NCBI RefSeq assembly: GCF_025264685.1
Contig: NZ_CP073721.1
Span: 859,001-923,000 of the forward strand
Length of the DNA: 64,000 nt
Reading direction: 5' to 3'
Source of the DNA: Dactylosporangium roseum
GTDB lineage: Bacteria > Actinomycetota > Actinomycetes > Mycobacteriales > Micromonosporaceae
Position 1 is the stretch's first letter. The number at the start of each line of letters is the position of its first letter. Below the pieces are notes generated by a model. The model worked only from the letters and a program-made list of their open reading frames with translations. It did no database searches and was not told where the DNA came from. Below, one piece after another: positions 1 through 64,000 of the stretch. The translations under genes and the position numbers were made by a program.

Positions 1-2
1 AC

Positions 3-260
3 CAGTACAACACCGTGACCGACGCGTCGCTCAAGACGGTCATCATGACGTCGATGCTCAAGCGGGTCGACAACGCCGTCTTCAACTTCGTCAAGGACTA
101 CGCGGCGGGCAAGTTCAAGGCCGGTCCGACGGTGTTCGACCTGAAGGCCGACGGCGTCGGCTACGCCACCTCCGGTGGTCAGGTCGACGACATCAAGGAC
201 AAGCTCGACGGGTTCAAAGCCGACATCGTGTCCGGCAAGACCATGGTGCCGACGAAGTAG
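3..260 (+). CDS. BMP-family nucleoside-binding lipoprotein, C-terminal part
   Basis: Only the last 85 codons are in the window, and the gene starts upstream of it. The fragment (FNFVKDYAAGKF, then GVGYATSGGQVDD) matches the C-terminal lobe of BMP/PnrA substrate-binding lipoproteins, which present purine and other nucleosides to an ABC importer. The ABC ATPase and two permeases of that importer follow on the same strand, and nucleoside-degrading enzymes come after them, so a nucleoside ligand is likely. It ends in a double TAG stop. The lipobox cannot be checked because the N-terminus is outside. Confidence 0.85.
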   Translation, partial: QYNTVTDASLKTVIMTSMLKRVDNAVFNFVKDYAAGKFKAGPTVFDLKADGVGYATSGGQVDDIKDKLDGFKADIVSGKTMVPTK

Positions 261-289
261 TAGCAAGTAACAGTAGACATCCGGTGCGT

Positions 290-318
290 GGCGGGGGACT
301 GTGATCCGGTCCCCCGCC
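290..318 (+). terminator. GC-rich hairpin between binding protein and ATPase genes
   Basis: A 10-bp perfect stem (290-299 with 309-318) with a 9-base loop follows the binding-protein stop codon. No T-run follows it. It is best read as a partial terminator or mRNA-stabilising hairpin that keeps the abundant binding protein above its membrane partners, a common arrangement in ABC operons. This role is inferred. Confidence 0.55.
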
Positions 319-340
319 AGCACGTGTTAGGAGCCTCTGG

Positions 341-1888
341 ATGACCGCGGAACCACCCGCCGTCGAACTGAAGGGGATCACCAAAAGGTTCCCCGGCGTT
401 GTGGCGAATTCCGACGTCAATCTCGCCGTCCGGAAGGGCACGATCCACGCGATCGTCGGTGAGAACGGTGCCGGCAAGTCGACCCTCATGAAGATTCTCT
501 ACGGGATGCAGGCCCCGGACGAGGGCGAGATTCTGATCGAGGGCCGCCCCGTGCGGTTCTCCTCGCCGCAGGGGGCGATCGAGGCCGGCATCGGCATGGT
601 GCACCAGCACTTCATGCTGGCCGACAACTTCACGGTCGCCGAAAACGTCGTGCTCGGAGCCGAGAAGCTGCACGGGATCGGTGCGCGGGCCAGGACCAGG
701 ATCAAAGAGATATCCCAGCGGTACGGGCTGGGCGTCGAGCCCGACGAGCTCGTCGAGGACCTCGGGGTCGGCGACCGCCAGCGCGTCGAGATCCTCAAGG
801 TGCTCTATCGCGGCGCCCGCATCCTGATCCTCGACGAGCCGACCGCGGTGCTGGTCCCGCAGGAGGTCGACGAGCTGTTCGGCAACCTCCGCGAGCTCAT
901 CCGCGAAGGCCTGACCGTGCTGTTCATCTCGCACAAGCTCCACGAGGTGCGGGCCGTCGCCGACGACATCACCGTCATCCGCCGCGGCACGACGGTCGCC
1001 TCCGTCAAGCCCGCCGACGTCACGGCCCGCCAGTTGGCCACGCTCATGGTCGGCAGCGAGCTGCCCAGCCCCGAGGCCCGCGAGTCGACCGTCACCGACG
1101 TGCCGGCCCTGGTCGTCAGGGGCCTCACCGTCACGGGCGCCGACGGCCGCCCGGTCGTCTCCGAGGCCACGTTCACGATCCACAAGGGCGAGGTCGTCGG
1201 CGTCGCCGGCGTCGAGGGCAACGGTCAGGCCGAGCTCGCCGAGGCGATCATGGGTATGCGGCCCGCCACCGGCACCGTGCTGCTGGGTGACACCGACGTG
1301 TCCGCCTGGACCACGCGCCGCCGGCGCGAGGCCGGTATCGGCTACATCCCGGAGGACCGGCACCGGCAGGGCCTGCTGCTCGACGCGCCGCTCTGGGAGA
1401 ACCGCATCCTCGGGCACCAGACCCAGCGGCCCAACGCCCGCGGGCCCCTCATCGACGTCGGCGGCGCCCGGCGCGACACCATCCGGATCGTCGCCGAGTA
1501 CGACGTCCGCACCCCCAACATCGACGTCGCCGCCGTGGCGCTCTCCGGCGGCAACCAGCAGAAGCTCATCGTCGGCCGCGAGATGAGCCACGCGCCCAAG
1601 GTGCTCATCGCCGCGCACCCGACCCGCGGGGTTGACGTCGGTGCCCAGGCCGCGATCTGGGACCACATCCGTAGTGCGCGCATCGCCGGGATGGGCGTGC
1701 TGTTGATCTCCGCCGACCTCGACGAGCTGATCGGCCTGTCCGACTCGCTGAAGGTCATCTACGGTGGGCGGCTGGTGGCCGACGCCGACCCCGCGACGGT
1801 CACGCCCGAGCAGCTCGGCGTCGCCATGACCGGCGCGACGACCGACCCGACCGCCGCCGCAGCGGGACAGCAGGAGGCCACCCCATGA
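341..1888 (+). CDS. Nucleoside ABC transporter, duplicated ATP-binding protein
   Basis: A 515-residue protein with two ABC ATPase halves in the RbsA/MglA/YufO arrangement. The first half has Walker A GENGAGKS near residue 46 and Walker B ILILDEPTA. The second has the degenerate Walker A GVEGNGQAEL, signature LSGGNQQK and a D-loop region HPTRGVDVGA. It powers import of the ligand delivered by the preceding lipoprotein through the two downstream permeases. The start follows an AGGAG site at 328-332. The first-half signature is atypical (LGVGDRQRVEI), as is usual for this family, so one site is probably the main catalytic one. Sugar import is the alternative, but the neighbours favour nucleosides. 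Confidence 0.9.
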   Translation: MTAEPPAVELKGITKRFPGVVANSDVNLAVRKGTIHAIVGENGAGKSTLMKILYGMQAPDEGEILIEGRPVRFSSPQGAIEAGIGMVHQHFMLADNFTVAENVVLGAEKLHGIGARARTRIKEISQRYGLGVEPDELVEDLGVGDRQRVEILKVLYRGARILILDEPTAVLVPQEVDELFGNLRELIREGLTVLFISHKLHEVRAVADDITVIRRGTTVASVKPADVTARQLATLMVGSELPSPEARESTVTDVPALVVRGLTVTGADGRPVVSEATFTIHKGEVVGVAGVEGNGQAELAEAIMGMRPATGTVLLGDTDVSAWTTRRRREAGIGYIPEDRHRQGLLLDAPLWENRILGHQTQRPNARGPLIDVGGARRDTIRIVAEYDVRTPNIDVAAVALSGGNQQKLIVGREMSHAPKVLIAAHPTRGVDVGAQAAIWDHIRSARIAGMGVLLISADLDELIGLSDSLKVIYGGRLVADADPATVTPEQLGVAMTGATTDPTAAAAGQQEATP

Positions 1889-2055
1889 CCGGTCCGGAGC
1901 GCAGCGGAGGGGCCGGTCATCGTGGGCTCAGTGTGGAGGTCGTGCGGCCGGAGCGGAGCGGAGGGCGCATGACCGGTCCGGAGCGCAGCGGAGGGGCCGG
2001 TCGTCGACCGGCTCAGTGTGAAGGTCAGGACACCGACGAGCGAAGCGAGGAGGGG
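1885..2055 (+). repeat. Intergenic GAGCGnAGCGGAGG repeat cluster
   Basis: A 34-base direct repeat occurs at 1885-1918 and 1969-2002, each beginning with ATGACCGGTCC. The core GAGCGnAGCGGAGG appears four times (about 1896, 1951, 1981 and 2038). Short repeats of this kind are scattered in many actinobacterial chromosomes. The core contains a GGAGG Shine-Dalgarno-like string, and the last, variant copy supplies the ribosome-binding site of the next permease gene. The repeats push the ATPase and permease genes about 170 bases apart in an otherwise tightly packed operon. Confidence 0.8.
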
Positions 2056-2057
2056 GC

Positions 2058-3293
2058 ATGACCGCCGCCGTAGGCTCCCGGCGGATCGACCTCGGCAAGC
2101 TGCTACCGCAGCTCATCGCCCCTGTCGCGGCCCTGATCATCGCCGCGGCGATCTCGTCGGTCGCGCTGCTCATCAGCGGCAAGGACCCGCTGCTGGCCTT
2201 CCAGCATATGTACGACTACGGTACGGTGCCCGACTCGCAGGTCGAGATCCTCAACAAGGCCAGCGAGTACTACATCGCCGCCGTCGCGGTCGCCATCGGC
2301 TTCAAGATGGGCCTGTTCAACATCGGCGTCGAGGGCCAGTCGAAGATCGGCGCGTTCATGGCCGGCGCGCTGGCCAGTGCCTCCTTCATGAGCTGGGTCC
2401 CGGGACCGGTGCGGATCGTGCTGATCATCGTCGTGGCGATGATCGTCGGCGCGCTCTGGGCCCTCATCGCGGCGCTGCTGAAGACCCGGCGCGGGGTCAG
2501 CGAGGTCATCTCGACCCTGATGCTCAACGCCATCGGCGGCCTCGTCGTCACCTGGCTGCTCAACGACCACTGGGGTGTCCAGGAGCCCCGCGCGCAGATC
2601 AAGACCACCGGCATCCTGCCCGGAAACTCCCGGATGCCCGGCCTGCCGATCATCTCCGGCACCGACCAGAAGGTGCTCGGCTTCCTGGTGATCGCGGTGG
2701 TCCTGGGCGTCGTCTACTGGTTCGGCATCGGCCGCACCCGCTTCGGCTTCGATCTGCGGGCCACCGGCCACAACCCGAGCGCGGCGGTGGCCAGCGGCGT
2801 CGACGCCAAGCGGATGGTGATCGTCGCCATGCTGATCTCCGGTGCGATCGCCGGCCTGGTCAACCTGCCCCGCATGCTCGGCGAGAGCCACACCTACACC
2901 GAGGGCTTCGGCGGCATCGGCTTCACCGGCATCGCGGTCGCGCTGCTCGGCCGCAACCACCCGGTCGGCATGGCGCTGGGCGCGATCCTCTGGGGCTTCC
3001 TGGCCCGCTCGCAGCTCATCCTCGACCTCGACGGTATCCCCAAGGAGATCGTCCTGATCATGCAGGGCGTCGCCGTCCTGTCCGTGGTCATCGCCTACGA
3101 GCTGGCCGCCCGCATCGGCCGCCGCGCCCAGCAGAAACGGGTCGGTGTCGCGACCGCGGTCCCGGCCGGTTCGGCCCCGCTGGCCGCGGCCGGCGTCCCG
3201 ACGGGCGGCGCCGGTGGCGCGACCGCCCCGGGCGCCACCGCGACGGAGACCCAGGCCAAGTCCGGTGACGCCGGCACGGAGGAGTCGAAGTGA
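2058..3293 (+). CDS. Nucleoside ABC transporter permease (YufP-like)
   Basis: A 411-residue integral membrane protein of the BPD_transp_2 family, with many hydrophobic segments from residue 18 (LIAPVAALIIAAAISSVALL) to about 350. The motif GLFNIGVEGQ near residue 90 is typical of BMP-type nucleoside permeases. A Pro/Ala/Gly-rich hydrophilic tail of about 60 residues closes the protein. It forms the membrane channel with the next permease, whose start codon overlaps its stop (ATGA-type coupling at 3290). The start follows GAGGAGGGGGC. Confidence 0.9.
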   Translation: MTAAVGSRRIDLGKLLPQLIAPVAALIIAAAISSVALLISGKDPLLAFQHMYDYGTVPDSQVEILNKASEYYIAAVAVAIGFKMGLFNIGVEGQSKIGAFMAGALASASFMSWVPGPVRIVLIIVVAMIVGALWALIAALLKTRRGVSEVISTLMLNAIGGLVVTWLLNDHWGVQEPRAQIKTTGILPGNSRMPGLPIISGTDQKVLGFLVIAVVLGVVYWFGIGRTRFGFDLRATGHNPSAAVASGVDAKRMVIVAMLISGAIAGLVNLPRMLGESHTYTEGFGGIGFTGIAVALLGRNHPVGMALGAILWGFLARSQLILDLDGIPKEIVLIMQGVAVLSVVIAYELAARIGRRAQQKRVGVATAVPAGSAPLAAAGVPTGGAGGATAPGATATETQAKSGDAGTEESK

Positions 3294-4549
3294 CCGCCGA
3301 CACCATGCTCTCGACCGCTCCGGCGGCCCCGGCGGGCAAGCCGAAGTCGCGGCGGATGACCACCCCTAAGGTCCTGCTCATCATCGCCGGGGTGCTCATC
3401 GGTCTCTCGCTGGTGCACCTGCTCACCGGCGCCGACGACGTCACCTCGCAGGGCGCCGTCCAGGCGGCCCTCCAGGCCGCGATCCCGCTCGGCCTGGCCG
3501 GCCTCGGCGGCCTCTGGTCCGAGCGTGCCGGCGTCGTCAACATCGGCCTCGAAGGCCAGCTCATCCTCGGCACGTGGTTCGGCGCCTGGGGGAGCATCGA
3601 GTTCGGCCCGTGGGTCGGGCTGCTGCTCGGCGTCCTCGGCGGTGCCGTCGGCGGGCTCGTGCACGCGGTGGCGACCGTCACCTTCGGCGTCGACCACATC
3701 ATCTCCGGTGTGGCGATGACGATTCTGGCGCCGGGCCTCGCGCGGTACCTCTCCTATCTCGCGTGGAACGGCACTCCCGGCGCCGGTGCGACCCAGTCGC
3801 CGACCGTGTCCCGCCTGCCCCGCGTCTCCGTGCCGTTCGTCGACGACCTGGCCGGGCTCGAGCGCAAGCACTGGTTCCTGATCAGTGACGTTGCCGGGGT
3901 CCTGCGTGGCCTGCTGGTCGACGTGTCGATCGTGACGATCCTCGTGGTGCTGCTGATCCCGCTGAGCTGGTGGCTGCTCTGGCGCACCACGTTCGGCCTG
4001 CGGGTCCGTTCCGTCGGCGAGGACCCGCACGCCGCCGAGAGCCTCGGCATCAACGTGTACCGGTACAAGTACTACGGCGTGATCATCTCCGGCGCGATGG
4101 CCGGCCTGGGCGGCGTGTTCCTGTCGACGGTGAGTTCGGCGATCTACCGAGAGGGCCAGACCGGTGGCCGCGGCTACATCGGTCTCGCCGCGATGATCTT
4201 CGGCAACTGGCGGCCGGGTGGCCTGGCGCTGGGCGCCTCCCTGTTCGGCTACACCGACGCGCTGCAACTGCGGCGCGGCAGCGAGTCGGTGCACGCCCTG
4301 CTCATCCTCGTGGGGGCGCTCCTGCTGGCGCTCGCGATCTGGGAGTTCCGGCGCCGCAACCGCGTGGTCGCCGTCGCTTCCGCCGTCCTGGGCGTCCTGT
4401 CCTACGTATTGTTCTTCTCGGTGGACACGATCCCGACGGCACTCGTGCAGGCCGCGCCCTACGTCACGGTCCTCGTGGTGCTGGCGCTCGCCGCGCAGCG
4501 GCTCCGACCGCCTGCCGCGGACGGCAAGCCGTACAGACGTGGAGGATGA
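3290..4549 (+). CDS. Nucleoside ABC transporter permease (YufQ-like)
   Basis: A 419-residue second permease of the same importer. The family motif VNIGLEGQLILG is near residue 82 and there are about ten hydrophobic segments. It overlaps the preceding permease by 4 bases, so the two are translationally coupled, as expected for a heterodimeric channel. The cytidine deaminase gene follows three bases after its stop, joining transport and nucleoside breakdown in one transcript. Confidence 0.9.
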   Translation: MTADTMLSTAPAAPAGKPKSRRMTTPKVLLIIAGVLIGLSLVHLLTGADDVTSQGAVQAALQAAIPLGLAGLGGLWSERAGVVNIGLEGQLILGTWFGAWGSIEFGPWVGLLLGVLGGAVGGLVHAVATVTFGVDHIISGVAMTILAPGLARYLSYLAWNGTPGAGATQSPTVSRLPRVSVPFVDDLAGLERKHWFLISDVAGVLRGLLVDVSIVTILVVLLIPLSWWLLWRTTFGLRVRSVGEDPHAAESLGINVYRYKYYGVIISGAMAGLGGVFLSTVSSAIYREGQTGGRGYIGLAAMIFGNWRPGGLALGASLFGYTDALQLRRGSESVHALLILVGALLLALAIWEFRRRNRVVAVASAVLGVLSYVLFFSVDTIPTALVQAAPYVTVLVVLALAAQRLRPPAADGKPYRRGG

Positions 4550-4552
4550 CGG

Positions 4553-5263
4553 GTGGACGTCGACTGGGCCGCGCTGCGAAGCGCGGCCATCACGGCGATG
4601 GAGCGTGCCTACGCCCCGTACTCGAACTTTCCGGTCGGCGCGGCGGCGCTCGTCGACGACGGCCGGGTGGTGGTCGGCTGCAACGTCGAGAACGCGTCGT
4701 ACGGCCTGGGTCTGTGCGCCGAGTGCGGGCTGGTCTCCAACCTCCGGGTGACCGGCGGCGGCCGGCTCGTAGCGCTCGCCTGCGTCGACGGTGAGGGCCG
4801 CCCGCTCATGCCGTGCGGCCGCTGCCGCCAGCTCCTGTGGGAGCACGGCGGTCCGTCGCTGCTCATCGACCACGCGAGCGGGCCGCTGCCCATGACGGCG
4901 CTGCTGCCGTATGCGTTCGACGACACCGACCTGGAGCGGTTCGCGGCCGAGCGGGACAAGCAGCCGACCGTCCCGGCGGCGCTCGCGCTGAAGGTCGGCA
5001 GCGGCACCGTCTTCGTCCACCCCGAGATCGCCGCGGGCCAGCAGGTCTGGACCGCGTACTGGGAGCGCTCGTCCGGCACCGGCGACGACGAGCGGACGGG
5101 CATCCTCGAGGAGGGGCCGACCTGGGACACCGCCGCCGAGGCGGTCAACTGGGGCCGGATCCGCACGCCCCGTGTCGTCGTGATCGACGCGCAGGGCACC
5201 GCTAGCTGGGCGGGGGACACCCCCCGGCCGGCCGGCATCGAGCAGGACTGGAGCACCCGATGA
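4553..5263 (+). CDS. cdd: Cytidine deaminase with extra C-terminal domain
   Basis: Converts cytidine and deoxycytidine to uridine and deoxyuridine. Residues 1-130 form a complete zinc-dependent deaminase: NVENASYG, the catalytic CAEC (cysteine ligand and proton-shuttle glutamate) and the PCGRCRQ zinc-ligand pair. Homotetrameric bacterial Cdd proteins are about 130 residues, and this one is 236. The extra 105 residues (from about ERDKQP) have no zinc-site motif and contain the Trp-rich stretch VWTAYWERS. I do not recognise this domain. The start is GTG after GGAGG at 4541. It overlaps the thymidine phosphorylase start. Confidence 0.9.
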   Translation: MDVDWAALRSAAITAMERAYAPYSNFPVGAAALVDDGRVVVGCNVENASYGLGLCAECGLVSNLRVTGGGRLVALACVDGEGRPLMPCGRCRQLLWEHGGPSLLIDHASGPLPMTALLPYAFDDTDLERFAAERDKQPTVPAALALKVGSGTVFVHPEIAAGQQVWTAYWERSSGTGDDERTGILEEGPTWDTAAEAVNWGRIRTPRVVVIDAQGTASWAGDTPRPAGIEQDWSTR

Positions 5264-6537
5264 GCTTCGCGGCCGTGGACGTCATCCGCACCAAGCGGGA
5301 CAAGGGCCGCCTGAGCGACGAGCAGATCGACTGGGTCGTCGACGCGTACACCCGCGGCGCGGTCGCCGACGAGCAGATGTCGGCCCTGGCGATGGCGATC
5401 CTGCTCAACGGCATGACCGCCGCCGAGATCGCCCGCTGGACCGCCGCCATGATCGCCTCCGGCGAGCGGCTGGACCTGTCGGAGGTGGGGCGCCCGACCG
5501 TCGACAAACACTCGACGGGCGGCGTCGGCGACAAGATCACTCTGCCGCTGACGCCCCTCGTCGCCGCCTGTGGTGCGGCGGTACCGCAGTTGTCCGGCCG
5601 CGGTCTCGGCCACACCGGCGGCACGCTGGACAAGCTGGAGGCCATCCCGGGTTTCGGCACCAAGCTGACGAACGAGCAGTTCGTCGAGCAGTTGCGCACC
5701 GTGGGCGCGGCCATCTGCGCCGCGGGCGAAGGGCTGGCCCCGGCCGACCGCAAGCTTTACGCCCTGCGCGACGTCACCGGCACCGTCGAGGCGATCCCGC
5801 TGATCGCCAGCTCGATCATGAGCAAGAAGATCGCCGAGGGCACCGGCGCGCTGGTGCTCGACGTGAAGTTCGGCTCGGGCGCGTTCATGCGCGACGTGGC
5901 CGACGCCCGCGAGCTGGCCCAGACGATGGTCGAGTTGGGCAAGGCGCACGACGTGACCACGGTCGCGCTGCTCACCGACATGGAGGTGCCGCTGGGCCGC
6001 GCCGTCGGCCACTCCGTAGAGGTCGAGGAGTCGCTGGAGGTGCTCGCCGGCGGCGGCCCGCAGGACGTCGTCGCGCTGGCCATGGCGCTGGCGCGGGAGA
6101 TGCTCGACGCGGCGGGTCTCGCCGACGCCGATCCGCAGGCCGCGATCGACGACGGCAGGGCGATGGACTCGTGGCGGGCCCTGGTCCGCGCGCAGGGCGG
6201 TGACCCGGACGCGCCACTGCCCGTCGCCGACGAGGTCGAGCGGATCACCGCCGACCGGGACGGTTATGTTGCCACCATGGACGCCTACGCCGTCGGGGTC
6301 GCCGCCTGGCGGCTCGGTGCCGGCCGGGCGCGCAAGGAGGATCCGGTCAGCTCCTCGGCCGGGATCATCCTGCACCGCAAGCCCGGCGCGGCAGTCAAGG
6401 CCGGCGACGTGATCATGGAGCTGCGCGCGGAGGACGCCGCGAAGCTGCCGGCCGCGCTGGAGGTGGCCCGCACCGCGGTGACCGTCGCCGAAGCTCCGCC
6501 GAATCCCCGACCGCTCATCCTGGACAGGATCTCCTGA
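5260..6537 (+). CDS. deoA: Thymidine phosphorylase
   Basis: A 425-residue protein of usual length for the family. It splits thymidine (and deoxyuridine made by the upstream deaminase) into base and 2-deoxyribose-1-phosphate. The phosphorylase signature SGRGLGHTGGTLDKLE is near residue 120, the phosphate-binding KHSTGGVGDK near residue 84, and the C-terminal PYNP-type domain ends the protein. Its start overlaps the cdd stop and its stop overlaps the next ATG (TGATG). Confidence 0.95.
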   Translation: MSFAAVDVIRTKRDKGRLSDEQIDWVVDAYTRGAVADEQMSALAMAILLNGMTAAEIARWTAAMIASGERLDLSEVGRPTVDKHSTGGVGDKITLPLTPLVAACGAAVPQLSGRGLGHTGGTLDKLEAIPGFGTKLTNEQFVEQLRTVGAAICAAGEGLAPADRKLYALRDVTGTVEAIPLIASSIMSKKIAEGTGALVLDVKFGSGAFMRDVADARELAQTMVELGKAHDVTTVALLTDMEVPLGRAVGHSVEVEESLEVLAGGGPQDVVALAMALAREMLDAAGLADADPQAAIDDGRAMDSWRALVRAQGGDPDAPLPVADEVERITADRDGYVATMDAYAVGVAAWRLGAGRARKEDPVSSSAGIILHRKPGAAVKAGDVIMELRAEDAAKLPAALEVARTAVTVAEAPPNPRPLILDRIS

Positions 6538-6896
6538 TGCCCGAGCTGATCAAGGCACCCACCCAGATCCCCGTGCCCGGCGGGAAGATCATCGACGAGT
6601 ACGTGGGCCGGGTGAACTCCGGCGAATCCGCGGTCTCGGTCGCGAAGATGATCGCCCCGGGCGGCTGGACCGAGCCGTTCCAGACCCCGGTGTTCGACGA
6701 GTTCACGGTTGTGCTGCGCGGCACGGTCCGCGTCGAGTACGACGGCGGTGTCGTCGACGTCTCCGCCGGTCAGGCCGTGGTCACGCGGGCCGGCGAACGG
6801 ATCCGCTACAGCACGCTCGACGGTGAAGACGCCGAATATGTGGCGATCTGTCTGCCCGCGTTCGCCCCTGACCTCGCCAATAGGGATCCGGACTGA
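6537..6896 (+). CDS. Cupin-domain protein (EutQ-like)
   Basis: A 119-residue single cupin barrel with the pattern FDEFTVVLRGTVRVEYDGG then AGQAVVTRAGERIRYS. It resembles small cupins annotated as ethanolamine-utilisation EutQ-like. Its substrate is unknown. Translational coupling to deoA suggests a role in nucleoside or sugar-phosphate metabolism, which is an inference from position only. Confidence 0.75.
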   Translation: MPELIKAPTQIPVPGGKIIDEYVGRVNSGESAVSVAKMIAPGGWTEPFQTPVFDEFTVVLRGTVRVEYDGGVVDVSAGQAVVTRAGERIRYSTLDGEDAEYVAICLPAFAPDLANRDPD

Positions 6897-6904
6897 CGCT
6901 CGGC

Positions 6905-6910
6905 TACAGT
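6905..6910 (+). promoter_or_regulatory. Candidate -10 box for a leaderless transcript
   Basis: TACAGT ends 6 bases before the GTG start at 6917, and there is no Shine-Dalgarno sequence. This geometry is typical of leaderless actinobacterial genes. No clear -35 hexamer is seen at 17 bases. Confidence 0.4.
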
Positions 6911-6916
6911 GCGCGG

Positions 6917-7597
6917 GTGAGCGTCACGGCGCCGGACCCGCAGCGCGTGCGGGAGGCGAGTCTCGAAGAGCTGCACCGCCTGCGGCTTCCCCTTCCACCG
7001 CCCAACTTCGCCCTGTGCTGGGAGCCGGGAGACCTGGTGGAGTTGCGCCCCGGCGACGAGATCGAGGCGCGCGCCGCGGTCCTCAACGTGGTGCTCGCCC
7101 GCACCGTCGGCATGCCGCCGAAGCTCGCGATGACGTGGCTGCTGGAGGCGAAACTCGTCGATCGGCTGACCCTGCCGGAGTGGCACTTCGTCGCCGAGGG
7201 CGAGGGCGACGAGCGGTCCTTCGTGCTGCACCTGGAGGCGCTGTTCGCGCTGTCCTGGCTGTTGGGCATCGCGATGGACCTCGATCCGCTGCGCCCGTCG
7301 GCCGACGGGCTGCTGGAGCGCCTGCCCAACCTGCCGCAGGGCGAGACGTTCACCGCGTGGCGCTGCCGGACACTCGCGGCGCCGCGCGACGCGGCCTCGG
7401 CGGCAACGCTGCTGGACCTGTATTACTGCCTGGACTGGTCATACCTGGAGGCCGAGCGGCGCCGCCTGCCGCTGCCGGGCCAGGTGGACTCCAACGTCGT
7501 GGGTCAGCGGCGCTGGGCGCTGGAGTGGGCGGTGGTCTTCACCGGTCCGTACCACGGCCCCCCACCCAACTGGGAGGAAGTGGATCTCTCGACCTAG
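6917..7597 (+). CDS. DUF4272-like protein
   Basis: A 226-residue soluble protein. The layout (R-rich start, LNVVLARTVGMPP, a tryptophan-rich middle FALSWLLG, and a C-terminal V.QRRWALEWAV motif) fits the DUF4272 family, whose function is unknown. It is separated from the cupin by only 20 bases but probably has its own leaderless promoter. Its last bases overlap the convergent methyltransferase gene. Confidence 0.6.
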   Translation: MSVTAPDPQRVREASLEELHRLRLPLPPPNFALCWEPGDLVELRPGDEIEARAAVLNVVLARTVGMPPKLAMTWLLEAKLVDRLTLPEWHFVAEGEGDERSFVLHLEALFALSWLLGIAMDLDPLRPSADGLLERLPNLPQGETFTAWRCRTLAAPRDAASAATLLDLYYCLDWSYLEAERRRLPLPGQVDSNVVGQRRWALEWAVVFTGPYHGPPPNWEEVDLST

Positions 7598-8409
7598 CGC
7601 CGTCGCCACACGGACAGCTCGACCGCCAGGGTGGCCTTGATCGGCTCGGCCAGCCCTGCCAGCCGAGCCCGCACCGCCGCGGCATCGACGTGCCAGGCGC
7701 TGGGGCCCATGCCGGCCAGGGCGGCCGCGTCGGAGCGGGGGAGTCGCAGCGGGGCCGTCAGCACGTGCGCCGATTCCTGGGTGAACCACCGCTCCAGGCC
7801 GCCGGCCAGCCGGGCGGGCTTCTCCGGGTCGACGCCGATCAGGCCCAGCGCCGCCACCAGCTCCGCCAGGTGGTCCGGCGTCGGGGTCACCACCACGAGC
7901 CGCCCCGACGGCCGGAGGATGCGGGCGAACTCGGCGCCCGAACGGGGGGCGAAGACGTCGAGGACCGCGTCGGCCGAGCCGTCGGCGACCGGCAGGCCCT
8001 GCCAGACGTCCGCCCGCACGGCACCCACCCTGGGATCGGCCCGGGCCGCGCGCCGCAGGGCGGGCTTCGACACGTCGACGGCCAGGCCGGTCGCCTCCAG
8101 GGCCAGCGCCCGCGCCAGGTAGTGCGCGGTCCCGGCACCGACCTCGACGACGAACCCGGCCGTGGCGACACACGAGCGCACCGCGTCGGCGATCACGTCG
8201 AAGTGCCCCGCCGCGAGCAGGGCCGCGCGGGCCGCGACCATCTCGGCGCTGTCGCCGGTGTGCACCGTCCGGCCGGCGGTCAGGTCGACGTACCCCTGCT
8301 TCGCCAGGTCGAACGAGTGCCCCCGTGGGCAACGAAACGCACGGTCACCGGGTGAAAGCGGATCGTGGCAGACCGGACAACGGAGATGTGTGATGACGGC
8401 GGCATGCAC
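7594..8409 (-). CDS. RlmA-type 23S rRNA (guanine-N1) methyltransferase
   Basis: Probably methylates a guanine of 23S rRNA using SAM. Close to the N-terminus is the zinc-binding module CPVCHDPL...CPRGHSFD, followed by VEVGAGTAHYLARAL (SAM-binding motif I) and a Rossmann-fold methyltransferase. I place the start at GTG 8409. A start at 8436 would run through the divergent adenosine deaminase promoter and start codon. Related actinomycete proteins confer resistance to macrolides such as tylosin or mycinamicin (TlrB/RlmA-II), and which guanine is used cannot be read here. The other end overlaps the DUF4272 gene by 4 bases. Confidence 0.8.
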   Translation of the reverse strand: MHAAVITHLRCPVCHDPLSPGDRAFRCPRGHSFDLAKQGYVDLTAGRTVHTGDSAEMVAARAALLAAGHFDVIADAVRSCVATAGFVVEVGAGTAHYLARALALEATGLAVDVSKPALRRAARADPRVGAVRADVWQGLPVADGSADAVLDVFAPRSGAEFARILRPSGRLVVVTPTPDHLAELVAALGLIGVDPEKPARLAGGLERWFTQESAHVLTAPLRLPRSDAAALAGMGPSAWHVDAAAVRARLAGLAEPIKATLAVELSVWRRR

Positions 8410-8414
8410 CCTAC

Positions 8415-8420
8415 TAGTGT
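8415..8420 (+). promoter_or_regulatory. Candidate -10 box of adenosine deaminase gene
   Basis: TAGTGT ends 6 bases upstream of the ATG at 8427, and there is no ribosome-binding site. A leaderless mRNA is likely. The same 20 bases must also carry the start of the divergent methyltransferase transcript. Confidence 0.45.
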
Positions 8421-8426
8421 CGTTCC

Positions 8427-9494
8427 ATGGTTGCACCTACCTACGACGAGATCCGTCGCGCGCCGAAGGCTCTGCTCCACGACCACCTCGACGGCGGACT
8501 GCGCCCCGCCACCATCCTCGACCTCGCCGTCGGCATCGGCCACGACCTGCCCGCCGCGACCCCCGAAGGGCTGGCCGAGTGGTTCGTCGCCGCCGCGGAC
8601 TCAGGATCCCTGGAGCGCTACCTCGAGACGTTCTCACACACCGTGGCGGTGATGCAGACGGCGGACGCCCTGCACCGGGTGGCGCGGGAATGCGCCCTCG
8701 ACCTGGCCGCCGACGGGGTGGTCTACGCGGAGGTCCGCTTCGCGCCGGAGCAGCACCTGGAGAAGGGTCTGACCCTGCCGGAGGTGGTGGAGGCGGTACT
8801 GGACGGGTTCCGCGACGGTTCGGGGGAGGCCGCCGCCGCCGGCAACCCGATCCGGGTCGGCACCCTGTTGACCGCGATGCGCCACGCGGCCCGCTCGATG
8901 GAGATCGCCGAGCTGTCGGTGCGATACCGCGACGCCGGCGTCGTCGGGTTCGACATCGCCGGGGCCGAGGCCGGCTTCCCGCCCACCCGCCACCTGGACG
9001 CCTTCGAGTACCTCCAGCGCGAGAACTCGCATTTCACCATCCATGCCGGCGAAGCGTTCGGCCTGCCGTCGATTTGGCAGGCCATCCAGTGGTGCGGCGC
9101 GGACCGGCTCGGGCACGGCGTGCGCATCGTCGACGACATCGGTCCGGACGGCTCCCTCGGCCGGCTGGCCGCATACGTGCGGGACAAGCGCATCCCGCTC
9201 GAGCTCTGCCCGTCGTCGAACGTGCAGACCGGCGCCGCACCCTCGATCCGGGAGCACCCGATCGGGCTGCTGCGTGACCTGCGGTTCCGGGTTACCGTGA
9301 ACACCGACAATCGGCTGATGAGCGGCACCTGCATGTCCCGCGAGATGGCGCTGCTCGTCGAGGCGTTCGGCTACGGCTGGTCCGAGTTGCAGTGGTTCAC
9401 GGTGAATGCCATGAAGAGTGCGTTCATTCCCTTCGATGAACGGTTGGCGCTCATCAACGATGTGATCAAGCCAGCCTATGCAAAGCTGGCTTGA
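8427..9494 (+). CDS. add: Adenosine deaminase
   Basis: Deaminates adenosine and deoxyadenosine to inosine forms and completes the nucleoside-salvage set of this region. The metal and catalytic motifs of the family are present in order: HDHLDGG (HxH) near residue 18, FTIHAGE near 205, GHGVRI near 229, and NTDNRLMS near 290 with the catalytic Asp. Its 355 residues match the usual length. Expression is probably from its own leaderless promoter. Confidence 0.95.
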
Positions 9495-9749
9495 CGGTGA
9501 CCGTGATGTCCATCTTTGTCGCCGATGATCATCTGGGTGTATCGGGTAAATCGCCCAGCGTAGGGGGATGATCGGCGGATATCACCATCAACCGTATCTT
9601 TCTTTCAACCTGGTGCATAAGGTGCAGCGGAAGGCCTGGGCTTTCTTCTTGAGACACAACATGGTGGAATCTCGGAGGTTCGGCCCAGTAGGGTCGGCCG
9701 GTCGCGGGTGCCCGCTGTTTCGCGGGGCGCCGGTTCGGAGGGCGGTGAA

Positions 9750-12700
9750 GTGAGCAAACGGCCAACGACGCGGGAGCCCGTCTCTTCGCGTCTGCGTTTC
9801 CCTGTCGGCCGGCTCCGGGACCTGCCGATCTGGTCGAAGCTCGGCCTGATCATGATCGTCCCCATCATCGCGACGATCGTGGTCGGTACCAATGGCCTCA
9901 TCAACAACATCGGCGAGGCGAACGACGCCGATCGCGCTCGCACCCTCTCCGGACTGTCCGCCCAGGCGTCCGCGCTGGTCCACGAGTTGCAGAGCGAGCG
10001 CGCCAACGCGACGCTGCTGCTCGGTGTGCTCGGCCAGCCGGCCGATGTCGAGGCCCGCGCCGTCTTCGAGCGGCAGATCCAGAAGACCGAAGACGCGAGC
10101 AAGAACTACCGGCTCACCCGGTCCGGCCTGGCCGACCCGCCGGAGGACTTCCGGCGCCAGTTGGCCGCCATCGACACGCAGTTGCTCGATCTGCCGGGCA
10201 TGCGCAAGCAGATCACCGACGGTGGCAAGGAGCTCCTGGCGAGCACCGTCGTCAACCGGTATCGCACGCTGATCGACGACCTGCTGAGCATCCGCGACAG
10301 CGCCGCCGAGATCTCCTCCAACCCCGAGCTCGGCGCCGACATGCGCGCCGCCGCCGCGATCTCCGAGATGAAGGAGCAGGTGGCCATCGAGCGGGTCGTC
10401 GTGCTCCGCGCGCTGACCAGCGGCACCTTCACGCCGCAGCTCCGCAAGGAGTTCGACGCCTCGCTGACCGGCTACGCGCAGGCCCAGGAGCAGTTCCGCG
10501 TCGTGTCCGAGCCGTGGCACCGCGACCTGTTCGACAAGAAGATCGCGGGCTCCGACCTGCGCGAGGCCGCCACGTTCGAGGGCAAGCTCACCCCGCTCAC
10601 CGGCGACAGACTGCCCCCGCCGACGGAGCTGTTCACCGCAGCGGCGTGGGACAGCGCGATGGTCAACAAGGCCAACCTGCTGCGCGGCATCGAGTCCGAG
10701 TTCGACGAGCACAACATCGAGAGCGCGACCGCGCACCGCAACGACCTGCAGCAGCAGGTGCTCATCACCGCCGGCCTCCTGATCGGCATGCTCCTGCTGG
10801 CGATCCTCTTCGCCTGGATCGTGGCCCGGTCGATGGCACGTTCGCTGCGCGAGCTGCGCCACGGCGCGCTCACCGTCGCACAGTTCGGCCTGCCACAGGC
10901 CGTGCAGCGACTGCGTGACCCGTCGCTCGCCACGCAGATGTCACCGCACCAGGTGGCACTGCAGATCGCCGAGCCGCTGCCGATCCGCAGCCGCGACGAG
11001 TTCGGGCAGGTCGCCGAGGCGTTCAACGCCGTCCACCTCGAAGCCGTCCGCACCGCGGCCGAGCAGGCCGCCCTGCGGGCCAGTGTCGCGACGATGTTCG
11101 TCAACCTCGCCCGCCGCTCGCAGATCCTGGTCGACCGGCTCATCGGCCACCTCGACCGGCTGGAGCGCGGCGAGGAGGACCCGGACCGTCTGGCCGAGCT
11201 GTTCCAGCTCGACCACCTGGCCACCCGGATGCGCCGCAACGACGAAAACCTCCTGGTGCTCGCCGGCGCCGACTCCACCCGCATCCAGCGCGAGCCCGCG
11301 CCGCTCATGGACGTGCTCCGTGCCGCGCAGTCCGAGGTGGAGCACTACACGCGCATCGAGTTCGGCATGATCGACCGGGACATCGAGATCGCGGCCCACG
11401 CGGTCAACGACATGGTCCACCTGGTCGCCGAGCTGCTGGACAACGCCACCGCGTTCTCGCCCCCCGACTCGGCGGTCATCGTCGAGGCCCGGCGCGTCGG
11501 CGACCGCGCGGTGCTGCTGGTCGAGGACCACGGCATCGGCGTCTCGCCCGAGCAGTTGGCTGAGCTCAACGACCGGCTCGCCAATCCGCCGATGGTCGAC
11601 GTGGCCGTCTCCCGGATGATGGGTCTCGTCGTGGTCGCCCGGCTGGCGGCCCGGCACGGCGTCAAGGTCGAGCTGCGCGCCGCCCGTGAGCGCGGCACCA
11701 TCGCCGACATGACGCTGCCCACCGGCGTGCTCGTGCCGCGGGCGCTGTCCGGGCGGGCGACCGCCGGTATGCCGACCGCCGGTATGCCCGCCGTCGGTCC
11801 CAACGACATGGTCCAGGCCCGCCCGATCTCCCCGACACCGGCACCGCGGTCGCCGTTCGCCTCGCCGCTGGCGCTGGAGAGCGGGCCCATACCGAGCGGC
11901 GGTCCCCGGCTCGGCACGCTCACCAGCAGCGGGCTGTTCGGCTCCCAAGGCGGCACCGGGGAGCGCCCGACCGTCAACGACCTCGTCAACGGTGCACCGC
12001 CACGGCCGGCCCCACCGGCCGAACGGCCGTCGTTCGACGCTCCGCCGCAGCATCCGGCACCGTCCGGGCCGCCCTCCTACGGCAACGGAGCCGGCAACGG
12101 TGCCAGTAACGGCGCCGGCAACGGCGCCGGTAGTCGTAGCCTGCCCGCCTGGTCCGATCTGACCGGCGTCAACGGCACGACCCCGCAGCGGTCCGCCCCG
12201 CCGAGCGATTTCAGCCCGCTGCCCCAGCGGCGCGCGAACGAGAACTGGACGCTCGACGGTGAGGTCGCCGACAACGCCGACAACGGCGGCCAGATCCCGC
12301 GCCAGCGGCCGGAGACCCCGGAGACGCCGGCGGCCTTCACGCTGCCCGCATGGCCTCCGGCGACCACCCAGGCGCCGGTCCCCGAGCCGTACCAGCCCGC
12401 GCAGCCGGCCTTCCAGCCCCAGCAGCCGGCCTTCCAGCCCCAGCCGCCGGTCGACATGACGGCGGAGATCCCGCGGGTGCGGCTCGACTGGGACCCGGCG
12501 ACCACGGATGGCGACTCCGCCGGCGACTCGCGGCAGCGCTTCGTCGACGAGACGATGGAGCTGCCGATCTTCCGGGAGCTGGAGTCGGCGTGGTTCCAGA
12601 CGAAGCGCCCGAGTTTCGACGACCCCGCTCCGGCGGCCCCGCCTGCGCCCACGCCCGCCCCGGCGCCGGAGCGCAACGGCGCCGCCACCCGGCCGGTCGA

Positions 12701-13118
12701 GGTCACCTACAGCGACGCCCAGACTCCGTACGTGCCGGCCCAGCGGCTCGAAACCCGTTCTCCGGGTGAGAGTTCGCGAGGTTCGGCCGAGCGGGGGACA
12801 GGCGGTCCGGCAGTAAACTGGCACACTGCGGCAGACGAAGGATGGCAAGCGGCGGCGGCACTCGCCGATGCGCAGGAATTTACTACGACCGACAGAGGTT
12901 TGCCGAAGCGCGTTCCGATGTCGCAACTAGTTCCAGGTGGGGTTGAAAAGAATCCCGCCGCTGCGCACAAGAGGACGCCGGAGTCCGTGCGCGGTCTGTT
13001 GTCGGCGTATCACCGAGGCGTTCAGCGCGGCCGCACGCGGTCCGACGACTCGAAAACCCCGGAGCCGACTTCGGCCGGGCCTCAAAACTCGCAGGTTGGC
13101 AAGGAGCAAGAGGCATGA
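9750..13118 (+). CDS. Conservon sensor histidine kinase with nitrate-sensor-like domain (CvnA-type)
   Basis: A membrane kinase of about 1,122 residues and the first gene of a conservon (CvnA-CvnD) operon. The order is: short basic N-terminus, TM1 ([15 protein letters not shown]), an extracellular NIT-type helical domain to about residue 330, TM2 ([16 protein letters not shown]), HAMP, a dimerisation helix containing FQLDHLATR, HATPase_c with N-box [12 protein letters not shown] and G1 box DHGIGV, then a 400-residue Pro/Gly/Asn-rich tail. The tail ends in a conserved block GLPKRVP..QLVPG. I choose GTG 9750 because GGAGGG lies 7 bases upstream. In Streptomyces, Cvn proteins form G-protein-like membrane complexes controlling development. 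The signal here is unknown. Confidence 0.85.
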
Positions 13119-13519
13119 CATCTACGCAGGATCTCGGTTGGCTGCTCGCCAACTTCGCGGACCGAGTGCCGGGGGTGGCCCACGCTGTCGCGGTCTCGGC
13201 CGACGGTCTGCTGTTGGCCGCCTCTCGTGACCTGCCGCGCGACCGTGGTGACCAGCTCGCCGCGATCGCGTCCGGCTTGGTGAGCCTGACCCAGGGCGCC
13301 TCCCGCTGCTTCGAGGGCGGTGCAGTGCTCCAGACCGTGGTCGAAATGGACAACGGCTTCCTGTTCCTCATGTCGATCTCCGACGGCTCGTCGTTCGCGG
13401 TCCTCGCGGCCCGCGCCTGCGACGTCGGCCAGGTCGGCTACGAAATGGCGCTGCTTGTCGATAGGGTCGGTGACGCGTTGACGCCACCCCCGCGGCCGAC
13501 CGCGTCAATGCTCGGTTGA
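13115..13519 (+). CDS. Roadblock/LC7 domain protein (CvnB-type)
   Basis: A 134-residue Roadblock/LC7 fold ([34 protein letters not shown]-like end). In conservons and MglA/MglB-type systems, such proteins bind the partner GTPase and modulate its nucleotide cycle. It overlaps the kinase stop by 4 bases. Confidence 0.9.
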
Positions 13520-13593
13520 AGCTGAACTAGGTGACAGAGCACTATGCATTAGCTGTTGACGAGGCCCGACGAGTGAGGAGGTGAACGGCGAAC

Positions 13594-13971
13594 ATGGCCG
13601 AGCGCGATGAGCCAACGGGCGCGTTGGTAAGGCCGTACGCCGTCACCCGAGGTCGCACCCGGCCCAAGCTGGAAATTGCGATCGAGGCGCTGGTCGAGAC
13701 CACCGTGCGTGGCCGTGCGGCCAATTCGAGGCCGGGCGGTGCGCACGGCCAAGAACAGCAATACATTTCCACGCTTTGCGACGGTCGCTTGCAGTCTCTC
13801 GCCGAGATCGCGGCGCGCATGCAGCTCCCGCTGGGTGTCGCCCGGGTGATCGTGGCGGACATGGCTGCCGACGGACTGGTCGCGGTGTACGAGCCGGCCT
13901 CGCTCGACGAAAACGAGTCGGTGGGCACAGAACTGCTTGAGAGGGTGCTGAGTGGACTTCGGAGGCTCTGA
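13594..13971 (+). CDS. DUF742 protein (CvnC-type)
   Basis: A 125-residue protein with the DUF742 signature (LVRPYAVTRGRT; TLCDGRLQSLAEIAARM; VIVADMAADGLVAVYEP), a winged-helix-like fold. It is always found between the roadblock protein and the GTPase in conservons. Its role is unknown. It overlaps the GTPase start by 20 bases. Confidence 0.9.
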   Translation: MAERDEPTGALVRPYAVTRGRTRPKLEIAIEALVETTVRGRAANSRPGGAHGQEQQYISTLCDGRLQSLAEIAARMQLPLGVARVIVADMAADGLVAVYEPASLDENESVGTELLERVLSGLRRL

Positions 13972-14554
13972 CGTGGCGCACCGCCCAGGGCGGGTCACGT
14001 CAGCGAAGATCGTCATCGCCGGCGGTTTCGGCGTGGGCAAGACCACACTGGTCGGCTCGGTCTCGGAGATCACACCGCTGACCACCGAGGCCATCATGAC
14101 CTCCGCCGGTGTCGGTGTGGATGACACCCGTAATGTGCCCGGCAAGACGACGACCACGGTCGCGATGGACTTCGGTCGTATCTCGATCGACCGAGATCTG
14201 ATCCTGTACCTGTTCGGTACCCCGGGCCAGACCCGCTTCTGGTTCATGTGGGACGAACTGGTCCGCGGGGCCATCGGCGCGGTCGTCATGGTGGACACCC
14301 GCCGCCTCGCCGACTGCTTCGCAGCGATCGACTTCTTCGAGCACCGGCGCCTGCCGTACCTGGTGGCCATCAACTGCTTCGACGGCGTTCAGTACCACAA
14401 CGCCGACGACGTGCGCGAGGCCCTCGCCATCTCGAGCGACGTCCCGGTGATCTCCTGCGACGCCCGCTCGCGCGAGTCGACCAAGAACGTGCTCATCTCG
14501 CTCGTGGAATACGTTCTGTCGATGCGGCGGGCCCGCGCCACGACGCCCGCCTGA
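13952..14554 (+). CDS. Conservon small GTPase (CvnD-type)
   Basis: A 200-residue P-loop GTPase: Walker A GGFGVGKTTL near residue 23, a switch-like DDTRNVPGKTTTT, the G3-like LFGTPGQTRFWFMW, and a G4 region VAINCFDG in place of NKxD. It is the output element of the conservon, presumably switching with the roadblock protein and kinase at the membrane. The start GTG lies inside the DUF742 gene. Confidence 0.9.
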   Translation: MDFGGSDVAHRPGRVTSAKIVIAGGFGVGKTTLVGSVSEITPLTTEAIMTSAGVGVDDTRNVPGKTTTTVAMDFGRISIDRDLILYLFGTPGQTRFWFMWDELVRGAIGAVVMVDTRRLADCFAAIDFFEHRRLPYLVAINCFDGVQYHNADDVREALAISSDVPVISCDARSRESTKNVLISLVEYVLSMRRARATTPA

Positions 14555-14880
14555 GCCCACCCGACGCCCCTCAGCCGCACCGCGCACCGAGCAACCCCGT
14601 TGACGGGACCGCCCGGTGCGCGTTCGCGTTCGGCACTGCTCTCCCGGACCCAGCCTCGGCCGACCGCCGCGCCGTGGCGATGTGACAGGGCCCTTGCCGC
14701 CTCCAGGAAGCCGTCTGGCGCGAGTTTGGATCGTCCCGCTCCACGGGGAGTGCCTGTAGGGCCTCGCCGGCTCCAGCAGCGCCTGAGGCCGCGGCGGTGC
14801 CGGTCCCCGCCGCCCTCCTACCATCTCCGGTGCTCGATGAGTACACGACGCACGCCGGTGGCTTTCTCCGCCACGGAAAA
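14555..14880. other. Intergenic stretch between convergent genes
   Basis: About 330 bases without a gene I would support. It lies between the GTPase stop and the terminator of the opposing gene. I see no tRNA, repeat or convincing promoter in it. Confidence 0.5.
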
Positions 14881-14906
14881 GGCCGCGTCCAAAGCTGGAC
14901 GCGGCC
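14881..14906 (-). terminator. Rho-independent terminator of the Pro-rich gene
   Basis: An 11-bp perfect stem (14881-14891 with 14896-14906) with a 4-base loop. Read on the minus strand it is followed by TTTT, directly after the stop codon of the minus-strand gene ending at 14924. Confidence 0.85.
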
Positions 14907-14923
14907 CTCTCGGTCCGGATGTG

Positions 14924-17900
14924 TCAGCGACGGGCGGAGCGGTACTCGTACTCGCGCTCCTGGTAGTCCTGGCCCGCCTCGCGGCTGAAGTCCCAGCCAC
15001 CGGCAGACTCGCGGCCCGGGCGACCGCCGACGGCGAAGCCGCCGACCTCCTGGCCACGGCGCCAGCCGCGGAAGTAGCCCGTCGTGTGGGCCGCGATCTG
15101 GGCCGCGTCGCGGACGATGCGCAGTGGGCGCTCCGCGGCGCTGACTGGGGAGCCGGGGACCAGGTTCTGCTGGGGGACCCGCTTGGGAAGGCCGGAGTGG
15201 GTCTCGTCGCCGATCTGCGGAACGCTGGCCCGCTGGGCCGCCTGCCACGCCACGTCGTTCGAGTTTTCCCAGCTAACCTGGGGGCGCTCGGTCTCCGGGG
15301 TCTCGGAGTCCCAGTCGGTGAACCACGCGGACCGGGCGGCCGCGAAGATCAACAGGTCGCCGTCGCCGTCGCCGTTGTCCTGTGCCGCCGGCTTGGCTGC
15401 GGCGTCCGCACGCTCGGCCGCGGCCCGGCGGCTGCGACCGGCGCCGCTGCCGCTGCTGCGGGCGGTGGCACGTTCCGTCGCCGGCTCGACCAGACGGAGC
15501 GCCGGTGGCTCGAACCGGAACTCGCCGCTGTAGTCGCCGCTGAGCTCGTCGCTGTAGCTGCGAGTCAGCGCCGGATCCGGCACCGGGGCAGGCTCGACCA
15601 GCCGCAGGCCAGCCGGCTCGGCCGGCAGGTCACCGGTCTGCCACGGCGGCGGGATACGGCCTTCGCGCTGCCGGGGCAGCTCAACCTGGTGCTCGCTCCG
15701 CTCCGAGGCTTCCGAGCGCTCCGACCGGGACCGCTCGCTGCGTGAGATCTCCGTGCGGGACCGCTCCGACCGGGGAATCTCCGAGCGCGCCGACCGCGGG
15801 ATCTCGGTGCGCGACGACGGGGCCTCGGCCTCGGCTCGCGCCCGCCGGGAGGCCCGGGACGGCTGCTCCTCGGCCTCGGCGCGGTTGCGCTCGGGACGGT
15901 TCAGCACTGCTGAGCGACCGTGGTCCGCGGTGCCCAGGCCGGGGAGTTCGCCGGACGGGTCCTTGCGGGCGCGGCTGTGCTTCGCCGACGGGGTCAGCTC
16001 TTCGAGGTCTGTGGGCGGCGCCGGAATGTCGCTGAGCCGCGGCAGGCTGCTCAGCTCCGAAGACGGGGCCAGCGGGTCGGAGAAGGAGAACGTCTTCTCC
16101 GGTGTCCCCCCGCCGCCGAGCGGCCAACCGGCGCGTGAACCCGGCGCCGGGGCAGCGGCGTCCAGGGTGGGCGGCTCACCGAGCGAGCTGAGGTCGCTCA
16201 GCCGAACGGTGTTGGACTCGGCCACGGCGGGCGGCACGGAGGCCGGAGCCGGGGGTGCCGAGGACGGCGGTGCCGACGGGCGCGCGACCGGTGCGAACGG
16301 GTCGTAGCCGAACGAGGGGTCGAACCGCGGAGGCTCCTCGGCGCCGCCGCCGAGCAGCGGGGCGATACTCGGTGGAGGCGGCGGCATGAGCGAGGCGAAC
16401 TGCGGCTCGGCCGCGGCGGGCGCCGACGGCGGTGGGATCACCGGAGCCGGCGCGACCGGCGGCGGAGAGACCGGCTCGGGCGCCACCGGCAGCGGCGCGA
16501 CGGGCACCGGCGCCGGCGGTTTCGGCTGGAGCGGCACCGGGATCGACTGCATCGACGCCGGAACGGGCCGCTGGAAGGTCGGCGGGGTCGGCGGCGCCGG
16601 TGCGTACATCGGGGTCGGCGGCTGATACGGCGCGGGGGTGTACCCCGGCGGTGTGGACACGACCGGCGGCGTGGACGTTACGGGCGGTGCCGAGGTCACC
16701 TGCCCGTAGGCGGCGGCCGCAGGCGTGTAGCCGGGCGGGGTGGAGATCACCGGCGGCGTCGACACGACGGCCGGCGGCCCGGAGACGACGGGCGAAGCGG
16801 CGGCCGGAGGTGCGGACACGACCGGCGGCTGGGGCTGCGTGGCAGCGGTCTGCGCCCGGCGGCGCCCGCCGACGGCACGCGACGCGGCCGACTCTTCGGC
16901 GCGTGCGGCCTCGGCGGCCCGGGACGCGACCCGCGACCGGGCCGGTGCGCTCTCGGCCGAAGCGGCGGGGGCTGCCGGGGCGCCGGCCCGCGACCGGGTG
17001 GGCGTGCTCTCGGCCGAGGCGGCCGCGCGTGAATGGGCCGACGCGGCGTCGGACGCGGTGCGCAGCGGCGTGGCGGGCGCGAGCGGCGCCGTGACACGCT
17101 GGCGGCCGGCCTGGGCACGGCTCACGGCCGAGCCCATCTTGTCGGCGAGCACGCCGACGAGGGCCGCCGCGGCGGCGTCGCTGGCGCGCACGGCCGCGAC
17201 CGACTGCCGGATGGTCTCGGCGACGGCGGTGGTGAGGGCCCGGTTGACGCCGGTGCGGCGGGGAGTCTCGGCGATGGCGACCCGCAGGGCGGTGATCGCC
17301 TCACCGAGGGTCTTCGCGTCGGCGACACCGGTCTCGGCCAGTTCGGTGACGACCTGGTTGTCGCGGTTGCGACCGGCGGCGCCACCGCCGAGGATGCCGG
17401 GCTCCGGCAGCGCGTCGAGGATGGCCAGCGGGATCGGCTCGGCCGGGTCCGGGTAGGCCCGCAGCGCCGCCGGGTAGAGCTCGCGGAGCACCTCGCGGAG
17501 CGTGGCCGCGGCGCTCTGCCGTCCGGCGACGACGGCGGCGTGCGCGGCAAGCACCGGTTTGAGGGGGAGCATGTCCCGCGGCGGGCTCTGCCCGACCGCC
17601 GAGAGGACACCGGCCTGCAGCGCCCGGGCGAGGCCGACGGCGCGCCGCTCGGCGGCGTTGGACTGGATCTCCTCGGGGGAGTCGTCGTCGGCGAAGCGCT
17701 CGGCGTAGTCGTCCGCCGAGTCGTCGTCGGTGAACGCGAGGTTGCGGCCCGCGGCGGTCAGTAACTGGGTGACGACGTGGTCGTCGCTCTCGGCCGCGAC
17801 CGCGACGGCGGACTGGCCGCCGGAGCGCTGCGCCAGCAGCGCGCTCAGCTCGGCGTAACCGCCGGCGTTGTCGCTCACCTCGCAGATGTCGATGAGTCGG

Positions 17901-18043
17901 CCGGCGTCGTCGACGACCGCGACGGTCAACCAGATGTCGGAACCCGACTGCGGCTCGGCGAGGTTAGCCGACGCCAGACCGCAGTACACCCGAACGAGCG
18001 CCACCGCGTCGTCCTCCTCCCGGGACAGCAGTTGAGCTTTCAT
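14924..18043 (-). CDS. Pro/Ala-rich protein with IS110-like N-terminal domain and conservon-type tail
   Basis: A 1,039-residue protein. The first 310 residues (DIWLTVAVVDDAGRLI; REVLRELYPAALRAYPD) resemble the N-terminal DEDD domain of IS110-family transposases, but the acidic catalytic pattern is not clearly kept. There is no inverted repeat or second transposase domain, so it looks domesticated. A 600-residue Pro/Ala/Ser-rich, RSER-repeat-containing linker follows. The C-terminus has SAWF, W..AA and GLPKRVPQQNLVPG, closely matching the tail of the conservon kinase encoded opposite. I infer the two proteins share a binding partner or localisation signal. No catalytic function can be claimed. 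Confidence 0.6.
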   Translation of the reverse strand: MKAQLLSREEDDAVALVRVYCGLASANLAEPQSGSDIWLTVAVVDDAGRLIDICEVSDNAGGYAELSALLAQRSGGQSAVAVAAESDDHVVTQLLTAAGRNLAFTDDDSADDYAERFADDDSPEEIQSNAAERRAVGLARALQAGVLSAVGQSPPRDMLPLKPVLAAHAAVVAGRQSAAATLREVLRELYPAALRAYPDPAEPIPLAILDALPEPGILGGGAAGRNRDNQVVTELAETGVADAKTLGEAITALRVAIAETPRRTGVNRALTTAVAETIRQSVAAVRASDAAAAALVGVLADKMGSAVSRAQAGRQRVTAPLAPATPLRTASDAASAHSRAAASAESTPTRSRAGAPAAPAASAESAPARSRVASRAAEAARAEESAASRAVGGRRRAQTAATQPQPPVVSAPPAAASPVVSGPPAVVSTPPVISTPPGYTPAAAAYGQVTSAPPVTSTPPVVSTPPGYTPAPYQPPTPMYAPAPPTPPTFQRPVPASMQSIPVPLQPKPPAPVPVAPLPVAPEPVSPPPVAPAPVIPPPSAPAAAEPQFASLMPPPPPSIAPLLGGGAEEPPRFDPSFGYDPFAPVARPSAPPSSAPPAPASVPPAVAESNTVRLSDLSSLGEPPTLDAAAPAPGSRAGWPLGGGGTPEKTFSFSDPLAPSSELSSLPRLSDIPAPPTDLEELTPSAKHSRARKDPSGELPGLGTADHGRSAVLNRPERNRAEAEEQPSRASRRARAEAEAPSSRTEIPRSARSEIPRSERSRTEISRSERSRSERSEASERSEHQVELPRQREGRIPPPWQTGDLPAEPAGLRLVEPAPVPDPALTRSYSDELSGDYSGEFRFEPPALRLVEPATERATARSSGSGAGRSRRAAAERADAAAKPAAQDNGDGDGDLLIFAAARSAWFTDWDSETPETERPQVSWENSNDVAWQAAQRASVPQIGDETHSGLPKRVPQQNLVPGSPVSAAERPLRIVRDAAQIAAHTTGYFRGWRRGQEVGGFAVGGRPGRESAGGWDFSREAGQDYQEREYEYRSARR

Positions 18044-18260
18044 TCACACGGCGGCGACGTGTCCCGGCGCCTCGCCCTGTGTAGCCGCAGGTCAAGCTGA
18101 ACGACCTCTAGTGAACAGGGTGACGGCTGGTGACGCGATCAGCCTTTTCGGTCGAATGCCCCGCTGGCTGATCGTCGTCCGTCGTCGCCACCGTCCGGCT
18201 AGGGGACGGGTCGTGCCCGCCGTGCCAAGTGCCCACGGCTTAGATCCTGTCGGTCACAAA

Positions 18261-19346
18261 TCAATCACGCCAGTCCACGGCGGCAGAAATCTTGCCGATT
18301 ATGGTCCGCCAGCCGAGGGCTGCCTGTTGTGCCCCGATTTTCTTGAGCCGCCGCTTCGCGAAGAAGCCACCGACACCACCGCCAGCCGCAGCTCGCAGCC
18401 CTTCGTCGAGGTCATCGAGCGGGGAGCCGGGGGCGAGAGCGGTGCGGACCGGCTCGAGCCGCAGCGCGTAAGCAAGGTCACGCGCGGCCTCGCCGGCGGC
18501 GAGCAAGAGGTCGGTGTCCCACGCGTCCTGGCCGCCGCGGAGGTTCTCCACGACGAGATCCAACTCGTACCGATCCTCGTCCTTCGGGACGACCGCCGAC
18601 GCGGTGATGCGCGTCTTGAGGCTCTCCCAGGTGTCGAGTTGCCGGAGGTCGTGCTCCGCGTCGGACCGCACGAACTCGACGAGGCCCTCGACACTGCGGA
18701 AGAGCAGGAGCTTGCCCTGGTGGCTGAGGAAGGCGGGCACCTCTTCAGGCTCCTCCTCTTCCTCTTCTTCCTCCTCGACTTCCTCGGCCTCGGCTTCCTC
18801 GTCGGCGGAGGCCCCTTCCTCGTCGATCTCGTCCTTGCCCTTGCCCTTGCCCTTGTCCTCGTCGTCGTCGTCCGTCTTGTCGGCGTCGGACGCGGAAGTC
18901 TCATCCTCGGAGCGCTGCTTCTTGGCGGTGGACGCCTTCTTGGGCGCCGGCGCCTCCTCGGGTGCTTCCTCGAACATCTCGGGGTTTTCGAGGATGACGA
19001 CCTCGTCCTCGTCCACGTCGTCCTCGCGGCGGCGCAGGACGGCGAAGTCGTCGTCCTCCTCCTCCGGGATCTCGGTCGGGGTCAGCTCGCTGGACAGCCG
19101 GTATGCCCGCAGCGTGTAGCCCACACCCTTGGGCAGTGCCAGCTCGACCGGCTCGATCCGAACATTGCTCCACATCGCGTCGGCCTGTGCCGAGCGCTCG
19201 CTGCCGCCGTCCTCCTCGTCGAAGTCGGCGTCCTCGTCGAGATCGCTCTCGGCGTCCTCGTCGGCGTCGGCGACGTCGTCCAGCTCTTCGACCTCGTCGA
19301 CGGCTTCGTCCTTCTTGGCGGACGAGCGGGAAGACTGGCGGGCCAC
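18261..19346 (-). CDS. Acidic conserved actinobacterial protein of unknown function
   Basis: About 361 residues: a Lys/Ser start, two long Asp/Glu-rich stretches (near residues 15-50 and 160-215, with KGKGKGK between acids) and a folded C-terminal part (FLSHQGKLLLFRSVEGLVEFVRSD; DAWDTDLLLAAGEAARDLAYAL). I choose GTG 19346 because GGAGGT precedes it by 4 bases. Longer in-frame starts up to 19550 lack a ribosome-binding site. Similar acidic proteins are common in this family of bacteria and are sometimes labelled DNA primase, for which I see no motif. It is the last host gene before the prophage. Confidence 0.6.
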   Translation of the reverse strand: MARQSSRSSAKKDEAVDEVEELDDVADADEDAESDLDEDADFDEEDGGSERSAQADAMWSNVRIEPVELALPKGVGYTLRAYRLSSELTPTEIPEEEDDDFAVLRRREDDVDEDEVVILENPEMFEEAPEEAPAPKKASTAKKQRSEDETSASDADKTDDDDEDKGKGKGKDEIDEEGASADEEAEAEEVEEEEEEEEEPEEVPAFLSHQGKLLLFRSVEGLVEFVRSDAEHDLRQLDTWESLKTRITASAVVPKDEDRYELDLVVENLRGGQDAWDTDLLLAAGEAARDLAYALRLEPVRTALAPGSPLDDLDEGLRAAAGGGVGGFFAKRRLKKIGAQQAALGWRTIIGKISAAVDWRD

Positions 19347-19576
19347 TGTGACCTCCATAGTCGGGCTCGGCGTGCGGGCACACGTGGCCTCGCGCACAAA
19401 CACCCTATAGTGCCACTCTGCCCGATCGGCCGAGGGATACACGTCCGCCCACCCGACGCAATGGTCCGTCCAGAGGACCCGGAAGGGCGTCGGGCAGTGA
19501 GGACACCCGCCGACCGGTCCGCCGTCGTAACGGTCCGTCGATAGCATCATTTCCGAGAGCGGCGTGAGATCAGACC

Positions 19577-20401
19577 ATGAGTGATCTCATCGATGAGCAC
19601 CTCGAATGGTGCGAAGAGATCGGGCTCAGCCCGAACACCATCAGCATGCGCGGCTACGTCCTGCGCGACATCGACCGGCACCTCGTCTCGATCGGCGTCG
19701 TCGACGGCGTCGAGGCGGCACGGCCGTCCGAGATCAGGCACTTCATCAGCACCAAGAACAGCCGGGCGTGGCGGCACAACATCCGCAACCACCTCAACGC
19801 GTTCTTCGTCTGGGCGACGGTCGAGGCCGAAATCCTGGACTGGTCGCCGATGGGCAAGGTGCCGCGTGTCCGGGTGCCCGCGAGAGTCCCGAAACCGGTC
19901 GACGGGCATCTTCTCAACCGGATCGTGGAGGAGTCCATCCCGGTCTGGCGGCTGGTCGCGATCCTCGGCGGCTGGGCCGGACTGCGTGACTGCGAAATCG
20001 CCCGCCTGAGCCCGGCAGACGTGGGCGTCGAGTCGCTCCGAATCCTCGGCAAGGGCGACAAGATCGGCGAGGTCGATCTACACCCCAAGGTCCGCAACGA
20101 GCTGGACCGATACCTGGGGGAGGAGCCGTACGTCGTGCAGGCGGGCGGCCGTGCCGACCCACGGTGGATCTCCAGGCGAGGAGGCGAGTACTACAAGACG
20201 CTCACCGGGAAGCGGATCACCCCGCACATGTTCCGGCACTCGTTCATCACTGGCGTGCTCGCCGCGACCGGGAACCTCGCGACCGCGCAGGCCGCGGCTC
20301 GGCACTCCAGCATCACCAGCACCGTCGGGTATGCCGCTTTGGTGAACGGGGAGCGCCGGCGTGGAATCCTCGCGCTCCCCGATCATGCCGATCCCGCCTG
20401 A
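19577..20401 (+). CDS. int: Tyrosine recombinase, prophage integrase
   Basis: A 274-residue small phage-type integrase. An N-terminal SAM-like core-binding domain (residues 1-90) is followed by a catalytic domain with the RKHRHY set: Arg in GWAGLRDCEIARL, Lys in GKGDK, HMFRHSF, ARHSSITSTVGY with the distal His and the nucleophile Tyr. It would integrate and excise the element that fills the rest of the window. It lies at the left end, and the attachment site should be within about 200 bases upstream, where no tRNA gene is seen. A bidirectional terminator follows. Confidence 0.9.
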   Translation: MSDLIDEHLEWCEEIGLSPNTISMRGYVLRDIDRHLVSIGVVDGVEAARPSEIRHFISTKNSRAWRHNIRNHLNAFFVWATVEAEILDWSPMGKVPRVRVPARVPKPVDGHLLNRIVEESIPVWRLVAILGGWAGLRDCEIARLSPADVGVESLRILGKGDKIGEVDLHPKVRNELDRYLGEEPYVVQAGGRADPRWISRRGGEYYKTLTGKRITPHMFRHSFITGVLAATGNLATAQAAARHSSITSTVGYAALVNGERRRGILALPDHADPA

Positions 20402-20426
20402 TAGCAGTACCGACAGGTAGCAGTAT

Positions 20427-20464
20427 CGCGCCCCCGCTGGCCAGATCTGGTCAGCGGGGGCGCG
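20427..20464. terminator. Bidirectional terminator between integrase and convergent gene
   Basis: A 13-bp perfect stem (20427-20439 with 20452-20464), continued by a further few pairs around AGATCT. It sits between the integrase stop and the stop of the opposing gene, serving both. Confidence 0.85.
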
Positions 20465-20471
20465 AGTCGTT

Positions 20472-20756
20472 CTATCGGGTGCGGCGAGGGCGGCGCCCGG
20501 GGTGGAAGTTGAGGGTGACGCTCTCGATGATGTTGGGGATGACGCTGCGGGAGGCGATCAGGATGCGGTCGACCTCACCGTTTGAGACCATGGCGTTCGC
20601 GGAGATCCATCCGTCGCTGCCGTCTGGGGGATCGGCTGCGGTCGCTGCGATCTCGTACTCGGCCAGCCCTTCGGTGATCTCCACGCAGGCCGCGCGTTGC
20701 GTTTCGATCTCCTCGGCGGTGCCGCGGGCATACATGACCAGCCGCACTGCGGACAT
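20472..20756 (-). CDS. Small resolvase-like protein, probably non-catalytic
   Basis: A 94-residue protein starting at ATG 20756 with GGAGG upstream. The opening VRLVMYARGTAEEIETQRAAC resembles the first strand and helix of serine recombinases (YARVS...Q...C), and GEVDRILIASRSVIPN resembles the later conserved strand. The catalytic serine position reads G/T, so I expect no recombinase activity. It may be a regulatory or excision-factor remnant. Similar short proteins occur in integrated elements of actinomycetes, but this recollection cannot be checked here. Confidence 0.45.
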   Translation of the reverse strand: MSAVRLVMYARGTAEEIETQRAACVEITEGLAEYEIAATAADPPDGSDGWISANAMVSNGEVDRILIASRSVIPNIIESVTLNFHPGRRPRRTR

Positions 20757-20971
20757 GAGGCTCCTCCCTCTCGTCGTTGCCACGTGCTGGCAGCGACGGG
20801 GGAAGGGCGTCGTTGCCCTCGCGGTTAGATCCGGCAGCCCTCCCCGGGACTTGTGTCGGATCCCCGACAGTTAACTGCGGGTGAACACCAGGTTACGCAC
20901 CAGTAAAACGTCTGATCAATCCACCAGATGGGTGACGCAGAACCACTTGACCGGACGCTTGCTTCCGGGCA

Positions 20972-21232
20972 TCAGCGGGCGGACTGACCCTCGCCCGGCT
21001 CCTCTTGCGCGGCCTTGGCCTGCCGGAGCGCGTTCAACTCACGGCGGACGTCGGCGGGGTTGCAGGTGCGATGTCTGCTGGCCGGTTTGTTGACGGTGCG
21101 GATCTGGCCCTTGACGAGCATCAGGTGCATCTTCGACCGGCTGACGCCGAGCAGCTTCGCGGCCTCGCCGGGCGTCAGCCACTCGCCGGCGTTGAGACGC
21201 CGTTCGAGTCCGGCCGCGTCCGCGTTGACCAT
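20972..21232 (-). CDS. HTH excisionase/BldC-like DNA-binding protein
   Basis: An 86-residue protein with a MerR-like winged helix (WLTPGEAAKLLGVSRSKMHLMLVKGQIRTV) as in excisionases and BldC. Position next to the integrase suggests an excision/directionality factor or lysogeny regulator. It is divergent from the next membrane-protein gene. Longer upstream starts in the same frame have no ribosome-binding site. Confidence 0.7.
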   Translation of the reverse strand: MVNADAAGLERRLNAGEWLTPGEAAKLLGVSRSKMHLMLVKGQIRTVNKPASRHRTCNPADVRRELNALRQAKAAQEEPGEGQSAR

Positions 21233-21331
21233 GCGCCCTGCCCTTGTTGTCGGTTGCGTCGCATCGTACCGATCGTGCACGGCGTTTGCGATCACCAGGG
21301 CTGTCACCCGTCGAGTATTGCCTAACGTTCG

Positions 21332-21345
21332 CGTTGTGCACAACG
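21332..21345. promoter_or_regulatory. 14-bp perfect palindrome in divergent promoter region
   Basis: CGTTGTGCACAACG is perfectly palindromic and lies in the 138-base gap between the divergent HTH gene and the 21371 gene. A partial match, CGTGCAAC, follows at 21353. It is a likely operator for an element-encoded regulator, possibly the adjacent HTH protein. Confidence 0.6.
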
Positions 21346-21370
21346 TCCACATCGTGCAACACTGTCCGGC

Positions 21371-22546
21371 ATGACCAACCACCCGTCGACCAACCAACCG
21401 GCACTCGACCCGACCGACCAACCCCCGGTTGACGGTCGGGCAGCCAACCGGTTGGGTGCGCTGTTCTACTCCGTGGTTGCCGTGGTTGCCCTGGTTGGCC
21501 AGGCCGGAGCTGCGGTTGGTTGGCTTCACTGGCCGGTTGTGTTCGCGGTGGTTGCTGTCGCCGCGCTGGAGTTGGGCGGGATCGTCCTGTCGGTGATCGC
21601 CGACCAGCGGCGCCGGTTGGGTGAGCGGGCCATCGCCGCCCGGTTGCTCTCGGCGGCGGTTGCCTGCTTCGCGGTTGGGCTCAACTGGTTCGGTCACGGC
21701 GAGAAATTGGCCGCCGGTTTCTTCGCCGGTTTCTCCGCCCTCGGCTACCTGGTCTGGTTGATCCAGTCAGGCAACCGGCGCCGCGACCAGCTCCGCGCGA
21801 CCGGGATGCTCCCGCCCGTACCACCCGCCTACCCGGTTGGTCACTGGATGCGGAATCCGTGGATCACCTCCCGGGCCCGGCAGCTCGCGCTCGCCGACAC
21901 CAGCCTCGGCCTGTACCCGTCGCTTGACCTGGCCCGGGATCAACTCCGGACCGAGCAGCGGGAGCGGGCGATCGCCGAGGTGTTGCGGAAGGAGCTCGCG
22001 AAGAGCGGCGACCGGTTGGCCGCGAAGATCGCGGTCACCACCTACGACCTCGACCAGGTTGCCGCCCGGTTGCGCGACCAGGCGGACTACAGCGGGCTGA
22101 CCTCGCTGGTTGCTGCGCGGCTCGACCCGACTCGGTTGCTCAACCAGCAACCGGCGGTCGGGTTGGCCCTGCCAGCAGCACCAACCACCCAACCAGAGAT
22201 CCCGGTCGACCAGCCCTCGACCGAGCCGGAGCCGACCACCCAACCAGAGGTCGCGCAACCGAGGGTCGAGCAACCGGCGGTCGCCGAACCGTCCAACCGG
22301 GGGTCGAGCAACCGGCACCGGTTGGAGGTGGTTGGCGAACGGGCCGCGGTCCGCAACGCCCGGGTGCTCCGCGAGATCTACCCAACCGGCCTCCCGGAGG
22401 TTGAGCGTCAGATCCGCGACCGGACCGGTTGGTCGAAGGTGCGCGTCGAGGCGGCGGTTGCTGCCTACCTCGCTGGCGAGGACCTGCCGGCGGAGTCCGG
22501 TGGCGACGCCGACGATGCGGACCCTGAATTGGCCGCTACCGCATAG
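21371..22546 (+). CDS. Membrane protein with GGTTG-saturated coding sequence
   Basis: A 391-residue protein: hydrophilic Pro/Thr/Gln N-terminus, four hydrophobic segments between about residues 28 and 135 (for example LGALFYSVVAVVALVGQAG and WPVVFAVVAVAALELGGIV), a cytoplasmic helical region, a TTQPE/VEQPA-rich linker and a C-terminal HTH-like stretch (TGLPEVERQIRDRTGWSKVRVEAAVAAYL). I do not recognise a family. Its place upstream of the FtsK-like gene recalls spread/transfer membrane proteins of conjugative elements. Its codon use is abnormal: valine is often GTT before G, creating dense GGTTG pentamers. Confidence 0.6.
   Translation: MTNHPSTNQPALDPTDQPPVDGRAANRLGALFYSVVAVVALVGQAGAAVGWLHWPVVFAVVAVAALELGGIVLSVIADQRRRLGERAIAARLLSAAVACFAVGLNWFGHGEKLAAGFFAGFSALGYLVWLIQSGNRRRDQLRATGMLPPVPPAYPVGHWMRNPWITSRARQLALADTSLGLYPSLDLARDQLRTEQRERAIAEVLRKELAKSGDRLAAKIAVTTYDLDQVAARLRDQADYSGLTSLVAARLDPTRLLNQQPAVGLALPAAPTTQPEIPVDQPSTEPEPTTQPEVAQPRVEQPAVAEPSNRGSSNRHRLEVVGERAAVRNARVLREIYPTGLPEVERQIRDRTGWSKVRVEAAVAAYLAGEDLPAESGGDADDADPELAATA
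21374..22460. repeat. Dense GGTTG / CAACC pentamer array inside a gene
   Basis: By hand count there are about 26 GGTTG and 16 CAACC in roughly 1.1 kb. About two or three in total would be expected for random 70 percent GC DNA. The first about 50 bases carry only CAACC, 21425-22140 almost only GGTTG, and 22140-22390 mostly CAACC, so there are runs of polarity. The neighbouring 1.2 kb downstream has essentially none. The array could be a binding region for the FtsK-like translocase encoded 1.3 kb downstream, or an origin/partition region. This is inference. Confidence 0.65.
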
Positions 22547-22633
22547 ACCGCGAGGGCGCGGCCACCAGGCATAGGAAACCGGGCCGCGCCCTCGCTCCCC
22601 TACCCTCCCCTACCGAAATAGGAGAAGTAGTTC

Positions 22634-22897
22634 ATGGAGTCTACGGCGATCCTTGCCTGGATCCACGCAACCGACGGCAGGAGAGAGGTCTGGCCGGTCG
22701 GCCGGTACCTGGTCGACCTCGACCTGGCCCCGTCCGCTGTCGCCCGTACCGCCGACCGGCTGAACCGGATCGCGGAGCAGGTCGCTGCCGACGATCTGGT
22801 GCACGGCGACCCGGGCCGCTATCAGGTCGAGGTCGTCGATTTCCACAGCCGGGAGACGCTCTTCCGCTGGATCTACACACCGGACGGTGGGCTGTGA
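22634..22897 (+). CDS. Small hypothetical protein of the transfer-like cluster
   Basis: 87 residues, ATG after AGGAG. Soluble, acidic and Trp-containing, with no motif I recognise. It overlaps the next GTG start by 4 bases, so the two are translationally coupled. Confidence 0.6.
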   Translation: MESTAILAWIHATDGRREVWPVGRYLVDLDLAPSAVARTADRLNRIAEQVAADDLVHGDPGRYQVEVVDFHSRETLFRWIYTPDGGL

Positions 22898-23469
22898 TCA
22901 GCTACCTCGCTGCGCCGGTCGACGCCCCCAGCGACTCGATCATGAACGCATCCGCCGTGTTCATGGCCCTGCTGCTCGCCTTGATCCTGGACTACTCGGC
23001 CGCGGGCTCAACCTCGCTCCGCGACAAGATGATCCTGGTTTTCGGCACGCCAGCCATCTATTGCGGCTGGAACGAAGGCCCCCTCGACATCTGGATCGTC
23101 CAACAGATCTCCAACGGGATGGACTGGCTCCTCGCCCACTCCGGCGCGCTCCATTTCGCCGGGGTCTCATCGGTGCGGGTCATCGGCATGATCAGCGGCT
23201 GCCTGTTCGTCTACGCGGTGTTCGCCCTGCTGCCGAACAAGATCAAGGCGGTGATGGGCAAGCGGGCGGCGTGGCTCGGCAAGGCCGTGTCGTGGAAGTT
23301 GCCGGAGACCACCGGCCGCATCAATTTCAAGCTCTGGGCCGTCGCCGCTGCTCTCGGCCTGTTCGGCGATCTGGCGCGCGGCGCTGTCGGTGGCCCTGTC
23401 GTCCCGGCGATCAAACTCGCCGCCCAGCTCGTCAACTGGGTGCTCTCGTGGGCCTTCGGAACGGAGTGA
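22894..23469 (+). CDS. Membrane protein of the transfer-like cluster (SpdB-like by position)
   Basis: 191 residues with hydrophobic segments near 22-35, 45-58, 90-110 and 145-188. GTG start coupled to the preceding gene. Conjugative elements of actinomycetes carry multi-spanning spread (Spd) proteins just upstream of the FtsK-like transfer gene, and this protein occupies that place. I see no sequence signature proving it. Confidence 0.55.
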   Translation: MISYLAAPVDAPSDSIMNASAVFMALLLALILDYSAAGSTSLRDKMILVFGTPAIYCGWNEGPLDIWIVQQISNGMDWLLAHSGALHFAGVSSVRVIGMISGCLFVYAVFALLPNKIKAVMGKRAAWLGKAVSWKLPETTGRINFKLWAVAAALGLFGDLARGAVGGPVVPAIKLAAQLVNWVLSWAFGTE

Positions 23470-23476
23470 GTGAGTC

Positions 23477-23758
23477 ATGGGTGACTGGTATGGCACCGCC
23501 GCGCTGATCCTCGCCGTCGTTGTGTTCGTCGCCGGGGTGTACGTCTGGGAGCGCCGTGGCACGGCGGGAAACCCCTCCCCTACCCCACCGCTCGCCGAGG
23601 ACCTCGAAGAGTTTCCGCAGGTAGACGAGCCGCAGAAACCGATCGTCCAGCGGCAGGGTAGGGGAGGGGAGCGGCGCCTGGACACATCCCCGAAGGGCGT
23701 CCGGGGCGCCTGGATCAGGCCGACCAGCGGCGACTGGGACGACGACGATGACGACTGA
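23477..23758 (+). CDS. Single-span membrane protein
   Basis: 93 residues: an N-terminal transmembrane helix (ALILAVVVFVAGVYVW) followed by a Pro-rich hydrophilic tail ending in a run of Asp. It overlaps the start of the FtsK-like gene by 11 bases. It may be a membrane partner of that translocase (inferred from coupling). Confidence 0.55.
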   Translation: MGDWYGTAALILAVVVFVAGVYVWERRGTAGNPSPTPPLAEDLEEFPQVDEPQKPIVQRQGRGGERRLDTSPKGVRGAWIRPTSGDWDDDDDD

Positions 23759-25238
23759 GCACCCGTTCACGTCCAGACTGGCCGGGCTGCTCGGGACCGC
23801 GGTCGACCGCACCCGCGCGGCAGCCAGGAGCGCAGCCCCGGCGAAATCGCGCACCGACCCGGTGTCCGCCGCCATTGCCGGCGTCCTCGCGGAGTTCAGC
23901 GTCAACGCCGCCGTGGAGGGACGGCTGGACGGCCCGACCGTCGCCACGCACCTCATCCGCCCGGCCGCTGGCGTGAAGGTCGCCGCCGTTCGCAGGCTGG
24001 AGCCGAACATCGCACTCAAGCTAGGCACCGAGCAGATCCGTGTCCTGCCCGTCGTCGCCGGGCGTCCCGGCGTGATGGGCGTGGAGGTGCCGCTGGCCCG
24101 GCGCGTGCCGGTCGGACTGCCGGACCTGCTCGTGGACCTGCCGCGGCAGGGACGACTGCTGGTGCCGTTCGGCCGCGGCACGGCCGGGGCGCCGGTCGTC
24201 GTAGACCTGGCCGAACTGCCGCACCTCCTCGTCGCGGGCGAGACCGGCGGCGGAAAAAGCGGCGTCCTGAACGCGATCATCTGCTCGCTGCTGTCGAGGA
24301 ACACACCGCGAGGGTTGGGACTGCTGCTCGTGGACCCGAAGCGGGTCGAGCTGTCCGCGTACCGAACGGTTCCGCACCTGGTGACGCCGATCGTCACCAA
24401 CCCGAAGAAGGCGGCCGACGCCCTCGACTGGCTGGTCGGCGAGATGGAGGACCGGTACGAACGGCTCGAGGCCGCCGGGGTCCGCAACATCGGCGAATAC
24501 AACCGGGCTGCGGCGCGCGACGAACGGCTCCGGTACCTGGTCGCGGTCGTCGACGAACTCGCCGACCTGATGATGGTCGCGCCGAAGGACGTTGAGGGGT
24601 CGGTGGTGCGTCTGACGCAGCTCGCGCGGGCCGCCGGCATCCACGTCGTCCTGGCCACGCAGCGGCCCAGTGTCGACGTGGTGACCGGCCTGATCAAGGC
24701 GAACATGCCGGCTCGGCTGGCGTTGCGCACGTCATCGATGGTCGACTCGCGGGTCATCCTCGACGAGCCGGGCGCGGAGAAGCTCCTCGGCAAAGGTGAC
24801 GCCCTACTGCGGGCGCCGGGGACGTCGGGTGCGACCCGGCTGCAGTGCGCCTTGGTGACCAGGGGCGAGATCGCCGAGGTAGTGGCCGCCGCGGAGACGT
24901 TCGGCCCGCCCCGGCAGGCGACGCCGCCCGCCGCCGACCGCACCGCCCCTGCTGCCCCTGCCGTGGCGGCCGCCACAGTCATTCCCACCGACCCGCCCGG
25001 CGGCAGCGACCTCGAGCTGCTGGTGCAGGCGATCGAACTGGTCGTCACCAGCCAGTTCGGCTCGACGAGCATGCTCCAGCGCAAGCTACGGGTCGGGTTC
25101 GCCAAGGCCGGTCGGCTCATGGACCTCATGGAGCCGCTCGGGGTCGTCGGCCCGCCGAACGGCTCGAAGGCCCGCGACGTGCTGATCAAGGCCGACGAGT
25201 TGCCAGAGGTGCTGCAACGCCTGCGCGGCGTCGTCTAG
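23748..25238 (+). CDS. FtsK/SpoIIIE-type DNA translocase with gamma domain
   Basis: A 496-residue double-stranded-DNA pump. It has Walker A GETGGGKSG near residue 165, LLVDPKRVELSAY, Walker B YLVAVVDELADLMM near residue 265 and the conserved LARAAGIHVVLATQRPSVDVVTG. The last 75 residues (DLELLVQAIELVVTSQFGSTSMLQRKLRVG) form the winged-helix gamma domain that in FtsK reads KOPS and in TraB reads clt repeats. It has no transmembrane segments of its own, so the three small membrane proteins upstream may anchor it. Such proteins mediate conjugal transfer in actinomycete integrative elements. In a phage genome it is unusual. Confidence 0.88.
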   Translation: MTTEHPFTSRLAGLLGTAVDRTRAAARSAAPAKSRTDPVSAAIAGVLAEFSVNAAVEGRLDGPTVATHLIRPAAGVKVAAVRRLEPNIALKLGTEQIRVLPVVAGRPGVMGVEVPLARRVPVGLPDLLVDLPRQGRLLVPFGRGTAGAPVVVDLAELPHLLVAGETGGGKSGVLNAIICSLLSRNTPRGLGLLLVDPKRVELSAYRTVPHLVTPIVTNPKKAADALDWLVGEMEDRYERLEAAGVRNIGEYNRAAARDERLRYLVAVVDELADLMMVAPKDVEGSVVRLTQLARAAGIHVVLATQRPSVDVVTGLIKANMPARLALRTSSMVDSRVILDEPGAEKLLGKGDALLRAPGTSGATRLQCALVTRGEIAEVVAAAETFGPPRQATPPAADRTAPAAPAVAAATVIPTDPPGGSDLELLVQAIELVVTSQFGSTSMLQRKLRVGFAKAGRLMDLMEPLGVVGPPNGSKARDVLIKADELPEVLQRLRGVV

Positions 25239-25311
25239 CCCCACGCCATTCCAGGTTTTCGGCGCCGCACCTGCGGCTGTCCGACCATGCCCCAAATGTG
25301 AGGAGATGTCC

Positions 25312-25725
25312 ATGAACAGGACCACGCGAAGGATCTTGGTGGCGGGGGCGGTGTCGCTCGCGGCATCGTTCGTCGCCCCGAACCCTGCGCACGCGGAGAC
25401 CACCCCCGGCATGCCCGCGAAGTGCTACCAGTGGCCTCTCCAGCGGCTCGACGTCGCCTGGTCGTCGGGAAAGCTTTTCCGCACCGACCCGATCGAGGTC
25501 ACCCCCGGCAGCCCCTGCGCCGACATCAACGTGCGGGCAGTCCTCGACGTGGACGGCCGGCCGACGTGCCGGACGCTGCGGGTCGTGTTCGACCAGACCG
25601 GCGCCAAGGGTCGGTGGCGCCGGGTGTGCAAGCGGTGGGTGGTGCTGTACCGCGGCGCCGAGGAGGGCGATGTCTACCGGATCGAGTCCAAGGGCCGGCC
25701 GTCGACGGTCGGCGTTCGGGGCTGA
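25312..25725 (+). CDS. Secreted small protein with Sec signal peptide
   Basis: 137 residues. The N-terminus is Arg-rich (MNRTTRR), followed by a hydrophobic core and the cleavage site AHA-ET near residue 30. The mature part has four cysteines, likely two disulfides, and many Arg/Trp residues. I choose ATG 25312 because GGAG is 6 bases upstream. The earlier ATG at 25306 abuts it. Function unknown, and a surface or exclusion role is possible. Confidence 0.6.
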   Translation: MNRTTRRILVAGAVSLAASFVAPNPAHAETTPGMPAKCYQWPLQRLDVAWSSGKLFRTDPIEVTPGSPCADINVRAVLDVDGRPTCRTLRVVFDQTGAKGRWRRVCKRWVVLYRGAEEGDVYRIESKGRPSTVGVRG

Positions 25726-25827
25726 CAAGAGAAGGGCAACAGCATCCAAGGAGGAGCAGGGAGCACCCAGTCCCGCACTGAGCCAAGCGTGACGGAATAA
25801 AGGAATCATCACCTCAAGTTGCGAACG

Positions 25828-25860
25828 CGGCCGGTTCCCCGACCTCCCGGGAACCGACCG
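25828..25860. terminator. Convergent terminator hairpin
   Basis: A stem of 12 pairs with one mismatch (25828-25839 with 25849-25860) between a plus-strand and a minus-strand gene. Its base begins with ACGCGGCCGG, the same start as three other hairpins in this region. Confidence 0.6.
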
Positions 25861-25878
25861 TGCTCGCGTGTCGGGTGT

Positions 25879-26187
25879 TTAGGCGTCCTGGAGCTCGCGC
25901 ACGATGCGGCGAGTCGGACGGAACGTCGGCCAGTCGGGAGTGCCGCAGCCGACAGCATGGAGCGCCGTGCGAACGTCGCCGAGGAACGCGGCGACAGCGG
26001 CCTCGAAGGTGTCAGCCTCGAAGCTCGCATCGATCTCAGCGGTCCGGTCAGCGATGCGAGCAGCAAGGTTGTGCTCGCGTCCGATGGCATCGAGTTGGAC
26101 GGCGATCTCTTCGATGAACGCCTCGAACTGCTCGTCGGTGCCGTTGCCCTCGAACAGGATTTCGACCGCGAGGTTGACCTCGGCCAT
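25879..26187 (-). CDS. Putative antitoxin partner of a HicA-like protein
   Basis: 102 residues starting at ATG 26187 after AAGGAGG. It begins with a beta-strand/helix pattern (MAEVNLAVEILFEGN) followed by acidic amphipathic helices. It starts two bases after the stop of the HicA-like gene, so the pair is co-translated. The role as antitoxin is inferred from arrangement and acidity. I see no DNA-binding HTH. Confidence 0.4.
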   Translation of the reverse strand: MAEVNLAVEILFEGNGTDEQFEAFIEEIAVQLDAIGREHNLAARIADRTAEIDASFEADTFEAAVAAFLGDVRTALHAVGCGTPDWPTFRPTRRIVRELQDA

Positions 26188-26189
26188 CT

Positions 26190-26411
26190 CTAAGCCTCCT
26201 TCCAGCACGTGGCGCGTCCGAGTTGGTCGATCAAGTTGCGCGTGTAGTTGGCCCCGGAGGGGGTGCAGTTGACCATCTTCATGCACTTTCGTGGGCACGG
26301 GCACTTCATCTTGAAGTACCTGTCTCCCCCTCCTGTGACGATCCAACCCTTCCCTTCCGCCTGCTTGAGTACCGCCTCAAGCTCCTTGACCCGGTGACGT
26401 TTGCGTAACAC
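26190..26411 (-). CDS. HicA-like small basic protein (candidate toxin)
   Basis: 73 residues, GTG start. The pattern is helix (RVKELEAVLKQAEGKGW), two strands (YFKMKCPC), then TPSGANYTRNLIDQLGRATCW. It resembles HicA double-stranded-RNA-binding mRNA interferases, although the histidine expected on the first strands is replaced by a CPCPRKC segment. If functional it would cut mRNA. Altered loss of the catalytic histidine argues for caution. Confidence 0.4.
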   Translation of the reverse strand: MLRKRHRVKELEAVLKQAEGKGWIVTGGGDRYFKMKCPCPRKCMKMVNCTPSGANYTRNLIDQLGRATCWKEA

Positions 26412-26602
26412 TGCGTAAACGCCTCTCGTAGTGTTGAGGTTACACGTGACGAAGGTTGCGCGACATGCCCGAGCAGCGACTTGACACTCGTCCGGAGATA
26501 TGTCACACGGTCGAACCGGACACGACGGCCAGTACCACCCGACGGCGTCGCCAAGGAGTCGCTTTCCGTGACCCTAGACCTCACCTGCGCGTGACACAAA
26601 GA
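26412..26602. other. Non-coding regulatory stretch
   Basis: No supported gene. The left part must contain the promoter of the minus-strand HicA-like pair. It has TAACCT on the minus strand about 25 bases before the GTG, and GCGTAAAC and GTTACAC half-sites resembling the operator at 26676-26694. Confidence 0.4.
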
Positions 26603-26641
26603 CGCGGCCGGTCCGACTCCCGAAGGAGCGGACTGGCCGCG
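26603..26641. terminator. Hairpin insulating the 26.7-kb promoter
   Basis: An imperfect 16-bp inverted repeat (base CGCGGCC at 26603-26609 with GGCCGCG at 26635-26641, one bulge) immediately upstream of the promoter. It belongs to the same hairpin family as 25828, 28432 and 29043. Confidence 0.55.
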
Positions 26642-26643
26642 CT

Positions 26644-26694
26644 GTGTAAACCAACTTGCCACACTTCCCGTACCCGTGTAAACTAACTTTACAC
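26644..26694 (+). promoter_or_regulatory. Promoter overlapped by GTGTAAA operator
   Basis: -35 TTGCCA (26656-26661), 17-base spacer, -10 TAAACT (26679-26684). A perfect dyad GTGTAAA-N5-TTTACAC (26676-26694) covers the -10, and a direct half-site GTGTAAACCAACTT lies 32 bases upstream (26644-26657). This is the pattern of an autorepressed gene, and the HTH protein downstream is the candidate repressor. Confidence 0.7.
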
Positions 26695-26712
26695 ACGACA
26701 GGGAGGTGCGAG

Positions 26713-27393
26713 ATGGCGCTCTACGAGATCAAGCGGGCCTGCGGGCACACCGAGGAGATCCAGATCTACGGCACCAACACTCGCGGCCAGCACCAGTGGC
26801 GTGCCGACCGTGAAGCCGAGAAGCCCTGCGCCAACTGCCTCGCCGAACAGCGCCGCAAGCAGTCCTCCGAGGCCGCGCAGGTCGCCGCCACCTCCGGCCT
26901 GCCCGCCCTGACCGGCAGTGACAAGCAGATCGCATGGGCCGAGACCATCCGCCTCGCCGGGCTCGCCAGCCTTGAGGACTACGCCCGGCGCCACACCGGA
27001 CACATCAGCGACGCCACCACCCGCGCCCGTGTCACCGACACCCTGCTGCGCATCCTCACCCGCATCGCCTCCGCGCACGCCGACGCCCGCTGGTGGATCG
27101 ACAACCGCCACAACATCGGCCTCTACGCGTGGGGAGAGGCGACCGACGCCGACCGCCGCGCCATCCAGGCCGCCGAAGCCGAGCCGCAGCAACTCGACGA
27201 GGCTGCCACCGAGGACAACACCCCGGACACTCCGCAGGCCGCCATCACCACGCTGCGCAACTCCGGCTGGACCATCGCGAAGATCGCCGCCGAGTGCGGC
27301 GTGCACCGCTCCACCGTCTACCGCTGGCAATCCGGCCAGCGCACCCCGAACGCCCGCAACACCGCCCTCCTCGCCATGCTGACTAGGAGCTGA
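26713..27393 (+). CDS. Zinc-ribbon/HTH regulator
   Basis: 226 residues, ATG after GGGAGG. The N-terminus has a CGH...CANC zinc-ribbon-like pair (residues 9-35), the middle the LTGSDKQIAWAETIR motif found in several mobile-element proteins, and the C-terminus a clear helix-turn-helix (WTIAKIAAECGVHRSTVYRWQSGQRTP). It probably regulates the early/lysogeny region and perhaps itself through the upstream dyad. First gene of a three-gene operon ending at the 28432 terminator. Confidence 0.65.
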   Translation: MALYEIKRACGHTEEIQIYGTNTRGQHQWRADREAEKPCANCLAEQRRKQSSEAAQVAATSGLPALTGSDKQIAWAETIRLAGLASLEDYARRHTGHISDATTRARVTDTLLRILTRIASAHADARWWIDNRHNIGLYAWGEATDADRRAIQAAEAEPQQLDEAATEDNTPDTPQAAITTLRNSGWTIAKIAAECGVHRSTVYRWQSGQRTPNARNTALLAMLTRS

Positions 27394-27395
27394 CA

Positions 27396-27830
27396 ATGCC
27401 CCAGGAACCCGCTCCCATCCCGGACGAACAAGACGTCATCGCCGCCCTCACCGCCGGCAAGAACGACCTGGCAACCGTCGTGGCCACCCTCGACCAATTT
27501 CTGCCCGCCGGCTACACCGTCCAGCACTGGGAGGGCGGCCAGCGCCACACCCCGGACGGGCCGCGCTGGAACGCGTTCGGACCGCCCGGCGCCGGCTTCC
27601 GCCGCAACGAACCCGCCGTCCGCGGCCAGGGCGCCGCGACCCTCGCCCGGATCGTCACGGCGGCGTGGCAGCACGCCATCGAAAACGGCCAGGATCTGCG
27701 GACCCGCGCCGAGCTGCACGCCCACGTCGAGACGCACCCGTTCCCGGTCTGCCCCGAGTGCGGAAGGACCGTCCTGCCGGCCGAGTCGGCGGTCAGCCCC
27801 CACCCCAACTTCCACCCCCACTGCGCCTGA
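27396..27830 (+). CDS. Hypothetical protein with C-terminal zinc motif
   Basis: 144 residues, with a C-terminal FPVCPECGRTV...HPNFHPHC cluster that could bind zinc. It begins two bases after the regulator stop. The family is not recognised. Confidence 0.55.
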   Translation: MPQEPAPIPDEQDVIAALTAGKNDLATVVATLDQFLPAGYTVQHWEGGQRHTPDGPRWNAFGPPGAGFRRNEPAVRGQGAATLARIVTAAWQHAIENGQDLRTRAELHAHVETHPFPVCPECGRTVLPAESAVSPHPNFHPHCA

Positions 27831-27843
27831 CCCGGAGGATCCG

Positions 27844-28404
27844 ATGACCAAGCACCACGTCGACCCCGAGATCGACCAGATCGCCAAAGAGCACAGGCTC
27901 CGCGAACAGTTCACCTCCGCCGGCGACGACATCCGCTACCGGCTGGAGGCCGCCGAAGCGATGCGCCGCGGTGCTCTAATCGACGCCGGCTCGCTCACCA
28001 CCGCAGCCCAGAAGATCCGCGACGAGCGCGGCAACATCGGCGTCGACGTGTCCCAGCTCGCCGACCGGACCGACGTCACCCGGCCGACCCTCTACAAGTA
28101 CGCCGCCCAGGCCAGCGACGACGGGACCGTCGGCGCGCTCACCGCGCTGAGCACAGCAGCACTCGCACGGCTGCACCTCGACTACGGCTTCGCCGGCCAC
28201 GAGGGTGTCGCCGCCGAACTGTGGGCCCGGTATCCGAACATGGCCGGCTGGTATCGCGCCTACCGGCACCTGGCCTCGCCGCCCGACGAGGAATTCAACC
28301 CGTGGGACACGACGGAGCGGCAGGTGCCGGAAGCGGCGAAAGAGCTGTGCCGCCGGTACCGCGAGTGGGTTGAGAAGCTCGCCGCAGGCCCCTTGGAGTC
28401 GTAA
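27844..28404 (+). CDS. HTH-containing hypothetical protein
   Basis: 186 residues. A central HTH (VDVSQLADRTDVTRPTLYKYAAQ) is followed by a helical region rich in Trp/Tyr (LWARYPNMAGWYRAYRHL). GGAGG lies upstream. Probably a DNA-binding regulator of the element. The target is unknown. Confidence 0.6.
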   Translation: MTKHHVDPEIDQIAKEHRLREQFTSAGDDIRYRLEAAEAMRRGALIDAGSLTTAAQKIRDERGNIGVDVSQLADRTDVTRPTLYKYAAQASDDGTVGALTALSTAALARLHLDYGFAGHEGVAAELWARYPNMAGWYRAYRHLASPPDEEFNPWDTTERQVPEAAKELCRRYREWVEKLAAGPLES

Positions 28405-28431
28405 GCAAACAGCGGCCCGGCAACGACAAAA

Positions 28432-28464
28432 CGCGGCCGGTCCCCGAGGTGGGGACCGGCCGCG
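28432..28464 (+). terminator. Terminator of the 26.7-28.4 kb operon
   Basis: A 14-bp perfect stem (28432-28445 with 28451-28464) with a 5-base loop GAGGT, 30 bases after the stop codon. Confidence 0.85.
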
Positions 28465-28541
28465 TCAGTCTTGTGCAAGATCAGTCGTCGATGAGCTGCG
28501 GCAGGTCGCGGCGGATGCCGGTGCGGGACATGTCAAGTGCA

Positions 28542-28590
28542 AAACATTAACGTTTGGGCTTGACGGGCAACCGTGGAAACGTTAATGTTT
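28542..28590 (+). promoter_or_regulatory. Leaderless promoter within a 14-bp inverted repeat operator
   Basis: AAACATTAACGTTT (28542-28555) and its exact reverse complement (28577-28590) flank the promoter. -35 TTGACG (28560-28565), 17-base spacer, -10 TAATGT (28583-28588). The -10 ends 7 bases before ATG 28596, so the mRNA is probably leaderless. Antitoxins of the Phd family bind such repeats to repress themselves. Confidence 0.8.
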
Positions 28591-28595
28591 ATCTC

Positions 28596-29027
28596 ATGAA
28601 CAGCGGAAACTCGTACGGGATCAACGAAGCGAGGCCGATCCTCGGCGATCTCGTTACCGCCGCACAGCAGGGCACCGACATCATCCTCACCCGCAACGGC
28701 CGCCCCGTCGCCCGCCTCACCGCCTACACCTCGGAGGACGCCATGACCGAAACCCGCGACCGCCTCATCGCCGCGGGCGTTGACCCGAGTCTGATCGAGA
28801 CGCCGGGCCCCCTCGTCCCGCAGGGGTCCCTGATCGTCAACGGCTGGACCGTGCGCCGGTGGGCGACCGGCCCGGACCGGTGGGAGGTGACCCCGCCGAA
28901 CACCAGCTCCCACACCGGATTCGGACACGACCTCAGCGCCGCCGACGTCGTGTCCATCGTCCAGGACCGCCCACCGATCATGAGCGGGCTCAGGCTCAAC
29001 GATGGCCGCACCACGCCCACGGCCTGA
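28596..29027 (+). CDS. Phd/YefM-type antitoxin without an adjacent toxin
   Basis: 143 residues. Residues 1-50 form the Phd/YefM DNA-binding dimer fold (YGINEARPILGDLVTAAQQGTDIILTRNGRPVARL). The 90-residue remainder (GWTVRRWATGPDRWEV) is unrelated to the usual short toxin-binding tail. A terminator follows at once, so there is no Doc, YoeB or similar toxin gene. It may act as an autoregulated repressor or neutralise a toxin elsewhere in the host. Confidence 0.75.
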   Translation: MNSGNSYGINEARPILGDLVTAAQQGTDIILTRNGRPVARLTAYTSEDAMTETRDRLIAAGVDPSLIETPGPLVPQGSLIVNGWTVRRWATGPDRWEVTPPNTSSHTGFGHDLSAADVVSIVQDRPPIMSGLRLNDGRTTPTA

Positions 29028-29042
29028 GTCCAGGCGCACAAA

Positions 29043-29078
29043 CGCGGCCCGGCCACCCCGAGGGGTGACCGGGCCGCG
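29043..29078 (+). terminator. Terminator of the Phd-like gene
   Basis: A 10-bp stem (29043-29052 with 29069-29078), one mismatch, then five further pairs. Confidence 0.75.
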
Positions 29079-29205
29079 GAAGTCTTGAGCAAGAGTCTTG
29101 AGGCTCGGCGTCGGTCGTCCGCCTCCACGCCGCGCAAGGAGGAGTCACCGGCCGTCCCGGCGTCCGGGAGTGCCTCGACGTGTGGCGGGCGCGTCTAGGG
29201 GCCGG

Positions 29206-29577
29206 TCAGTACGGCGACTTGCCGGGGTGGACTTGGACAGCCTCCGGCAACGACTCGACCGGCGACACGTTCCCCCGCAGGAGCAGTGCCAGGATCGACA
29301 GCACTGCGCCGTTGACCAGGCCGACGATGGACTGCGAGACGTCGACGCCGTAGGCCGCGACGAGCGCGGCGATCGAGCCGACCGCGTAGGTGAAGACCAC
29401 CGGGCTCACGGGACGCACCCGCAGGCCGTTGGCCACGCCGACGAGCGCGTTGAGGGCGACGATGACCAGCGCGGCTTGGCCGGGGGTGAGCCAGTCGAGG
29501 CCGAAGCCAGCGACGAGCGACAGCAGCGAGCCGATGGTGCTGATCCACAGCGAGGGCTCGCGACCGAACAGCTTCAT
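29206..29577 (-). CDS. Phage membrane protein, holin-like
   Basis: 123 residues, ATG 29577 after GGAG. Three hydrophobic segments (SLWISTIGSLLSLVAGFGL; AALVIVALNALVGVANGL; FTYAVGSIAALVAAYGV) plus a fourth in LVNGAVLSILALLL. The opening MKLFGREPSLW is typical of small actinophage membrane proteins near the lysis region. Holin function is inferred. Confidence 0.55.
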   Translation of the reverse strand: MKLFGREPSLWISTIGSLLSLVAGFGLDWLTPGQAALVIVALNALVGVANGLRVRPVSPVVFTYAVGSIAALVAAYGVDVSQSIVGLVNGAVLSILALLLRGNVSPVESLPEAVQVHPGKSPY

Positions 29578-29654
29578 GGTTGCACTCCTTCGGGAGCGGC
29601 GAAAACCCGTCGACACGGTGTCGACGGGCTACGGAGATGTGGAGGCGGGGGAGG

Positions 29655-29933
29655 TTAGACGGTGCGCCAGTCGTCGGCGAGCACGTCCGAGACGGTCGGC
29701 GCCCACGGCACGATCGAGCCGTCAGCGGTACGCAGCGCGAGGTACGGCCGGATGCGCACGGTCTCGCCCTCGGTGACACCGAAGGCCGTAGCCGTGTTGG
29801 CGTTGGCCGGGACGCCGTCCGGGTAGCCGGGCTGCAGGACGACGAACTGACCGCCCGCGTTCCAGCCCGCTCGGGCGATCTTGGCGCCGTGCTTCACGTT
29901 GACCAGGGCGATGCTGAAGTCGTTGTCGCTCAT
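29655..29933 (-). CDS. DUF2829 protein, Tad2-like anti-Thoeris candidate
   Basis: 92 residues. The fold pattern is that of DUF2829: an opening FSIALVNVKHGAKIARAGWNAGGQFVVLQPG and the closing IRPYLALRTADGSIVPWAPTVSDVLADDW. Phage Tad2 proteins of this family bind and sequester the signalling molecule 1''-3' glycocyclic ADP-ribose, which disarms Thoeris defence. The hallmark A/R-x-GWN and TADG...P...D.LA.DW motifs are all here. The gene starts inside the antirepressor stop (ATGA), so it is made with it. Whether this copy binds the signal is untested. Confidence 0.75.
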   Translation of the reverse strand: MSDNDFSIALVNVKHGAKIARAGWNAGGQFVVLQPGYPDGVPANANTATAFGVTEGETVRIRPYLALRTADGSIVPWAPTVSDVLADDWRTV

Positions 29934-30619
29934 GCGTTGATCTCCTTAACGATGCCGACGCCCTCGAACTGCAACCGGGCCTGGATGAACCGGAAGTCCT
30001 GGAGTTCGCGGCCGGTGTCGTAGACCTTGGCGATCATTTCGGGAATGACGTGCGGGTGGACCGTCCATGCAGTCCCCGTGTACCAGAACATGTGCCGGTA
30101 GCGCTTGGTCGGCGAGCCGTTCTGTTTCAAAACGCCCGCCGTGCGCAAGATGCGCGTCAGCTCATTGACCGTGAGCACGATCCCGGACCGCTGCGCCAGC
30201 AGGGCCGAAGCCTCATCCCAGGTGAGGGTGTGCGGCTCGTAGATCGAAGCGGGGGTAGTCCGATGCGCGGCGACATAGCCGCCAGTCCTGCGGATCGACG
30301 GAAGCACCTCGCCATACACCCAGTTCTGGAATCGGGTCACCGAGGCGCGGACCCTCTCGTCGCGGATCCGCGCGGGCTGGCGTTGACCCAGCGCCCGGTA
30401 GAACCCGGCTTCGGTCAGGAACCAGACCCGCTGGTCACCGCCGGGGGTCCGGACTAGCTCGGACCCTTTCTCGGCGTCGGGGATGTGGCGGACGAGATCG
30501 TGCGCCTCGCGGAAGCCGAGAGCACGGGCCACCTCGGTAGCTGAGGCGCGGAAGCTGTCGCCGGCCGCGATCAGGCGCAGAGCGAACTCGCCGTTGTCGA
30601 ACAGTTGGATCTCGGTCAC
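29930..30619 (-). CDS. Phage antirepressor with BRO-N domain
   Basis: 229 residues from GTG 30619. The BRO N-terminal domain (residues 1-110: RASATEVARALGFREAHDLVRHI; VWFLTEAGFYRALGQ; FQNWVYGEVLPSIRRTGGY) is followed by a C-terminal DNA-binding-like region (LTVNELTRILRTAGVLKQNG). Such proteins bind or titrate the lysogeny repressor during induction. Coupled to the Tad2-like gene. Confidence 0.8.
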   Translation of the reverse strand: MTEIQLFDNGEFALRLIAAGDSFRASATEVARALGFREAHDLVRHIPDAEKGSELVRTPGGDQRVWFLTEAGFYRALGQRQPARIRDERVRASVTRFQNWVYGEVLPSIRRTGGYVAAHRTTPASIYEPHTLTWDEASALLAQRSGIVLTVNELTRILRTAGVLKQNGSPTKRYRHMFWYTGTAWTVHPHVIPEMIAKVYDTGRELQDFRFIQARLQFEGVGIVKEINA

Positions 30620-30656
30620 TTGGACCTCATTCTGGGGAAACGGTGGGGAAACGAGG

Positions 30657-30813
30657 GCGCGCCCAGTCCGCGGAGACTCCCCGTCTCCCCAGACAGAGCC
30701 TCTACGGACTGGGCGCGCTGATGCCCCGGGCTGCACACTCCGCCCCACCCCTCAGAAAGGCGGGCGCAGGCCGGGGCACGTCAAAGAGCCCGCCGACAGG
30801 TGTCGAGCGGGCT
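30657..30813. other. Three consecutive hairpins between divergent operons
   Basis: Arms: 30657-30670 with 30705-30718 (14 bp), 30722-30734 with 30766-30778 (13 bp, one mismatch) and 30787-30793 with 30807-30813 (7 bp plus inner pairs). They lie upstream of both divergent genes, where terminators would not be expected. They may insulate the two promoters or belong to a small RNA or the antirepressor leader. Confidence 0.6.
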
Positions 30814-30826
30814 GGGTTGAGGGGGC

Positions 30827-30863
30827 TTGCCTGTAGAGTGCTCTACATGTAGAGTGCTCTACA
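30827..30863 (+). promoter_or_regulatory. Tandem palindromic operators over a leaderless promoter
   Basis: Two abutting copies of TGTAGAGTGCTCTACA (30832-30847 and 30848-30863), each with 7-bp arms. -35 TTGCCT (30827-30832), 17-base spacer, -10 TAGAGT (30850-30855) inside the second copy, and the ATG begins on its last base. Tight repression by a dimeric regulator is likely. The palindrome type recalls GntR-family sites. Confidence 0.8.
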
Positions 30864-31243
30864 TGGCGCAGACGTACTTCCGAGTCCAGAGCGGCGACCG
30901 CGACGTCAACGACCTGCTCGACCCGGGCTGCCAGTTCTCGCACCCCTGGTCCGGCGGCGGGCGCTCACAGGTCGGCGTCAGCGTCTGCGACAGTATCGAC
31001 GACCTCGCGCTCTACCTGGCGAGCCACCTCGGCTGCGGCATCCCGGTCCGCGAGGGCTGGGTCATCGTCGAGGTCGAGGCGGACCTGATCCCCGGCGCCC
31101 GTCCCGTCGACCCGGAGTTCGAGACCCTCGTCCGGCCGACCGCGATCGTCTCCGTCCGCCCCGTCGACGCCGAGTTTCTCGCGCTGATCGCCGAAATGGA
31201 CGCATTTCTGGACACCTTCACCGATCCCAGCCTGGAGGTCTGA
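30863..31243 (+). CDS. Operator-controlled hypothetical protein
   Basis: 126 residues, soluble and acidic (RVQSGDRDVNDLLDPGCQFSHPW; GWVIVEVEADLIPGARPVD). Leaderless start directly on the palindromic operator. First gene of a three-gene plus-strand operon embedded between minus-strand phage genes. Not recognised. Confidence 0.65.
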   Translation: MAQTYFRVQSGDRDVNDLLDPGCQFSHPWSGGGRSQVGVSVCDSIDDLALYLASHLGCGIPVREGWVIVEVEADLIPGARPVDPEFETLVRPTAIVSVRPVDAEFLALIAEMDAFLDTFTDPSLEV

Positions 31244-31248
31244 TCGAG

Positions 31249-31638
31249 ATGTATGCGCACACCACCGACAAAGCGCTGGAAATGATCGAGCAGCGCGGCC
31301 CGCGCTTCGCCGTCATCGGCAACATCCGGCGTGGGCAGAGCATGGTCTCGTACGCCGACACCGGCGAGCAGGCCGAGAGGATCCGCGAGACGTTCGTGGA
31401 GTCCTCGTACTACCAGATCAAGGTCCACCCGCCGGTTGGCAGCGTCGACCTCGCCGGCCTCGGCCGCGACCGCAGCGACGCCAAGGCGGCCTACGACGAG
31501 GCGACCGCCATCCTCCGCGCTGGGGTTCTTCGCGCCCTGGAAGAGGGTCGCGAGGAGACCGAGGTGGCACGGACCGCCGGTGTGGACCGGCAGACCGTGC
31601 GGGCATGGGCAGGCAAACAGCCCATGAACCGCGGCTAG
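31249..31638 (+). CDS. HTH-domain hypothetical protein
   Basis: 129 residues. The C-terminus carries a helix-turn-helix (ETEVARTAGVDRQTVRAWAGKQP). The N-terminal 70 residues (FAVIGNIRRGQSMVSYADTGEQAERIRETF) are unlike known regulators. It starts five bases after the previous stop. It could be the repressor of the tandem palindromes. Confidence 0.55.
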   Translation: MYAHTTDKALEMIEQRGPRFAVIGNIRRGQSMVSYADTGEQAERIRETFVESSYYQIKVHPPVGSVDLAGLGRDRSDAKAAYDEATAILRAGVLRALEEGREETEVARTAGVDRQTVRAWAGKQPMNRG

Positions 31639-31640
31639 TC

Positions 31641-31883
31641 ATGACCTTCGAGGATGAGTACGGGCCGCCGCCCGATGGCTACGCGTACATCGGCGGCGGT
31701 CCAGCCATGCAGCTCATCGACCCCGTCTGGTGCCCTACCGGCCATCCCGCCGAGTTGATCCGGCGCAGCACCTACCGGTGCCAGGCACACGGCAACGTCT
31801 TGCACCCGTCATGGACGTGCTCGTGTGGTCAGGAGATCTGGCGGGTTGCCGGGGAGTTCGCCGGTGAGCTTCGGTGCAGATAG
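31641..31883 (+). CDS. Small cysteine-containing hypothetical protein
   Basis: 80 residues. Begins two bases after the preceding stop. Three Cys/His groups (WCPTGH, RCQAHGN, CSCGQ) suggest a zinc ribbon. Last gene of the operon, its end nearly touching the convergent minus-strand gene. Confidence 0.5.
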   Translation: MTFEDEYGPPPDGYAYIGGGPAMQLIDPVWCPTGHPAELIRRSTYRCQAHGNVLHPSWTCSCGQEIWRVAGEFAGELRCR

Positions 31884-31884
31884 G

Positions 31885-32166
31885 TCAGCAGTCCAACCGC
31901 AGTCGGTAGCGGTGGATCTCGTCGGCGATGTTCTTCCCGAGCTGGGTTGCCGGCGGGATCTGCCGGTATGCGTCGTCGAGGACGACGATCAGACCGCAGA
32001 TCTCCCGCTCACGCTCGATGTTGCGCCGCTCCGCAGCGTCGTCGACCCGCTGCACGTAGCCGATCGTCAGGCCGAGGGCCAGGCCGAAGCCGACGATCAG
32101 CATGGTTACGGTCGCCCATGCCCTGATCGCGCCGGTCGGGGTGAGGAACCGGTCGAGGGTCTTCAT
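31885..32166 (-). CDS. Phage membrane protein of the lysis region
   Basis: 93 residues: one N-terminal transmembrane helix (ATVTMLIVGFGLALGLTIGY) and a charged, helical outside/inside domain (ERREREICGLIVVLDDAYR-type). This form is frequent next to endolysins in actinophages. It may be a spanin-like or holin-accessory protein. Its ATG overlaps the stop of the preceding short gene. Confidence 0.55.
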   Translation of the reverse strand: MKTLDRFLTPTGAIRAWATVTMLIVGFGLALGLTIGYVQRVDDAAERRNIEREREICGLIVVLDDAYRQIPPATQLGKNIADEIHRYRLRLDC

Positions 32167-32273
32167 CTCAGTAGCCAGATCATGAGCCAGACCGCCGCGA
32201 CCGTGAGGGAGACCGCGATGGCGATGATGCGGTAGGTGTGATCTCCGGGTCCAGCGGATTGCGCATGCGCCAC
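32163..32273 (-). CDS. Tiny one-helix membrane protein overlapping the holin-like gene
   Basis: 36 residues from GTG 32273, mostly one hydrophobic helix (IIAIAVSLTVAAVWLMIWLL). It ends with TGA overlapping the next ATG, which supports real translation of this frame. It overlaps the 3' part of the upstream gene in the -1 frame, so it may instead be reached by frameshifting from that gene. Confidence 0.4.
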   Translation of the reverse strand: MAHAQSAGPGDHTYRIIAIAVSLTVAAVWLMIWLLR

Positions 32274-32428
32274 ACCGAGTTGAGTGCTGCCGGGCCGAGA
32301 AGCAGCCCGATGCACACCCACACCCGGACCATGTTCGGCTCGGGAACGAAGAACAGCTCTCTTGTCATCCCAGCCGAACCCAGGCAGAGCATCGCCAGGT
32401 CTCGCAGCAGGGGAACCGTGAGTCTCAC
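32180..32428 (-). CDS. Holin-like membrane protein
   Basis: 82 residues from GTG 32428. The LRD...ExxxxxxxPN layout (LTVPLLRDLAMLCLGSAGM; MVRVWVCIGLLLGPAAL) is shared by small membrane proteins beside actinophage endolysins. Two hydrophobic helices are followed by a Ser/Arg-rich end that may be out of the authentic frame. Confidence 0.5.
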   Translation of the reverse strand: MRLTVPLLRDLAMLCLGSAGMTRELFFVPEPNMVRVWVCIGLLLGPAALNSVWRMRNPLDPEITPTASSPSRSPSRSRRSGS

Positions 32429-32477
32429 GCATGCCCATCCCTCGGGGTCGCGTCGGTGACGATCAGGAAGGCGGGCA

Positions 32478-33293
32478 TCAGCTCTGCGGTGGTGCGGCGA
32501 ACCGCAGCTCACGCAGCTCCGCGGCGACCAGGCGGGCCAGCTCCGGCAGTACCTCACGGACCGCGGCCGTCACCTGCTCCTGCGACGGAGCGCCCCCGGC
32601 GGCGAGCGCGGCGAGCCTCTCGTCGATCGCCACGAGGTGCTCGTGCAGCCGGTTACGGGACAGCTCCGGCGCCTTGTCCGGCGTGTACCGGCCGCCGCGG
32701 ATCTGCGGCTGGTCGTTGAAGAGCGCGTCCATGCGCCACTGCATGTCGTCGAACTGCTGCGGGTCGATCATGTCGTCGTCCTCTCTGGCCAGCACTGCGG
32801 CGGCGCGGGCGATGGGGTCGTAGTCGTCGGCGCGGGCGTCGTCGTCGACGTCGCTGCGGCCGGAGATGTGGATGTGGCCGTTGTCGGTGGACGAGCGGGT
32901 GGCGTGGCCCGGTGTCCACCGCTCCTGGCGGCAGGTGCCGTTCTCGTCGGTCCAGTTCAGATACTTGATCCACATGACGCCGGGTACGCCCGCGTTGCGA
33001 TCACGGATGATCTGCCGCGCGATGTCGGCGTTCTCCTTGCGGTGCGCGTACGACTCGGACCGCGGCATGACGTCGAGCGCGCGGGCCTTCCACCTGGCGT
33101 TCGGGCCGGGCCAGCCGGTGACGGAGAACGGCGTGTGATCCTCGGGCGTCGACGCCGTGAGATGGGCGTCGTTCGGGTAGTCGTACACGGTCAGGCCGTA
33201 GGCACGCAGCTTCTTCTGGAGCGCCTTCGCGGGCCTGATCAAGGAGTACGGCTTGCCGGCCTTGAGCCAGTCGCGGTATCCCTGCGAGGCCAT
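32478..33293 (-). CDS. Endolysin, peptidase type
   Basis: 271 residues. The N-terminal catalytic half (GYRDWLKAGKPYSLIRPAKALQ; ALDVMP; VMWIKYLNW; GHIHISGRSD) is a well-known actinophage lysin family, with the HxH metal ligands in GHIHIS. It probably cuts the peptide part of peptidoglycan. After residue 165 a helical C-terminal tail follows. No signal peptide, so it needs the neighbouring holin-like proteins. Confidence 0.75.
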   Translation of the reverse strand: MASQGYRDWLKAGKPYSLIRPAKALQKKLRAYGLTVYDYPNDAHLTASTPEDHTPFSVTGWPGPNARWKARALDVMPRSESYAHRKENADIARQIIRDRNAGVPGVMWIKYLNWTDENGTCRQERWTPGHATRSSTDNGHIHISGRSDVDDDARADDYDPIARAAAVLAREDDDMIDPQQFDDMQWRMDALFNDQPQIRGGRYTPDKAPELSRNRLHEHLVAIDERLAALAAGGAPSQEQVTAAVREVLPELARLVAAELRELRFAAPPQS

Positions 33294-33354
33294 GTCATTC
33301 CTCCTCGTCGATCTCGGCGGGAGCTGAGGTCGCTATTCGGTCTTCGCAGGGCCG

Positions 33355-33855
33355 TTAGTCCAGTCGGTTCAGGCACACGTACGAGCCCGCGTTCAACGTG
33401 GTATTCGAGACATTTGCCGTGTTCTGCGCGAACTGCACCTGTAGGTTGCCGGGGGTCAGTCCGACCATCACGAGCCCCTCGACCCGGGCGATGCCCGGCG
33501 AGTCGTCCGCGGCGAGCGGATCGGTCTGGATCAGGGCGAACGACTGCCAGGTCGTTTGCCCGGCTGGGATGGTCGACCCGAGGTAGGACATCGTCAACCC
33601 GGTCGGGAACGTCCACCCGAATTTGATGTTCGCGGCCGCGGCCGTGCTGTACAGAAAGTTACCGCGCAACTCGTAGACCGCGTTCGCTTCGACTGGCAGC
33701 ACCAACGCCGAATCGTTCACCAGCGTGGTCGAGTTGCTCACGGGCGAGGACGTCGAGGTGCGTCGCGCTGTGAGCGGACGCACTTCGGTGACGAGGCCGG
33801 AAAGTGTCGCGGCAGTCAGTACTCCCCCTGCGGGGGGGATGACGGTGAACGCCAT
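33355..33855 (-). CDS. Minor virion/tail protein
   Basis: 166 residues, beta-rich, Thr/Ser/Asn-rich (VYELRGNFLYSTAAAANIKFGWTFP). Typical of accessory proteins encoded between tail fibre and lysin genes in actinophages. No enzymatic motif. Confidence 0.6.
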   Translation of the reverse strand: MAFTVIPPAGGVLTAATLSGLVTEVRPLTARRTSTSSPVSNSTTLVNDSALVLPVEANAVYELRGNFLYSTAAAANIKFGWTFPTGLTMSYLGSTIPAGQTTWQSFALIQTDPLAADDSPGIARVEGLVMVGLTPGNLQVQFAQNTANVSNTTLNAGSYVCLNRLD

Positions 33856-33867
33856 GTGCTCCTCCTT

Positions 33868-35088
33868 TCACAGGGCCAGCACGACGGGAGCCCACAGGGC
33901 AACGCCCGTCCCGGCAGCGTGCGCCTTGCTGACGCCGTTGACGGATCGGGTCGCGGACAACCGCTGGACGCCGATGGAGACGTGATCCCACGTCAACATC
34001 ACCGGCAGCGTGTTCGTGTTGGCCGAGCTGAGGATGCCGCGCAGGCCGACAGACGGACCTGACGAGATGTCCGTGTCGGTCGCGGTGACCTGCCAGCCGA
34101 CCGGCTCGGCGGTACCGTCGAGCCACGTCCGGGCACTGAGCGTCGACCCGACCGCCGAGAAGGTCAACCCGAAGCGCCGCCCGGCCGCGTGGATCAGTGC
34201 GTTTGCCGAGGCGGTCGCCAGCAGGGTCTCTGTGCCGGCAACCCGTTTGCGCAGGGTCAGCGTCACTGTGGCGGAGGTCGAAAAATCCAGCCTCGCCAAA
34301 TAGGTGTTGTTTGTGTCAGTGAATCTCAATCCCGCCGCCGCGAAGTGCGAGCCGCCGGTCGCCAGGGCGTCCGTGGCGACGGTGACGGAGATCTGCTGGT
34401 CGGTCGTGCTCGTGGGATGGACCAGCGTCGCCCACCGGCTGACGTTGACGGATCCGAGCGACATCCGCCCCATACCCTCGTAGGCGCCGCTGACCGCCCT
34501 CGCGTAGTCGTAGAACGCCTGGGTTCTTGGGCCTGCACGGCTGGCCGCGCTGGTACTGCCGCCGACGAAGAAGCTGCTCCGCAGCGCGTTGGACATCTCC
34601 AACTGCACGCCGGCCGACCTCGCATTGAGATTGCAGATGTTGGCCGGATCGGTGCCCGCGATCTCGGACGGTGCCGTGATCACCGAAAAGCCGGCCGCCT
34701 GTAGGCGGCTTGTGATCCGGCCGACGAGCTCGGCGTCCAGGCCGCCGATCGCGGTCTCCGCAACCCCGGCCGTGCCGGTGAACCCGTGAAAACTCAGGGT
34801 GCGCTGCGACCCCGAGACCAGCGCGACGCAGTTTGGCTCATCAAACAATGCGCTTGTTATGTGCAGGTCGCTGTTGCCCGAGGTCTTGAGCCCGGCGAAC
34901 TGGTAGTAGCGCATCCGGCTACCCGCGACTTGCTGCGCCATCTCCCCGCTGCCACCCTCGATGCCGCCGCCGTGAATGCTGATGGCTGCCCACGTGGCCC
35001 CGGTCGGCGTGACGGCGGTGCGGGAGTAGTCGACGCCCTCGGTTTGCTCGGCCGCCAAGGCGGCGTACGACGTGTACGGCGGCGGCAT
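33868..35088 (-). CDS. Poly-gamma-glutamate hydrolase domain inside a split tail protein
   Basis: 406 residues. Residues 5-203 are a PghP/DUF867 zinc hydrolase: SIHGGGIEGG with His39, LSFHGFTG with His101, and GVQLEMS with Glu164 as ligand candidates. This family cuts poly-gamma-glutamate capsules. Residues about 206-375 (RMSLGSVNVSRWATLV; YLARLDFSTSATVTLTLRKR) are the second part of a jelly-roll domain whose first part ends the upstream gene. Residues 376-406 (LSATRSVNGVSKAHAAG) are the usual C-terminus of the large tail protein. The ATG directly follows the upstream TAG in the same frame, so this was evidently one gene. Confidence 0.8.
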   Translation of the reverse strand: MPPPYTSYAALAAEQTEGVDYSRTAVTPTGATWAAISIHGGGIEGGSGEMAQQVAGSRMRYYQFAGLKTSGNSDLHITSALFDEPNCVALVSGSQRTLSFHGFTGTAGVAETAIGGLDAELVGRITSRLQAAGFSVITAPSEIAGTDPANICNLNARSAGVQLEMSNALRSSFFVGGSTSAASRAGPRTQAFYDYARAVSGAYEGMGRMSLGSVNVSRWATLVHPTSTTDQQISVTVATDALATGGSHFAAAGLRFTDTNNTYLARLDFSTSATVTLTLRKRVAGTETLLATASANALIHAAGRRFGLTFSAVGSTLSARTWLDGTAEPVGWQVTATDTDISSGPSVGLRGILSSANTNTLPVMLTWDHVSIGVQRLSATRSVNGVSKAHAAGTGVALWAPVVLAL

Positions 35089-37812
35089 CTACACCCCCGT
35101 CACCGAGAAATCCGAGGCCGATCCGCCTGTGCATGTCCAGGCCAGGCCGCTGTCAGCCGTGCCCCAACCGCTGGAGACGAGCCGGTCGTCGAAACTGTCC
35201 CCACTGTGGATCGCTGTAGCCGTCACCCGCTCGCCGCCGATGTTGACGTCGAACGGGCACTCCTCGGGCTCGATCGTCCACAGCGGCCCGGTCGGCGTTT
35301 TCACCCACAGGTTCGTCGTGGCTGCCGAAATCGCGGAGGCGAGCACGGACCCGTCAGTATCGGGGCGGGCCACAAACTCGCTGTAGTCTCCGGTGTTCGC
35401 GGCGAGCACAGCCACCCGCCACGGGGCGGACAGTGAGCACGCCAGGTCGGCGAGCCACACCCCGCCGCCGTCGTCGAGGATCTCGGTCCAGCCCTCGACG
35501 ATGAGGTCGATGGTGTCGGGCGCCAACCCGGCGGGCGGGTTCGCGATCGTCAGCCGCGACCCGACTTGGCACGCCGTCCACGCGGCGACAAGCTCCGGAT
35601 GGGCGTGCAGGGCCAACCCGACGAGTGGGTACCGCAGCCCGACCGCCGTCCCGAGATGGACCCTCCACTGCGCCTGCCCGGGCAGGTCGGCGTCCGCGTT
35701 GACGTTGACGGAGACGGAGTCCTGATACCGGTCGTACAGGTCGATGTGCTTGGGGTCCGTCCAGGTGAAGCTGGAGCCGCCCGGCGAACGGGTGACTGTG
35801 ACGTCGTTGCGGACCCGCTGGTCGTCGTCGACCGGGGTGAGGTCGCGGACCTGACCGGCCTCATGATCCAGGGCCAGCGCCACCGGCGCGTTGTACCGCT
35901 GCCACCGCGACAGGTACCGCAGGCCGTACCCGGCCTCGGACAGGATCCCGAGGTCGGTGGCCTCGGCCTCGCGCAGCAGCGACAGCAGGCTCGCGCGCGC
36001 CTGCGCGCCCATGACAGTCGTCGGCGAGCCGTCCCTGATCTCCACCGGGACGCCAGCATCGTGGCAGAGGCCGCCGATGCGGGACGCGACGGTGGTCCCG
36101 GCCCACCCGTCGATCGACCCGGACAGCGGCGGAGCATTTGTTGACGTCGAATACCAGGCGACATGCCCGACCGTGCCGTTCGCGAGCCCGGCCGAGTCGC
36201 GGATCTGCCACCGGGTCGGCGCCCCCAGCGTCTGCCCGGCCGCCGTGCCCGAGATCGTGGCCTGCACCCCAGACCAGGTGACCCGCATGCTCCAGGCGAT
36301 GTCCGCACCGGACTGCGACGCCGACACCTCAACGCCGATCGCCGCTCCCACCAGGGTCGGGAACGCGATCGTCGGCGCGGCGAGCACCTCAACGAACGCA
36401 GCGTCCCGTGCCTGCAACGTCAGCCCGGTCGTGGTGAGAATGACACCCCACAGGGTGACGGTGCCCCCGGCGAACCAGCCGAGCGGGAACACGGGAACGG
36501 CCGGGAACGCCGGGAACGCCAGCACGTGCCGCACCGACCACGCGCTCGGCGAGATCGGCGGCAGGTCGGCGACCACGACCGCTGCCGGGCCCAATGTCGG
36601 CAGCGGCAGCGACCCGGCGATACTCGAGGACGCGGCCAGCGACAGATCCGTGAACGACGCCGGTGGGCCGCCGACCGCCGACGCGAGGCTCGACGAGCCC
36701 GAGGCGTCCTCCATCGGCCAGTAGGCGACCGGTGCTGTCCAGTCGTGCGACGTCAACGTCCGATACACGGCCGAGCGCAGCGGCGCCGTGCCCTGCTGCA
36801 ACCGGCGCAGCACACCCGACGCGACGAGCCGGACAGTCGAGTCGGTGCCGGACGGGTCCCACGCGACCGGCAACTCGTCGATGAACCCCTCGAACCGGGC
36901 CGGCGGGACCGTCACGGTGACGTTGTCGTAGGTGGCGGTCACACCCGAGTTCGTGTTCCCGGCGGCGCGTCCGGTGCGGATCCCGGCCCAGCCCGGGTTC
37001 GCGATCGGCGCCGGGTCGACGACCTGGGCATGCCATACCGAAGGCTCGACCGCGCCGGTCCATACCCGCATCCGCACCGTGGTCCCGCGCACCTGAGCGC
37101 GGACCCTGATCGTCGACGCGGGTGAATGCGTCAACCCGGGCACTGTGGTAGCCGGGACGAGGGTCGCGACACTGGCGTGGTCGATCTGCACCTGCACAGC
37201 CGAGGCGGTCGTAACGTGGACGCGGCAGTTGTAGTACTCGGACAGGTTCTGCCCGCGCAGCATGACGTTGCCGGGCTCCAGCGTTCCACCGGTCGGCGTC
37301 GGGCAGATGAAATCGACCCGCACCTCCTGGTCGACCTCGGACAGCCCGCCAAGATACCCGAACCGGAACGCGGCAGCGACCGGCACCGAAACCGTGGCCG
37401 CCGAACCGGTCACATCGAAATCGGCGGCGGACACCACGCCGCCCGCACCCGCCAGGTTCCACGAACCCCCAGTGTCGGCAGCCCCCCAGCCGTCGACAAC
37501 CGTCCGGGTGAACGAGTCGGACGCGACCGTGACGTTGCTGCCGACGAGGACACGCAGCGGCGTGTTCCGCCTGATCAGCCCATACCACGGCCCGAGCGGG
37601 TTGGACGCCACCCACCTGCCGCCGTTGTTGTCGACCTCGAACGTGCACGTCGACGGCGGAGCAGACGAGTAGGAGTCGAGACGACCGCGGGTGATCGTGA
37701 TCCGGTTCCGGGCCCGGACCCACTCCGTGACAGGGGTCCACGCCCACGCACCAGCACCCAACGTCGGATTGGCACCGAGGGCAGCCTCAACAGTGATCGG
37801 AGGGACAGGCAT
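35089..37812 (-). CDS. Large minor tail protein with jelly-roll insertions, stop-split
   Basis: 907 residues, a Tal/tip-type protein of siphophages. The start (VTEWVRARNRITITRGR; STCTFEVDNNGGRW) is the tail-tip fold. A first jelly-roll domain starts at SDSFTRTVVDGWGAADTG, and the receptor part includes VRLVASGVLRRL. The end carries VNIGGERVTATAI and then only the first 37 residues of a second jelly roll (DSFDDRLVSSGWGTADSG...DFSVTGV) before TAG. The rest of that domain is in the next gene, in frame. It could be amber readthrough, a two-chain domain, or decay. Confidence 0.85.
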   Translation of the reverse strand: MPVPPITVEAALGANPTLGAGAWAWTPVTEWVRARNRITITRGRLDSYSSAPPSTCTFEVDNNGGRWVASNPLGPWYGLIRRNTPLRVLVGSNVTVASDSFTRTVVDGWGAADTGGSWNLAGAGGVVSAADFDVTGSAATVSVPVAAAFRFGYLGGLSEVDQEVRVDFICPTPTGGTLEPGNVMLRGQNLSEYYNCRVHVTTASAVQVQIDHASVATLVPATTVPGLTHSPASTIRVRAQVRGTTVRMRVWTGAVEPSVWHAQVVDPAPIANPGWAGIRTGRAAGNTNSGVTATYDNVTVTVPPARFEGFIDELPVAWDPSGTDSTVRLVASGVLRRLQQGTAPLRSAVYRTLTSHDWTAPVAYWPMEDASGSSSLASAVGGPPASFTDLSLAASSSIAGSLPLPTLGPAAVVVADLPPISPSAWSVRHVLAFPAFPAVPVFPLGWFAGGTVTLWGVILTTTGLTLQARDAAFVEVLAAPTIAFPTLVGAAIGVEVSASQSGADIAWSMRVTWSGVQATISGTAAGQTLGAPTRWQIRDSAGLANGTVGHVAWYSTSTNAPPLSGSIDGWAGTTVASRIGGLCHDAGVPVEIRDGSPTTVMGAQARASLLSLLREAEATDLGILSEAGYGLRYLSRWQRYNAPVALALDHEAGQVRDLTPVDDDQRVRNDVTVTRSPGGSSFTWTDPKHIDLYDRYQDSVSVNVNADADLPGQAQWRVHLGTAVGLRYPLVGLALHAHPELVAAWTACQVGSRLTIANPPAGLAPDTIDLIVEGWTEILDDGGGVWLADLACSLSAPWRVAVLAANTGDYSEFVARPDTDGSVLASAISAATTNLWVKTPTGPLWTIEPEECPFDVNIGGERVTATAIHSGDSFDDRLVSSGWGTADSGLAWTCTGGSASDFSVTGV

Positions 37813-37825
37813 GACACCCCACCCC

Positions 37826-39982
37826 TCAGTTCGCCGTCAGGACAAGTTGCCCCTTGCGCTGCATGTCTTGCAGGAGCTGTGCGATACCGGAGTTGCCGCC
37901 GTTGATCGTCAACGTGAGTGCGAGCGTCCCGCCGCTGGCGCCACCGCCGGGCGGGCCGGCACTCAGGCCGGCCGAGCGCATGCCCCGCATGCTGGCGTAC
38001 TGGTCGACACTTGGAATGATCGTGCCGGACACGTTGGGTACGAAGACTTCCGGCCGATGCTCGCCGACGACGTACGGCGTGCCGGCCGTAACTGGTCCGC
38101 CGGACGCCCGGTGCATCAGGTTGCCCATGGAGATGCCGGACGGCAGATCAGACTTGACCTTGATGTTGATCGTCTTAGAGCCCGGGACGCGGTTGAGCGA
38201 ATCCTTGATGGCCTGGATCTGCTCCTCGGCCACGTCAGTGCCGTAGATCTTGAACATGGTGCTGACCTGTCCGGGGATCTTCAGCAGCCGGTTCGCGTAC
38301 TCTTCCGCCTGCTGCTGGCTGAAGCCCATCGCCCTTGCGGCGGCGATGACCGCCAGGCGACCCTCCTGCGCGGCCTTGGTAGCCGCCGCGTCCGCCGCGG
38401 CTTGACCCTGCGTAGCAAGGGTTTCGTCGTACGTGGCCGCGACCTTCGCTTCGGTGGCCGTGACGATCCCCAGCAGCGCCTCGCGGTTGGCGCGCCCCTT
38501 CTCCGTGCTGGCGTCGGTCTCCTTGCCGTTCTTCTTGATCGACTCTGTTGCCCTGTCGATCGCGGCCTGATACTGCAGTTCGGCCTGCTCGGCGCTGATC
38601 GCCGTGCCGTTCAGTTGATCCAGCGCGGCCTTGAGGGTGCCGGCAAGGCGAGCGGCGTTGCTCATCGAGCCGCCGAGCATTTCGGAACGGTCGCGCAGCC
38701 GGGCAACCCGGTCTTCGGCCTGCTCGGCGGCGATCTTCGACTCGTCGATAACCCGGGCGAATGTCTGCATTGCCGTCGCGCCGTTGCCCTTGGCGGTCTC
38801 GGCGAGCATGTGCCACTCGCCGCGCAGGTCGCGGAAGTAGTCGCCGACGACCGGCACCCATCCGAACCACTTAGCCATGAATGCCGCAGAGCTCTCGCCG
38901 TATCGGGTGAGCTTGCCCCAGCCGTCGAGGAGGAACTCCAGGGTGGAGGTAACTGCCGAGATCGCGCCGGAGGCGAGCATGCCGAAGAATTGCACCGCGG
39001 AGGCGGCCTCGTTGCTGTGCTCCGACAGCATCGTGAACAGGTCCCCGACCTCGATGCCGACGGCGTGCATCGTGTTTTCGATCTGGTCGAAGACGGGGCC
39101 CGCCGCGGCTGTGGCCTTCACGAAGCCGGGCATGGCGCTCTCGGCGAGCTTCACCACCCCGTTGGTGATTTTGTCAACGAGGGGCGCGGTGTTGACGAAG
39201 GTCATCTCCACCTGCGGGGCGAGCCGCGACCAGCTCTGCGACAACGTCTGAAACGACCGCTCCATCGCCGGTACAAAGTAGGTCGCAGATCGCTGCATGG
39301 TGTCGCCGACGCGCAGCCCGAGTCGATCCATCTCGGCGCTGACACGCGGGTCGTTGATCGCCGATTTGATGCCGACCACCAGCGGCCCGGCGGCTGCGCC
39401 TGCCAGTAGGGCTCCGCCGATCGCAGAGCCGATGACCGGTGCCGCAGCGGCGGCGATGATGACTCCGGCGGCGATGCCGATGGTCTTGAGTTCGTTGGTG
39501 CCCATGGACGCGAAGGCGTCTTTCCAGAAGCCAGTGAATCCCCTGCTGGCATTGCTGATGACGTCCTCGACGTCGCCCACCACGGCGGACGCCAGCTTTT
39601 TGCGGGCGTCCTGCAAGCCCCGTAGCTTGCCCTCGACGTCGCCGAGCTTGCGGAACACGTCGACATCGCCGGTCTTGTCGAACTCGTCAGACAGCTTGCG
39701 GAGCTCTGCGCGTGTCGATCGGATCTGCGAGTCGAGGACCGACAGTCCGGTGTTCTTCTCTCCGAGCGAGGCGACCTTGTCCCCGACCGTGTCGGCGGCG
39801 CCGCCGAGCAGCTTTAGCGCCGCGCCGGCCTTCGCGGCGTCGGAGGGGATTTTGGTGATGTCGCGGTCGAGTTCCTCAACTGCGTCATCGACGGCCTTGA
39901 CCTTGCGCTCGACGATCGTGGCCTCGGCCTTGAATTGGCCGGCCTTCAGTTCGAGTGCGACGGACGCCTTCCGGTCGGCCAT
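37826..39982 (-). CDS. Tail tape measure protein
   Basis: 718 residues: coiled-coil N-terminus (VERKVKAVDDAVEELDRDITKIP), a hydrophobic Ala/Gly-rich segment (IGIAAGVIIAAAAAPVIGSAIGGALLAG), long helices, and the Gly-rich C-terminal MHRASGGPVTAGTPYVVGE motif common in tape measures. It sets tail length. At this size it predicts a tail of roughly 100 nm by the usual 0.15 nm per residue rule. It follows the frameshifted chaperone genes as expected. Confidence 0.9.
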   Translation of the reverse strand: MADRKASVALELKAGQFKAEATIVERKVKAVDDAVEELDRDITKIPSDAAKAGAALKLLGGAADTVGDKVASLGEKNTGLSVLDSQIRSTRAELRKLSDEFDKTGDVDVFRKLGDVEGKLRGLQDARKKLASAVVGDVEDVISNASRGFTGFWKDAFASMGTNELKTIGIAAGVIIAAAAAPVIGSAIGGALLAGAAAGPLVVGIKSAINDPRVSAEMDRLGLRVGDTMQRSATYFVPAMERSFQTLSQSWSRLAPQVEMTFVNTAPLVDKITNGVVKLAESAMPGFVKATAAAGPVFDQIENTMHAVGIEVGDLFTMLSEHSNEAASAVQFFGMLASGAISAVTSTLEFLLDGWGKLTRYGESSAAFMAKWFGWVPVVGDYFRDLRGEWHMLAETAKGNGATAMQTFARVIDESKIAAEQAEDRVARLRDRSEMLGGSMSNAARLAGTLKAALDQLNGTAISAEQAELQYQAAIDRATESIKKNGKETDASTEKGRANREALLGIVTATEAKVAATYDETLATQGQAAADAAATKAAQEGRLAVIAAARAMGFSQQQAEEYANRLLKIPGQVSTMFKIYGTDVAEEQIQAIKDSLNRVPGSKTINIKVKSDLPSGISMGNLMHRASGGPVTAGTPYVVGEHRPEVFVPNVSGTIIPSVDQYASMRGMRSAGLSAGPPGGGASGGTLALTLTINGGNSGIAQLLQDMQRKGQLVLTAN

Positions 39983-40008
39983 GGTCCCTCCGTCCGGAAC
40001 GCCATCGG

Positions 40009-40049
40009 ATGATCAGCGGAGGGTGTTGCTTGCATCACTGGTGCACACT
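40009..40049 (+). promoter_or_regulatory. Shared moron promoter element, copy A
   Basis: ATGATC-A-GCGGAGGG, 10 bases, ATCACTG, 3 bases, CACACT, 7 bases, then the GTG start at 40057. The same blocks at the same distances precede the other plus-strand gene at 43613. CACACT sits where a -10 box of a leaderless transcript would be. The upstream block is a candidate activator/repressor site or unusual -35. Confidence 0.7.
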
Positions 40050-40056
40050 GCGGTTC

Positions 40057-40599
40057 GTGGACACCAATCGACCGGTCACCCTCGCCCAGATGGCCGGGCA
40101 GCGGCCTCGCCGCCGGGCTGGGCTCATTGCCGGCGTCGCTGCTGGCGCCGTTGTGCTCGTCGCCGCCACCGTCGGCGTGACCGTCGCCCTGACCCGAAAA
40201 TCGGCCGACACGGGCGCCCCGGCCGCCGCCTCAGCCTCGGCGGCGTTCACGGCCGCTGGCGACCTGGTGCTCCACCGCGGTGAGTTCACGTGGAACAGCG
40301 CGCAGGATCCGACATGCCAGGGCATGGGCGGGTTCTCCGACCTCCGAGGCGGTACGCAGGTCGTCATCACCGACGCGGGAGGCAAAAAGCTCGCCGTCGG
40401 CGCCTTGGCCGCAGGCCGGGCCGGAGACTTCAGCACCAACGCCGACGGCACGCAGCGGGCCGGGTCATGCACCCTGGCCTTCGCCGTGCCCGGCGTCCCG
40501 CGCGGCGTCGGCCCCTACGGCGTTGAAGTCAGCCATCGCGGCGTGCAGACCTACAGCGAGGAACGGCTGGACGCGGGCATCATCCTGGGGTTCAGCTAG
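40057..40599 (+). CDS. Membrane-anchored exported protein (moron)
   Basis: 180 residues: basic N-terminus (QRPRRR), one transmembrane anchor (AGLIAGVAAGAVVLVAATVGVTVAL), an Ala/Ser linker, then a beta-rich exported domain of about 110 residues with two cysteines (PTCQGMGG; GSCTLAF). It stands alone on the plus strand between minus-strand tail genes with its own promoter, the position of a lysogenic-conversion gene. Surface exclusion of other phages is one possibility, not shown. Confidence 0.7.
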   Translation: MDTNRPVTLAQMAGQRPRRRAGLIAGVAAGAVVLVAATVGVTVALTRKSADTGAPAAASASAAFTAAGDLVLHRGEFTWNSAQDPTCQGMGGFSDLRGGTQVVITDAGGKKLAVGALAAGRAGDFSTNADGTQRAGSCTLAFAVPGVPRGVGPYGVEVSHRGVQTYSEERLDAGIILGFS

Positions 40600-41482
40600 G
40601 CCCTACGCACGACGTATTTCACGCCGCGCTTCGGCTTCTTTGACTCGGCGTCGTTGCCGACCTCGGCCTCGAGGATGCGGCATGCCTCGCAGGTGTGCCG
40701 CTCGACCCTCCACGTCCCTTGTGTGCGCCGGTCGGTGGACACCTCCAGGGGCTGACTGCACTCCCGGCACTGCTCGGCCTCTTCGGCCAGCAGTGCGAGG
40801 AGCAGGTGCCGGTCCTCGTCGGTCCACAGCGGCTCTGCCGTGGTGACCGAGCGGATCAGCCGGTCGTGCTCGTCGTACTCGTGCTCGGTGATGGTTCGGG
40901 GCTCCCGGCCAAGGAGCCGGGAGCGGGGTTGTCGCTGGTCTCTGGCCGCTTCGACCTCGCGCCGGAGCTCCGGGTCAGCACGGAGGCGGCCACGGAAAAA
41001 GGGACCTCGCGACTCTCGTCGTTTACCTCCCACGCGGCGTTCGCGAGTTTCTTCCAGTCGCCGTCGGACAGTCGGTCAGCGAGCCGCTCGGCTTGCTGCT
41101 GGGTCATCTCCGGTTGGGCCACGGTGGCGGCGACGATCGAGCACAGCCAAGGGTGATAGGCGTCGAGGTACTCCTCGTCGCTCATGCCGGGTGTTTTCAC
41201 CGGGCGCTTGGCCATGAGGTTCCGCCAGGATCGGCGCGGCGTGAGGGCGCGGAGTTTGAACGGCCGCTCGTAGGCGCGCATCTGCTCGGTGAGTGCCGCC
41301 ATCCGCTCGGCGATCCCTGTTGCTGGACTGTCCCCGGCGAGGCTCGTGACCGCCTGCGTCATGCCGCCGAGCTGTGCCTCCAGCAGGTCGTACTCCGATC
41401 GGAGGCTTCCCTTGACGGTGATGACGACGGTCGCCTCGGCCGGCTCCGCTTCGTCGATGATGGATTCGATGTCCCATTCCAT
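40596..41482 (-). CDS. Tail assembly chaperone, frameshifted long form (G-T type)
   Basis: The ribosome reads the first 161 codons of the short form and then slips -1 on CCCTTTT (41003-40997), continuing as FRGRLRADPELRREVEAARD... to the stop at 40596, about 295 residues. The second frame carries EPRTITEHEYDEHDRLIRSV and a zinc-like CRECSQP...CEAC pair. Such paired chaperones keep the tape measure soluble during tail assembly, and the gene lies right before the tape measure as usual. Confidence 0.8.
40856..41482 (-). CDS. Tail assembly chaperone, short form (G type)
   Basis: 208 residues read without frameshift (ESIIDEAEPAEATVVITVKGS; MSDEEYLDAYHPWLCSIVAA; ending in a Ser/Thr-rich tail SPSTSTTSTTG). 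Low-complexity ends are typical after the slip site. It lies between the tail tube and tape measure genes. Confidence 0.85.
   Translation of the reverse strand: MEWDIESIIDEAEPAEATVVITVKGSLRSEYDLLEAQLGGMTQAVTSLAGDSPATGIAERMAALTEQMRAYERPFKLRALTPRRSWRNLMAKRPVKTPGMSDEEYLDAYHPWLCSIVAATVAQPEMTQQQAERLADRLSDGDWKKLANAAWEVNDESREVPFSVAASVLTRSSGARSKRPETSDNPAPGSLAGSPEPSPSTSTTSTTG
40997..41003 (-). promoter_or_regulatory. -1 programmed frameshift slippery site
   Basis: On the minus strand the heptamer C-CCT-TTT fits X-XXY-YYZ in the frame of the short chaperone (GTC CCT TTT TCC). A slip gives CCC TTT TTC CGT, exactly the frame of the downstream reading. Confidence 0.85.
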
Positions 41483-41564
41483 GTTGTTTGCAGCCCCTTC
41501 GCAGCCCCGGACGTGGAGGAAGGACGGACCGGGGCTGCCGAGTCCGCCCTTCCGCTCGTGGTGG

Positions 41565-42044
41565 TTACGCGACGACGGAGCGGGAGTTGTAGCCGAGTTC
41601 GGTGACGAAGAAGTCGGACGTGAAGTCGAAGACGCCGTCGGGCTTCGGGTCGTCCTCGTCCGGCTCGCCGGCCTCGACGGCGTAGACCGCGAGCTTCTGG
41701 CCGCTGGCGATGGCCGTAGTGCGGTCGATCATTCGCCGGACCCACAGGAAGCCGTTGGTTCGGTACGGCAGCAGGTTCCACGGCGTGTCGGTGGGGCCGT
41801 CGTGGTGGAACGTGATTTTGATGGCCCACTTGATGCGGCCTGCTCTGGAGGCGTTAGCGACCGAGCCGAGATTGCTCACGTCAACCTCGCCGGTCGTCGG
41901 CGTGATCTCCAGCCCATCCGGGGTAATGAATGTCTCCAGCCGCGTACTGCCGGTGGTCAGCTCGGTGACGGTCGGCAGGGCGATCGTGGCGATGCTGGTG
42001 GCGAAACCGACCGCAACCCGGCCGTCCATGGTGATGACGCCCAT
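41565..42044 (-). CDS. Major tail (tube) protein
   Basis: 159 residues, ATG 42044 after GGAGAAG. The beta-rich pattern and place immediately before the chaperone fit the tail tube protein (VDVSNLGSVANASRAGRIKWAIKITFHHDG; FDFTSDFFVTELGYN). Its start overlaps the previous stop. Confidence 0.75.
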   Translation of the reverse strand: MGVITMDGRVAVGFATSIATIALPTVTELTTGSTRLETFITPDGLEITPTTGEVDVSNLGSVANASRAGRIKWAIKITFHHDGPTDTPWNLLPYRTNGFLWVRRMIDRTTAIASGQKLAVYAVEAGEPDEDDPKPDGVFDFTSDFFVTELGYNSRSVVA

Positions 42045-42253
42045 CACTTCTCCTTCGCGGTCTTGGCTGGCGCCTTGGGCGCGTCGAGGTCGGGAGCGTC
42101 CGCATAGGACGCGAGGTCGATGAGGTCGCGCTCGTCACGGCCGAGCGCGTCCGAGACACGTAGCCACCCGGTGCGGCGGTAGTGATCCAGCGCCGTCTCT
42201 GCCACCACGCCGACGCCGCCGGTCTCTGGGTGGCGCACCACAAACCAGTCCAT
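42044..42253 (-). CDS. Small head-tail region protein
   Basis: 69 residues (MDWFVVRHPETGGVGVVAET; a Lys/Ala-rich end). Such short proteins, with a reading like a degenerate LEM/Rho-N fold, occur between tail genes of actinophages. Function not known. Confidence 0.55.
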   Translation of the reverse strand: MDWFVVRHPETGGVGVVAETALDHYRRTGWLRVSDALGRDERDLIDLASYADAPDLDAPKAPAKTAKEK

Positions 42254-42261
42254 GAGCGCCC

Positions 42262-42603
42262 CTAGACCCGGTATGCCTCGTAGGTGACCCCGGTCAGGGC
42301 GCCGCTGAAGTTGATCGTCGCCCGATCGCTGTCCGCCGGGTTGATCGCCGCAAGAGGCACGAACGCCATCCGCGAGCCGGTCGCCGGGCATGTCTGCGAC
42401 GCTGGCGTGCCGGCGTTGCCGAGGTCCGTGGTTGTCGGGTCGGACACCGTCAGCGTTGTCGCGGTGCCGGTGGTGATGATCCTGAGCAGGACGCCATTCG
42501 GGCCGAACTGCGATCGGGCGATGGTGTCGGCTGCGGTCGGCGTGATCGCCGTTGGGGTTGTCAGTGCCCCGTTGGACACGGACTGCGTGGTAATTGCCGC
42601 CAT
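42262..42603 (-). CDS. Beta-rich virion accessory protein
   Basis: 113 residues, Thr/Ala-rich (ALTTPTAITPTAADTIARSQ; GVLLRIITTGTATTLTV). GGAGG lies upstream. Likely a decoration or tail accessory protein by composition and position. Confidence 0.55.
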   Translation of the reverse strand: MAAITTQSVSNGALTTPTAITPTAADTIARSQFGPNGVLLRIITTGTATTLTVSDPTTTDLGNAGTPASQTCPATGSRMAFVPLAAINPADSDRATINFSGALTGVTYEAYRV

Positions 42604-42647
42604 AGCGGCACCTCCTTGATGGAAGGGACCGCCGCGTGGCGGGAAAC

Positions 42648-43073
42648 TCAGGTGGCGAACGTGCGATAGGTGGCCACGACGTCGAAGACGGTCGTGCCGG
42701 TGGTGTCGTCCCGGGTTGGCGGGCCGGCGCCCACCTCTTGCCGGATCAGCCCGCAGTCGAGGCCCGCGATGGTGAGGCGCTTGTTGAGCAAGGCGGTCCG
42801 AACACGCTGCTGCACGCCTCGCGCGGCCATAGCCGTGGTGCTCACGCTGTGCGTGATCCACCGGACGGTCGGCGTGCCGGAGATGCCGTCCAGAGCGTCT
42901 CCCTCAGCGCCGGACGGCCACTCGACCGTGGCATACACGAGCACGTAGCCGAGGCTGGGATTGGTGCCGTTGGGCACGGCGCCGTCGAACACCTGTAGCG
43001 CTGGCGGCCCGAGGTCGGCTCGCAGCAGGTCTAGTCCGCCGTTGACGAGCGCCTGGTCGATGCCGTCGGTCAT
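42648..43073 (-). CDS. Tail terminator/completion protein candidate
   Basis: 141 residues (LGYVLVYATVEWPSG; RGVQQRVRTALLNKRLTIAGLDCGLIRQE). Order between the gp10-like connector and the tail tube matches the tail terminator of HK97-like phages. It overlaps its upstream neighbour by one base. Confidence 0.6.
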   Translation of the reverse strand: MTDGIDQALVNGGLDLLRADLGPPALQVFDGAVPNGTNPSLGYVLVYATVEWPSGAEGDALDGISGTPTVRWITHSVSTTAMAARGVQQRVRTALLNKRLTIAGLDCGLIRQEVGAGPPTRDDTTGTTVFDVVATYRTFAT

Positions 43074-43504
43074 CAGCCGCCGCCTGGGTCGGCCACCGGT
43101 CCATCGGGGCCTTTCTCGCCGTTGAGGAGCCGCTCGCCGAGCTCCTGGACGTGCCCGACGAACCGTGGCACCTCGTCGTCGAGCGAGGGGATGAGGTGCG
43201 GGATCGGCGCCGAGTTGACCGAACCGAACTCGATGATTCGCCCGAGGCCACCCTGAAGCTTGTTCGCGTCAGGTCCGACTTCGCCGATGATGTCAGCGGC
43301 GTGTGCAGTGACGTCGTAGCCGATCGCTCTCGGGTAGTGCGGCAGATATCCGCGTTTGCTGCGGTCCCGGATGATCTGTTGAGACTGCTTCTTGATGTGC
43401 AGGCAACCCTTGCCGACGATCTTCTTGCCGTCCTCGACGACACGTTCGCGCGCCGCACCGAGATCCTCGGCGAGCCTCTTCCACCCGTGCGACTTCGCGC
43501 CCAT
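43073..43504 (-). CDS. HK97 gp10-like head-tail connector
   Basis: 143 residues (KKIVGKGCLHIKKQSQQIIRD; GEVGPDANKLQGGLGRIIEFGS; a P-H-P/IPHLIPSLDDE segment). The pattern GRIIEFG..N...P.L.P is diagnostic for gp10-type neck proteins. Confidence 0.8.
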   Translation of the reverse strand: MGAKSHGWKRLAEDLGAARERVVEDGKKIVGKGCLHIKKQSQQIIRDRSKRGYLPHYPRAIGYDVTAHAADIIGEVGPDANKLQGGLGRIIEFGSVNSAPIPHLIPSLDDEVPRFVGHVQELGERLLNGEKGPDGPVADPGGG

Positions 43505-43564
43505 CGGGCCGCCACCTCTGTCCCGGGTCGGTTTGACTGATCAGCGCAGGCCGGAATGACACAG

Positions 43565-43605
43565 ATGATCGGCGGAGGGCGCCGCCCAGATCACTGCGTC
43601 ACACT
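43565..43605 (+). promoter_or_regulatory. Shared moron promoter element, copy B
   Basis: ATGATC-G-GCGGAGGG, 10 bases, ATCACTG, 3 bases, CACACT, 7 bases, then ATG 43613. Blocks and spacing are identical to copy A 3.5 kb away, while the spacers differ. Confidence 0.7.
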
Positions 43606-43612
43606 CGCGGGC

Positions 43613-43855
43613 ATGACGTCTTCTTTCCGCAACGTGCGCGACACGTCCCCGACGCCCGCCGCCCCGATCGGCGAACAGCAGCAGCCCGCCACTGACCTGT
43701 CGTTCGAGTTCAAGGAGATCCGGAAGGTGCAGACAGCAACGCTCGTTGCCGCCGCTCTGGCAGCTCTCGCTGCCATATTCGCCGCTGGGTTCTCGGCCTA
43801 CGTGTTCTTGACCCTGATCGACATTCAGGCCGCGATCGTCAAGGCAGGCAGGTAG
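43613..43855 (+). CDS. Small single-span membrane protein (moron)
   Basis: 80 residues: a hydrophilic N-terminus (PAAPIGEQQQPATDLSFEF) and one transmembrane helix (LVAAALAALAAIFAAGFSAYVFL) near the C-terminus. Alone on the plus strand among head-tail genes. Co-regulated with the 40057 gene by the shared element, so both are probably expressed in the lysogen. Function unknown. Confidence 0.7.
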   Translation: MTSSFRNVRDTSPTPAAPIGEQQQPATDLSFEFKEIRKVQTATLVAAALAALAAIFAAGFSAYVFLTLIDIQAAIVKAGR

Positions 43856-43870
43856 AGCCGGCAGGTCGTC

Positions 43871-44269
43871 CTACCCGGCCACCTCGACCATCGGAAAGCG
43901 CCGAGCGGTCAGGTACGACTTGTGCACCGGGCCCCTGAGCCGGAACGTCCGCCCGGCGAGATCCGGGTCTAGGACTGAGGCTGTGATGGTGACGAGGTCG
44001 TCGGGTTGGACGCCGGTGACGGACATGGGCAGGTGCAGCACCAACTGGCCAACAAACACGGCGGCTTCGCCGACGTTGGTGGGGTTGGTTGCCGGGGCGG
44101 CTTGTTGGATCTTGCATTTGCCGCTGTACACCACCACGTGGGTGTAGGTGACGACACCTGTTTCGGGGTCGGTGGTCTCTCCGGTCTGGTGCTGGACGGT
44201 GCACGTGTCCTGCATGAGGCTCTCGGCGGCTGCCCGTCCGCGGAGGAGTGCCGGTGTCGGGTTGAGCAC
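43871..44269 (-). CDS. Head closure/adaptor protein (DUF6093-like)
   Basis: 132 residues (MQDTCTVQHQTGETTDPETGVVT; SGKCKIQ; VGQLVLHLPMSVTGVQPDDLVTI; LAGRTFRLRGPVHKS). This is the DUF6093 pattern of actinophage neck proteins, between adaptor and gp10-like genes. Confidence 0.75.
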   Translation of the reverse strand: MLNPTPALLRGRAAAESLMQDTCTVQHQTGETTDPETGVVTYTHVVVYSGKCKIQQAAPATNPTNVGEAAVFVGQLVLHLPMSVTGVQPDDLVTITASVLDPDLAGRTFRLRGPVHKSYLTARRFPMVEVAG

Positions 44270-44287
44270 GGTCGTCCTCCGGTTCGG

Positions 44288-45595
44288 TCAGGGCCGCGTG
44301 ACGATACCGGTGAAGGGGCGTGGCACCACCCCTGTGCCAGGTCGGGACGTGGTGCCCGTGTTCGGCCGGGCGACGATCGCAGCGGCTGCGGGTGTCACGG
44401 AGGCGGTGGCTGCGATGGCCGTGGTCGCGGTGAGCGTGGCCGTCGTCGGCTTGGTGAGCGCTGCCGTTGACGAGATTGCGGCCGTGCCGGTCAGCGTCGA
44501 GGGTGCCGGTCTCGTCGCTGTTGCGGCGGGCGTGATGGTGGCGGTGAGGGTCGGTGTGGCGGTGATGTCGACCGGAGCGGCGCCGACCGCTGCTGCTGCG
44601 GTGATCGTCGCAGTGGCGGTCAGGGTGGCGTCGGCCGGCTTGACGGCGGTGGCCGCGGTTGTGAGGGTGGCGGTGGTCGTCCGGTCGGCCGTGGCCGACT
44701 TCGTGGATGCCGTGTCCGCCGTGATCCCCGCGGCTGTGGTCAGCGTCGCGGTGGCCGGTTTCGTTGTTGTGGCGGCCGGGCTGACGGTTGCGGTCGCGGT
44801 GAGCGAGGCCGTGGCCGGGCGGTCGGCCACCGCCGCGGCAGTGATGGTGGCGGTAGTGACTGCTGTTGCGTCGGCGTTGTGCGTGCTGCCGCCGCCGGTC
44901 TGGCCGACGCCGACACTCGCACCGGTGCCGTAGTTCCACACCGGCACGGAGCTGGTGCCGGTCGACGTGCCGGTCAGTGCAGTTTGGTTGGCGCCGCCGC
45001 CGGTGAGGTCGATGACGTTCTGGGTGGTGGCGTGCTGGTCGAGCAGCCACAGCGCGTCGGGTGTGACGCCGAGCGCGCCGGGCAGGGTGTACGGCAGTTG
45101 CTCCCATTCGGCGTCCGTCAGTGCCCGCTTGACCGCGCCGCAGAGCAGGATTTCTCCCGGCCAACGTTCTGTTGATGTCTGCCAGCGGCCGATCTGAACG
45201 CGGCCGGCGGTTAGGTCGCCGGAGTCGCCGCTCGACGCCGCCGCAGCGTCCGCATGCGTCCAGGTGTTCGTCGAGTACACATGCTTGTGGCCGCGCGGTA
45301 TGGAGCTGCCGGACTCTTTGCTGACGCCGACGAGCATCCACCCGTCCGAGCTGGACGCCGGGACGCCGGTGTCCTTGTCGGACGCGGCGACACTGAGCTG
45401 AACCGTGTTGGTGTTGGACAACCAGAGGCTCAGCCGGCTCGACCCGGCGGACGTTTCAAGACTGAACAGGATCCGGTATGTGTTGTCGGAGGTGACGCGG
45501 CAGATCGCCCAGAGGCTGAACGCGCCAGCCGGAATCCCGACCAGCGTGCCGATGCCGGTAGTGACGTAGCCAGATCCACCCATGTCCCGGGCCAT
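44288..45595 (-). CDS. Virion fibre with LamG-like head and repeat stalk
   Basis: 435 residues. The N-terminal 215 residues form a concanavalin/LamG-like sandwich (AFSLWAICRVTSDNTYRILFSLE; DGWMLVGVSKESG; WPGEILLCGAVKRALTDAEWEQL). From about residue 240 an Ala/Thr-rich stalk of roughly seven 20-residue repeats follows (consensus KPATATLTATATIT.AA). Encoded among head-neck genes, it may be a head fibre or decoration that binds glycans. No enzyme site seen. Confidence 0.65.
   Translation of the reverse strand: MARDMGGSGYVTTGIGTLVGIPAGAFSLWAICRVTSDNTYRILFSLETSAGSSRLSLWLSNTNTVQLSVAASDKDTGVPASSSDGWMLVGVSKESGSSIPRGHKHVYSTNTWTHADAAAASSGDSGDLTAGRVQIGRWQTSTERWPGEILLCGAVKRALTDAEWEQLPYTLPGALGVTPDALWLLDQHATTQNVIDLTGGGANQTALTGTSTGTSSVPVWNYGTGASVGVGQTGGGSTHNADATAVTTATITAAAVADRPATASLTATATVSPAATTTKPATATLTTAAGITADTASTKSATADRTTTATLTTAATAVKPADATLTATATITAAAAVGAAPVDITATPTLTATITPAATATRPAPSTLTGTAAISSTAALTKPTTATLTATTAIAATASVTPAAAAIVARPNTGTTSRPGTGVVPRPFTGIVTRP
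44365..44880 (-). repeat. Ala/Thr-rich 20-residue coding repeats
   Basis: About seven imperfect 60-base units inside the fibre gene, visible as recurring GTGGCGGTGAGGGT-like strings on the plus strand. Units start around KP/RP and contain TATLTATATI. Confidence 0.65.
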
Positions 45596-45598
45596 CGG

Positions 45599-45874
45599 CT
45601 ACTGCCCTTCGGGGGTGGTCCTCCCGGCACGCCACCAGCACACGAGCGCGAGGAGCGCCGACTTCTGCGCCGACGTGGCCGATGTGCGGAACGTAGCGTT
45701 GAGCGAGGCGTTGTACGACGTGCTCGGCACGGTCGTGGCGGCCGAGTCGCACCAGTCGTCGACGTTGTCAACCGCTGTCCGCAGCGTTGCCTTGACAAAC
45801 GCACACGGTTCACCGACGACGGTCCGCATGAAGGCGCGGGCGACGGCGTCGCGCTGGCCGGTGGTGAGTGCCAT
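45599..45874 (-). CDS. Small virion-region hypothetical protein
   Basis: 91 residues (TGQRDAVARAFMRTVVGEPCAFVKATLRTAVDNVDDW; a C-terminal LALVCWWRAG). This helical protein type is common in actinophage head-tail modules. Function unknown. Confidence 0.6.
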   Translation of the reverse strand: MALTTGQRDAVARAFMRTVVGEPCAFVKATLRTAVDNVDDWCDSAATTVPSTSYNASLNATFRTSATSAQKSALLALVCWWRAGRTTPEGQ

Positions 45875-45882
45875 CAACTCTC

Positions 45883-46449
45883 CTACGCCGTGGTGTAGGT
45901 GATCGCGGCGCCGACGAACTCCATGTCGCCGGTCGCGGTGTCTCCGCCAGCCGCGCCCTGCCGGGCGATACGCACCACAACGAAGTCGCCGGCGGCGACC
46001 GAGTCTGCGGCGGTGGTGAGGGAAATGCTGGCCTCGTCGAGGTATCCGGCAGTGCCCGGCACGGTGACGGTTGCGGTCTGGGCGGCGGCGAACACCTTGG
46101 CGTCGACATCGGTCGCATCTCCGTCGGTGACCGCAGCGAGCGACCCGGCCCAGACGACGTCACCTGTGGTTGCGGACGCCGCCTTGTACTGGATCTTTAG
46201 CGTCGGCCCTGATGCATAGTCGGCCGGCATTCGGAAAGCCCACGTGGCCCACTCCTCGGTCGACGCGTCGAACCAGAGTTCCAGCATGTAGATTGCGGGC
46301 GCCGAGCCGCTGGACTTGCGGCGCTGGAGTGCCGGCGCGAGATTGCTCGCAGTGCCATCCGGAAGTACTGCGGCGCCCGGTGGCAGCAAGATTGTGCCCG
46401 TAGCGATGATGCACCCCCACGAGTAGTGCCGAAAAGCGGCTGGCGGCAA
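45883..46449 (-). CDS. Beta-rich virion protein, decoration candidate
   Basis: 188 residues (IYMLELWFDASTEEWATWAFRMPADYASG; GDFVVVRIARQG). Jelly-roll-like pattern seen in many actinophage structural proteins. The start ATG 46449 is the only ATG and its ribosome-binding site is weak, so the N-terminus is uncertain. Confidence 0.6.
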   Translation of the reverse strand: MPPAAFRHYSWGCIIATGTILLPPGAAVLPDGTASNLAPALQRRKSSGSAPAIYMLELWFDASTEEWATWAFRMPADYASGPTLKIQYKAASATTGDVVWAGSLAAVTDGDATDVDAKVFAAAQTATVTVPGTAGYLDEASISLTTAADSVAAGDFVVVRIARQGAAGGDTATGDMEFVGAAITYTTA

Positions 46450-46468
46450 TGCCGGGCCTGCATAAGCC

Positions 46469-46867
46469 TCAGGCAGCGAGCGGCGTCAAGCCGAAAGTGA
46501 GGGTGTTGAGCGTCAGGCTGTCACCTGTGTTCACCGTCTTCGATGCCGTCAAGGCGGCACTGTACAGGAACGTGCCGGCGGTCGAGGCATCCCACACGCT
46601 GATGTGGGTGACCACCTCGCCGTTGGTTCCGGCCCACGACGGCCACGACGGCAGCGTGCCGGTGAGTGAGCACGAACCACTCGACGACGCGGCGAAGGTC
46701 GCGGCGGGCCGGGCGGTAACTGACGACGGATTGGCCGTACCGGTCGACCCAGGGTCACCGACGTGCAACTTGATGAAGTTCCCGGCCGGCGCGGTGGATG
46801 CGACCGCACGCAGCATGTGGTTGAGAACCTTGTCGGCAAAGTTCGCGGCGGACAGTCCGACAGCCAT
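46469..46867 (-). CDS. Virion/tail-fibre-like protein
   Basis: 132 residues (MAVGLSAANFADKVLNHMLR; LHVGDPGSTGTANPSSV; HISVWDASTAGTFLYSAAL). A very recognisable actinophage family usually labelled tail fibre or hypothetical. Probably structural. Confidence 0.65.
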   Translation of the reverse strand: MAVGLSAANFADKVLNHMLRAVASTAPAGNFIKLHVGDPGSTGTANPSSVTARPAATFAASSSGSCSLTGTLPSWPSWAGTNGEVVTHISVWDASTAGTFLYSAALTASKTVNTGDSLTLNTLTFGLTPLAA

Positions 46868-46975
46868 CTACTCGTCCTCCCCTTCTGGCGCTGGTTCTGC
46901 CTTGATGACTTCGGCTTCGGCGGTTATGGTGAGCTCGTAGCGGTTGACGTGCGGCTCTGGCTGCGCGTCGGTCAT
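46868..46975 (-). CDS. 35-residue small protein
   Basis: ATG 46975 follows a strong GGAGGTG. The product starts MTDAQPEPHVNRYELTITAE and ends with acidic residues. The stop is one base before the next gene. The good ribosome-binding site and tight packing support it. Confidence 0.55.
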   Translation of the reverse strand: MTDAQPEPHVNRYELTITAEAEVIKAEPAPEGEDE

Positions 46976-46997
46976 GCGGCTCACCTCCTGTGGTCGG

Positions 46998-47639
46998 TCA
47001 GCCGATACGGACGAGGCCGCCACGGCGGCCGTACTTCTTGGCCAGTGCGGCCTTCAGATGTGGTGCGGCTTCCATTCGCCCGGCCATCGCGTCGTAGCTG
47101 ACCGAGTAGTCGTCGATCGCCTCCGAAGCGGCACCGGACGGGTTGGCGTAGCCGACCTTGGCGATCGCCAGCACTGCGGAGCGGGCAAGTTGGAGTTCCT
47201 GCGCGCCGGGCGCATGCCCGTGGGTGTAGGTGACGACAACCGTTGAGGGTTCCTGGACTGGGTAGCCGGGCGGTACCCGCGCCGAGGGCCATGAGGGTGC
47301 GTACTGCCAGTCCCACGGATAGCCGAGGCTGGCCTGCCAGCCGGTGCGCCGCCACAACCGGTTGCCGATGAGCCGGTAGTCGGCACCGGGTGTCAACGTG
47401 GCGCCGTCGAGCACGACGGACGAGACGGCCGTGACGGGGATCTGCGGCAGGTCGAGCCACGAGTCGGAGTAGCCGCCCAAGGTGATGACGTCGCCGATGA
47501 CCTGGATGATGCGCTGCCCGCCTGCGGCCTGCTGCACGACGGCCGTGGCCATCTCTACGAGCAGTGTGGCCGTGGACAGGTCAAGGTCGGATTGCAGGAG
47601 GGAGGCGAGGTCCGCCGGGGTAGCGAGCTGGTCGGCCAT
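46998..47639 (-). CDS. Head-tail adaptor (gp6-like) protein
   Basis: 213 residues. The helical start (PADLASLLQSDLDLSTATLLVEMATAVVQQAAG), the strand DLPQIPVTAVSSVVLDG, PGADYRLIGNRLWR and a helical end ELQLARSAVLAIAKVGYANP are the signature of HK97 gp6/SPP1 gp15-type adaptors that sit under the portal. Confidence 0.75.
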   Translation of the reverse strand: MADQLATPADLASLLQSDLDLSTATLLVEMATAVVQQAAGGQRIIQVIGDVITLGGYSDSWLDLPQIPVTAVSSVVLDGATLTPGADYRLIGNRLWRRTGWQASLGYPWDWQYAPSWPSARVPPGYPVQEPSTVVVTYTHGHAPGAQELQLARSAVLAIAKVGYANPSGAASEAIDDYSVSYDAMAGRMEAAPHLKAALAKKYGRRGGLVRIG

Positions 47640-47658
47640 CCGTTCTCACCCCCGAGGG

Positions 47659-47958
47659 TCACGGGCATCCCGCCGGATCTGGTCGGACGCCGTGGACATG
47701 GGCAAGGTGGTCGAGCAGGTCTCGCCACAGGTAGGCGAGGGCGCATGGGCTGCTGCGGGACCAGATCGGCGGGTCGCCTTCGCGCCAGCCCGACAGGCAC
47801 AGCGCACACTCGACCTCGGAGACCTGCCCAGCCGGTACGGGGCTACGCAGCGGACCGGCGTCCGTCGCCGACCACCACGACGCCACCGCCTCGCGCGGCA
47901 ACACCCGGATGGCGTACCCGGACGTTGCCGCGCCCGGCGGGGCGAGGTCCGAGGACAT
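47659..47958 (-). CDS. Small zinc-finger-like protein
   Basis: 99 residues with CALC then LDHLAHVHG, a possible C2H2-like zinc site. ATG 47958 overlaps the previous stop. Function unknown. Confidence 0.55.
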   Translation of the reverse strand: MSSDLAPPGAATSGYAIRVLPREAVASWWSATDAGPLRSPVPAGQVSEVECALCLSGWREGDPPIWSRSSPCALAYLWRDLLDHLAHVHGVRPDPAGCP

Positions 47959-48551
47959 CAGGTCAGGACGACGTACGGTGCGAAGCTCTTCACTGCCGGG
48001 GCTGCCAGTGTGGCCGTCGCCGTGGTGGTCAGGCCGGAGCCGGACGACACGGACAGGTTCCGCTCGCCGGTGGCGACGGGCCGGGCCACGCACGTGCCGA
48101 TGAGCGAGTTCACCGCACCGGCGGAGACGTGCATCATGATCGCCGCCCAGTAGTAGCCGGTCTGGGTGATCGTCTGCGGCGCGCTCAGTGCCACCGTCTT
48201 GACCGTGTTGACGGCCACATCGGCGGTGAGCTGGTCGGCCGACTGCGCCAGCAGCGCAGGGGTGGACGCGCTGCTGTACAGCGCAACCCACCAGTTCGCC
48301 TCGGTGCCGGAGGTGGCCGCCCCGGTGACGAACGAGACGTTCGTGATGACGTCCCCGGCGGCGCACTTGATCGGCACGGCCGTCATGACGCCGTCGACGA
48401 GCGCGGCCTGGCCGGCGTCGCCGGCGCTGTCGTACAAGCCGAAGCGGGGCAGGCTGGCACGGTAGAAGGTGGACGGGGATGCCGGCAGGGCAACGTCCCA
48501 CGCGGCGAGCGCGTCGCGGACGTTGCCCTGGTACAGGCCGAGCTGGCTCAT
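47958..48551 (-). CDS. Virion decoration-like protein
   Basis: 197 residues, beta-rich (FYRASLPRFGLYDSAGDAG; ITNVSFVTGAATSGTEANWWVALYSSAS; GYYWAAIMMHVSAG). Similar proteins follow capsid genes in other actinophages. Coupled to both neighbours by overlaps. Confidence 0.6.
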   Translation of the reverse strand: MSQLGLYQGNVRDALAAWDVALPASPSTFYRASLPRFGLYDSAGDAGQAALVDGVMTAVPIKCAAGDVITNVSFVTGAATSGTEANWWVALYSSASTPALLAQSADQLTADVAVNTVKTVALSAPQTITQTGYYWAAIMMHVSAGAVNSLIGTCVARPVATGERNLSVSSGSGLTTTATATLAAPAVKSFAPYVVLT

Positions 48552-48892
48552 GATTCGGACTCCTCACTGGTGAACCGCTCGACGAGCTGGTCCCGGGACA
48601 GTTCGTTCGCCTCTTCGGCGGACACGCCGTGCGCGACGGCGTAGGCGCGCCACGCCTCGGCGGAGCCGGACCGGCGAGGCATCGGCACCTCGGCCGGCTC
48701 CTCAACGTTGTCGGCCGGCTCGGTGACGGGCTCCACGTCCTCGAGTTCGGTGACGGTGTAGCCGTTGCGGCGGCAGTAGGCGATCTCCGCGGCGTGGACT
48801 TCGGTGTCGGCGAAGCCCACGCCCTGGGTGATGACCACGTGTCCGACGGCGCCGTTGTGGTCCCTGACGGGTGTTTCGATGCGGACGCGCAT
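48548..48892 (-). CDS. Small capsid-region protein
   Basis: 114 residues. The N-terminal part (VRDHNGAVGHVVITQGVGFADTEV) is strand-rich. The C-terminal part (AEAWRAYAVAHGVSAEEANELSRDQLVERF) is a helix-extended-helix (Rho-N/LEM-like) motif often seen next to capsids. Its ATG overlaps the capsid stop. Confidence 0.6.
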   Translation of the reverse strand: MRVRIETPVRDHNGAVGHVVITQGVGFADTEVHAAEIAYCRRNGYTVTELEDVEPVTEPADNVEEPAEVPMPRRSGSAEAWRAYAVAHGVSAEEANELSRDQLVERFTSEESES

Positions 48893-49896
48893 CACTGCAC
48901 CTTGATGGTGCGGAAGACGGCCGCCGACTTGGTGTTGCGCAGGCACATCGCGACCGGGCCCATTTCGACGTCGCCCGACTGGACGGCACCGGCCTTGGTG
49001 AAGTCGGGCATTGCGGTCCGCAGGAGCGGAGCGCCGCCCAGTGAGGCGCCGTGGAACGAGTCGAGGCCGAACGTGACGGCGTACAGGTCGGTCTGGCCGG
49101 AACCGTTGATCGGGATGATCGGGCCGGAGCCGTCCTGGCGGTCGCCGATGTTGACGAGCACCCAGTCGCCGTACATGTCGATCTTGCGGCCCATGGAGTC
49201 CATCTCCGAGGTCGCCATCGACGCCCACCGCGCCAGCCGCTTGAGCTGGAAAATGCTCTTGGTGTTGCCGAGGATCGCCTTCACGCCGGTCGGCAGCGCG
49301 CCCGGCGCGCCGACGTCGCCGCCGCCGACGGTCGAGGGAACGATCCGGGACAGCAGTTCGTCGAGCTTGTCGAGCTCCTGCTGGGCCAGCAGTTGCGTGT
49401 TGACCGTCGCGGGCGTCCAGTCGGTGCTGGTCGTCTGCTCCGTGCTCGTGCCGGTCAGGGACTTCGACAGGCCGTCGAAGCCGTTGGCGTCCACGGCGGT
49501 GTCGCCGAGGATGACCTCCTGCTGGAACCGAATCTTGATCGAGATGAGCAACTGCTGGAGCTGGAAGTTCAGTTCGTTCGTCTGCGCCGGACCGAGGTTC
49601 GCCAGCACCCGGTCGAGGGTGAACGCGCCACCCAACGGCTTCAGGTCCACGGTGAACCGGTCACGCTTGGCCTGACCCGGCGTGTACTCGGTGTTGAGCG
49701 CACGGAACCCGGCGGTCGCCGCGGCGGTCAGCCGGGTGTAGCCGTAGGTCATCGTGCCGCCGCCGGTGCCGGGCGAGACCGTGTCGTCGAACACGATCTG
49801 GTCCATCAGCCATGACGTCCGGCGAAGGTTGTCGATGACCGCGAAGTCGATGTCGTTCTGGGTGTTGATCGCCGCTTGGGCGAGGGTGATGGGCAT
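48892..49896 (-). CDS. Major capsid protein (HK97 fold)
   Basis: 334 residues. N-arm (LAQAAINTQNDIDFAVIDNLRRTSWLMDQIVF), E-loop region, spine helix (QLLISIKIRFQQEVILGD) and P-domain (VKAILGNTKSIFQLKRLARW) fit HK97-fold capsid proteins of actinophages. It lies between the scaffold and neck genes, as expected. Confidence 0.85.
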   Translation of the reverse strand: MPITLAQAAINTQNDIDFAVIDNLRRTSWLMDQIVFDDTVSPGTGGGTMTYGYTRLTAAATAGFRALNTEYTPGQAKRDRFTVDLKPLGGAFTLDRVLANLGPAQTNELNFQLQQLLISIKIRFQQEVILGDTAVDANGFDGLSKSLTGTSTEQTTSTDWTPATVNTQLLAQQELDKLDELLSRIVPSTVGGGDVGAPGALPTGVKAILGNTKSIFQLKRLARWASMATSEMDSMGRKIDMYGDWVLVNIGDRQDGSGPIIPINGSGQTDLYAVTFGLDSFHGASLGGAPLLRTAMPDFTKAGAVQSGDVEMGPVAMCLRNTKSAAVFRTIKVQ

Positions 49897-49921
49897 GGTG
49901 TCTCCGAAAGAGAGGCGACGC

Positions 49922-50638
49922 TCAGCGCTGCTGGCTCACGTGCCGCGAGATGGCGTCGAACAGCGACGAGGGACGGGCTGCCGCGCTCACGCCCCGGGCA
50001 CCCTGTGACGGGTCGGGTCGTGGAGCGTTGGCGGACGCCTGCGGCGTCGTGGATGCGGCCTGCGCCTGGCTCGCCGCTCGGTAGTGCTGGTTGCGCTCTA
50101 GGGCCGCCTGGACCTTGGAGCGCAGCAGGTCGGCGAACTCGTCCGAGTGGGGGTCCATCTCGGTGAGCTCGTCGAGGGAGTCCATGAATGACACCGAGTC
50201 CGTGAGGGCTGCGATGTTCGCGCCCAACTCGGTGCCGAGTTGGTAGAGGCGCAGGTTCGCGGCGGCACCCCACGCCTCGTTGCGGTACTCGACCATCTGC
50301 TGCTGGTACTGCTCGGCCAGCACGGCGGGGTCGTCGAGTTCGGTGCCGTCCGGGTTGAGGCCGAGCGCCTTCGCGACCTGCGCGAGGGTTTGCTGACGTG
50401 CCTCGTCGGCTGCGGTCTGCTTCGCTGTTGTGCGGCTCTTCGCGGCCTCGTTGCGGGCGTCGCGGATGGCCTTCTGCGCCCAGTCCGGCAGTGAGGCGAT
50501 GTCCTCCGCCTGGGAGGCTGTTGCGCGCTGCGGTTCGGGCTTCGCGGGCTTCGCGGGCTCCGCCGGTGCGGCGGGAGCGGTGACGGAGGTCGGTTCGACG
50601 GCCGGCGCGTCCAGCGTCGGCTCAACAGGCATGGTCAT
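49922..50638 (-). CDS. Scaffolding protein
   Basis: 238 residues from ATG 50638 after AGGAGGG. Pro/Ala-rich N-terminus, central helix (LPDWAQKAIRDARNEAAKSRTT), LGLNPDG and a Gln/Ala-rich end with the basic tail ISRHVSQQR. Composition and place directly upstream of the capsid gene are typical for scaffolds. Confidence 0.8.
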   Translation of the reverse strand: MTMPVEPTLDAPAVEPTSVTAPAAPAEPAKPAKPEPQRATASQAEDIASLPDWAQKAIRDARNEAAKSRTTAKQTAADEARQQTLAQVAKALGLNPDGTELDDPAVLAEQYQQQMVEYRNEAWGAAANLRLYQLGTELGANIAALTDSVSFMDSLDELTEMDPHSDEFADLLRSKVQAALERNQHYRAASQAQAASTTPQASANAPRPDPSQGARGVSAAARPSSLFDAISRHVSQQR

Positions 50639-50664
50639 GCGGGATTGCCCTCCTGGGGCTGGAA

Positions 50665-50847
50665 TCAGCGACCGGCGTGCCCGGTCATCAGGGAGCGCGC
50701 CGACTTGGGGCGCGTGCGGGCCGGGAGGGTCTTGGACCATCCGGCGGCCTTGGTGTTCTCACCCCAGCGGTGAGCGAATTTCTGATGGGTAGCGAAGGCC
50801 CAGCGCTGCTGCGCGCGGCTGTCGAACATGTGCGTCTTGGCGGACAT
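50665..50847 (-). CDS. Small basic head-region protein
   Basis: 60 residues, Arg/Lys/Trp-rich (FDSRAQQRWAFATHQKFAHRW). Strong GGGAGG before ATG. The family recurs in actinophage head operons. Function unknown, possibly DNA-binding. Confidence 0.55.
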   Translation of the reverse strand: MSAKTHMFDSRAQQRWAFATHQKFAHRWGENTKAAGWSKTLPARTRPKSARSLMTGHAGR

Positions 50848-50862
50848 GACGACCTCCCGCCG

Positions 50863-51375
50863 CTATGTGCTGGCGCCGGATCCGGTGCGGGAGAAGCCCC
50901 GACCGCGATCCGCATAGGGCTTCGGCGGTGGTGGCGAGGAGGTCGGCTTCTTCGTGGCCATCGACGCCTGTTTCGCCGGTCGCCTCGCGGACGTGCGACC
51001 GCGCATCCGGTCCCGGGCGCGGGCGGGCTTCGGTGCCGGCTTGCCGGTGAGGATGGCGACCATCGTCTTCGCGTCAACGACGCCGGTCGGCTTCATGCCG
51101 TTGGCTCGCTGGAACGCCTTGACGGCTGCGGTCGTGTGGTTGCCGTCGATGCCGTCGACCAGCAGCGGGCGTCCGCGCTCGTCGGTGAAACCCAACGCGT
51201 TGAGCTTCTGCTGGAGCGCCTTGACCCTCGGGTCGGGTGCACCACGGCGGCCTGTGCCGTGGCGGATCGGGCCGGCAGCCCATGCCCCGGTCGGTTTCCC
51301 CGAGGCCGCGGATTGCGCGGCGAACAGACCACCGGGGCCGCGGCTGTGCTTTGACTCAACCCACGGTGCGGTCAT
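50863..51375 (-). CDS. Peptidoglycan-binding-domain protein
   Basis: 170 residues. Residues 48-110 are a PG_binding_1 domain (VKALQQKLNALGFTDERGRPLLVDG; TTAAVKAFQRANG). A Lys/Pro-rich basic tail follows. In the head gene cluster rather than by the lysin, so perhaps a virion protein used at entry. Confidence 0.7.
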   Translation of the reverse strand: MTAPWVESKHSRGPGGLFAAQSAASGKPTGAWAAGPIRHGTGRRGAPDPRVKALQQKLNALGFTDERGRPLLVDGIDGNHTTAAVKAFQRANGMKPTGVVDAKTMVAILTGKPAPKPARARDRMRGRTSARRPAKQASMATKKPTSSPPPPKPYADRGRGFSRTGSGAST

Positions 51376-51397
51376 CAGGGTTCCTTCCGTGGGTGAT

Positions 51398-52237
51398 TCA
51401 GCGGCGGGCGGCCATCCGGGCGATAGCCGCAGCATCAAGGCGCCGGCCTGTCGTCTGCTCGACGATGGTGGAGACGATCCGGGCTTTCGCGGCGCCGGAG
51501 GGCACTGTTGTGCCGACGGCGGTGGCGATCTGGCGCAACTGGACGACGGTGAGGCCCGACAAGGCGTTGCGCGCCTCGGTCATGCTGTCGGCGGAGCGCA
51601 GGCGAGCGGCGAGGTCGGAGACTCGGCCCGGGTCGAGCGTCTTGGCGCCCCGCATGATGTCCCTGGCCTTCGGGGCGGGCGCCGCGGCCGGCTGCATCAT
51701 GATCGAGTGTTTGGGCTGGTCGCCGATGATCACCGCTGCCGCGCGGGAACGGGCGTCGAGTGTCTTCTGGTTGGCCTCGGGTGCGAGGACCACGCCCGGT
51801 TCGCGGCCCAGTTTCCGCAGAGCCTCGTCGACGGTGCGCCGATCGTGACGGTCGCCGAGGTCGTCCCGCAGCCGGGCGAGTGACACCCACGCACCCGGCT
51901 GGGGCTGGAGTCTGGCGAACGCGGCCCGGATGTCGACTTTCGCCGCTTCCACGCCGCCGGTGGATCGCCGCGGGACCTCGGCGGCCTTCACTGCGGTGGG
52001 TGCGGCCGGCTTCATCGGCCGTGCCATCGCCGCGTGAATGCGGCCCTTGCCCGCACCGGCGGCGAACAGTGCCGCAGCACCGCCCGGACGTCGAGCCGCT
52101 GCCGGACCTGGAGGGTGCGCCTTTACTGCTGCGGCCTTGGCCATCTTCTCGGCCGCGCGTGGCTTCATGCCCTTGGCGATCGGGGTGCCGACTGGCATGC
52201 CCCAGTAGGCGGCATCTCTGACTCGACGGACGGCCAC
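51398..52237 (-). CDS. Head-region hypothetical protein with winged-helix-like core
   Basis: 279 residues. Ala/Lys/Pro-rich N-terminus, then a core resembling a winged helix (IRAAFARLQPQPGAWVSLARLRDDL; RRTVDEALRKLGREPGVVL) and a C-terminal LVVLxEL-like motif (ARNALSGLTVVQLRQIATAVG). Possibly a DNA-associated internal head protein. Confidence 0.5.
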   Translation of the reverse strand: MAVRRVRDAAYWGMPVGTPIAKGMKPRAAEKMAKAAAVKAHPPGPAAARRPGGAAALFAAGAGKGRIHAAMARPMKPAAPTAVKAAEVPRRSTGGVEAAKVDIRAAFARLQPQPGAWVSLARLRDDLGDRHDRRTVDEALRKLGREPGVVLAPEANQKTLDARSRAAAVIIGDQPKHSIMMQPAAAPAPKARDIMRGAKTLDPGRVSDLAARLRSADSMTEARNALSGLTVVQLRQIATAVGTTVPSGAAKARIVSTIVEQTTGRRLDAAAIARMAARR

Positions 52238-52252
52238 CGGTAAGCCCCCGCC

Positions 52253-52387
52253 CTATTTGCGTGCCATTATCTGCCGCGCGGTGCGCTTCACTGCCTGCTT
52301 GGAGCGCGACGATCGCGGCAACGGCGGCTCGTCGGCGACGAACGCGAATGGGTCGATGTCCAACAAATCAACTGTGGCGGTCTGCAT
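52253..52387 (-). CDS. 44-residue basic small protein
   Basis: ATG 52387 overlaps the upstream stop (ATGA). The product begins MQTATVDLLDIDPFAFVAD and ends in a basic cluster (SRSKQAVKRTARQIMARK). Coupling and a sensible composition support it. Confidence 0.5.
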   Translation of the reverse strand: MQTATVDLLDIDPFAFVADEPPLPRSSRSKQAVKRTARQIMARK

Positions 52388-53295
52388 CAGTAGTTTCCGG
52401 TCAACGAGTTGATGTATGCCGAAGCGTCGGCGCGCGAGAGCTTGGCGATCCCCGCGCGGTCCGTCGGACCAGAGAAGAACCCGCCACCGTCACCGGAGCG
52501 GCGGCGCCGGGCGAGCAGGTTCAGGATGTAGTCCACCTGACGCGGGGTGGCGGTAAGCGTGGCCTGACGCTGCTCGAAGGCGGCCTGCGCTGCCGCTCCC
52601 TCTCGCGCGGCCCGCGCCTTCTCCGCCTGGCGCTGCTGATACTGCTTCGTGTCGGCGATGAACTTGCGCAGCTCGGGCGCGGTCATCCTGGCCGCTGCCG
52701 CGCGTTTGGCGGGGCCGTCGTAACCGCCCGCTACGGCGAGTCGCTCAACTTCATCCAGTAGCGACACCTTTTCGGCATCGTCGGCGCGCTTCTGTTCATC
52801 TGTACGATAGTCGATGCCCTTGGCGCGGAGCCGGTTGCGCAGTTCGACGTTGCGCGCTTTGAGGTCATCGATCGTCGCTGCCGGTCGGGCCGCTGCCTTG
52901 GCTTCTTTCTCCGACCTGCCGTCGAGCACCTGGAGCCGGACGTGCTCCTCCTTGAGGAGTTTCGTGTACTGCCCCTTGGTCATTCTCGTGGGCGTAGCCG
53001 TAGGTTTCGCGAACGGCTCAGCAGGCGCGGCGACCGCAACCTTCGGCGCGTACGGCCTCGACAGTCCTGTGTCGAGGCCGTTGTGTGTGGCGAACAGCTT
53101 GGCAGCCTTCGCGTTGCGACCGATCCTCGGCCGGTCGGGTGCTGTCGTACGGCTGCCGACCCGCGGTGAAGAGCTTGCCGCTTTGAACATGTCGGCAGAC
53201 CGCTTGACCCATGCTTCGGAGCCCTTGCGAGCGAACCGGCCGCGGCTGTCGCGCGGGTGCTGCCACTCCAGGAATGCCCGCTTCGCCGCGGCCAT
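52387..53295 (-). CDS. Head morphogenesis-region protein
   Basis: 302 residues. The start FLEWQHPRDSRGRFARKGS is the well-known opening of proteins encoded just after MuF genes in actinophages. A long Lys/Glu/Ala coiled region (KRADDAEKVSLLDEVERLA) and a C-terminal ATPRQVDYILNLLARRR motif follow. It could be a capsid-associated protein. No protease site is evident. Confidence 0.55.
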   Translation of the reverse strand: MAAAKRAFLEWQHPRDSRGRFARKGSEAWVKRSADMFKAASSSPRVGSRTTAPDRPRIGRNAKAAKLFATHNGLDTGLSRPYAPKVAVAAPAEPFAKPTATPTRMTKGQYTKLLKEEHVRLQVLDGRSEKEAKAAARPAATIDDLKARNVELRNRLRAKGIDYRTDEQKRADDAEKVSLLDEVERLAVAGGYDGPAKRAAAARMTAPELRKFIADTKQYQQRQAEKARAAREGAAAQAAFEQRQATLTATPRQVDYILNLLARRRRSGDGGGFFSGPTDRAGIAKLSRADASAYINSLTGNY

Positions 53296-53305
53296 GCTCA
53301 CCGCC

Positions 53306-54256
53306 TCAGACGACGTAGCCGTGCAGCTTGAGCATGCGGAGGGTCTCTTCTCGGTCCCAGTTGAGCCGGTCGGCCTCGAGGTAGATCGCTTCCGGCGTCA
53401 TGCGCACCTTGGCGCCGCGCTTGCCGGCGAGACCTCGGCGGGTGGTGCCGACGAGGGTTGTTTTCACCGGTCGCCCGGCGATGGTGACCGTCTTGAGCGC
53501 CCGCCTGTAGTTGGTGACCCGGAACAGGTCGGCGCCGTCCTCGATCGCCCGCTGGTCGTGGCCGGACCAGCCGGCTTTCCGGCGCTCCTCGTCGTCGAGG
53601 CTGTTGTAGATCTCGCGTGGCGACCTCGGCGGGTCGACCACCTCTGCCGCAGGTATTCCGACGCAGTCGCACAGAGGGTGTCGATCAAACCCCGCATCGT
53701 AGCGATACCACCTCCCCGAGAGGAGGATGCACCGATTACACGACGGCAACGTCAGGTGCCGGATGTACCCCTCGACCACCCGGTCATTGACCATGGCCAC
53801 GCCCGTGGCCACGCGGGCCGCGTCGGCGACCTGGGTGGCGACGATCCGCTGTAGATGCCGGCGGCCGATGGCGTCGGCCTGCGCCCGCGTCATGCCTTGG
53901 TCGACGAGTTCCACGACCTCGAGGGCCGGCTGCTCGAGCAGGGTGTCGAGCGGTCGGCCATCGGAGGCGGTGGCCGCGAAGGTCCGTTCGGCGACCTGCC
54001 CGAACGGGTCCGGTTCTCGGCCCCACATCCGCACGGCCGCCCCGACGTAGCCCTGCACGCCCCGAGCGGCCTCCATGAGCGCCGACTGGGCAGTGCTGAG
54101 CATCTGCCCGGCGACCGAGGCCCAGCCGAGGGTCTCGACAAAGCCCCACAGTCGGTTCGTCTCCGCCACGGCCTGTGCGGCGATCTGCTGCTGCCGTGCC
54201 CGATGTGCCGCGGCGAGCTGCTGGACGTCAGGCGGCAGGCTGGTTCGCGTCGCCAC
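53306..54256 (-). CDS. MuF-like minor capsid protein
   Basis: 316 residues from GTG 54256 inside the portal gene end. Helical N-terminus (VQQLAAAHRARQQQIAAQAVAE), a middle VATQVADAARVATGVAM, then the Cys/His cluster CNRCILLSGRWYRYDAGFDRHPLCDC typical of MuF/VG15 proteins. It links portal and head interior during assembly. Confidence 0.8.
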   Translation of the reverse strand: MATRTSLPPDVQQLAAAHRARQQQIAAQAVAETNRLWGFVETLGWASVAGQMLSTAQSALMEAARGVQGYVGAAVRMWGREPDPFGQVAERTFAATASDGRPLDTLLEQPALEVVELVDQGMTRAQADAIGRRHLQRIVATQVADAARVATGVAMVNDRVVEGYIRHLTLPSCNRCILLSGRWYRYDAGFDRHPLCDCVGIPAAEVVDPPRSPREIYNSLDDEERRKAGWSGHDQRAIEDGADLFRVTNYRRALKTVTIAGRPVKTTLVGTTRRGLAGKRGAKVRMTPEAIYLEADRLNWDREETLRMLKLHGYVV

Positions 54257-55649
54257 CAGCCGTTCCCATCTGCTCGGCCGCAGTCTGCGCCTCGAACATC
54301 GCCGCCTGCTGCGCCGCGGCGAGCGCATCCTCCTGCCGCATCCGGGCGCGTTCGGCCGAGGTGAAGCCCAGCTTCTCCCGGGTCATCTCCAGCGGCACGA
54401 TCGGCGCCGGCAGGTTGTAGAGCTTGACCGCCGCGTCGGCCTTCTGTGCCACGGTGGGCGTGGACGGGTCGCGCCAGATCGTCTCCAGCCGGCGCAGGGC
54501 GGGATCCCATTCACCGGTCTGGAACCGGCGAACGATCCGGTTCGTCCGCTCCCACGTCCCGCCGAACGGCCTCTGCTTGCGCTCGGCGCGCTTGATCAGC
54601 CGGATCTCGCTTGACCGGATCGCATCCGCAGAGGGTGGATTTTCGGTGTTGAGCCCGACGTAGTGGGCCGGCAGGCCGGCGATCGACGCCGCCAACCGCG
54701 CGAGTTGGTTCAGCGTGTCGTGGAAGTTCGTCAAGTCGGCCGACGTGAACTCGAACTCCCGCGCCTGTCCGCCGGTCTGGTCGTCACCTGGGATGGTCAG
54801 GAGCCGGCCGAGAATCGCCTGGAGTGCGGTCATCCTGTGGCCGCCCTCGTCCTCGAGGTCTGCCGGGCCGATGCCGAAGATGCCCCGCAGCGGCAGGGCC
54901 ACGAACTCGGCGCCGACCATCATGTCGGTCGCGATCTTGTTCGCGGCGTGCGCCAGGGGCAGGATCGGCGCGAGTTCGGATCGCCCGCACCAGTCGGCGA
55001 GCCTGGACCGGTTCACCAGCGGCGTCACCGGTGCGACACCAAGGTTGTGCTGATCCCGGTCGACCTCGTCATACTGCCCGGACGGCCCGGACCGCTCGTA
55101 GTGGATCGTCTTGTCCGGCAAGTACAGGGTGGCCAGATACTCGGTTTCCCGGGCGTATGAGCCGGCCGACTGGTAGCGCCGTAGTGCCGCCCGCACGTTG
55201 CGGTTCCGCGGGTCGATGTCCGCATACACCTCAAGCGGTGATTCGCAGGTCACCAGCGGCGTGTCCGGGTCGTCCTCGTTGGTGCCGACAACCACGTAAG
55301 CGCGTTTCATCACCAGGGCGTCGAGGTGGGCGAGCTGGGATGCCTCGTCGAGGTTGTTCTCCTGCCACACCCGCCACAGATCGTCGTCGGCGGTGTCGTC
55401 GTCCGGGAGCCGGAACCCCTCGACGTCGAGCCGCTCCTCCAGCGAGTCGACGACGAGCATCGGCCAGGCGATGACGACCTGCTGGAGCCGGTCGCCGATC
55501 TCCCGGAAGATCTCCGGATGCATGTACATCCGTGGGGACCTGAGCTCGTACTCGTCGTTTAGGGCCTTGAGTTCGCGGAGTTCGTGGTCGTGGACCTGGG
55601 ACAGGTAGGTGACCCATTCCTGCTCGTCGGTGGGCAGCGCCACGGCCAC
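54228..55649 (-). CDS. Portal protein (SPP1 gp6 type)
   Basis: 473 residues, usual length. YLSQVHDHELRELKALNDEY, WPMLVVDSLEERLDVEGFR, LIKRAERKQRPFGGTWERTNRIVRRF are portal hallmarks. It forms the dodecameric DNA gateway. It starts one base after the terminase stop. Confidence 0.9.
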   Translation of the reverse strand: MAVALPTDEQEWVTYLSQVHDHELRELKALNDEYELRSPRMYMHPEIFREIGDRLQQVVIAWPMLVVDSLEERLDVEGFRLPDDDTADDDLWRVWQENNLDEASQLAHLDALVMKRAYVVVGTNEDDPDTPLVTCESPLEVYADIDPRNRNVRAALRRYQSAGSYARETEYLATLYLPDKTIHYERSGPSGQYDEVDRDQHNLGVAPVTPLVNRSRLADWCGRSELAPILPLAHAANKIATDMMVGAEFVALPLRGIFGIGPADLEDEGGHRMTALQAILGRLLTIPGDDQTGGQAREFEFTSADLTNFHDTLNQLARLAASIAGLPAHYVGLNTENPPSADAIRSSEIRLIKRAERKQRPFGGTWERTNRIVRRFQTGEWDPALRRLETIWRDPSTPTVAQKADAAVKLYNLPAPIVPLEMTREKLGFTSAERARMRQEDALAAAQQAAMFEAQTAAEQMGTAGGDANQPAA

Positions 55650-55650
55650 C

Positions 55651-57243
55651 TCACTTCATGACGATCAGCTTCCGGCGGCCCTTGGCGGGCCAGAGCTTGG
55701 CGGCGGTGACATCCCCTGCCGCCTCGTGGGTGATGATCGAGGTGACGCAGACGTCGATCTTCTGCCCCGGACTGGCCTTCTTCAGGACGTACCGATTGCC
55801 AGGCCGTGCGGCCTTTCGGGCGTTCTTGACGTGCACCGCGGCGGTCGGATCACCGTCATGATGGAAGCCGGAATCGGCCTTGACCACGTCCGTGACAAGC
55901 CGCTCGGCAGCGGCGTGCATCTGCACGGCCCGGTAGGTCTCCCAGCGGATCACGCGCTTGTCGCCGTACTTCGCGGCAAGCTCGTCGGTCTCGGTTTCCC
56001 AGTAGGGGGGGTCAACGTAGAACCGGACCACCTTGTATGTGGTCATGATCTCGTCGACCGCCGCGAGCACCTCGAGCCGCGGGACCTGGCCGCCATGCTC
56101 GGAGGGATTCCAGATGCACGGCAGCTTGTCCGGCCCGTACGTCGGAGTGAACTGGTAGCCGTCCTCAGTCTCAAGGCGGATGCACGTCCAGTCGTCGACG
56201 TCGGAACCGTCGAGCGCGCCGACCACTGCGGTGCCCGGCGCGACTAGGCGGGGCTTCGCGAGGGCGTCCCACTTCCCGCCATCGATCCACGACCCGGAGC
56301 CGGCATCGGGGATGTTCCAGTAGAACCGGATCGCCTGTCCGGGGTCCTTCTCGGCGATCTCGACGGCCTCGGCGTCGATTCGGTCGATGTTGACCCACGG
56401 CTTCACCGGCGAGCCCGGTTTGGCGGTCATGGAGTCGCCGTACGCGATCCGCAGCGACCGTCGCCGCTCGGCCTTGTTCGCCAGCGAGGGCCGCGGCGGC
56501 ATCTTGTGGTCTCGGTGGATGTCGCGGGCTTTCGCCTCCGACGTCCGCTGTGCCACCGACTGCTCTGACGGGTCCCACCCGTTCGTTGTTTCCACCGCGC
56601 GGCCACCCGTGCCGGACAGGTTCCGGCGCTGAGTGTCGGCGAGCTTCCATCCGCCGTTGGCCTCAAGCCAGCAGTGCGTCTCATCCTGTGGCGCGAATGT
56701 GATGCGCTGCCCGAGTCGAGCCCGCCCCGAGTTCGTGACCGGCTCGATCAAGCCGCCGCCGGGCACGTTGATCCGGGTCGTGCCCGTGTCGGGGATGAGG
56801 TCGGCCAACGGCCCCTGTTCGATCATCGGGACGAGCGCGCGCCAGATGTTGTCGGTCTGGTCCTCGCTCGTGGCGGTGATCTGGATCCAGGGCGTCGCCC
56901 AGGGCCTGCCAACCGGCTCGCCGGCGCTGTCCCATCCTGCGAATCGGACATCGGCAAGTGCCTCGGCGCATGTCATCGCCGCCGTCAGTGGGCCCTTGCC
57001 CCACTTTTGCGGCCGAACGAGTTGCGAGCGCCGGAACGCCCACGCGTTCTGCCACTCGTCCTGGTTGGCGGTCGGGCGGAGCCGGTAGTGCCAGGCCAGG
57101 AACGTCCACATTTCGTCGGTCAGCAGGTACGGCTGGCCGAGAAAGTCGCCGTCGGGGATGACGCAGTGCTCTTCGATCCAGGTGCCGATGGACCAGCCAA
57201 GGCTCGGGAACTCGCCGGGGTAGCTAGGCCCCCGCCACGGCAC
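55651..57243 (-). CDS. Terminase large subunit
   Basis: 530 residues. Atypical Walker A RPQKWGKGPLTAA near residue 80, ATP-coupling region with ATSEDQTDNIW, Walker-B-like and nuclease part VVGALDGSDVDDW near residue 345, and a C-terminal nuclease aspartate in VVRFYVDPPYWE. It pumps DNA into heads and cuts it. Its start overlaps the small subunit by 20 bases. Confidence 0.92.
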   Translation of the reverse strand: MPWRGPSYPGEFPSLGWSIGTWIEEHCVIPDGDFLGQPYLLTDEMWTFLAWHYRLRPTANQDEWQNAWAFRRSQLVRPQKWGKGPLTAAMTCAEALADVRFAGWDSAGEPVGRPWATPWIQITATSEDQTDNIWRALVPMIEQGPLADLIPDTGTTRINVPGGGLIEPVTNSGRARLGQRITFAPQDETHCWLEANGGWKLADTQRRNLSGTGGRAVETTNGWDPSEQSVAQRTSEAKARDIHRDHKMPPRPSLANKAERRRSLRIAYGDSMTAKPGSPVKPWVNIDRIDAEAVEIAEKDPGQAIRFYWNIPDAGSGSWIDGGKWDALAKPRLVAPGTAVVGALDGSDVDDWTCIRLETEDGYQFTPTYGPDKLPCIWNPSEHGGQVPRLEVLAAVDEIMTTYKVVRFYVDPPYWETETDELAAKYGDKRVIRWETYRAVQMHAAAERLVTDVVKADSGFHHDGDPTAAVHVKNARKAARPGNRYVLKKASPGQKIDVCVTSIITHEAAGDVTAAKLWPAKGRRKLIVMK

Positions 57244-57835
57244 CGGGGTCTACCACCCTGAGCCTGTCGCGGGCACTGGCGGGCTTCGCCGGGGCAGTCC
57301 TGTCGGCGCGACGGGCCTCGGTCTCGTCGGAAGCGACCTCCCAGCGCAGTCGCAGCATCGACATCGGGCTCAGTCCGAGCCGGTCAGACCACTGGCGGGC
57401 CTCCCGGGCCGCGTCCAGGTCGCCGAGTTCGGCGAGAGTCTTGTGTCGGACGTACTGCGCGACATCGCGGGTCCAACCGAGGCGTTCCCAGGCGACGGAC
57501 TGCGGCGTCGACCACAGTTCTTTCCACAGCAGTGCCTCGAGTTTGCGCTGCTCGGCTAGCTGCGCCTCGCAGATCGCAAACTTTTCCAGCGCCGCGTCGA
57601 GTCGGCGCTCGATCGCTCCGACGGGACGGCCTTCCTCCTGCGCCTCGTTGCGGTCGGCCTGCAGTTGCTCGACCTTGGCCGCAGCGAGGTTCCTGCGCAC
57701 GGTGAGGATGACATCCGGGATCAGCGGCCAGGCCGGGGCGCGCTTCTTGCGGCCCTCTGCTGGCAGCCGAGTCATGGCGATCGTGGCGTTGCGCCGACGC
57801 CGCTCGGCGTCGGGTTTCGGTGCGGGTCCTGGCAT
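57224..57835 (-). CDS. Terminase small subunit
   Basis: 203 residues from ATG 57835. The opening PGPAPKPDAERRRRNATI and the long helices (VEQLQADRNEAQEEGRPVGAIERRLDAAL; WERLGWTRDVAQYVRHKTLAEL) fit actinophage small terminases, which recognise the packaging site. Confidence 0.8.
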   Translation of the reverse strand: MPGPAPKPDAERRRRNATIAMTRLPAEGRKKRAPAWPLIPDVILTVRRNLAAAKVEQLQADRNEAQEEGRPVGAIERRLDAALEKFAICEAQLAEQRKLEALLWKELWSTPQSVAWERLGWTRDVAQYVRHKTLAELGDLDAAREARQWSDRLGLSPMSMLRLRWEVASDETEARRADRTAPAKPASARDRLRVVDPGAVAGA

Positions 57836-58028
57836 TGCGATCACCTTCGTGCGGCTCCAGGCCGCGGTCGGGTAGGCCGTCACTCCAGGTGACGACGTGA
57901 CTGAACGTGAGGGTCCGGGAGGACTCCCGAACCCGTACAGATAGGGAGCTGCCTCACCGGCGGTCTATAAATGTCCGTTTTGAGGGCCCCTCCCCACCCC
58001 TGCCCCGTTGGACCTGAACCGCCATCCG
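57836..58028. other. Gap between terminase and HNH genes, candidate cos/pac region
   Basis: 193 non-coding bases with a GGTCCGGGAG...CTCCCGAACC-type inverted repeat around 57921-57945 and a very GC-rich run near 57985-58008. The packaging site of HNH-associated phages is commonly here. No direct proof. Confidence 0.35.
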
Positions 58029-58562
58029 TTACGCTGCGTCACTCTTGATCTCGTCTTGCTTCGACGAGTTGCACCTCAGGTGCGCACACTGCACATTGGC
58101 CAAGCTGTGCTCGCCACCTCGAGACAGGGGCGTCACGTGATCGACAGTCGGACTGTCCGGATCGAACGGCGAGGCATCCCGATCAACAGATGCGTGGCAG
58201 ATGCGACACGTCCACTCGTCACGCTCGAACACGTCGAGCCGGTCGAACACCTCGACAACCACAGCTCCGGCCAGGCGTGCACGGCGAGCGGCGTCTGTTG
58301 CCCAGTCGTAGGTGCCGACCTCTGCTGGCGTGCCGTGCTGTAGCAGGGTGCGACAGGTGATTGAGCAGACGTGCTGACGAGATGCGTCCGTCTGCCGGGT
58401 GATGCCAGCACCGCACACGACACAGGCTGTGGGGTTTCTGCGGTGACGGTTCGGCTGGTATCGCTGGTTGTAGTGCGAACCGCAGAGGCCGCGCGCCCGC
58501 AGTGCGTGGGTGCAGCCGGGCGTGGTGCAGTTCTTGGTGGGCGAGTCCGCCTTCGTCCGCAT
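58029..58562 (-). CDS. HNH endonuclease
   Basis: 177 residues. N-terminal zinc clusters (CTTPGCTHALRARGLCGSHY; CVVCGAG) and a C-terminal HNH core (CRICHASVDRD...TVDHVTPLSRGG.HSLANVQCAHLRCN). HNH proteins beside terminase stimulate cos cutting in HK97-like phages. Confidence 0.85.
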   Translation of the reverse strand: MRTKADSPTKNCTTPGCTHALRARGLCGSHYNQRYQPNRHRRNPTACVVCGAGITRQTDASRQHVCSITCRTLLQHGTPAEVGTYDWATDAARRARLAGAVVVEVFDRLDVFERDEWTCRICHASVDRDASPFDPDSPTVDHVTPLSRGGEHSLANVQCAHLRCNSSKQDEIKSDAA

Positions 58563-58581
58563 TGTGTTCTCCCGGATGTGC

Positions 58582-58613
58582 GGAAGCCCCACGCCGGGAA
58601 ACGTGGGGCTTCC
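58582..58613. terminator. Strong hairpin upstream of HNH gene
   Basis: A 12-bp perfect stem (58582-58593 with 58602-58613), 8-base loop. It separates the packaging/virion operon from the genes to its right. Confidence 0.75.
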
Positions 58614-58641
58614 TACCTGCGGTAGCTACTCCGCAGGGTGT

Positions 58642-59004
58642 CTATCGAATGTTGAATCCGCCCGGCTGAGCCGTGGCAGTCGAGTGGTCATGACATGGCT
58701 TGCACAACGGTCTCAATCGACGCCAGGCATCAGGGTCGCGCACGCCTTGAGCCACCAGATCGCGACGGCTCAGCGGATAGTGGTCCGCCACCGACGATGC
58801 TGCACCGCACAGCACGCAGAACAGGTGCTCCGGGTAGCGCAGGTAGGCATCGCGCCTACGCGCCCAGCGTGCGTCATAGCCACGGGATGCAGCGCTGCCA
58901 CGCCTGCGCTCGGCCTCACGCTTGCACTCGCCACAGCGCCCCTGCCCTATGGGAACAAGCTCCGGGCAGGTCGTTGTCGAGCAGGTCTTGAGCGCTCTCG
59001 GCAT
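58642..59004 (-). CDS. Second HNH endonuclease
   Basis: 120 residues. CSTTTCPEL...GRCGECKREAERRRG, then LFCVLCGAASSVADHYPLSRRDL and LRPLCKPCHDHSTATAQ, a compact HNH fold with two zinc pairs. It could act in packaging or as a homing-type nuclease. Confidence 0.8.
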   Translation of the reverse strand: MPRALKTCSTTTCPELVPIGQGRCGECKREAERRRGSAASRGYDARWARRRDAYLRYPEHLFCVLCGAASSVADHYPLSRRDLVAQGVRDPDAWRRLRPLCKPCHDHSTATAQPGGFNIR

Positions 59005-59022
59005 CTCGCCTCCGAGCTGCGA

Positions 59023-59274
59023 TCAGGTGACCTTGGCTGGCACGCCGGCCGCGCCGTCGTCCTCGCCCCGAGCGCCGGTCAGTCGGATCTCGCCGCGATG
59101 GACGAGCTGGTACAGCAGACCGGCGAAGTCGACCGCCGAGGTACAGGTCACGGTCACCCGGCCATCCGAGATGGACACCGGCGGGAAGGTGCACAGCGGC
59201 CCGTCAGCGTTGGCCGGTGCCCAAGGGGACGAGACGATGCCGCCCGTGGCGCTGGTGCCGTCAGTGCCGTCCAT
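59023..59274 (-). CDS. Small hypothetical protein
   Basis: 83 residues, beta-strand-rich (LCTFPPVSISDGRVTVTCTSAVDFAGLLYQLV). The gene is close-packed between neighbours. Not recognised. Confidence 0.5.
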   Translation of the reverse strand: MDGTDGTSATGGIVSSPWAPANADGPLCTFPPVSISDGRVTVTCTSAVDFAGLLYQLVHRGEIRLTGARGEDDGAAGVPAKVT

Positions 59275-59278
59275 CGTG

Positions 59279-59380
59279 TCACCTCGGTTTGTTCGGCGGA
59301 GGATTCGACCTCGGAGGCTTCTGTGTGCTGGGTGGTGGAGAGCCAGGACGAGCCGGGCGAGTCGGCGGAGGCTTCGACAT
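59279..59380 (-). CDS. 33-residue Pro-rich peptide
   Basis: ATG 59380 two bases after the previous stop. The product consists mainly of Pro, Lys, Arg and Ser (MSKPPPTRPARPGSPPPST). GGAGG-like sequences are absent, so translation would rely on coupling. Confidence 0.35.
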   Translation of the reverse strand: MSKPPPTRPARPGSPPPSTQKPPRSNPPPNKPR

Positions 59381-59381
59381 C

Positions 59382-59507
59382 TCAGCCCTTCGGACGCGAG
59401 CCGGAGCCGGCACCCGGCTTGGAGTTGCCGTTGTTCCCGCCGGGACGGCTGCCTCCACCACCACCTGTGTTGCTGCTGCTACCGGAGCCGGGACGGGAGT
59501 TGGCCAT
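59382..59507 (-). CDS. 41-residue Gly/Ser/Asn-rich peptide
   Basis: ATG 59507 with GGAGGCGATG upstream. The product (MANSRPGSGSSSNTGGGGGS...) is low-complexity. The ribosome-binding site is good. Function unknown. Confidence 0.4.
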   Translation of the reverse strand: MANSRPGSGSSSNTGGGGGSRPGGNNGNSKPGAGSGSRPKG

Positions 59508-59610
59508 GGGTCATCGCCTCCAGGGCTTGAAGGGCAGCAGCGAGAAGGAGTGGCGCGGCGGGTGAGGTGGTCGGCTTCCGGACGGTGGAGCAGTGGCACC
59601 CACATAGCCT

Positions 59611-59637
59611 TTGACCAGCGCAAATGCGTGGTATCAT
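59611..59637 (+). promoter_or_regulatory. Leaderless promoter of the RHH gene
   Basis: TTGACC (59611-59616) and TATCAT (59632-59637), 15-base spacer, 6 bases to ATG 59644. Confidence 0.55.
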
Positions 59638-59643
59638 GGTGTC

Positions 59644-59826
59644 ATGACAGCAATGACCTACCGGCCAGACGATGAGCTGTCGGAGCGTCTCCGCAGCGCC
59701 GCGTTCGTCACCCGGCGCTCGAAGCAGTCCATCATCGACGAAGCCGTCCGGGACTGGCTCGACAGCAAAGGGCAGCAGGCGCTCGTCGAGCACCGCGCCG
59801 CACAAGCGACGAAGCGAACTCGTTGA
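59644..59826 (+). CDS. Ribbon-helix-helix regulator
   Basis: 60 residues with an Arc/CopG-type RHH (MTYRPDDELSERLRSAAFVTRRSKQSIIDEAVRDW). No toxin gene follows on this strand. Plus-strand orphan with its own leaderless promoter amid minus-strand genes, so it may repress part of the lytic programme. Confidence 0.7.
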   Translation: MTAMTYRPDDELSERLRSAAFVTRRSKQSIIDEAVRDWLDSKGQQALVEHRAAQATKRTR

Positions 59827-59939
59827 AGCGTCGCCCGCCCCGGCACGGCGGGGTGAGCGCTGGTCAGTCGGATGCGCGGCGGAGCGCTGCATGCGGTCGA
59901 TCGGGAGAGAACAGGACGGGCAGACTGGGCGGTCGGCCG

Positions 59940-60182
59940 TCAGGGCTCACCACGGGCGTAGTCGGCATGCATCTTGATCCGTGCCGCCTCAACAATGCCG
60001 AGAGCGAGCGGCCACTGCATGTCGCCACCCTGGTAGACGGTGGCAATACCGGAAGCGGTCGACTCACCGTCATGGTCGACGGTGGCCGCGAGCACGATCC
60101 AGCCGGTGATGATGCCCGACCAGCCCTCAGCCCTAGCGTGAGCGGTGATCGCCTCGTCGATGGCGTTCTCGGTGGCGCTCAC
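59940..60182 (-). CDS. Small hypothetical protein
   Basis: 80 residues (AIDEAITAHARAEGWSGIITGWIVLAATVDHDG). Similar short proteins of phages contain a WVV..d..d.dg pattern. Function not known. Confidence 0.55.
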   Translation of the reverse strand: MSATENAIDEAITAHARAEGWSGIITGWIVLAATVDHDGESTASGIATVYQGGDMQWPLALGIVEAARIKMHADYARGEP

Positions 60183-60202
60183 GGACCACCTCCGAGCGCT
60201 GG

Positions 60203-60427
60203 TCAGGCGGCGACAGGCCGGGGTGAGCGGTGCGAGTGGCCGGATGACAGGGCGTCGGCGTTGGCGTCGATCACGTCACCGAAGCGGTAGAGCGGGCTGC
60301 GGCCTTTGCGCCTCACTGGCTTGATCTTGCCGTTGGCCTTCCACATCGCCACGACCTGACGGGAGATGCCAAGCGCGCGGGCTGCCTGAGCGGCGGTCAC
60401 GTCAGCTTCAAGGTCGTACGTCCACAT
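60203..60427 (-). CDS. Small HTH protein
   Basis: 74 residues: VTAAQAARALGISRQVVAMWKANGKIKPVRRKGRSPLYRF, a MerR-like excisionase/regulator HTH with wing. It is the first gene downstream of the TROVE gene on this strand. Confidence 0.7.
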   Translation of the reverse strand: MWTYDLEADVTAAQAARALGISRQVVAMWKANGKIKPVRRKGRSPLYRFGDVIDANADALSSGHSHRSPRPVAA

Positions 60428-60602
60428 CCACCGACACCCCCGGTGAATGGCGAAAGCCCCGAGCACGCGGCCCGGGGCTTTCGTAGGTCGTAGGACATGG
60501 TGATCCGGAGTTGATGTTAAAGCGCGAATCGCAGACCTGCAAGTAGGCGCGCGATTGGTCAGCATCTCATCCGGGTGTGACAACTTCCTTCCGGTCGAGG
60601 CG

Positions 60603-62246
60603 TCACATCCACGGCCAGGCCGCGCGTTTACCGGCCTCGATCAGCGGCACCATGCGGAACGTGGCGTCGGTCAGGCCGCCGAACTCGATCCGGTTGGTCT
60701 TGCCCGCCTCAATCGGGGTCGCGCGGTAACCGCCGAGGTTGAAGCCGTACATGGCGACCGTTGACGGAACCGCGTTGCTCACACCGTGCGCGTAGTGGCC
60801 GTCCATGGTCTGCATGTCCGAGATGATGAACACCCGGTCGTGACCTGCCCATGTCCGCTGCAACGAGGCGAGGATCTGCGTGCCGTGACCGACCTCACCG
60901 GTGCGCTTCAAGAAGCGGTCGATCTCCTTGAGCGCCGACGCACCCTTCGGCACCTCGTGCTTGAACACGCCATCGGCGAAGCCGTAGACGTCGGCGCCGC
61001 ATCGCATCGCCAGGACGACGCCGAACACGGCCGCGGCCTTCGCTGCGGTCATCGTCGACTTCGCCGAGAAGCGCCCGTTCGTCATCGACGCCGAGGTGTC
61101 GATGAGGACCAGCGTGCGGCCGTCGAGCTGCGGGACGTTCGACAGGGCGGCCGTCAGAGCCTTGTCCAGGGCGTGACCCCAGCGCAGCGACGGGGCGGCC
61201 TCGTAGGCGGCGAGGAACCGGAACGGGAACTGGCGTGACTTCGCCACCTGCTCCGGATCCGCGAGCCGCGCAGCCACCTGATCGGCGATCGCGTCGGGCA
61301 CACCAGCCTCGTCGAAGTTGCGCAGGTTGCGCAGCAGGGCCATATAGCCCATCGATGGGATGAGCGCCGCCCAGAGCTTCGCCTTGTCCAGCTTTGCGCC
61401 AACGAGGGAGAGAACGTCCTCCCACGTCATCCCAGCAGCGCGCAGCCGGTCGGCGTCGAGCATCGCCTGAGGGTCACCCTCGGCCAGCTCGCGCAGTTCG
61501 GCGTTCGCTCGGATCATCTCCAGCCGCTCCGGGGTCGGGTTGTCCCGATTGTGTCGCCGATCGATCGCGTGCTCGAACAGGTCACCCTGCCAGGCGCCAC
61601 GCCACCGGTTGCCCTGCGAGCTGCCCTTGCGGTCGCCCGGGTGGGTCAGCTCCAGCACGTCGGCGAACCGCACGCCGCGCGATCCCGTGTCGTACTTGAG
61701 GAGCGGGTACTCCGCGTAGAGGCGCATCGCGGCGTCGGCGACACCCCGCTTGACCGGCTTCGGGATTGCGCGGCCGTAGGTCGACGTCCAGTAGGCCAGC
61801 ATCTCGCCCGGCTCGTCCGCTCGCTGACACACGGCGTCGATCACGGCGCGCTCAATGCCACGGTCGTCGGACCAGCCCGGCACCTCGTGCGCCGGGACGC
61901 TCGGCACCCTCACCTCAAGGCGCGCCTTCACGAACTCGGCCGCGCCGACGAGCGACGCCGAGCGCATGTTGCCGTCGGAGCGCAGCCAGCGGAGCAGGCC
62001 GACCGTCCAGATCGGATCCTCGATCGCGGCCTGACGGACCAGCTTGGCGTAGCGGGCGTCACGGTCCGACGCCTTCTCGTAGAACGTGTCCTCGCCAACC
62101 ATGTTGCTCACGGCCAGCAGGAAGAGTTCGGACTGGATGTCCCGGACGAACGCCGGAGCGCCCTCGTGGGTCACGCCCGGACCAGCCACGACGATCGGGC
62201 CGGCGCCCTTCGCCGGCCTCGTTGCGGTGGAGTTGAACTTGCTCAC
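60603..62246 (-). CDS. TROVE-domain Ro60-like RNA-binding protein
   Basis: 547 residues from GTG 62246 (GGGAG upstream; ATG 62261 possible). Residues about 10-340 form the HEAT-repeat TROVE ring (FVRDIQSELFLLAVSNMVGED; WTVGLLRWLRSDGNMRSASLVGAAEFVKA). From about 370 a vWA domain with the MIDAS motif DTSASM near residue 386 and TGEVGHGT follows. In Ro60, structured RNAs such as Y RNAs bind the outer ring surface and misfolded RNA ends enter the cavity. In Deinococcus and mycobacteria the bacterial protein works with nucleases. Three Y-RNA-like genes lie immediately upstream. Phage copies are rare. Confidence 0.92.
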   Translation of the reverse strand: MSKFNSTATRPAKGAGPIVVAGPGVTHEGAPAFVRDIQSELFLLAVSNMVGEDTFYEKASDRDARYAKLVRQAAIEDPIWTVGLLRWLRSDGNMRSASLVGAAEFVKARLEVRVPSVPAHEVPGWSDDRGIERAVIDAVCQRADEPGEMLAYWTSTYGRAIPKPVKRGVADAAMRLYAEYPLLKYDTGSRGVRFADVLELTHPGDRKGSSQGNRWRGAWQGDLFEHAIDRRHNRDNPTPERLEMIRANAELRELAEGDPQAMLDADRLRAAGMTWEDVLSLVGAKLDKAKLWAALIPSMGYMALLRNLRNFDEAGVPDAIADQVAARLADPEQVAKSRQFPFRFLAAYEAAPSLRWGHALDKALTAALSNVPQLDGRTLVLIDTSASMTNGRFSAKSTMTAAKAAAVFGVVLAMRCGADVYGFADGVFKHEVPKGASALKEIDRFLKRTGEVGHGTQILASLQRTWAGHDRVFIISDMQTMDGHYAHGVSNAVPSTVAMYGFNLGGYRATPIEAGKTNRIEFGGLTDATFRMVPLIEAGKRAAWPWM

Positions 62247-62292
62247 GGAAACGGCTCCCATCCGGATGTGGAGGGAGCCGCAGGCCAGATGT

Positions 62293-62429
62293 GATGCCCG
62301 AGATCAAGTCGGTCCGGCGGTCGTTTGGTGCTCTGCCAGTTGAGCTACCTCGACAAGTCGAGGACGGGACTCGAACCCGCAACCACCCCATTAACAGTGG
62401 AAGAACTCCGAACCTGCGCACCGGGCATC
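62293..62429 (-). ncRNA. Y-RNA-like RNA 1 with permuted tRNA-Asn module
   Basis: About 137 nt. Outer stem GATGCCCG/CGGGCATC (8 bp), conserved internal-loop strands GTGCGCA and GACTTGATCT, inner stem GGTTCGG/CCGGACC. The distal part folds as a tRNA read in permuted order: anticodon arm with loop CTGTTAA (62391-62397), variable TGGTT, T arm with loop TTCGAGT, acceptor 3' strand CCTCGAC, TT, acceptor 5' strand GTCGAGG, TA, D arm GCTC-AACTGGCA-GAGC. U8, A14, G18, G19, A21, T54-A58 positions are all present. CTTG caps the acceptor. Bacterial YrlA RNAs have the same plan. Confidence 0.8.
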
Positions 62430-62444
62430 CATCTGAAGTTGTGA

Positions 62445-62583
62445 CTCCCCGAGATCAAGTCGGCTGACGGTGTGCCACACGCCATGTGGCTGGCGAGCCG
62501 CGAACCTTGCGGAGCGGCTGCCCGGACTCGAACCGGATTCTTGTGAAGGAAGAAGTAACCGTCGAAGCCTGCGCACCGGGGAG
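62445..62583 (-). ncRNA. Y-RNA-like RNA 2 with degenerate tRNA module
   Basis: About 139 nt. Outer stem CTCCCCG/CGGGGAG (7 bp), conserved strands GTGCGCA and GACTTGATCT as in RNA 1, inner stem GGCT..GACGG/CCGTC-AGCC. Distal part: 5-bp TTCTT/AAGAA arm with 7-base loop CCTTCAC (62543-62549), T arm with loop TTCGAGT (62526-62532), acceptor AGCCGC/GCGGCT capped by a GCAA tetraloop, D-like arm CGCC-AGCCACAT-GGCG without the G18-G19 pair. Tandem to RNA 1, separated by 15 bases. Confidence 0.75.
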
Positions 62584-62600
62584 GTGCATATCGAGTTGTG

Positions 62601-62670
62601 GCCGCCGAGATCAGAGCGGACCCGGTCTTTTTCATGCCAGAGAAGTATCCGAGCCCTTCGCACCGGCGGC
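62601..62670 (-). ncRNA. Y-RNA-like RNA 3, minimal form
   Basis: About 70 nt. Outer stem GCCGCCG/CGGCGGC (7 bp), conserved strands GTGCGAAGG and CTCTGATCT, short inner pairing CGGA/TCCG, then a small loop region with CTGG/CCGG. No tRNA-like module. The conserved strands align with those of RNA 1 and RNA 2, so it should bind the same protein. Confidence 0.65.
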
Positions 62671-62720
62671 GCACCATCGACGGTACACCGTGCGGATCCC
62701 GTTGTTAAACCGGATTTGGG

Positions 62721-63440
62721 CTACGCCGCAGGTTTGTCCGAACGGCGGATCCCGTTGCGCCGCACCGTAGTTGCGACCTCACTGGTCCATGCGGCGTACT
62801 CGTCCTCGGTGAGCAGGCCCTTGCACGTCGGGATCGCGCACTCGGACGCATAGTCGGAGCCGGGTACCCGCCATAGGGTCGCCGCGCCACAACGCTTGCA
62901 CGGCACGCCGTCGAGGTATTCCGGGCGAGGGTCGACCAATCCGAGCTGGGCGCGGAGCGCGCCGTGGACGCGGCGGACGTCCTCGAAACACTCATCGACG
63001 GCCGGGTGCGCGTCCATCGCGTCGTCTGCCCGGCGCAGCAGCCACGCCGCCAGCACCGGAACGGACGGCTCCGGGAGACGCTCCAAGCCGCCGCGCGCCT
63101 CCCGCCAGTCCCGCACCCAGAAATCGAGCACGCTGGCCACCGACTCGTAGCCCACCTGGTCCTCGCCCAGCAGCCACACGTGCCTCGCCGGGCCGGTCAG
63201 GTCCAGCGGGTCGACCCGGATCGGCAACGGCCGCTCCTTGGAGCCCGACACCCTGCCGCCGGCACGCTGACCGGCGATGCCCGACGGCTCCTCGGCGAGC
63301 AGTTGGGCGTGCAGGTCCGGGATCTCCACCAGCCAGGTGCGGAACCTCGACCTGCACACGCCACACAACTGCGGGGTGTGCGGATCTCTGCGCCAGCACG
63401 CGGGGCACGAGCCGGAGGGCTCGTCCTGGTCAACGGTCAA
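62721..63440 (-). CDS. Actinophage zinc-cluster protein
   Basis: 239 residues from TTG 63440 (GGGGAGG 8 bases upstream). CPACWRRDPHTPQLCGVC at the start and CKRCGAATLWRVPGSDYASECAIPTC near the end are two zinc clusters. The middle LPIRVDPLDLTGPARHVW and VLDFWVRDWRE match a family common in actinophages next to regulators. It is of unknown function. Overlaps the upstream gene. Confidence 0.7.
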   Translation of the reverse strand: MTVDQDEPSGSCPACWRRDPHTPQLCGVCRSRFRTWLVEIPDLHAQLLAEEPSGIAGQRAGGRVSGSKERPLPIRVDPLDLTGPARHVWLLGEDQVGYESVASVLDFWVRDWREARGGLERLPEPSVPVLAAWLLRRADDAMDAHPAVDECFEDVRRVHGALRAQLGLVDPRPEYLDGVPCKRCGAATLWRVPGSDYASECAIPTCKGLLTEDEYAAWTSEVATTVRRNGIRRSDKPAA

Positions 63441-63708
63441 CGGGAACCTCCCCGAGCCAGAACGCGGCAGCACGCTCAACCTCTCCGTGGAGCACCTCGA
63501 ACTGCATCCAGGCGAGGGCCTTGCTGCCGGCCGCCTCGTAGTCGGCGAGAAGCGCCCGGTCGCGTGCGACGAGCCGGAGCGCCGCCTCGCCCACGACCTG
63601 GTCATCGAACAGCCACACGTGGCCCATGTCCTGCACGTCCGTCTCGGCCTCGTCGAGAGCGCGCCGAAGACGATGGGCAAGCGGTGGGGTGTCGGACTCA
63701 TCCGGCAT
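63430..63708 (-). CDS. Actinophage hypothetical protein (DUF6221-like)
   Basis: 92 residues from ATG 63708 after GAGGAG. MGHVWLFDDQVVGEAALRLVARDRALLADYE is a recurrent actinophage pattern. Overlaps both neighbours. Function unknown. Confidence 0.6.
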   Translation of the reverse strand: MPDESDTPPLAHRLRRALDEAETDVQDMGHVWLFDDQVVGEAALRLVARDRALLADYEAAGSKALAWMQFEVLHGEVERAAAFWLGEVPVDR

Positions 63709-64000
63709 GATCTTGCTCCTCCTCGGGAAGCCATTCGGAACTGAAAGCGGGATGGTCAGACCACACTGCGCCGAGCATCCGCAGCAGATACGCCGGGTAC
63801 TCCACCGTCTCGTCATCGGAGAGCCCCTCCCGGCAGTACTGCAACAGTGCGCGGTGGAGGGCAACATCGCGGAGCACTCGGGCAGGATCGTGACGGGCGA
63901 TGTGGGCGCCGTCAGCCGTGCGCAACTCCTCGCTCTCGGCGATCTTCACCGGAAGTGTGTTGCCGGGGCCACCCCAACTGAGCTGCCACTCCTCAACAGT
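63698..64000 (-). CDS. DUF6221-family protein, N-terminus outside window
   Basis: The frame is open to the window edge (…EEWQLSWGGPGNTLPVKIAES), so the true start lies beyond 64000. HIARHDPARVLRDVALHRALLQYC and LLRMLGAVWSDHPAF are the DUF6221 signature. Common in actinomycetes and their phages. Function unknown. Confidence 0.7.
   Translation of the reverse strand, partial: TVEEWQLSWGGPGNTLPVKIAESEELRTADGAHIARHDPARVLRDVALHRALLQYCREGLSDDETVEYPAYLLRMLGAVWSDHPAFSSEWLPEEEQDHAG

What the first reader, a model, noticed from the sequence alone, without database searches (positions are those of the whole stretch)
60603..62670. Phage-borne Ro60 protein with three tandem Y RNAs
A TROVE protein gene with complete TROVE and vWA parts is preceded, on the same strand, by three RNAs. 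Each has a 7-8 bp outer stem and the same two internal strands: CCGGTGCGCAGG on the 5' side and CCGACTTGATCTCGG on the 3' side (RNA 3 with few changes). Such conservation across otherwise different sequences marks a shared protein-binding site. Ro/Y RNA particles are known in bacteria and have been noted in mycobacteriophages. A three-member array in a prophage of this kind is unusual, and I do not know a description of it. The outer stems co-vary in sequence, which supports real helices.
Basis: partly seen in the sequence, partly recalled or inferred. Interest (0 to 1): 0.95.

Follow-up and report, generated by a model that had tools for sequence, protein, structure and literature searches.

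The report
Phage Ro60 with permuted-tRNA Y RNAs
A prophage gene for the RNA-binding protein Ro60 is preceded by three small RNA genes, one of which is predicted to fold into a complete transfer RNA written in shuffled order, anticodon arm included, and likely would serve as a lure for enzymes that act on transfer RNAs; similar RNA arrays sit beside nearly all of the related phage Ro60 genes examined.

Summary
A TROVE/Ro60 gene (60603-62261, minus strand) in a prophage is preceded by three RNAs of 70, 139 and 137 nt that share the Ro-type strands; relatives give strong covariation.

First, three members are not unusual: of 71 related viral Ro60 loci, 69 hold such RNAs and 46 hold three or more (maximum eight). 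Second, the RNA nearest the gene carries a circularly permuted tRNA-Asn(GUU) with a full anticodon arm. Of 170 distinct relatives with a T arm, 72 have a 5-bp stem at the anticodon position; 69 of these have U33 and 69 a purine at 37, while the anticodon varies. Rfam's YrlA model and the review passages I read have D, T and acceptor arms only. In 7 of 13 named phage records a tRNA gene is annotated over such an RNA (3 of the 9 not fetched through a match to RNA-C).

Likely role, untested: Ro60 particles that display tRNA decoys; the main rival is a Ro60-Y RNA-PNPase decay machine. Phage Y RNAs are in print, also a tentative three-RNA case. I did not find the anticodon-bearing permuted tRNAs described, but three key papers could not be read.

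The parts
60603..62261 (-). TROVE/Ro60 (Rsr-type) protein gene, 552 aa
   Evidence: Pfam TROVE 70.9 bits; PHROG 850 over residues 28-551; PDB sequence matches 9l5y, 9kop and D. radiodurans Rsr 2nvo
62703..62708 (-). -35-like hexamer TTAACA
   Evidence: TANNNT sites precede the first RNA in 51 of 124 sources against a mean of 2.5 at random positions; the strict scan found no promoter
62680..62685 (-). -10-like hexamer TACCGT, 9 nt before RNA-A, spacing 17
   Evidence: predicted, no transcription data
62601..62670 (-). RNA-A: short Y-type RNA (70 nt), basal element only, no tRNA-like module
   Evidence: R2 70.6 bits (a training sequence); 69 aligned relatives, 12 of 14 predicted pairs with changes on both sides
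62445..62583 (-). RNA-B: Y-type RNA (139 nt) with T arm and acceptor-like hairpin; the hairpin at the anticodon place lacks U33 and the D place is atypical
   Evidence: R1 65.2 bits, not a training sequence
62293..62429 (-). RNA-C: Y-type RNA (137 nt) with complete circularly permuted tRNA-Asn(GUU)
   Evidence: R1 129.4 bits (a training sequence); YrlA 44.5 bits; rotated call tRNA-Asn(gtt)
62386..62402 (-). RNA-C anticodon arm UUCCA-CUGUUAA-UGGGG, anticodon GUU at 62393-62395
   Evidence: also in the minimum-energy fold as a 3-bp hairpin
62364..62380 (-). RNA-C T arm
62348..62363 (-). RNA-C acceptor stem closed by a CUUG tetraloop
62330..62345 (-). RNA-C D arm

Best explanation
This is a prophage Ro60 gene with three upstream Y-type RNAs whose helices are supported by covariation, one of them predicted to fold as a circularly permuted tRNA-Asn with an anticodon arm, and the RNAs likely dock on Ro60 by their shared basal stem and would display tRNA decoys to enzymes that bind or cut tRNAs. 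Shown by sequence and comparison: the gene, the three RNAs, the shared basal element, the covarying helices, the permuted tRNA order, the anticodon-loop signature in relatives and the array habit. Inferred: transcription from the promoter-like site before RNA-A, cutting into separate RNAs, binding to Ro60. Untested: the decoy role itself, for example towards anticodon nucleases or other tRNA-directed host factors. On this reading the different RNAs of an array offer different tRNA faces, and the short RNA loads Ro60 without one.
For: Anticodon arm at the exact tRNA offset: 66 of 170 distinct T-arm RNAs have 5 pairs, U33 and a purine at 37, against a mean of 0.80 and maximum of 4 in 200 shuffles. 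Chosen by pairing alone, 72 of 170 have 5 pairs, and of these 69 have U33 and 69 a purine at 37 while positions 34-36 vary. 45 of 66 loops equal a tRNA loop from the fetched loci, against a mean of 23.5 and maximum of 33 with columns shuffled. In RNAs of the genome loci found by R1, the two inner stem pairs change on both sides in 42 of 89 and 35 of 79 rows with letters. RNA-C matches annotated phage tRNA-Asn genes at 88-91% over anticodon and T arms. Body and anticodon agree in amino acid somewhat more than chance (9 of 63 nearest, null mean 3.8, 34 of 5000). Phage Caulobacter CcrColossus and Xanthomonas 10KY502B have the same design. A competitive-inhibitor role for the tRNA-like part of YrlA was proposed by others (PMC7790460, passage).
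Against: No expression, binding or cleavage data for this locus. 98 of 170 T-arm RNAs lack a perfect 5-bp anticodon stem and RNAalifold left alone does not predict that arm. The rotated ARAGORN call is no evidence for the arm: 123-129 of 170 are called after shuffling that stretch, against 131. Salmonella YrlA was not seen to be cut by the nuclease studied in PMC7790460, which fits an inhibitor but not a sacrificial substrate. No PADLOC match for the protein. RNA ligase, expected in a tRNA-damage setting, is in only 9 of 57 records over cut-off. Different anticodons within one array (10 of 10 loci) are what chance would also give.
Confidence: 0.42

Rival explanations
1. A RYPER-type decay machine: the Y RNAs tether phage Ro60 to host PNPase, which then degrades structured RNAs during infection.
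For: The model R1 built from these RNAs matches a Deinococcus gobiensis Y RNA at 79.3 bits and Rhizobiaceae YrlA at 58.2 and 54.1 bits, and the tether function is described for D. radiodurans (PMC8394870 and PMC7790460, passages). Authors of PMC12282133 favour a similar role for a Listeria phage (passages).
Against: Does not explain why a tRNA anticodon loop with U33 and purine 37 is kept. No PNPase gene or contact was tested here.
Confidence: 0.33
2. RNA quality control or packaging: Ro60 with Y RNAs guards or handles phage and host non-coding RNAs, and may travel in the virion.
For: An Rsr-like protein was detected in purified virions of phage CKA15 (PMC12282133, passages); several phage Ro60 genes lie in tRNA gene clusters.
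Against: The window itself has no tRNA gene; nothing here ties the RNAs to a client RNA.
Confidence: 0.1
3. Relic: captured tRNA pieces drifting without function.
For: RNA-B has a decayed module and no expression is known for this locus.
Against: The TROVE frame is open throughout, and covariation and promoter-like sites are kept in many phages.
Confidence: 0.08
4. Permuted tRNA genes that are cut and rejoined into working tRNAs.
For: Complete tRNA parts in permuted order; acceptor loops with a CCA in the first positions in 13 of 154.
Against: It would need excision of the Ro stem and ligation; RNA ligase in only 9 of 57 records; many modules lack a good anticodon stem.
Confidence: 0.03

Closest known systems
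YrlA (Rfam RF02553), bacterial Y RNAs with a tRNA-like module
   Same: Basal Ro stem, T arm, closed acceptor stem and D arm in the same permuted order; next to a TROVE gene
   Different: RNA-C scores 44.5, below the gathering score of 69; it has a full anticodon arm that the Rfam consensus lacks; it stands in an array with a short RNA. Two Rhizobiaceae YrlA do carry a similar short hairpin as an insert
Deinococcus Ro60-Y RNA-PNPase particle (RYPER)
   Same: TROVE protein plus upstream Y RNA; R1 matches D. gobiensis at 79.3 bits
   Different: PNPase contact untested; the D. gobiensis RNA has only 3 pairs at the anticodon place
Listeria phage CKA15 Rsr-like gene with three abundant non-coding RNA regions (PMC12282133, passages)
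   Same: Phage Rsr-type gene downstream of several RNAs on the same strand
   Different: Those RNAs are only tentatively called Y RNAs there; in the passages seen no permuted tRNA or anticodon arm is described; not compared here by sequence
Phage tRNAs proposed to counter tRNA-cutting host defences (PMC10264068, passages)
   Same: Phage-encoded tRNA shapes with tRNA-type anticodon loops
   Different: Those are normal tRNAs; these are permuted, closed at the acceptor end and joined to a Ro-type stem

Membership tests
Ro60/Rsr (TROVE) protein family | TROVE domain over curated cut-off | tested here: met
   70.9 bits, cut-off 23; PHROG 850
Ro60/Rsr (TROVE) protein family | C-terminal vWA-like domain with MIDAS | tested here: inconclusive
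   Pfam VWA_2 21.7 bits, cut-off 27; DTSAS readable; aligned to solved TROVE proteins through that region
Bacterial Y RNA (kind) | Basal stem with conserved strands, next to a TROVE gene, helices conserved | tested here: met
Bacterial Y RNA (kind) | Binding to Ro60 | not testable with these tools
   No interaction data
YrlA, Rfam RF02553 | Score at or above the gathering threshold of 69 bits | tested here: not met
   RNA-C 44.5 bits; RNA-A and RNA-B not listed at E up to 1. RNA-C is therefore called YrlA-like, not a member
YrlA, Rfam RF02553 | tRNA-like module with D, T and acceptor arms | tested here: met
   RNA-C only; RNA-B partly, RNA-A not
RYPER (Ro60-Y RNA-PNPase) | Tethering to PNPase | not testable with these tools
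   No interaction data

The most novel reading that the evidence does not exclude
Phages of Actinobacteria and Proteobacteria carry an exchangeable rack of tRNA decoys: Ro60 rings loaded from arrays of Y RNAs, many of them fused to a closed, circularly permuted tRNA with a tRNA-type anticodon loop of one or another isoacceptor, so that host tRNA-directed nucleases or modifying enzymes are drawn to useless tRNA faces; some of these RNAs stand in databases as ordinary phage tRNA genes.
Probability: 0.33. Interest if true: 0.92.

Novelty: new variant of a known kind. Interest (0 to 1): 0.74.

Why it matters
It makes the question of what the tRNA-like part of bacterial Y RNAs is for directly testable: a kept anticodon loop with a free anticodon points to proteins that read the anticodon end of tRNAs. 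It also shows that some annotated phage tRNAs are not tRNAs (7 of 13 named records checked, 4 of these 13 fetched through a match to RNA-C; 3 of the other 9), which bears on counts of phage tRNAs, and it gives covariance models with which phage Ro60 arrays can be found.

Tried and rejected
ARAGORN on rotated RNAs as proof of the anticodon arm: rejected, because shuffling that stretch leaves 123-129 of 170 called, against 131. Rfam RF02553 as a census in genomes: 105 of 396 genomes matched and also 6 of 14 control genomes, but the fetched loci show that many matches are neighbouring normal tRNA genes, so the tally was dropped. The strict promoter scan found nothing; a looser TANNNT test against random positions was used instead. 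RNA ligase as a general partner: 9 of 57 records over cut-off, dropped. CCA remnants in acceptor loops: 13 of 154, weak. Different anticodons within an array: 10 of 10 loci with two strict arms, not beyond chance. The motif finder misses Y RNAs with other 3' boxes: none in the nine named phage loci L193-L201, where the covariance models do find them. The two viral loci without a model match, L021 and L025, are cut 63 and 220 bases before the TROVE match; L025 shows the motif at its very edge. Three of the full-length model matches in L019 (192-327, 1112-1235, 2252-2405) are weak and lie in a record rich in tRNAs; without them 45, not 46, viral loci have three or more. Integrase and attachment sites were not worked out. 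No structure prediction and no homologous-protein search was run.

Rows dropped: of 73 long RNAs picked after removing near-duplicates, 72 were aligned; L055:8641-8785 was left out because it seems to hold a tRNA in normal order. All 69 short RNAs picked were aligned. Three of 66 strict-arm RNAs were dropped for want of an acceptor stem. The genome scan kept the best 80 of 93 confirmed loci.

Full report
Place and context. The window lies at 859001-923000 of an 8.22-Mb single-contig genome of unnamed origin. Among genome loci the closest TROVE relatives sit in Micromonosporaceae (61-65% identity over the best segment), so the host is probably of that family (inference). Minus-strand genes at 29.9-57.9 kb match an antirepressor, tape measure, major head protein, head maturation protease, portal and large terminase: a prophage. 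The TROVE gene lies upstream of the packaging genes. A Pfam TROVE search of the genome gives this one match only.

The observation. Coordinates, stems and shared strands are as reported. RNA-A, first in the transcript direction, is 70 nt and has no tRNA-like part; RNA-B is 139 nt; RNA-C is 137 nt and ends 31 nt before the TROVE ATG. Energies are moderately better than shuffles. Rfam has no hit at gathering level; YrlA matches RNA-C at 44.5 bits, E 1.1e-8.

Relatives. The protein finds 71 viral loci, 80 genome loci (the best 80 of 93), 63 phage records and 44 plasmid records. The commonest nine-base word of the viral loci is GGTTACTTC, in 57 of 71; most occurrences lie inside the RNAs, between helix 2 and the anticodon place. 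A finder that asks for GGTGCG-like, GGTTACTTC-like and GATCTCGG-like boxes plus seven closing pairs gives 146 RNAs in 53 of 71 viral loci, 154 in 70 of 80 genome loci and 3 in the window, 290 distinct sequences in all, against 2, 1 and 0 on the reverse strand and 1 in one shuffle of the window and viral set. The finder is conservative. Covariance models from 72 long (R1) and 69 short (R2) RNAs find at least one RNA in 69 of 71 viral loci, two or more in 62 and three or more in 46, with a maximum of eight in L013; 45 if three weak matches in L019 are set aside. Many of these loci supplied training sequences. Loci that supplied none also match: nine of nine named phage loci L193-L201 and the phage loci L203, L204, L205 and L207. 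By the finder's classes the commonest array is short then tRNA-like (26 sources); the window's order, short, tRNA-like, tRNA-like, occurs in 8 including the window. Spacers are mostly 11-24 nt.

Helices. On the 72 long RNAs the drawn structure has 93.8% of cells paired (shuffled 71.3%), 29 of 35 pairs with changes on both sides and a covariation score of 0.591 (shuffled 0.171; 0 of 500), with slid partners giving 0.08-0.125. The finder selected for the outer stem, and the choice of rows for the T and anticodon arms; helix 2, acceptor hairpin and D arm were not selected for, and 17 of their 18 pairs change on both sides. RNAalifold by itself recovers all drawn helices but the anticodon arm in the long set, and outer stem and helix 2 in the short set, where 12 of 14 pairs change on both sides. 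That it leaves out the anticodon arm counts against that arm; the following tests bear on it.

The anticodon arm. In RNA-C the stretch before the T arm reads UUCCA-CUGUUAA-UGGGG, then five bases, then the T arm: the tRNA spacing. Moved into normal order it is called tRNA-Asn(gtt), but on the whole set ARAGORN of 170 rotated RNAs and 123-129 after shuffling that stretch, so the call proves nothing about the arm. The direct test does. At the fixed tRNA offset, 66 of 170 distinct RNAs have five pairs, U33 and a purine at 37, against a mean of 0.80 and a maximum of 4 in 200 shuffles. If only pairing is asked for, 72 of 170 have five pairs, and 69 of these then have U33 and 69 a purine at 37, while 34-36 vary. 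The 66 arms show 29 anticodons, and 45 of 66 loops equal a tRNA loop from the fetched loci (columns shuffled: mean 23.5, maximum 33). In the 110 genome-locus RNAs found by R1, 99 have a T arm and 41 of these pass, against a mean of 0.46, and the two inner stem pairs change on both sides in 42 of 89 and 35 of 79 rows with letters. blastn of RNA-C against phage records includes annotated tRNA-Asn genes matched over its anticodon and T arms at 88-91% identity (25 of 64 records listed). The rest of the module leans to the same amino acid as the anticodon, modestly: 9 of 63 nearest (null 3.8, reached in 34 of 5000), 20 of 63 among the five nearest (null 11.2, 12 of 5000). So a large part of these RNAs, though not all, carry a complete tRNA in the order anticodon arm, variable region, T arm, closed acceptor stem, D arm, with the Ro-type stem between D arm and anticodon arm.

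Is the arm new? The review passages I read name D, T and acceptor arms only (PMC8394870), and the Rfam consensus has no such hairpin. Yet two Rhizobiaceae YrlA beside rtcR-linked TROVE genes hold a short GUU-type hairpin as an insert to the Rfam model. The arm is therefore not exclusive to phages, and it may have been noted in the papers I could not open. Literature searches in which I saw no such description: (listings and passages).

Annotation. In 7 of the 13 named phage records whose loci were searched with R1 a tRNA gene is annotated over the 5' part of a Y RNA: VanLee tRNA-Arg(tct), GiJojo tRNA-Arg(cct), Frankenweenie tRNA-Pro(tgg), SM23 tRNA-Asn, 10KY502B tRNA-Thr, Magritte tRNA-Arg(tct), CcrColossus tRNA-Gln. 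The last four were fetched because blastn of RNA-C hit them, three with the tRNA named under the match, so the unbiased figure is 3 of 9. In SM23 the neighbour is annotated RNA-binding protein; I did not test it for TROVE.

Expression signals. A TANNNT hexamer ends 5-20 nt before the first RNA in 51 of 124 sources (random positions: mean 2.5, maximum 9), and in 18 with a -35-like hexamer (random 0.3), but before only 13 of 179 later RNAs; the window has TTAACA-N17-TACCGT. This fits one transcript for the whole array, cut later (inference). Elsewhere, in Listeria phage CKA15, three non-coding regions within 2 kb upstream of an Rsr-like gene are highly transcribed and the protein is found in virions (PMC12282133, passages). 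A Ro-like protein of mycobacteriophage LeBron slows growth when overproduced (PMC13148394, passages).

Mechanism. The basal element suggests Ro60 binding. The choice between a decay machine and a tRNA decoy rests on the anticodon arm: tethering PNPase would not need U33 and purine 37, whereas looking like a tRNA to an anticodon-reading protein would. I therefore put the decoy reading somewhat first (0.42 against 0.33); the anatomy itself I hold at about 0.95. Both can be true.

Verdict. A real, well-supported Ro60-Y RNA array; ordinary in its number of members; notable in that its tRNA-like RNA is a complete permuted tRNA.

Noticed in passing
L044:8402-8543 and L055:8641-8785: Y RNA frames that seem to enclose a tRNA in normal, not permuted, order (ARAGORN calls inside).
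   Followed up: no
   Followed up: partly
L206:2471-2606 (Mycobacterium phage Phabba): Full-length R1 match at 69 bits in an unannotated gap of a tRNA cluster, with no Ro60 gene annotated in the 5 kb fetched.
   Followed up: no
L185 (Bifidobacterium longum plasmid p1): A TROVE-like gene, more than ten tRNA matches and an RNA ligase gene close together, with two weak Y RNA matches.
   Followed up: no
window 33871-35088 (-): Tail-region gene matching a poly-gamma-glutamate hydrolase family (PHROG 4175).
   Followed up: no
window 62293-62670 and relatives, GGTTACTTC motif: The order GGUGCGA, stem, GGUUACUUC recalls animal Y RNAs (GGUCCGA, stem, GGUUAUC); this is from memory and was not tested.
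   Followed up: no
   Followed up: no
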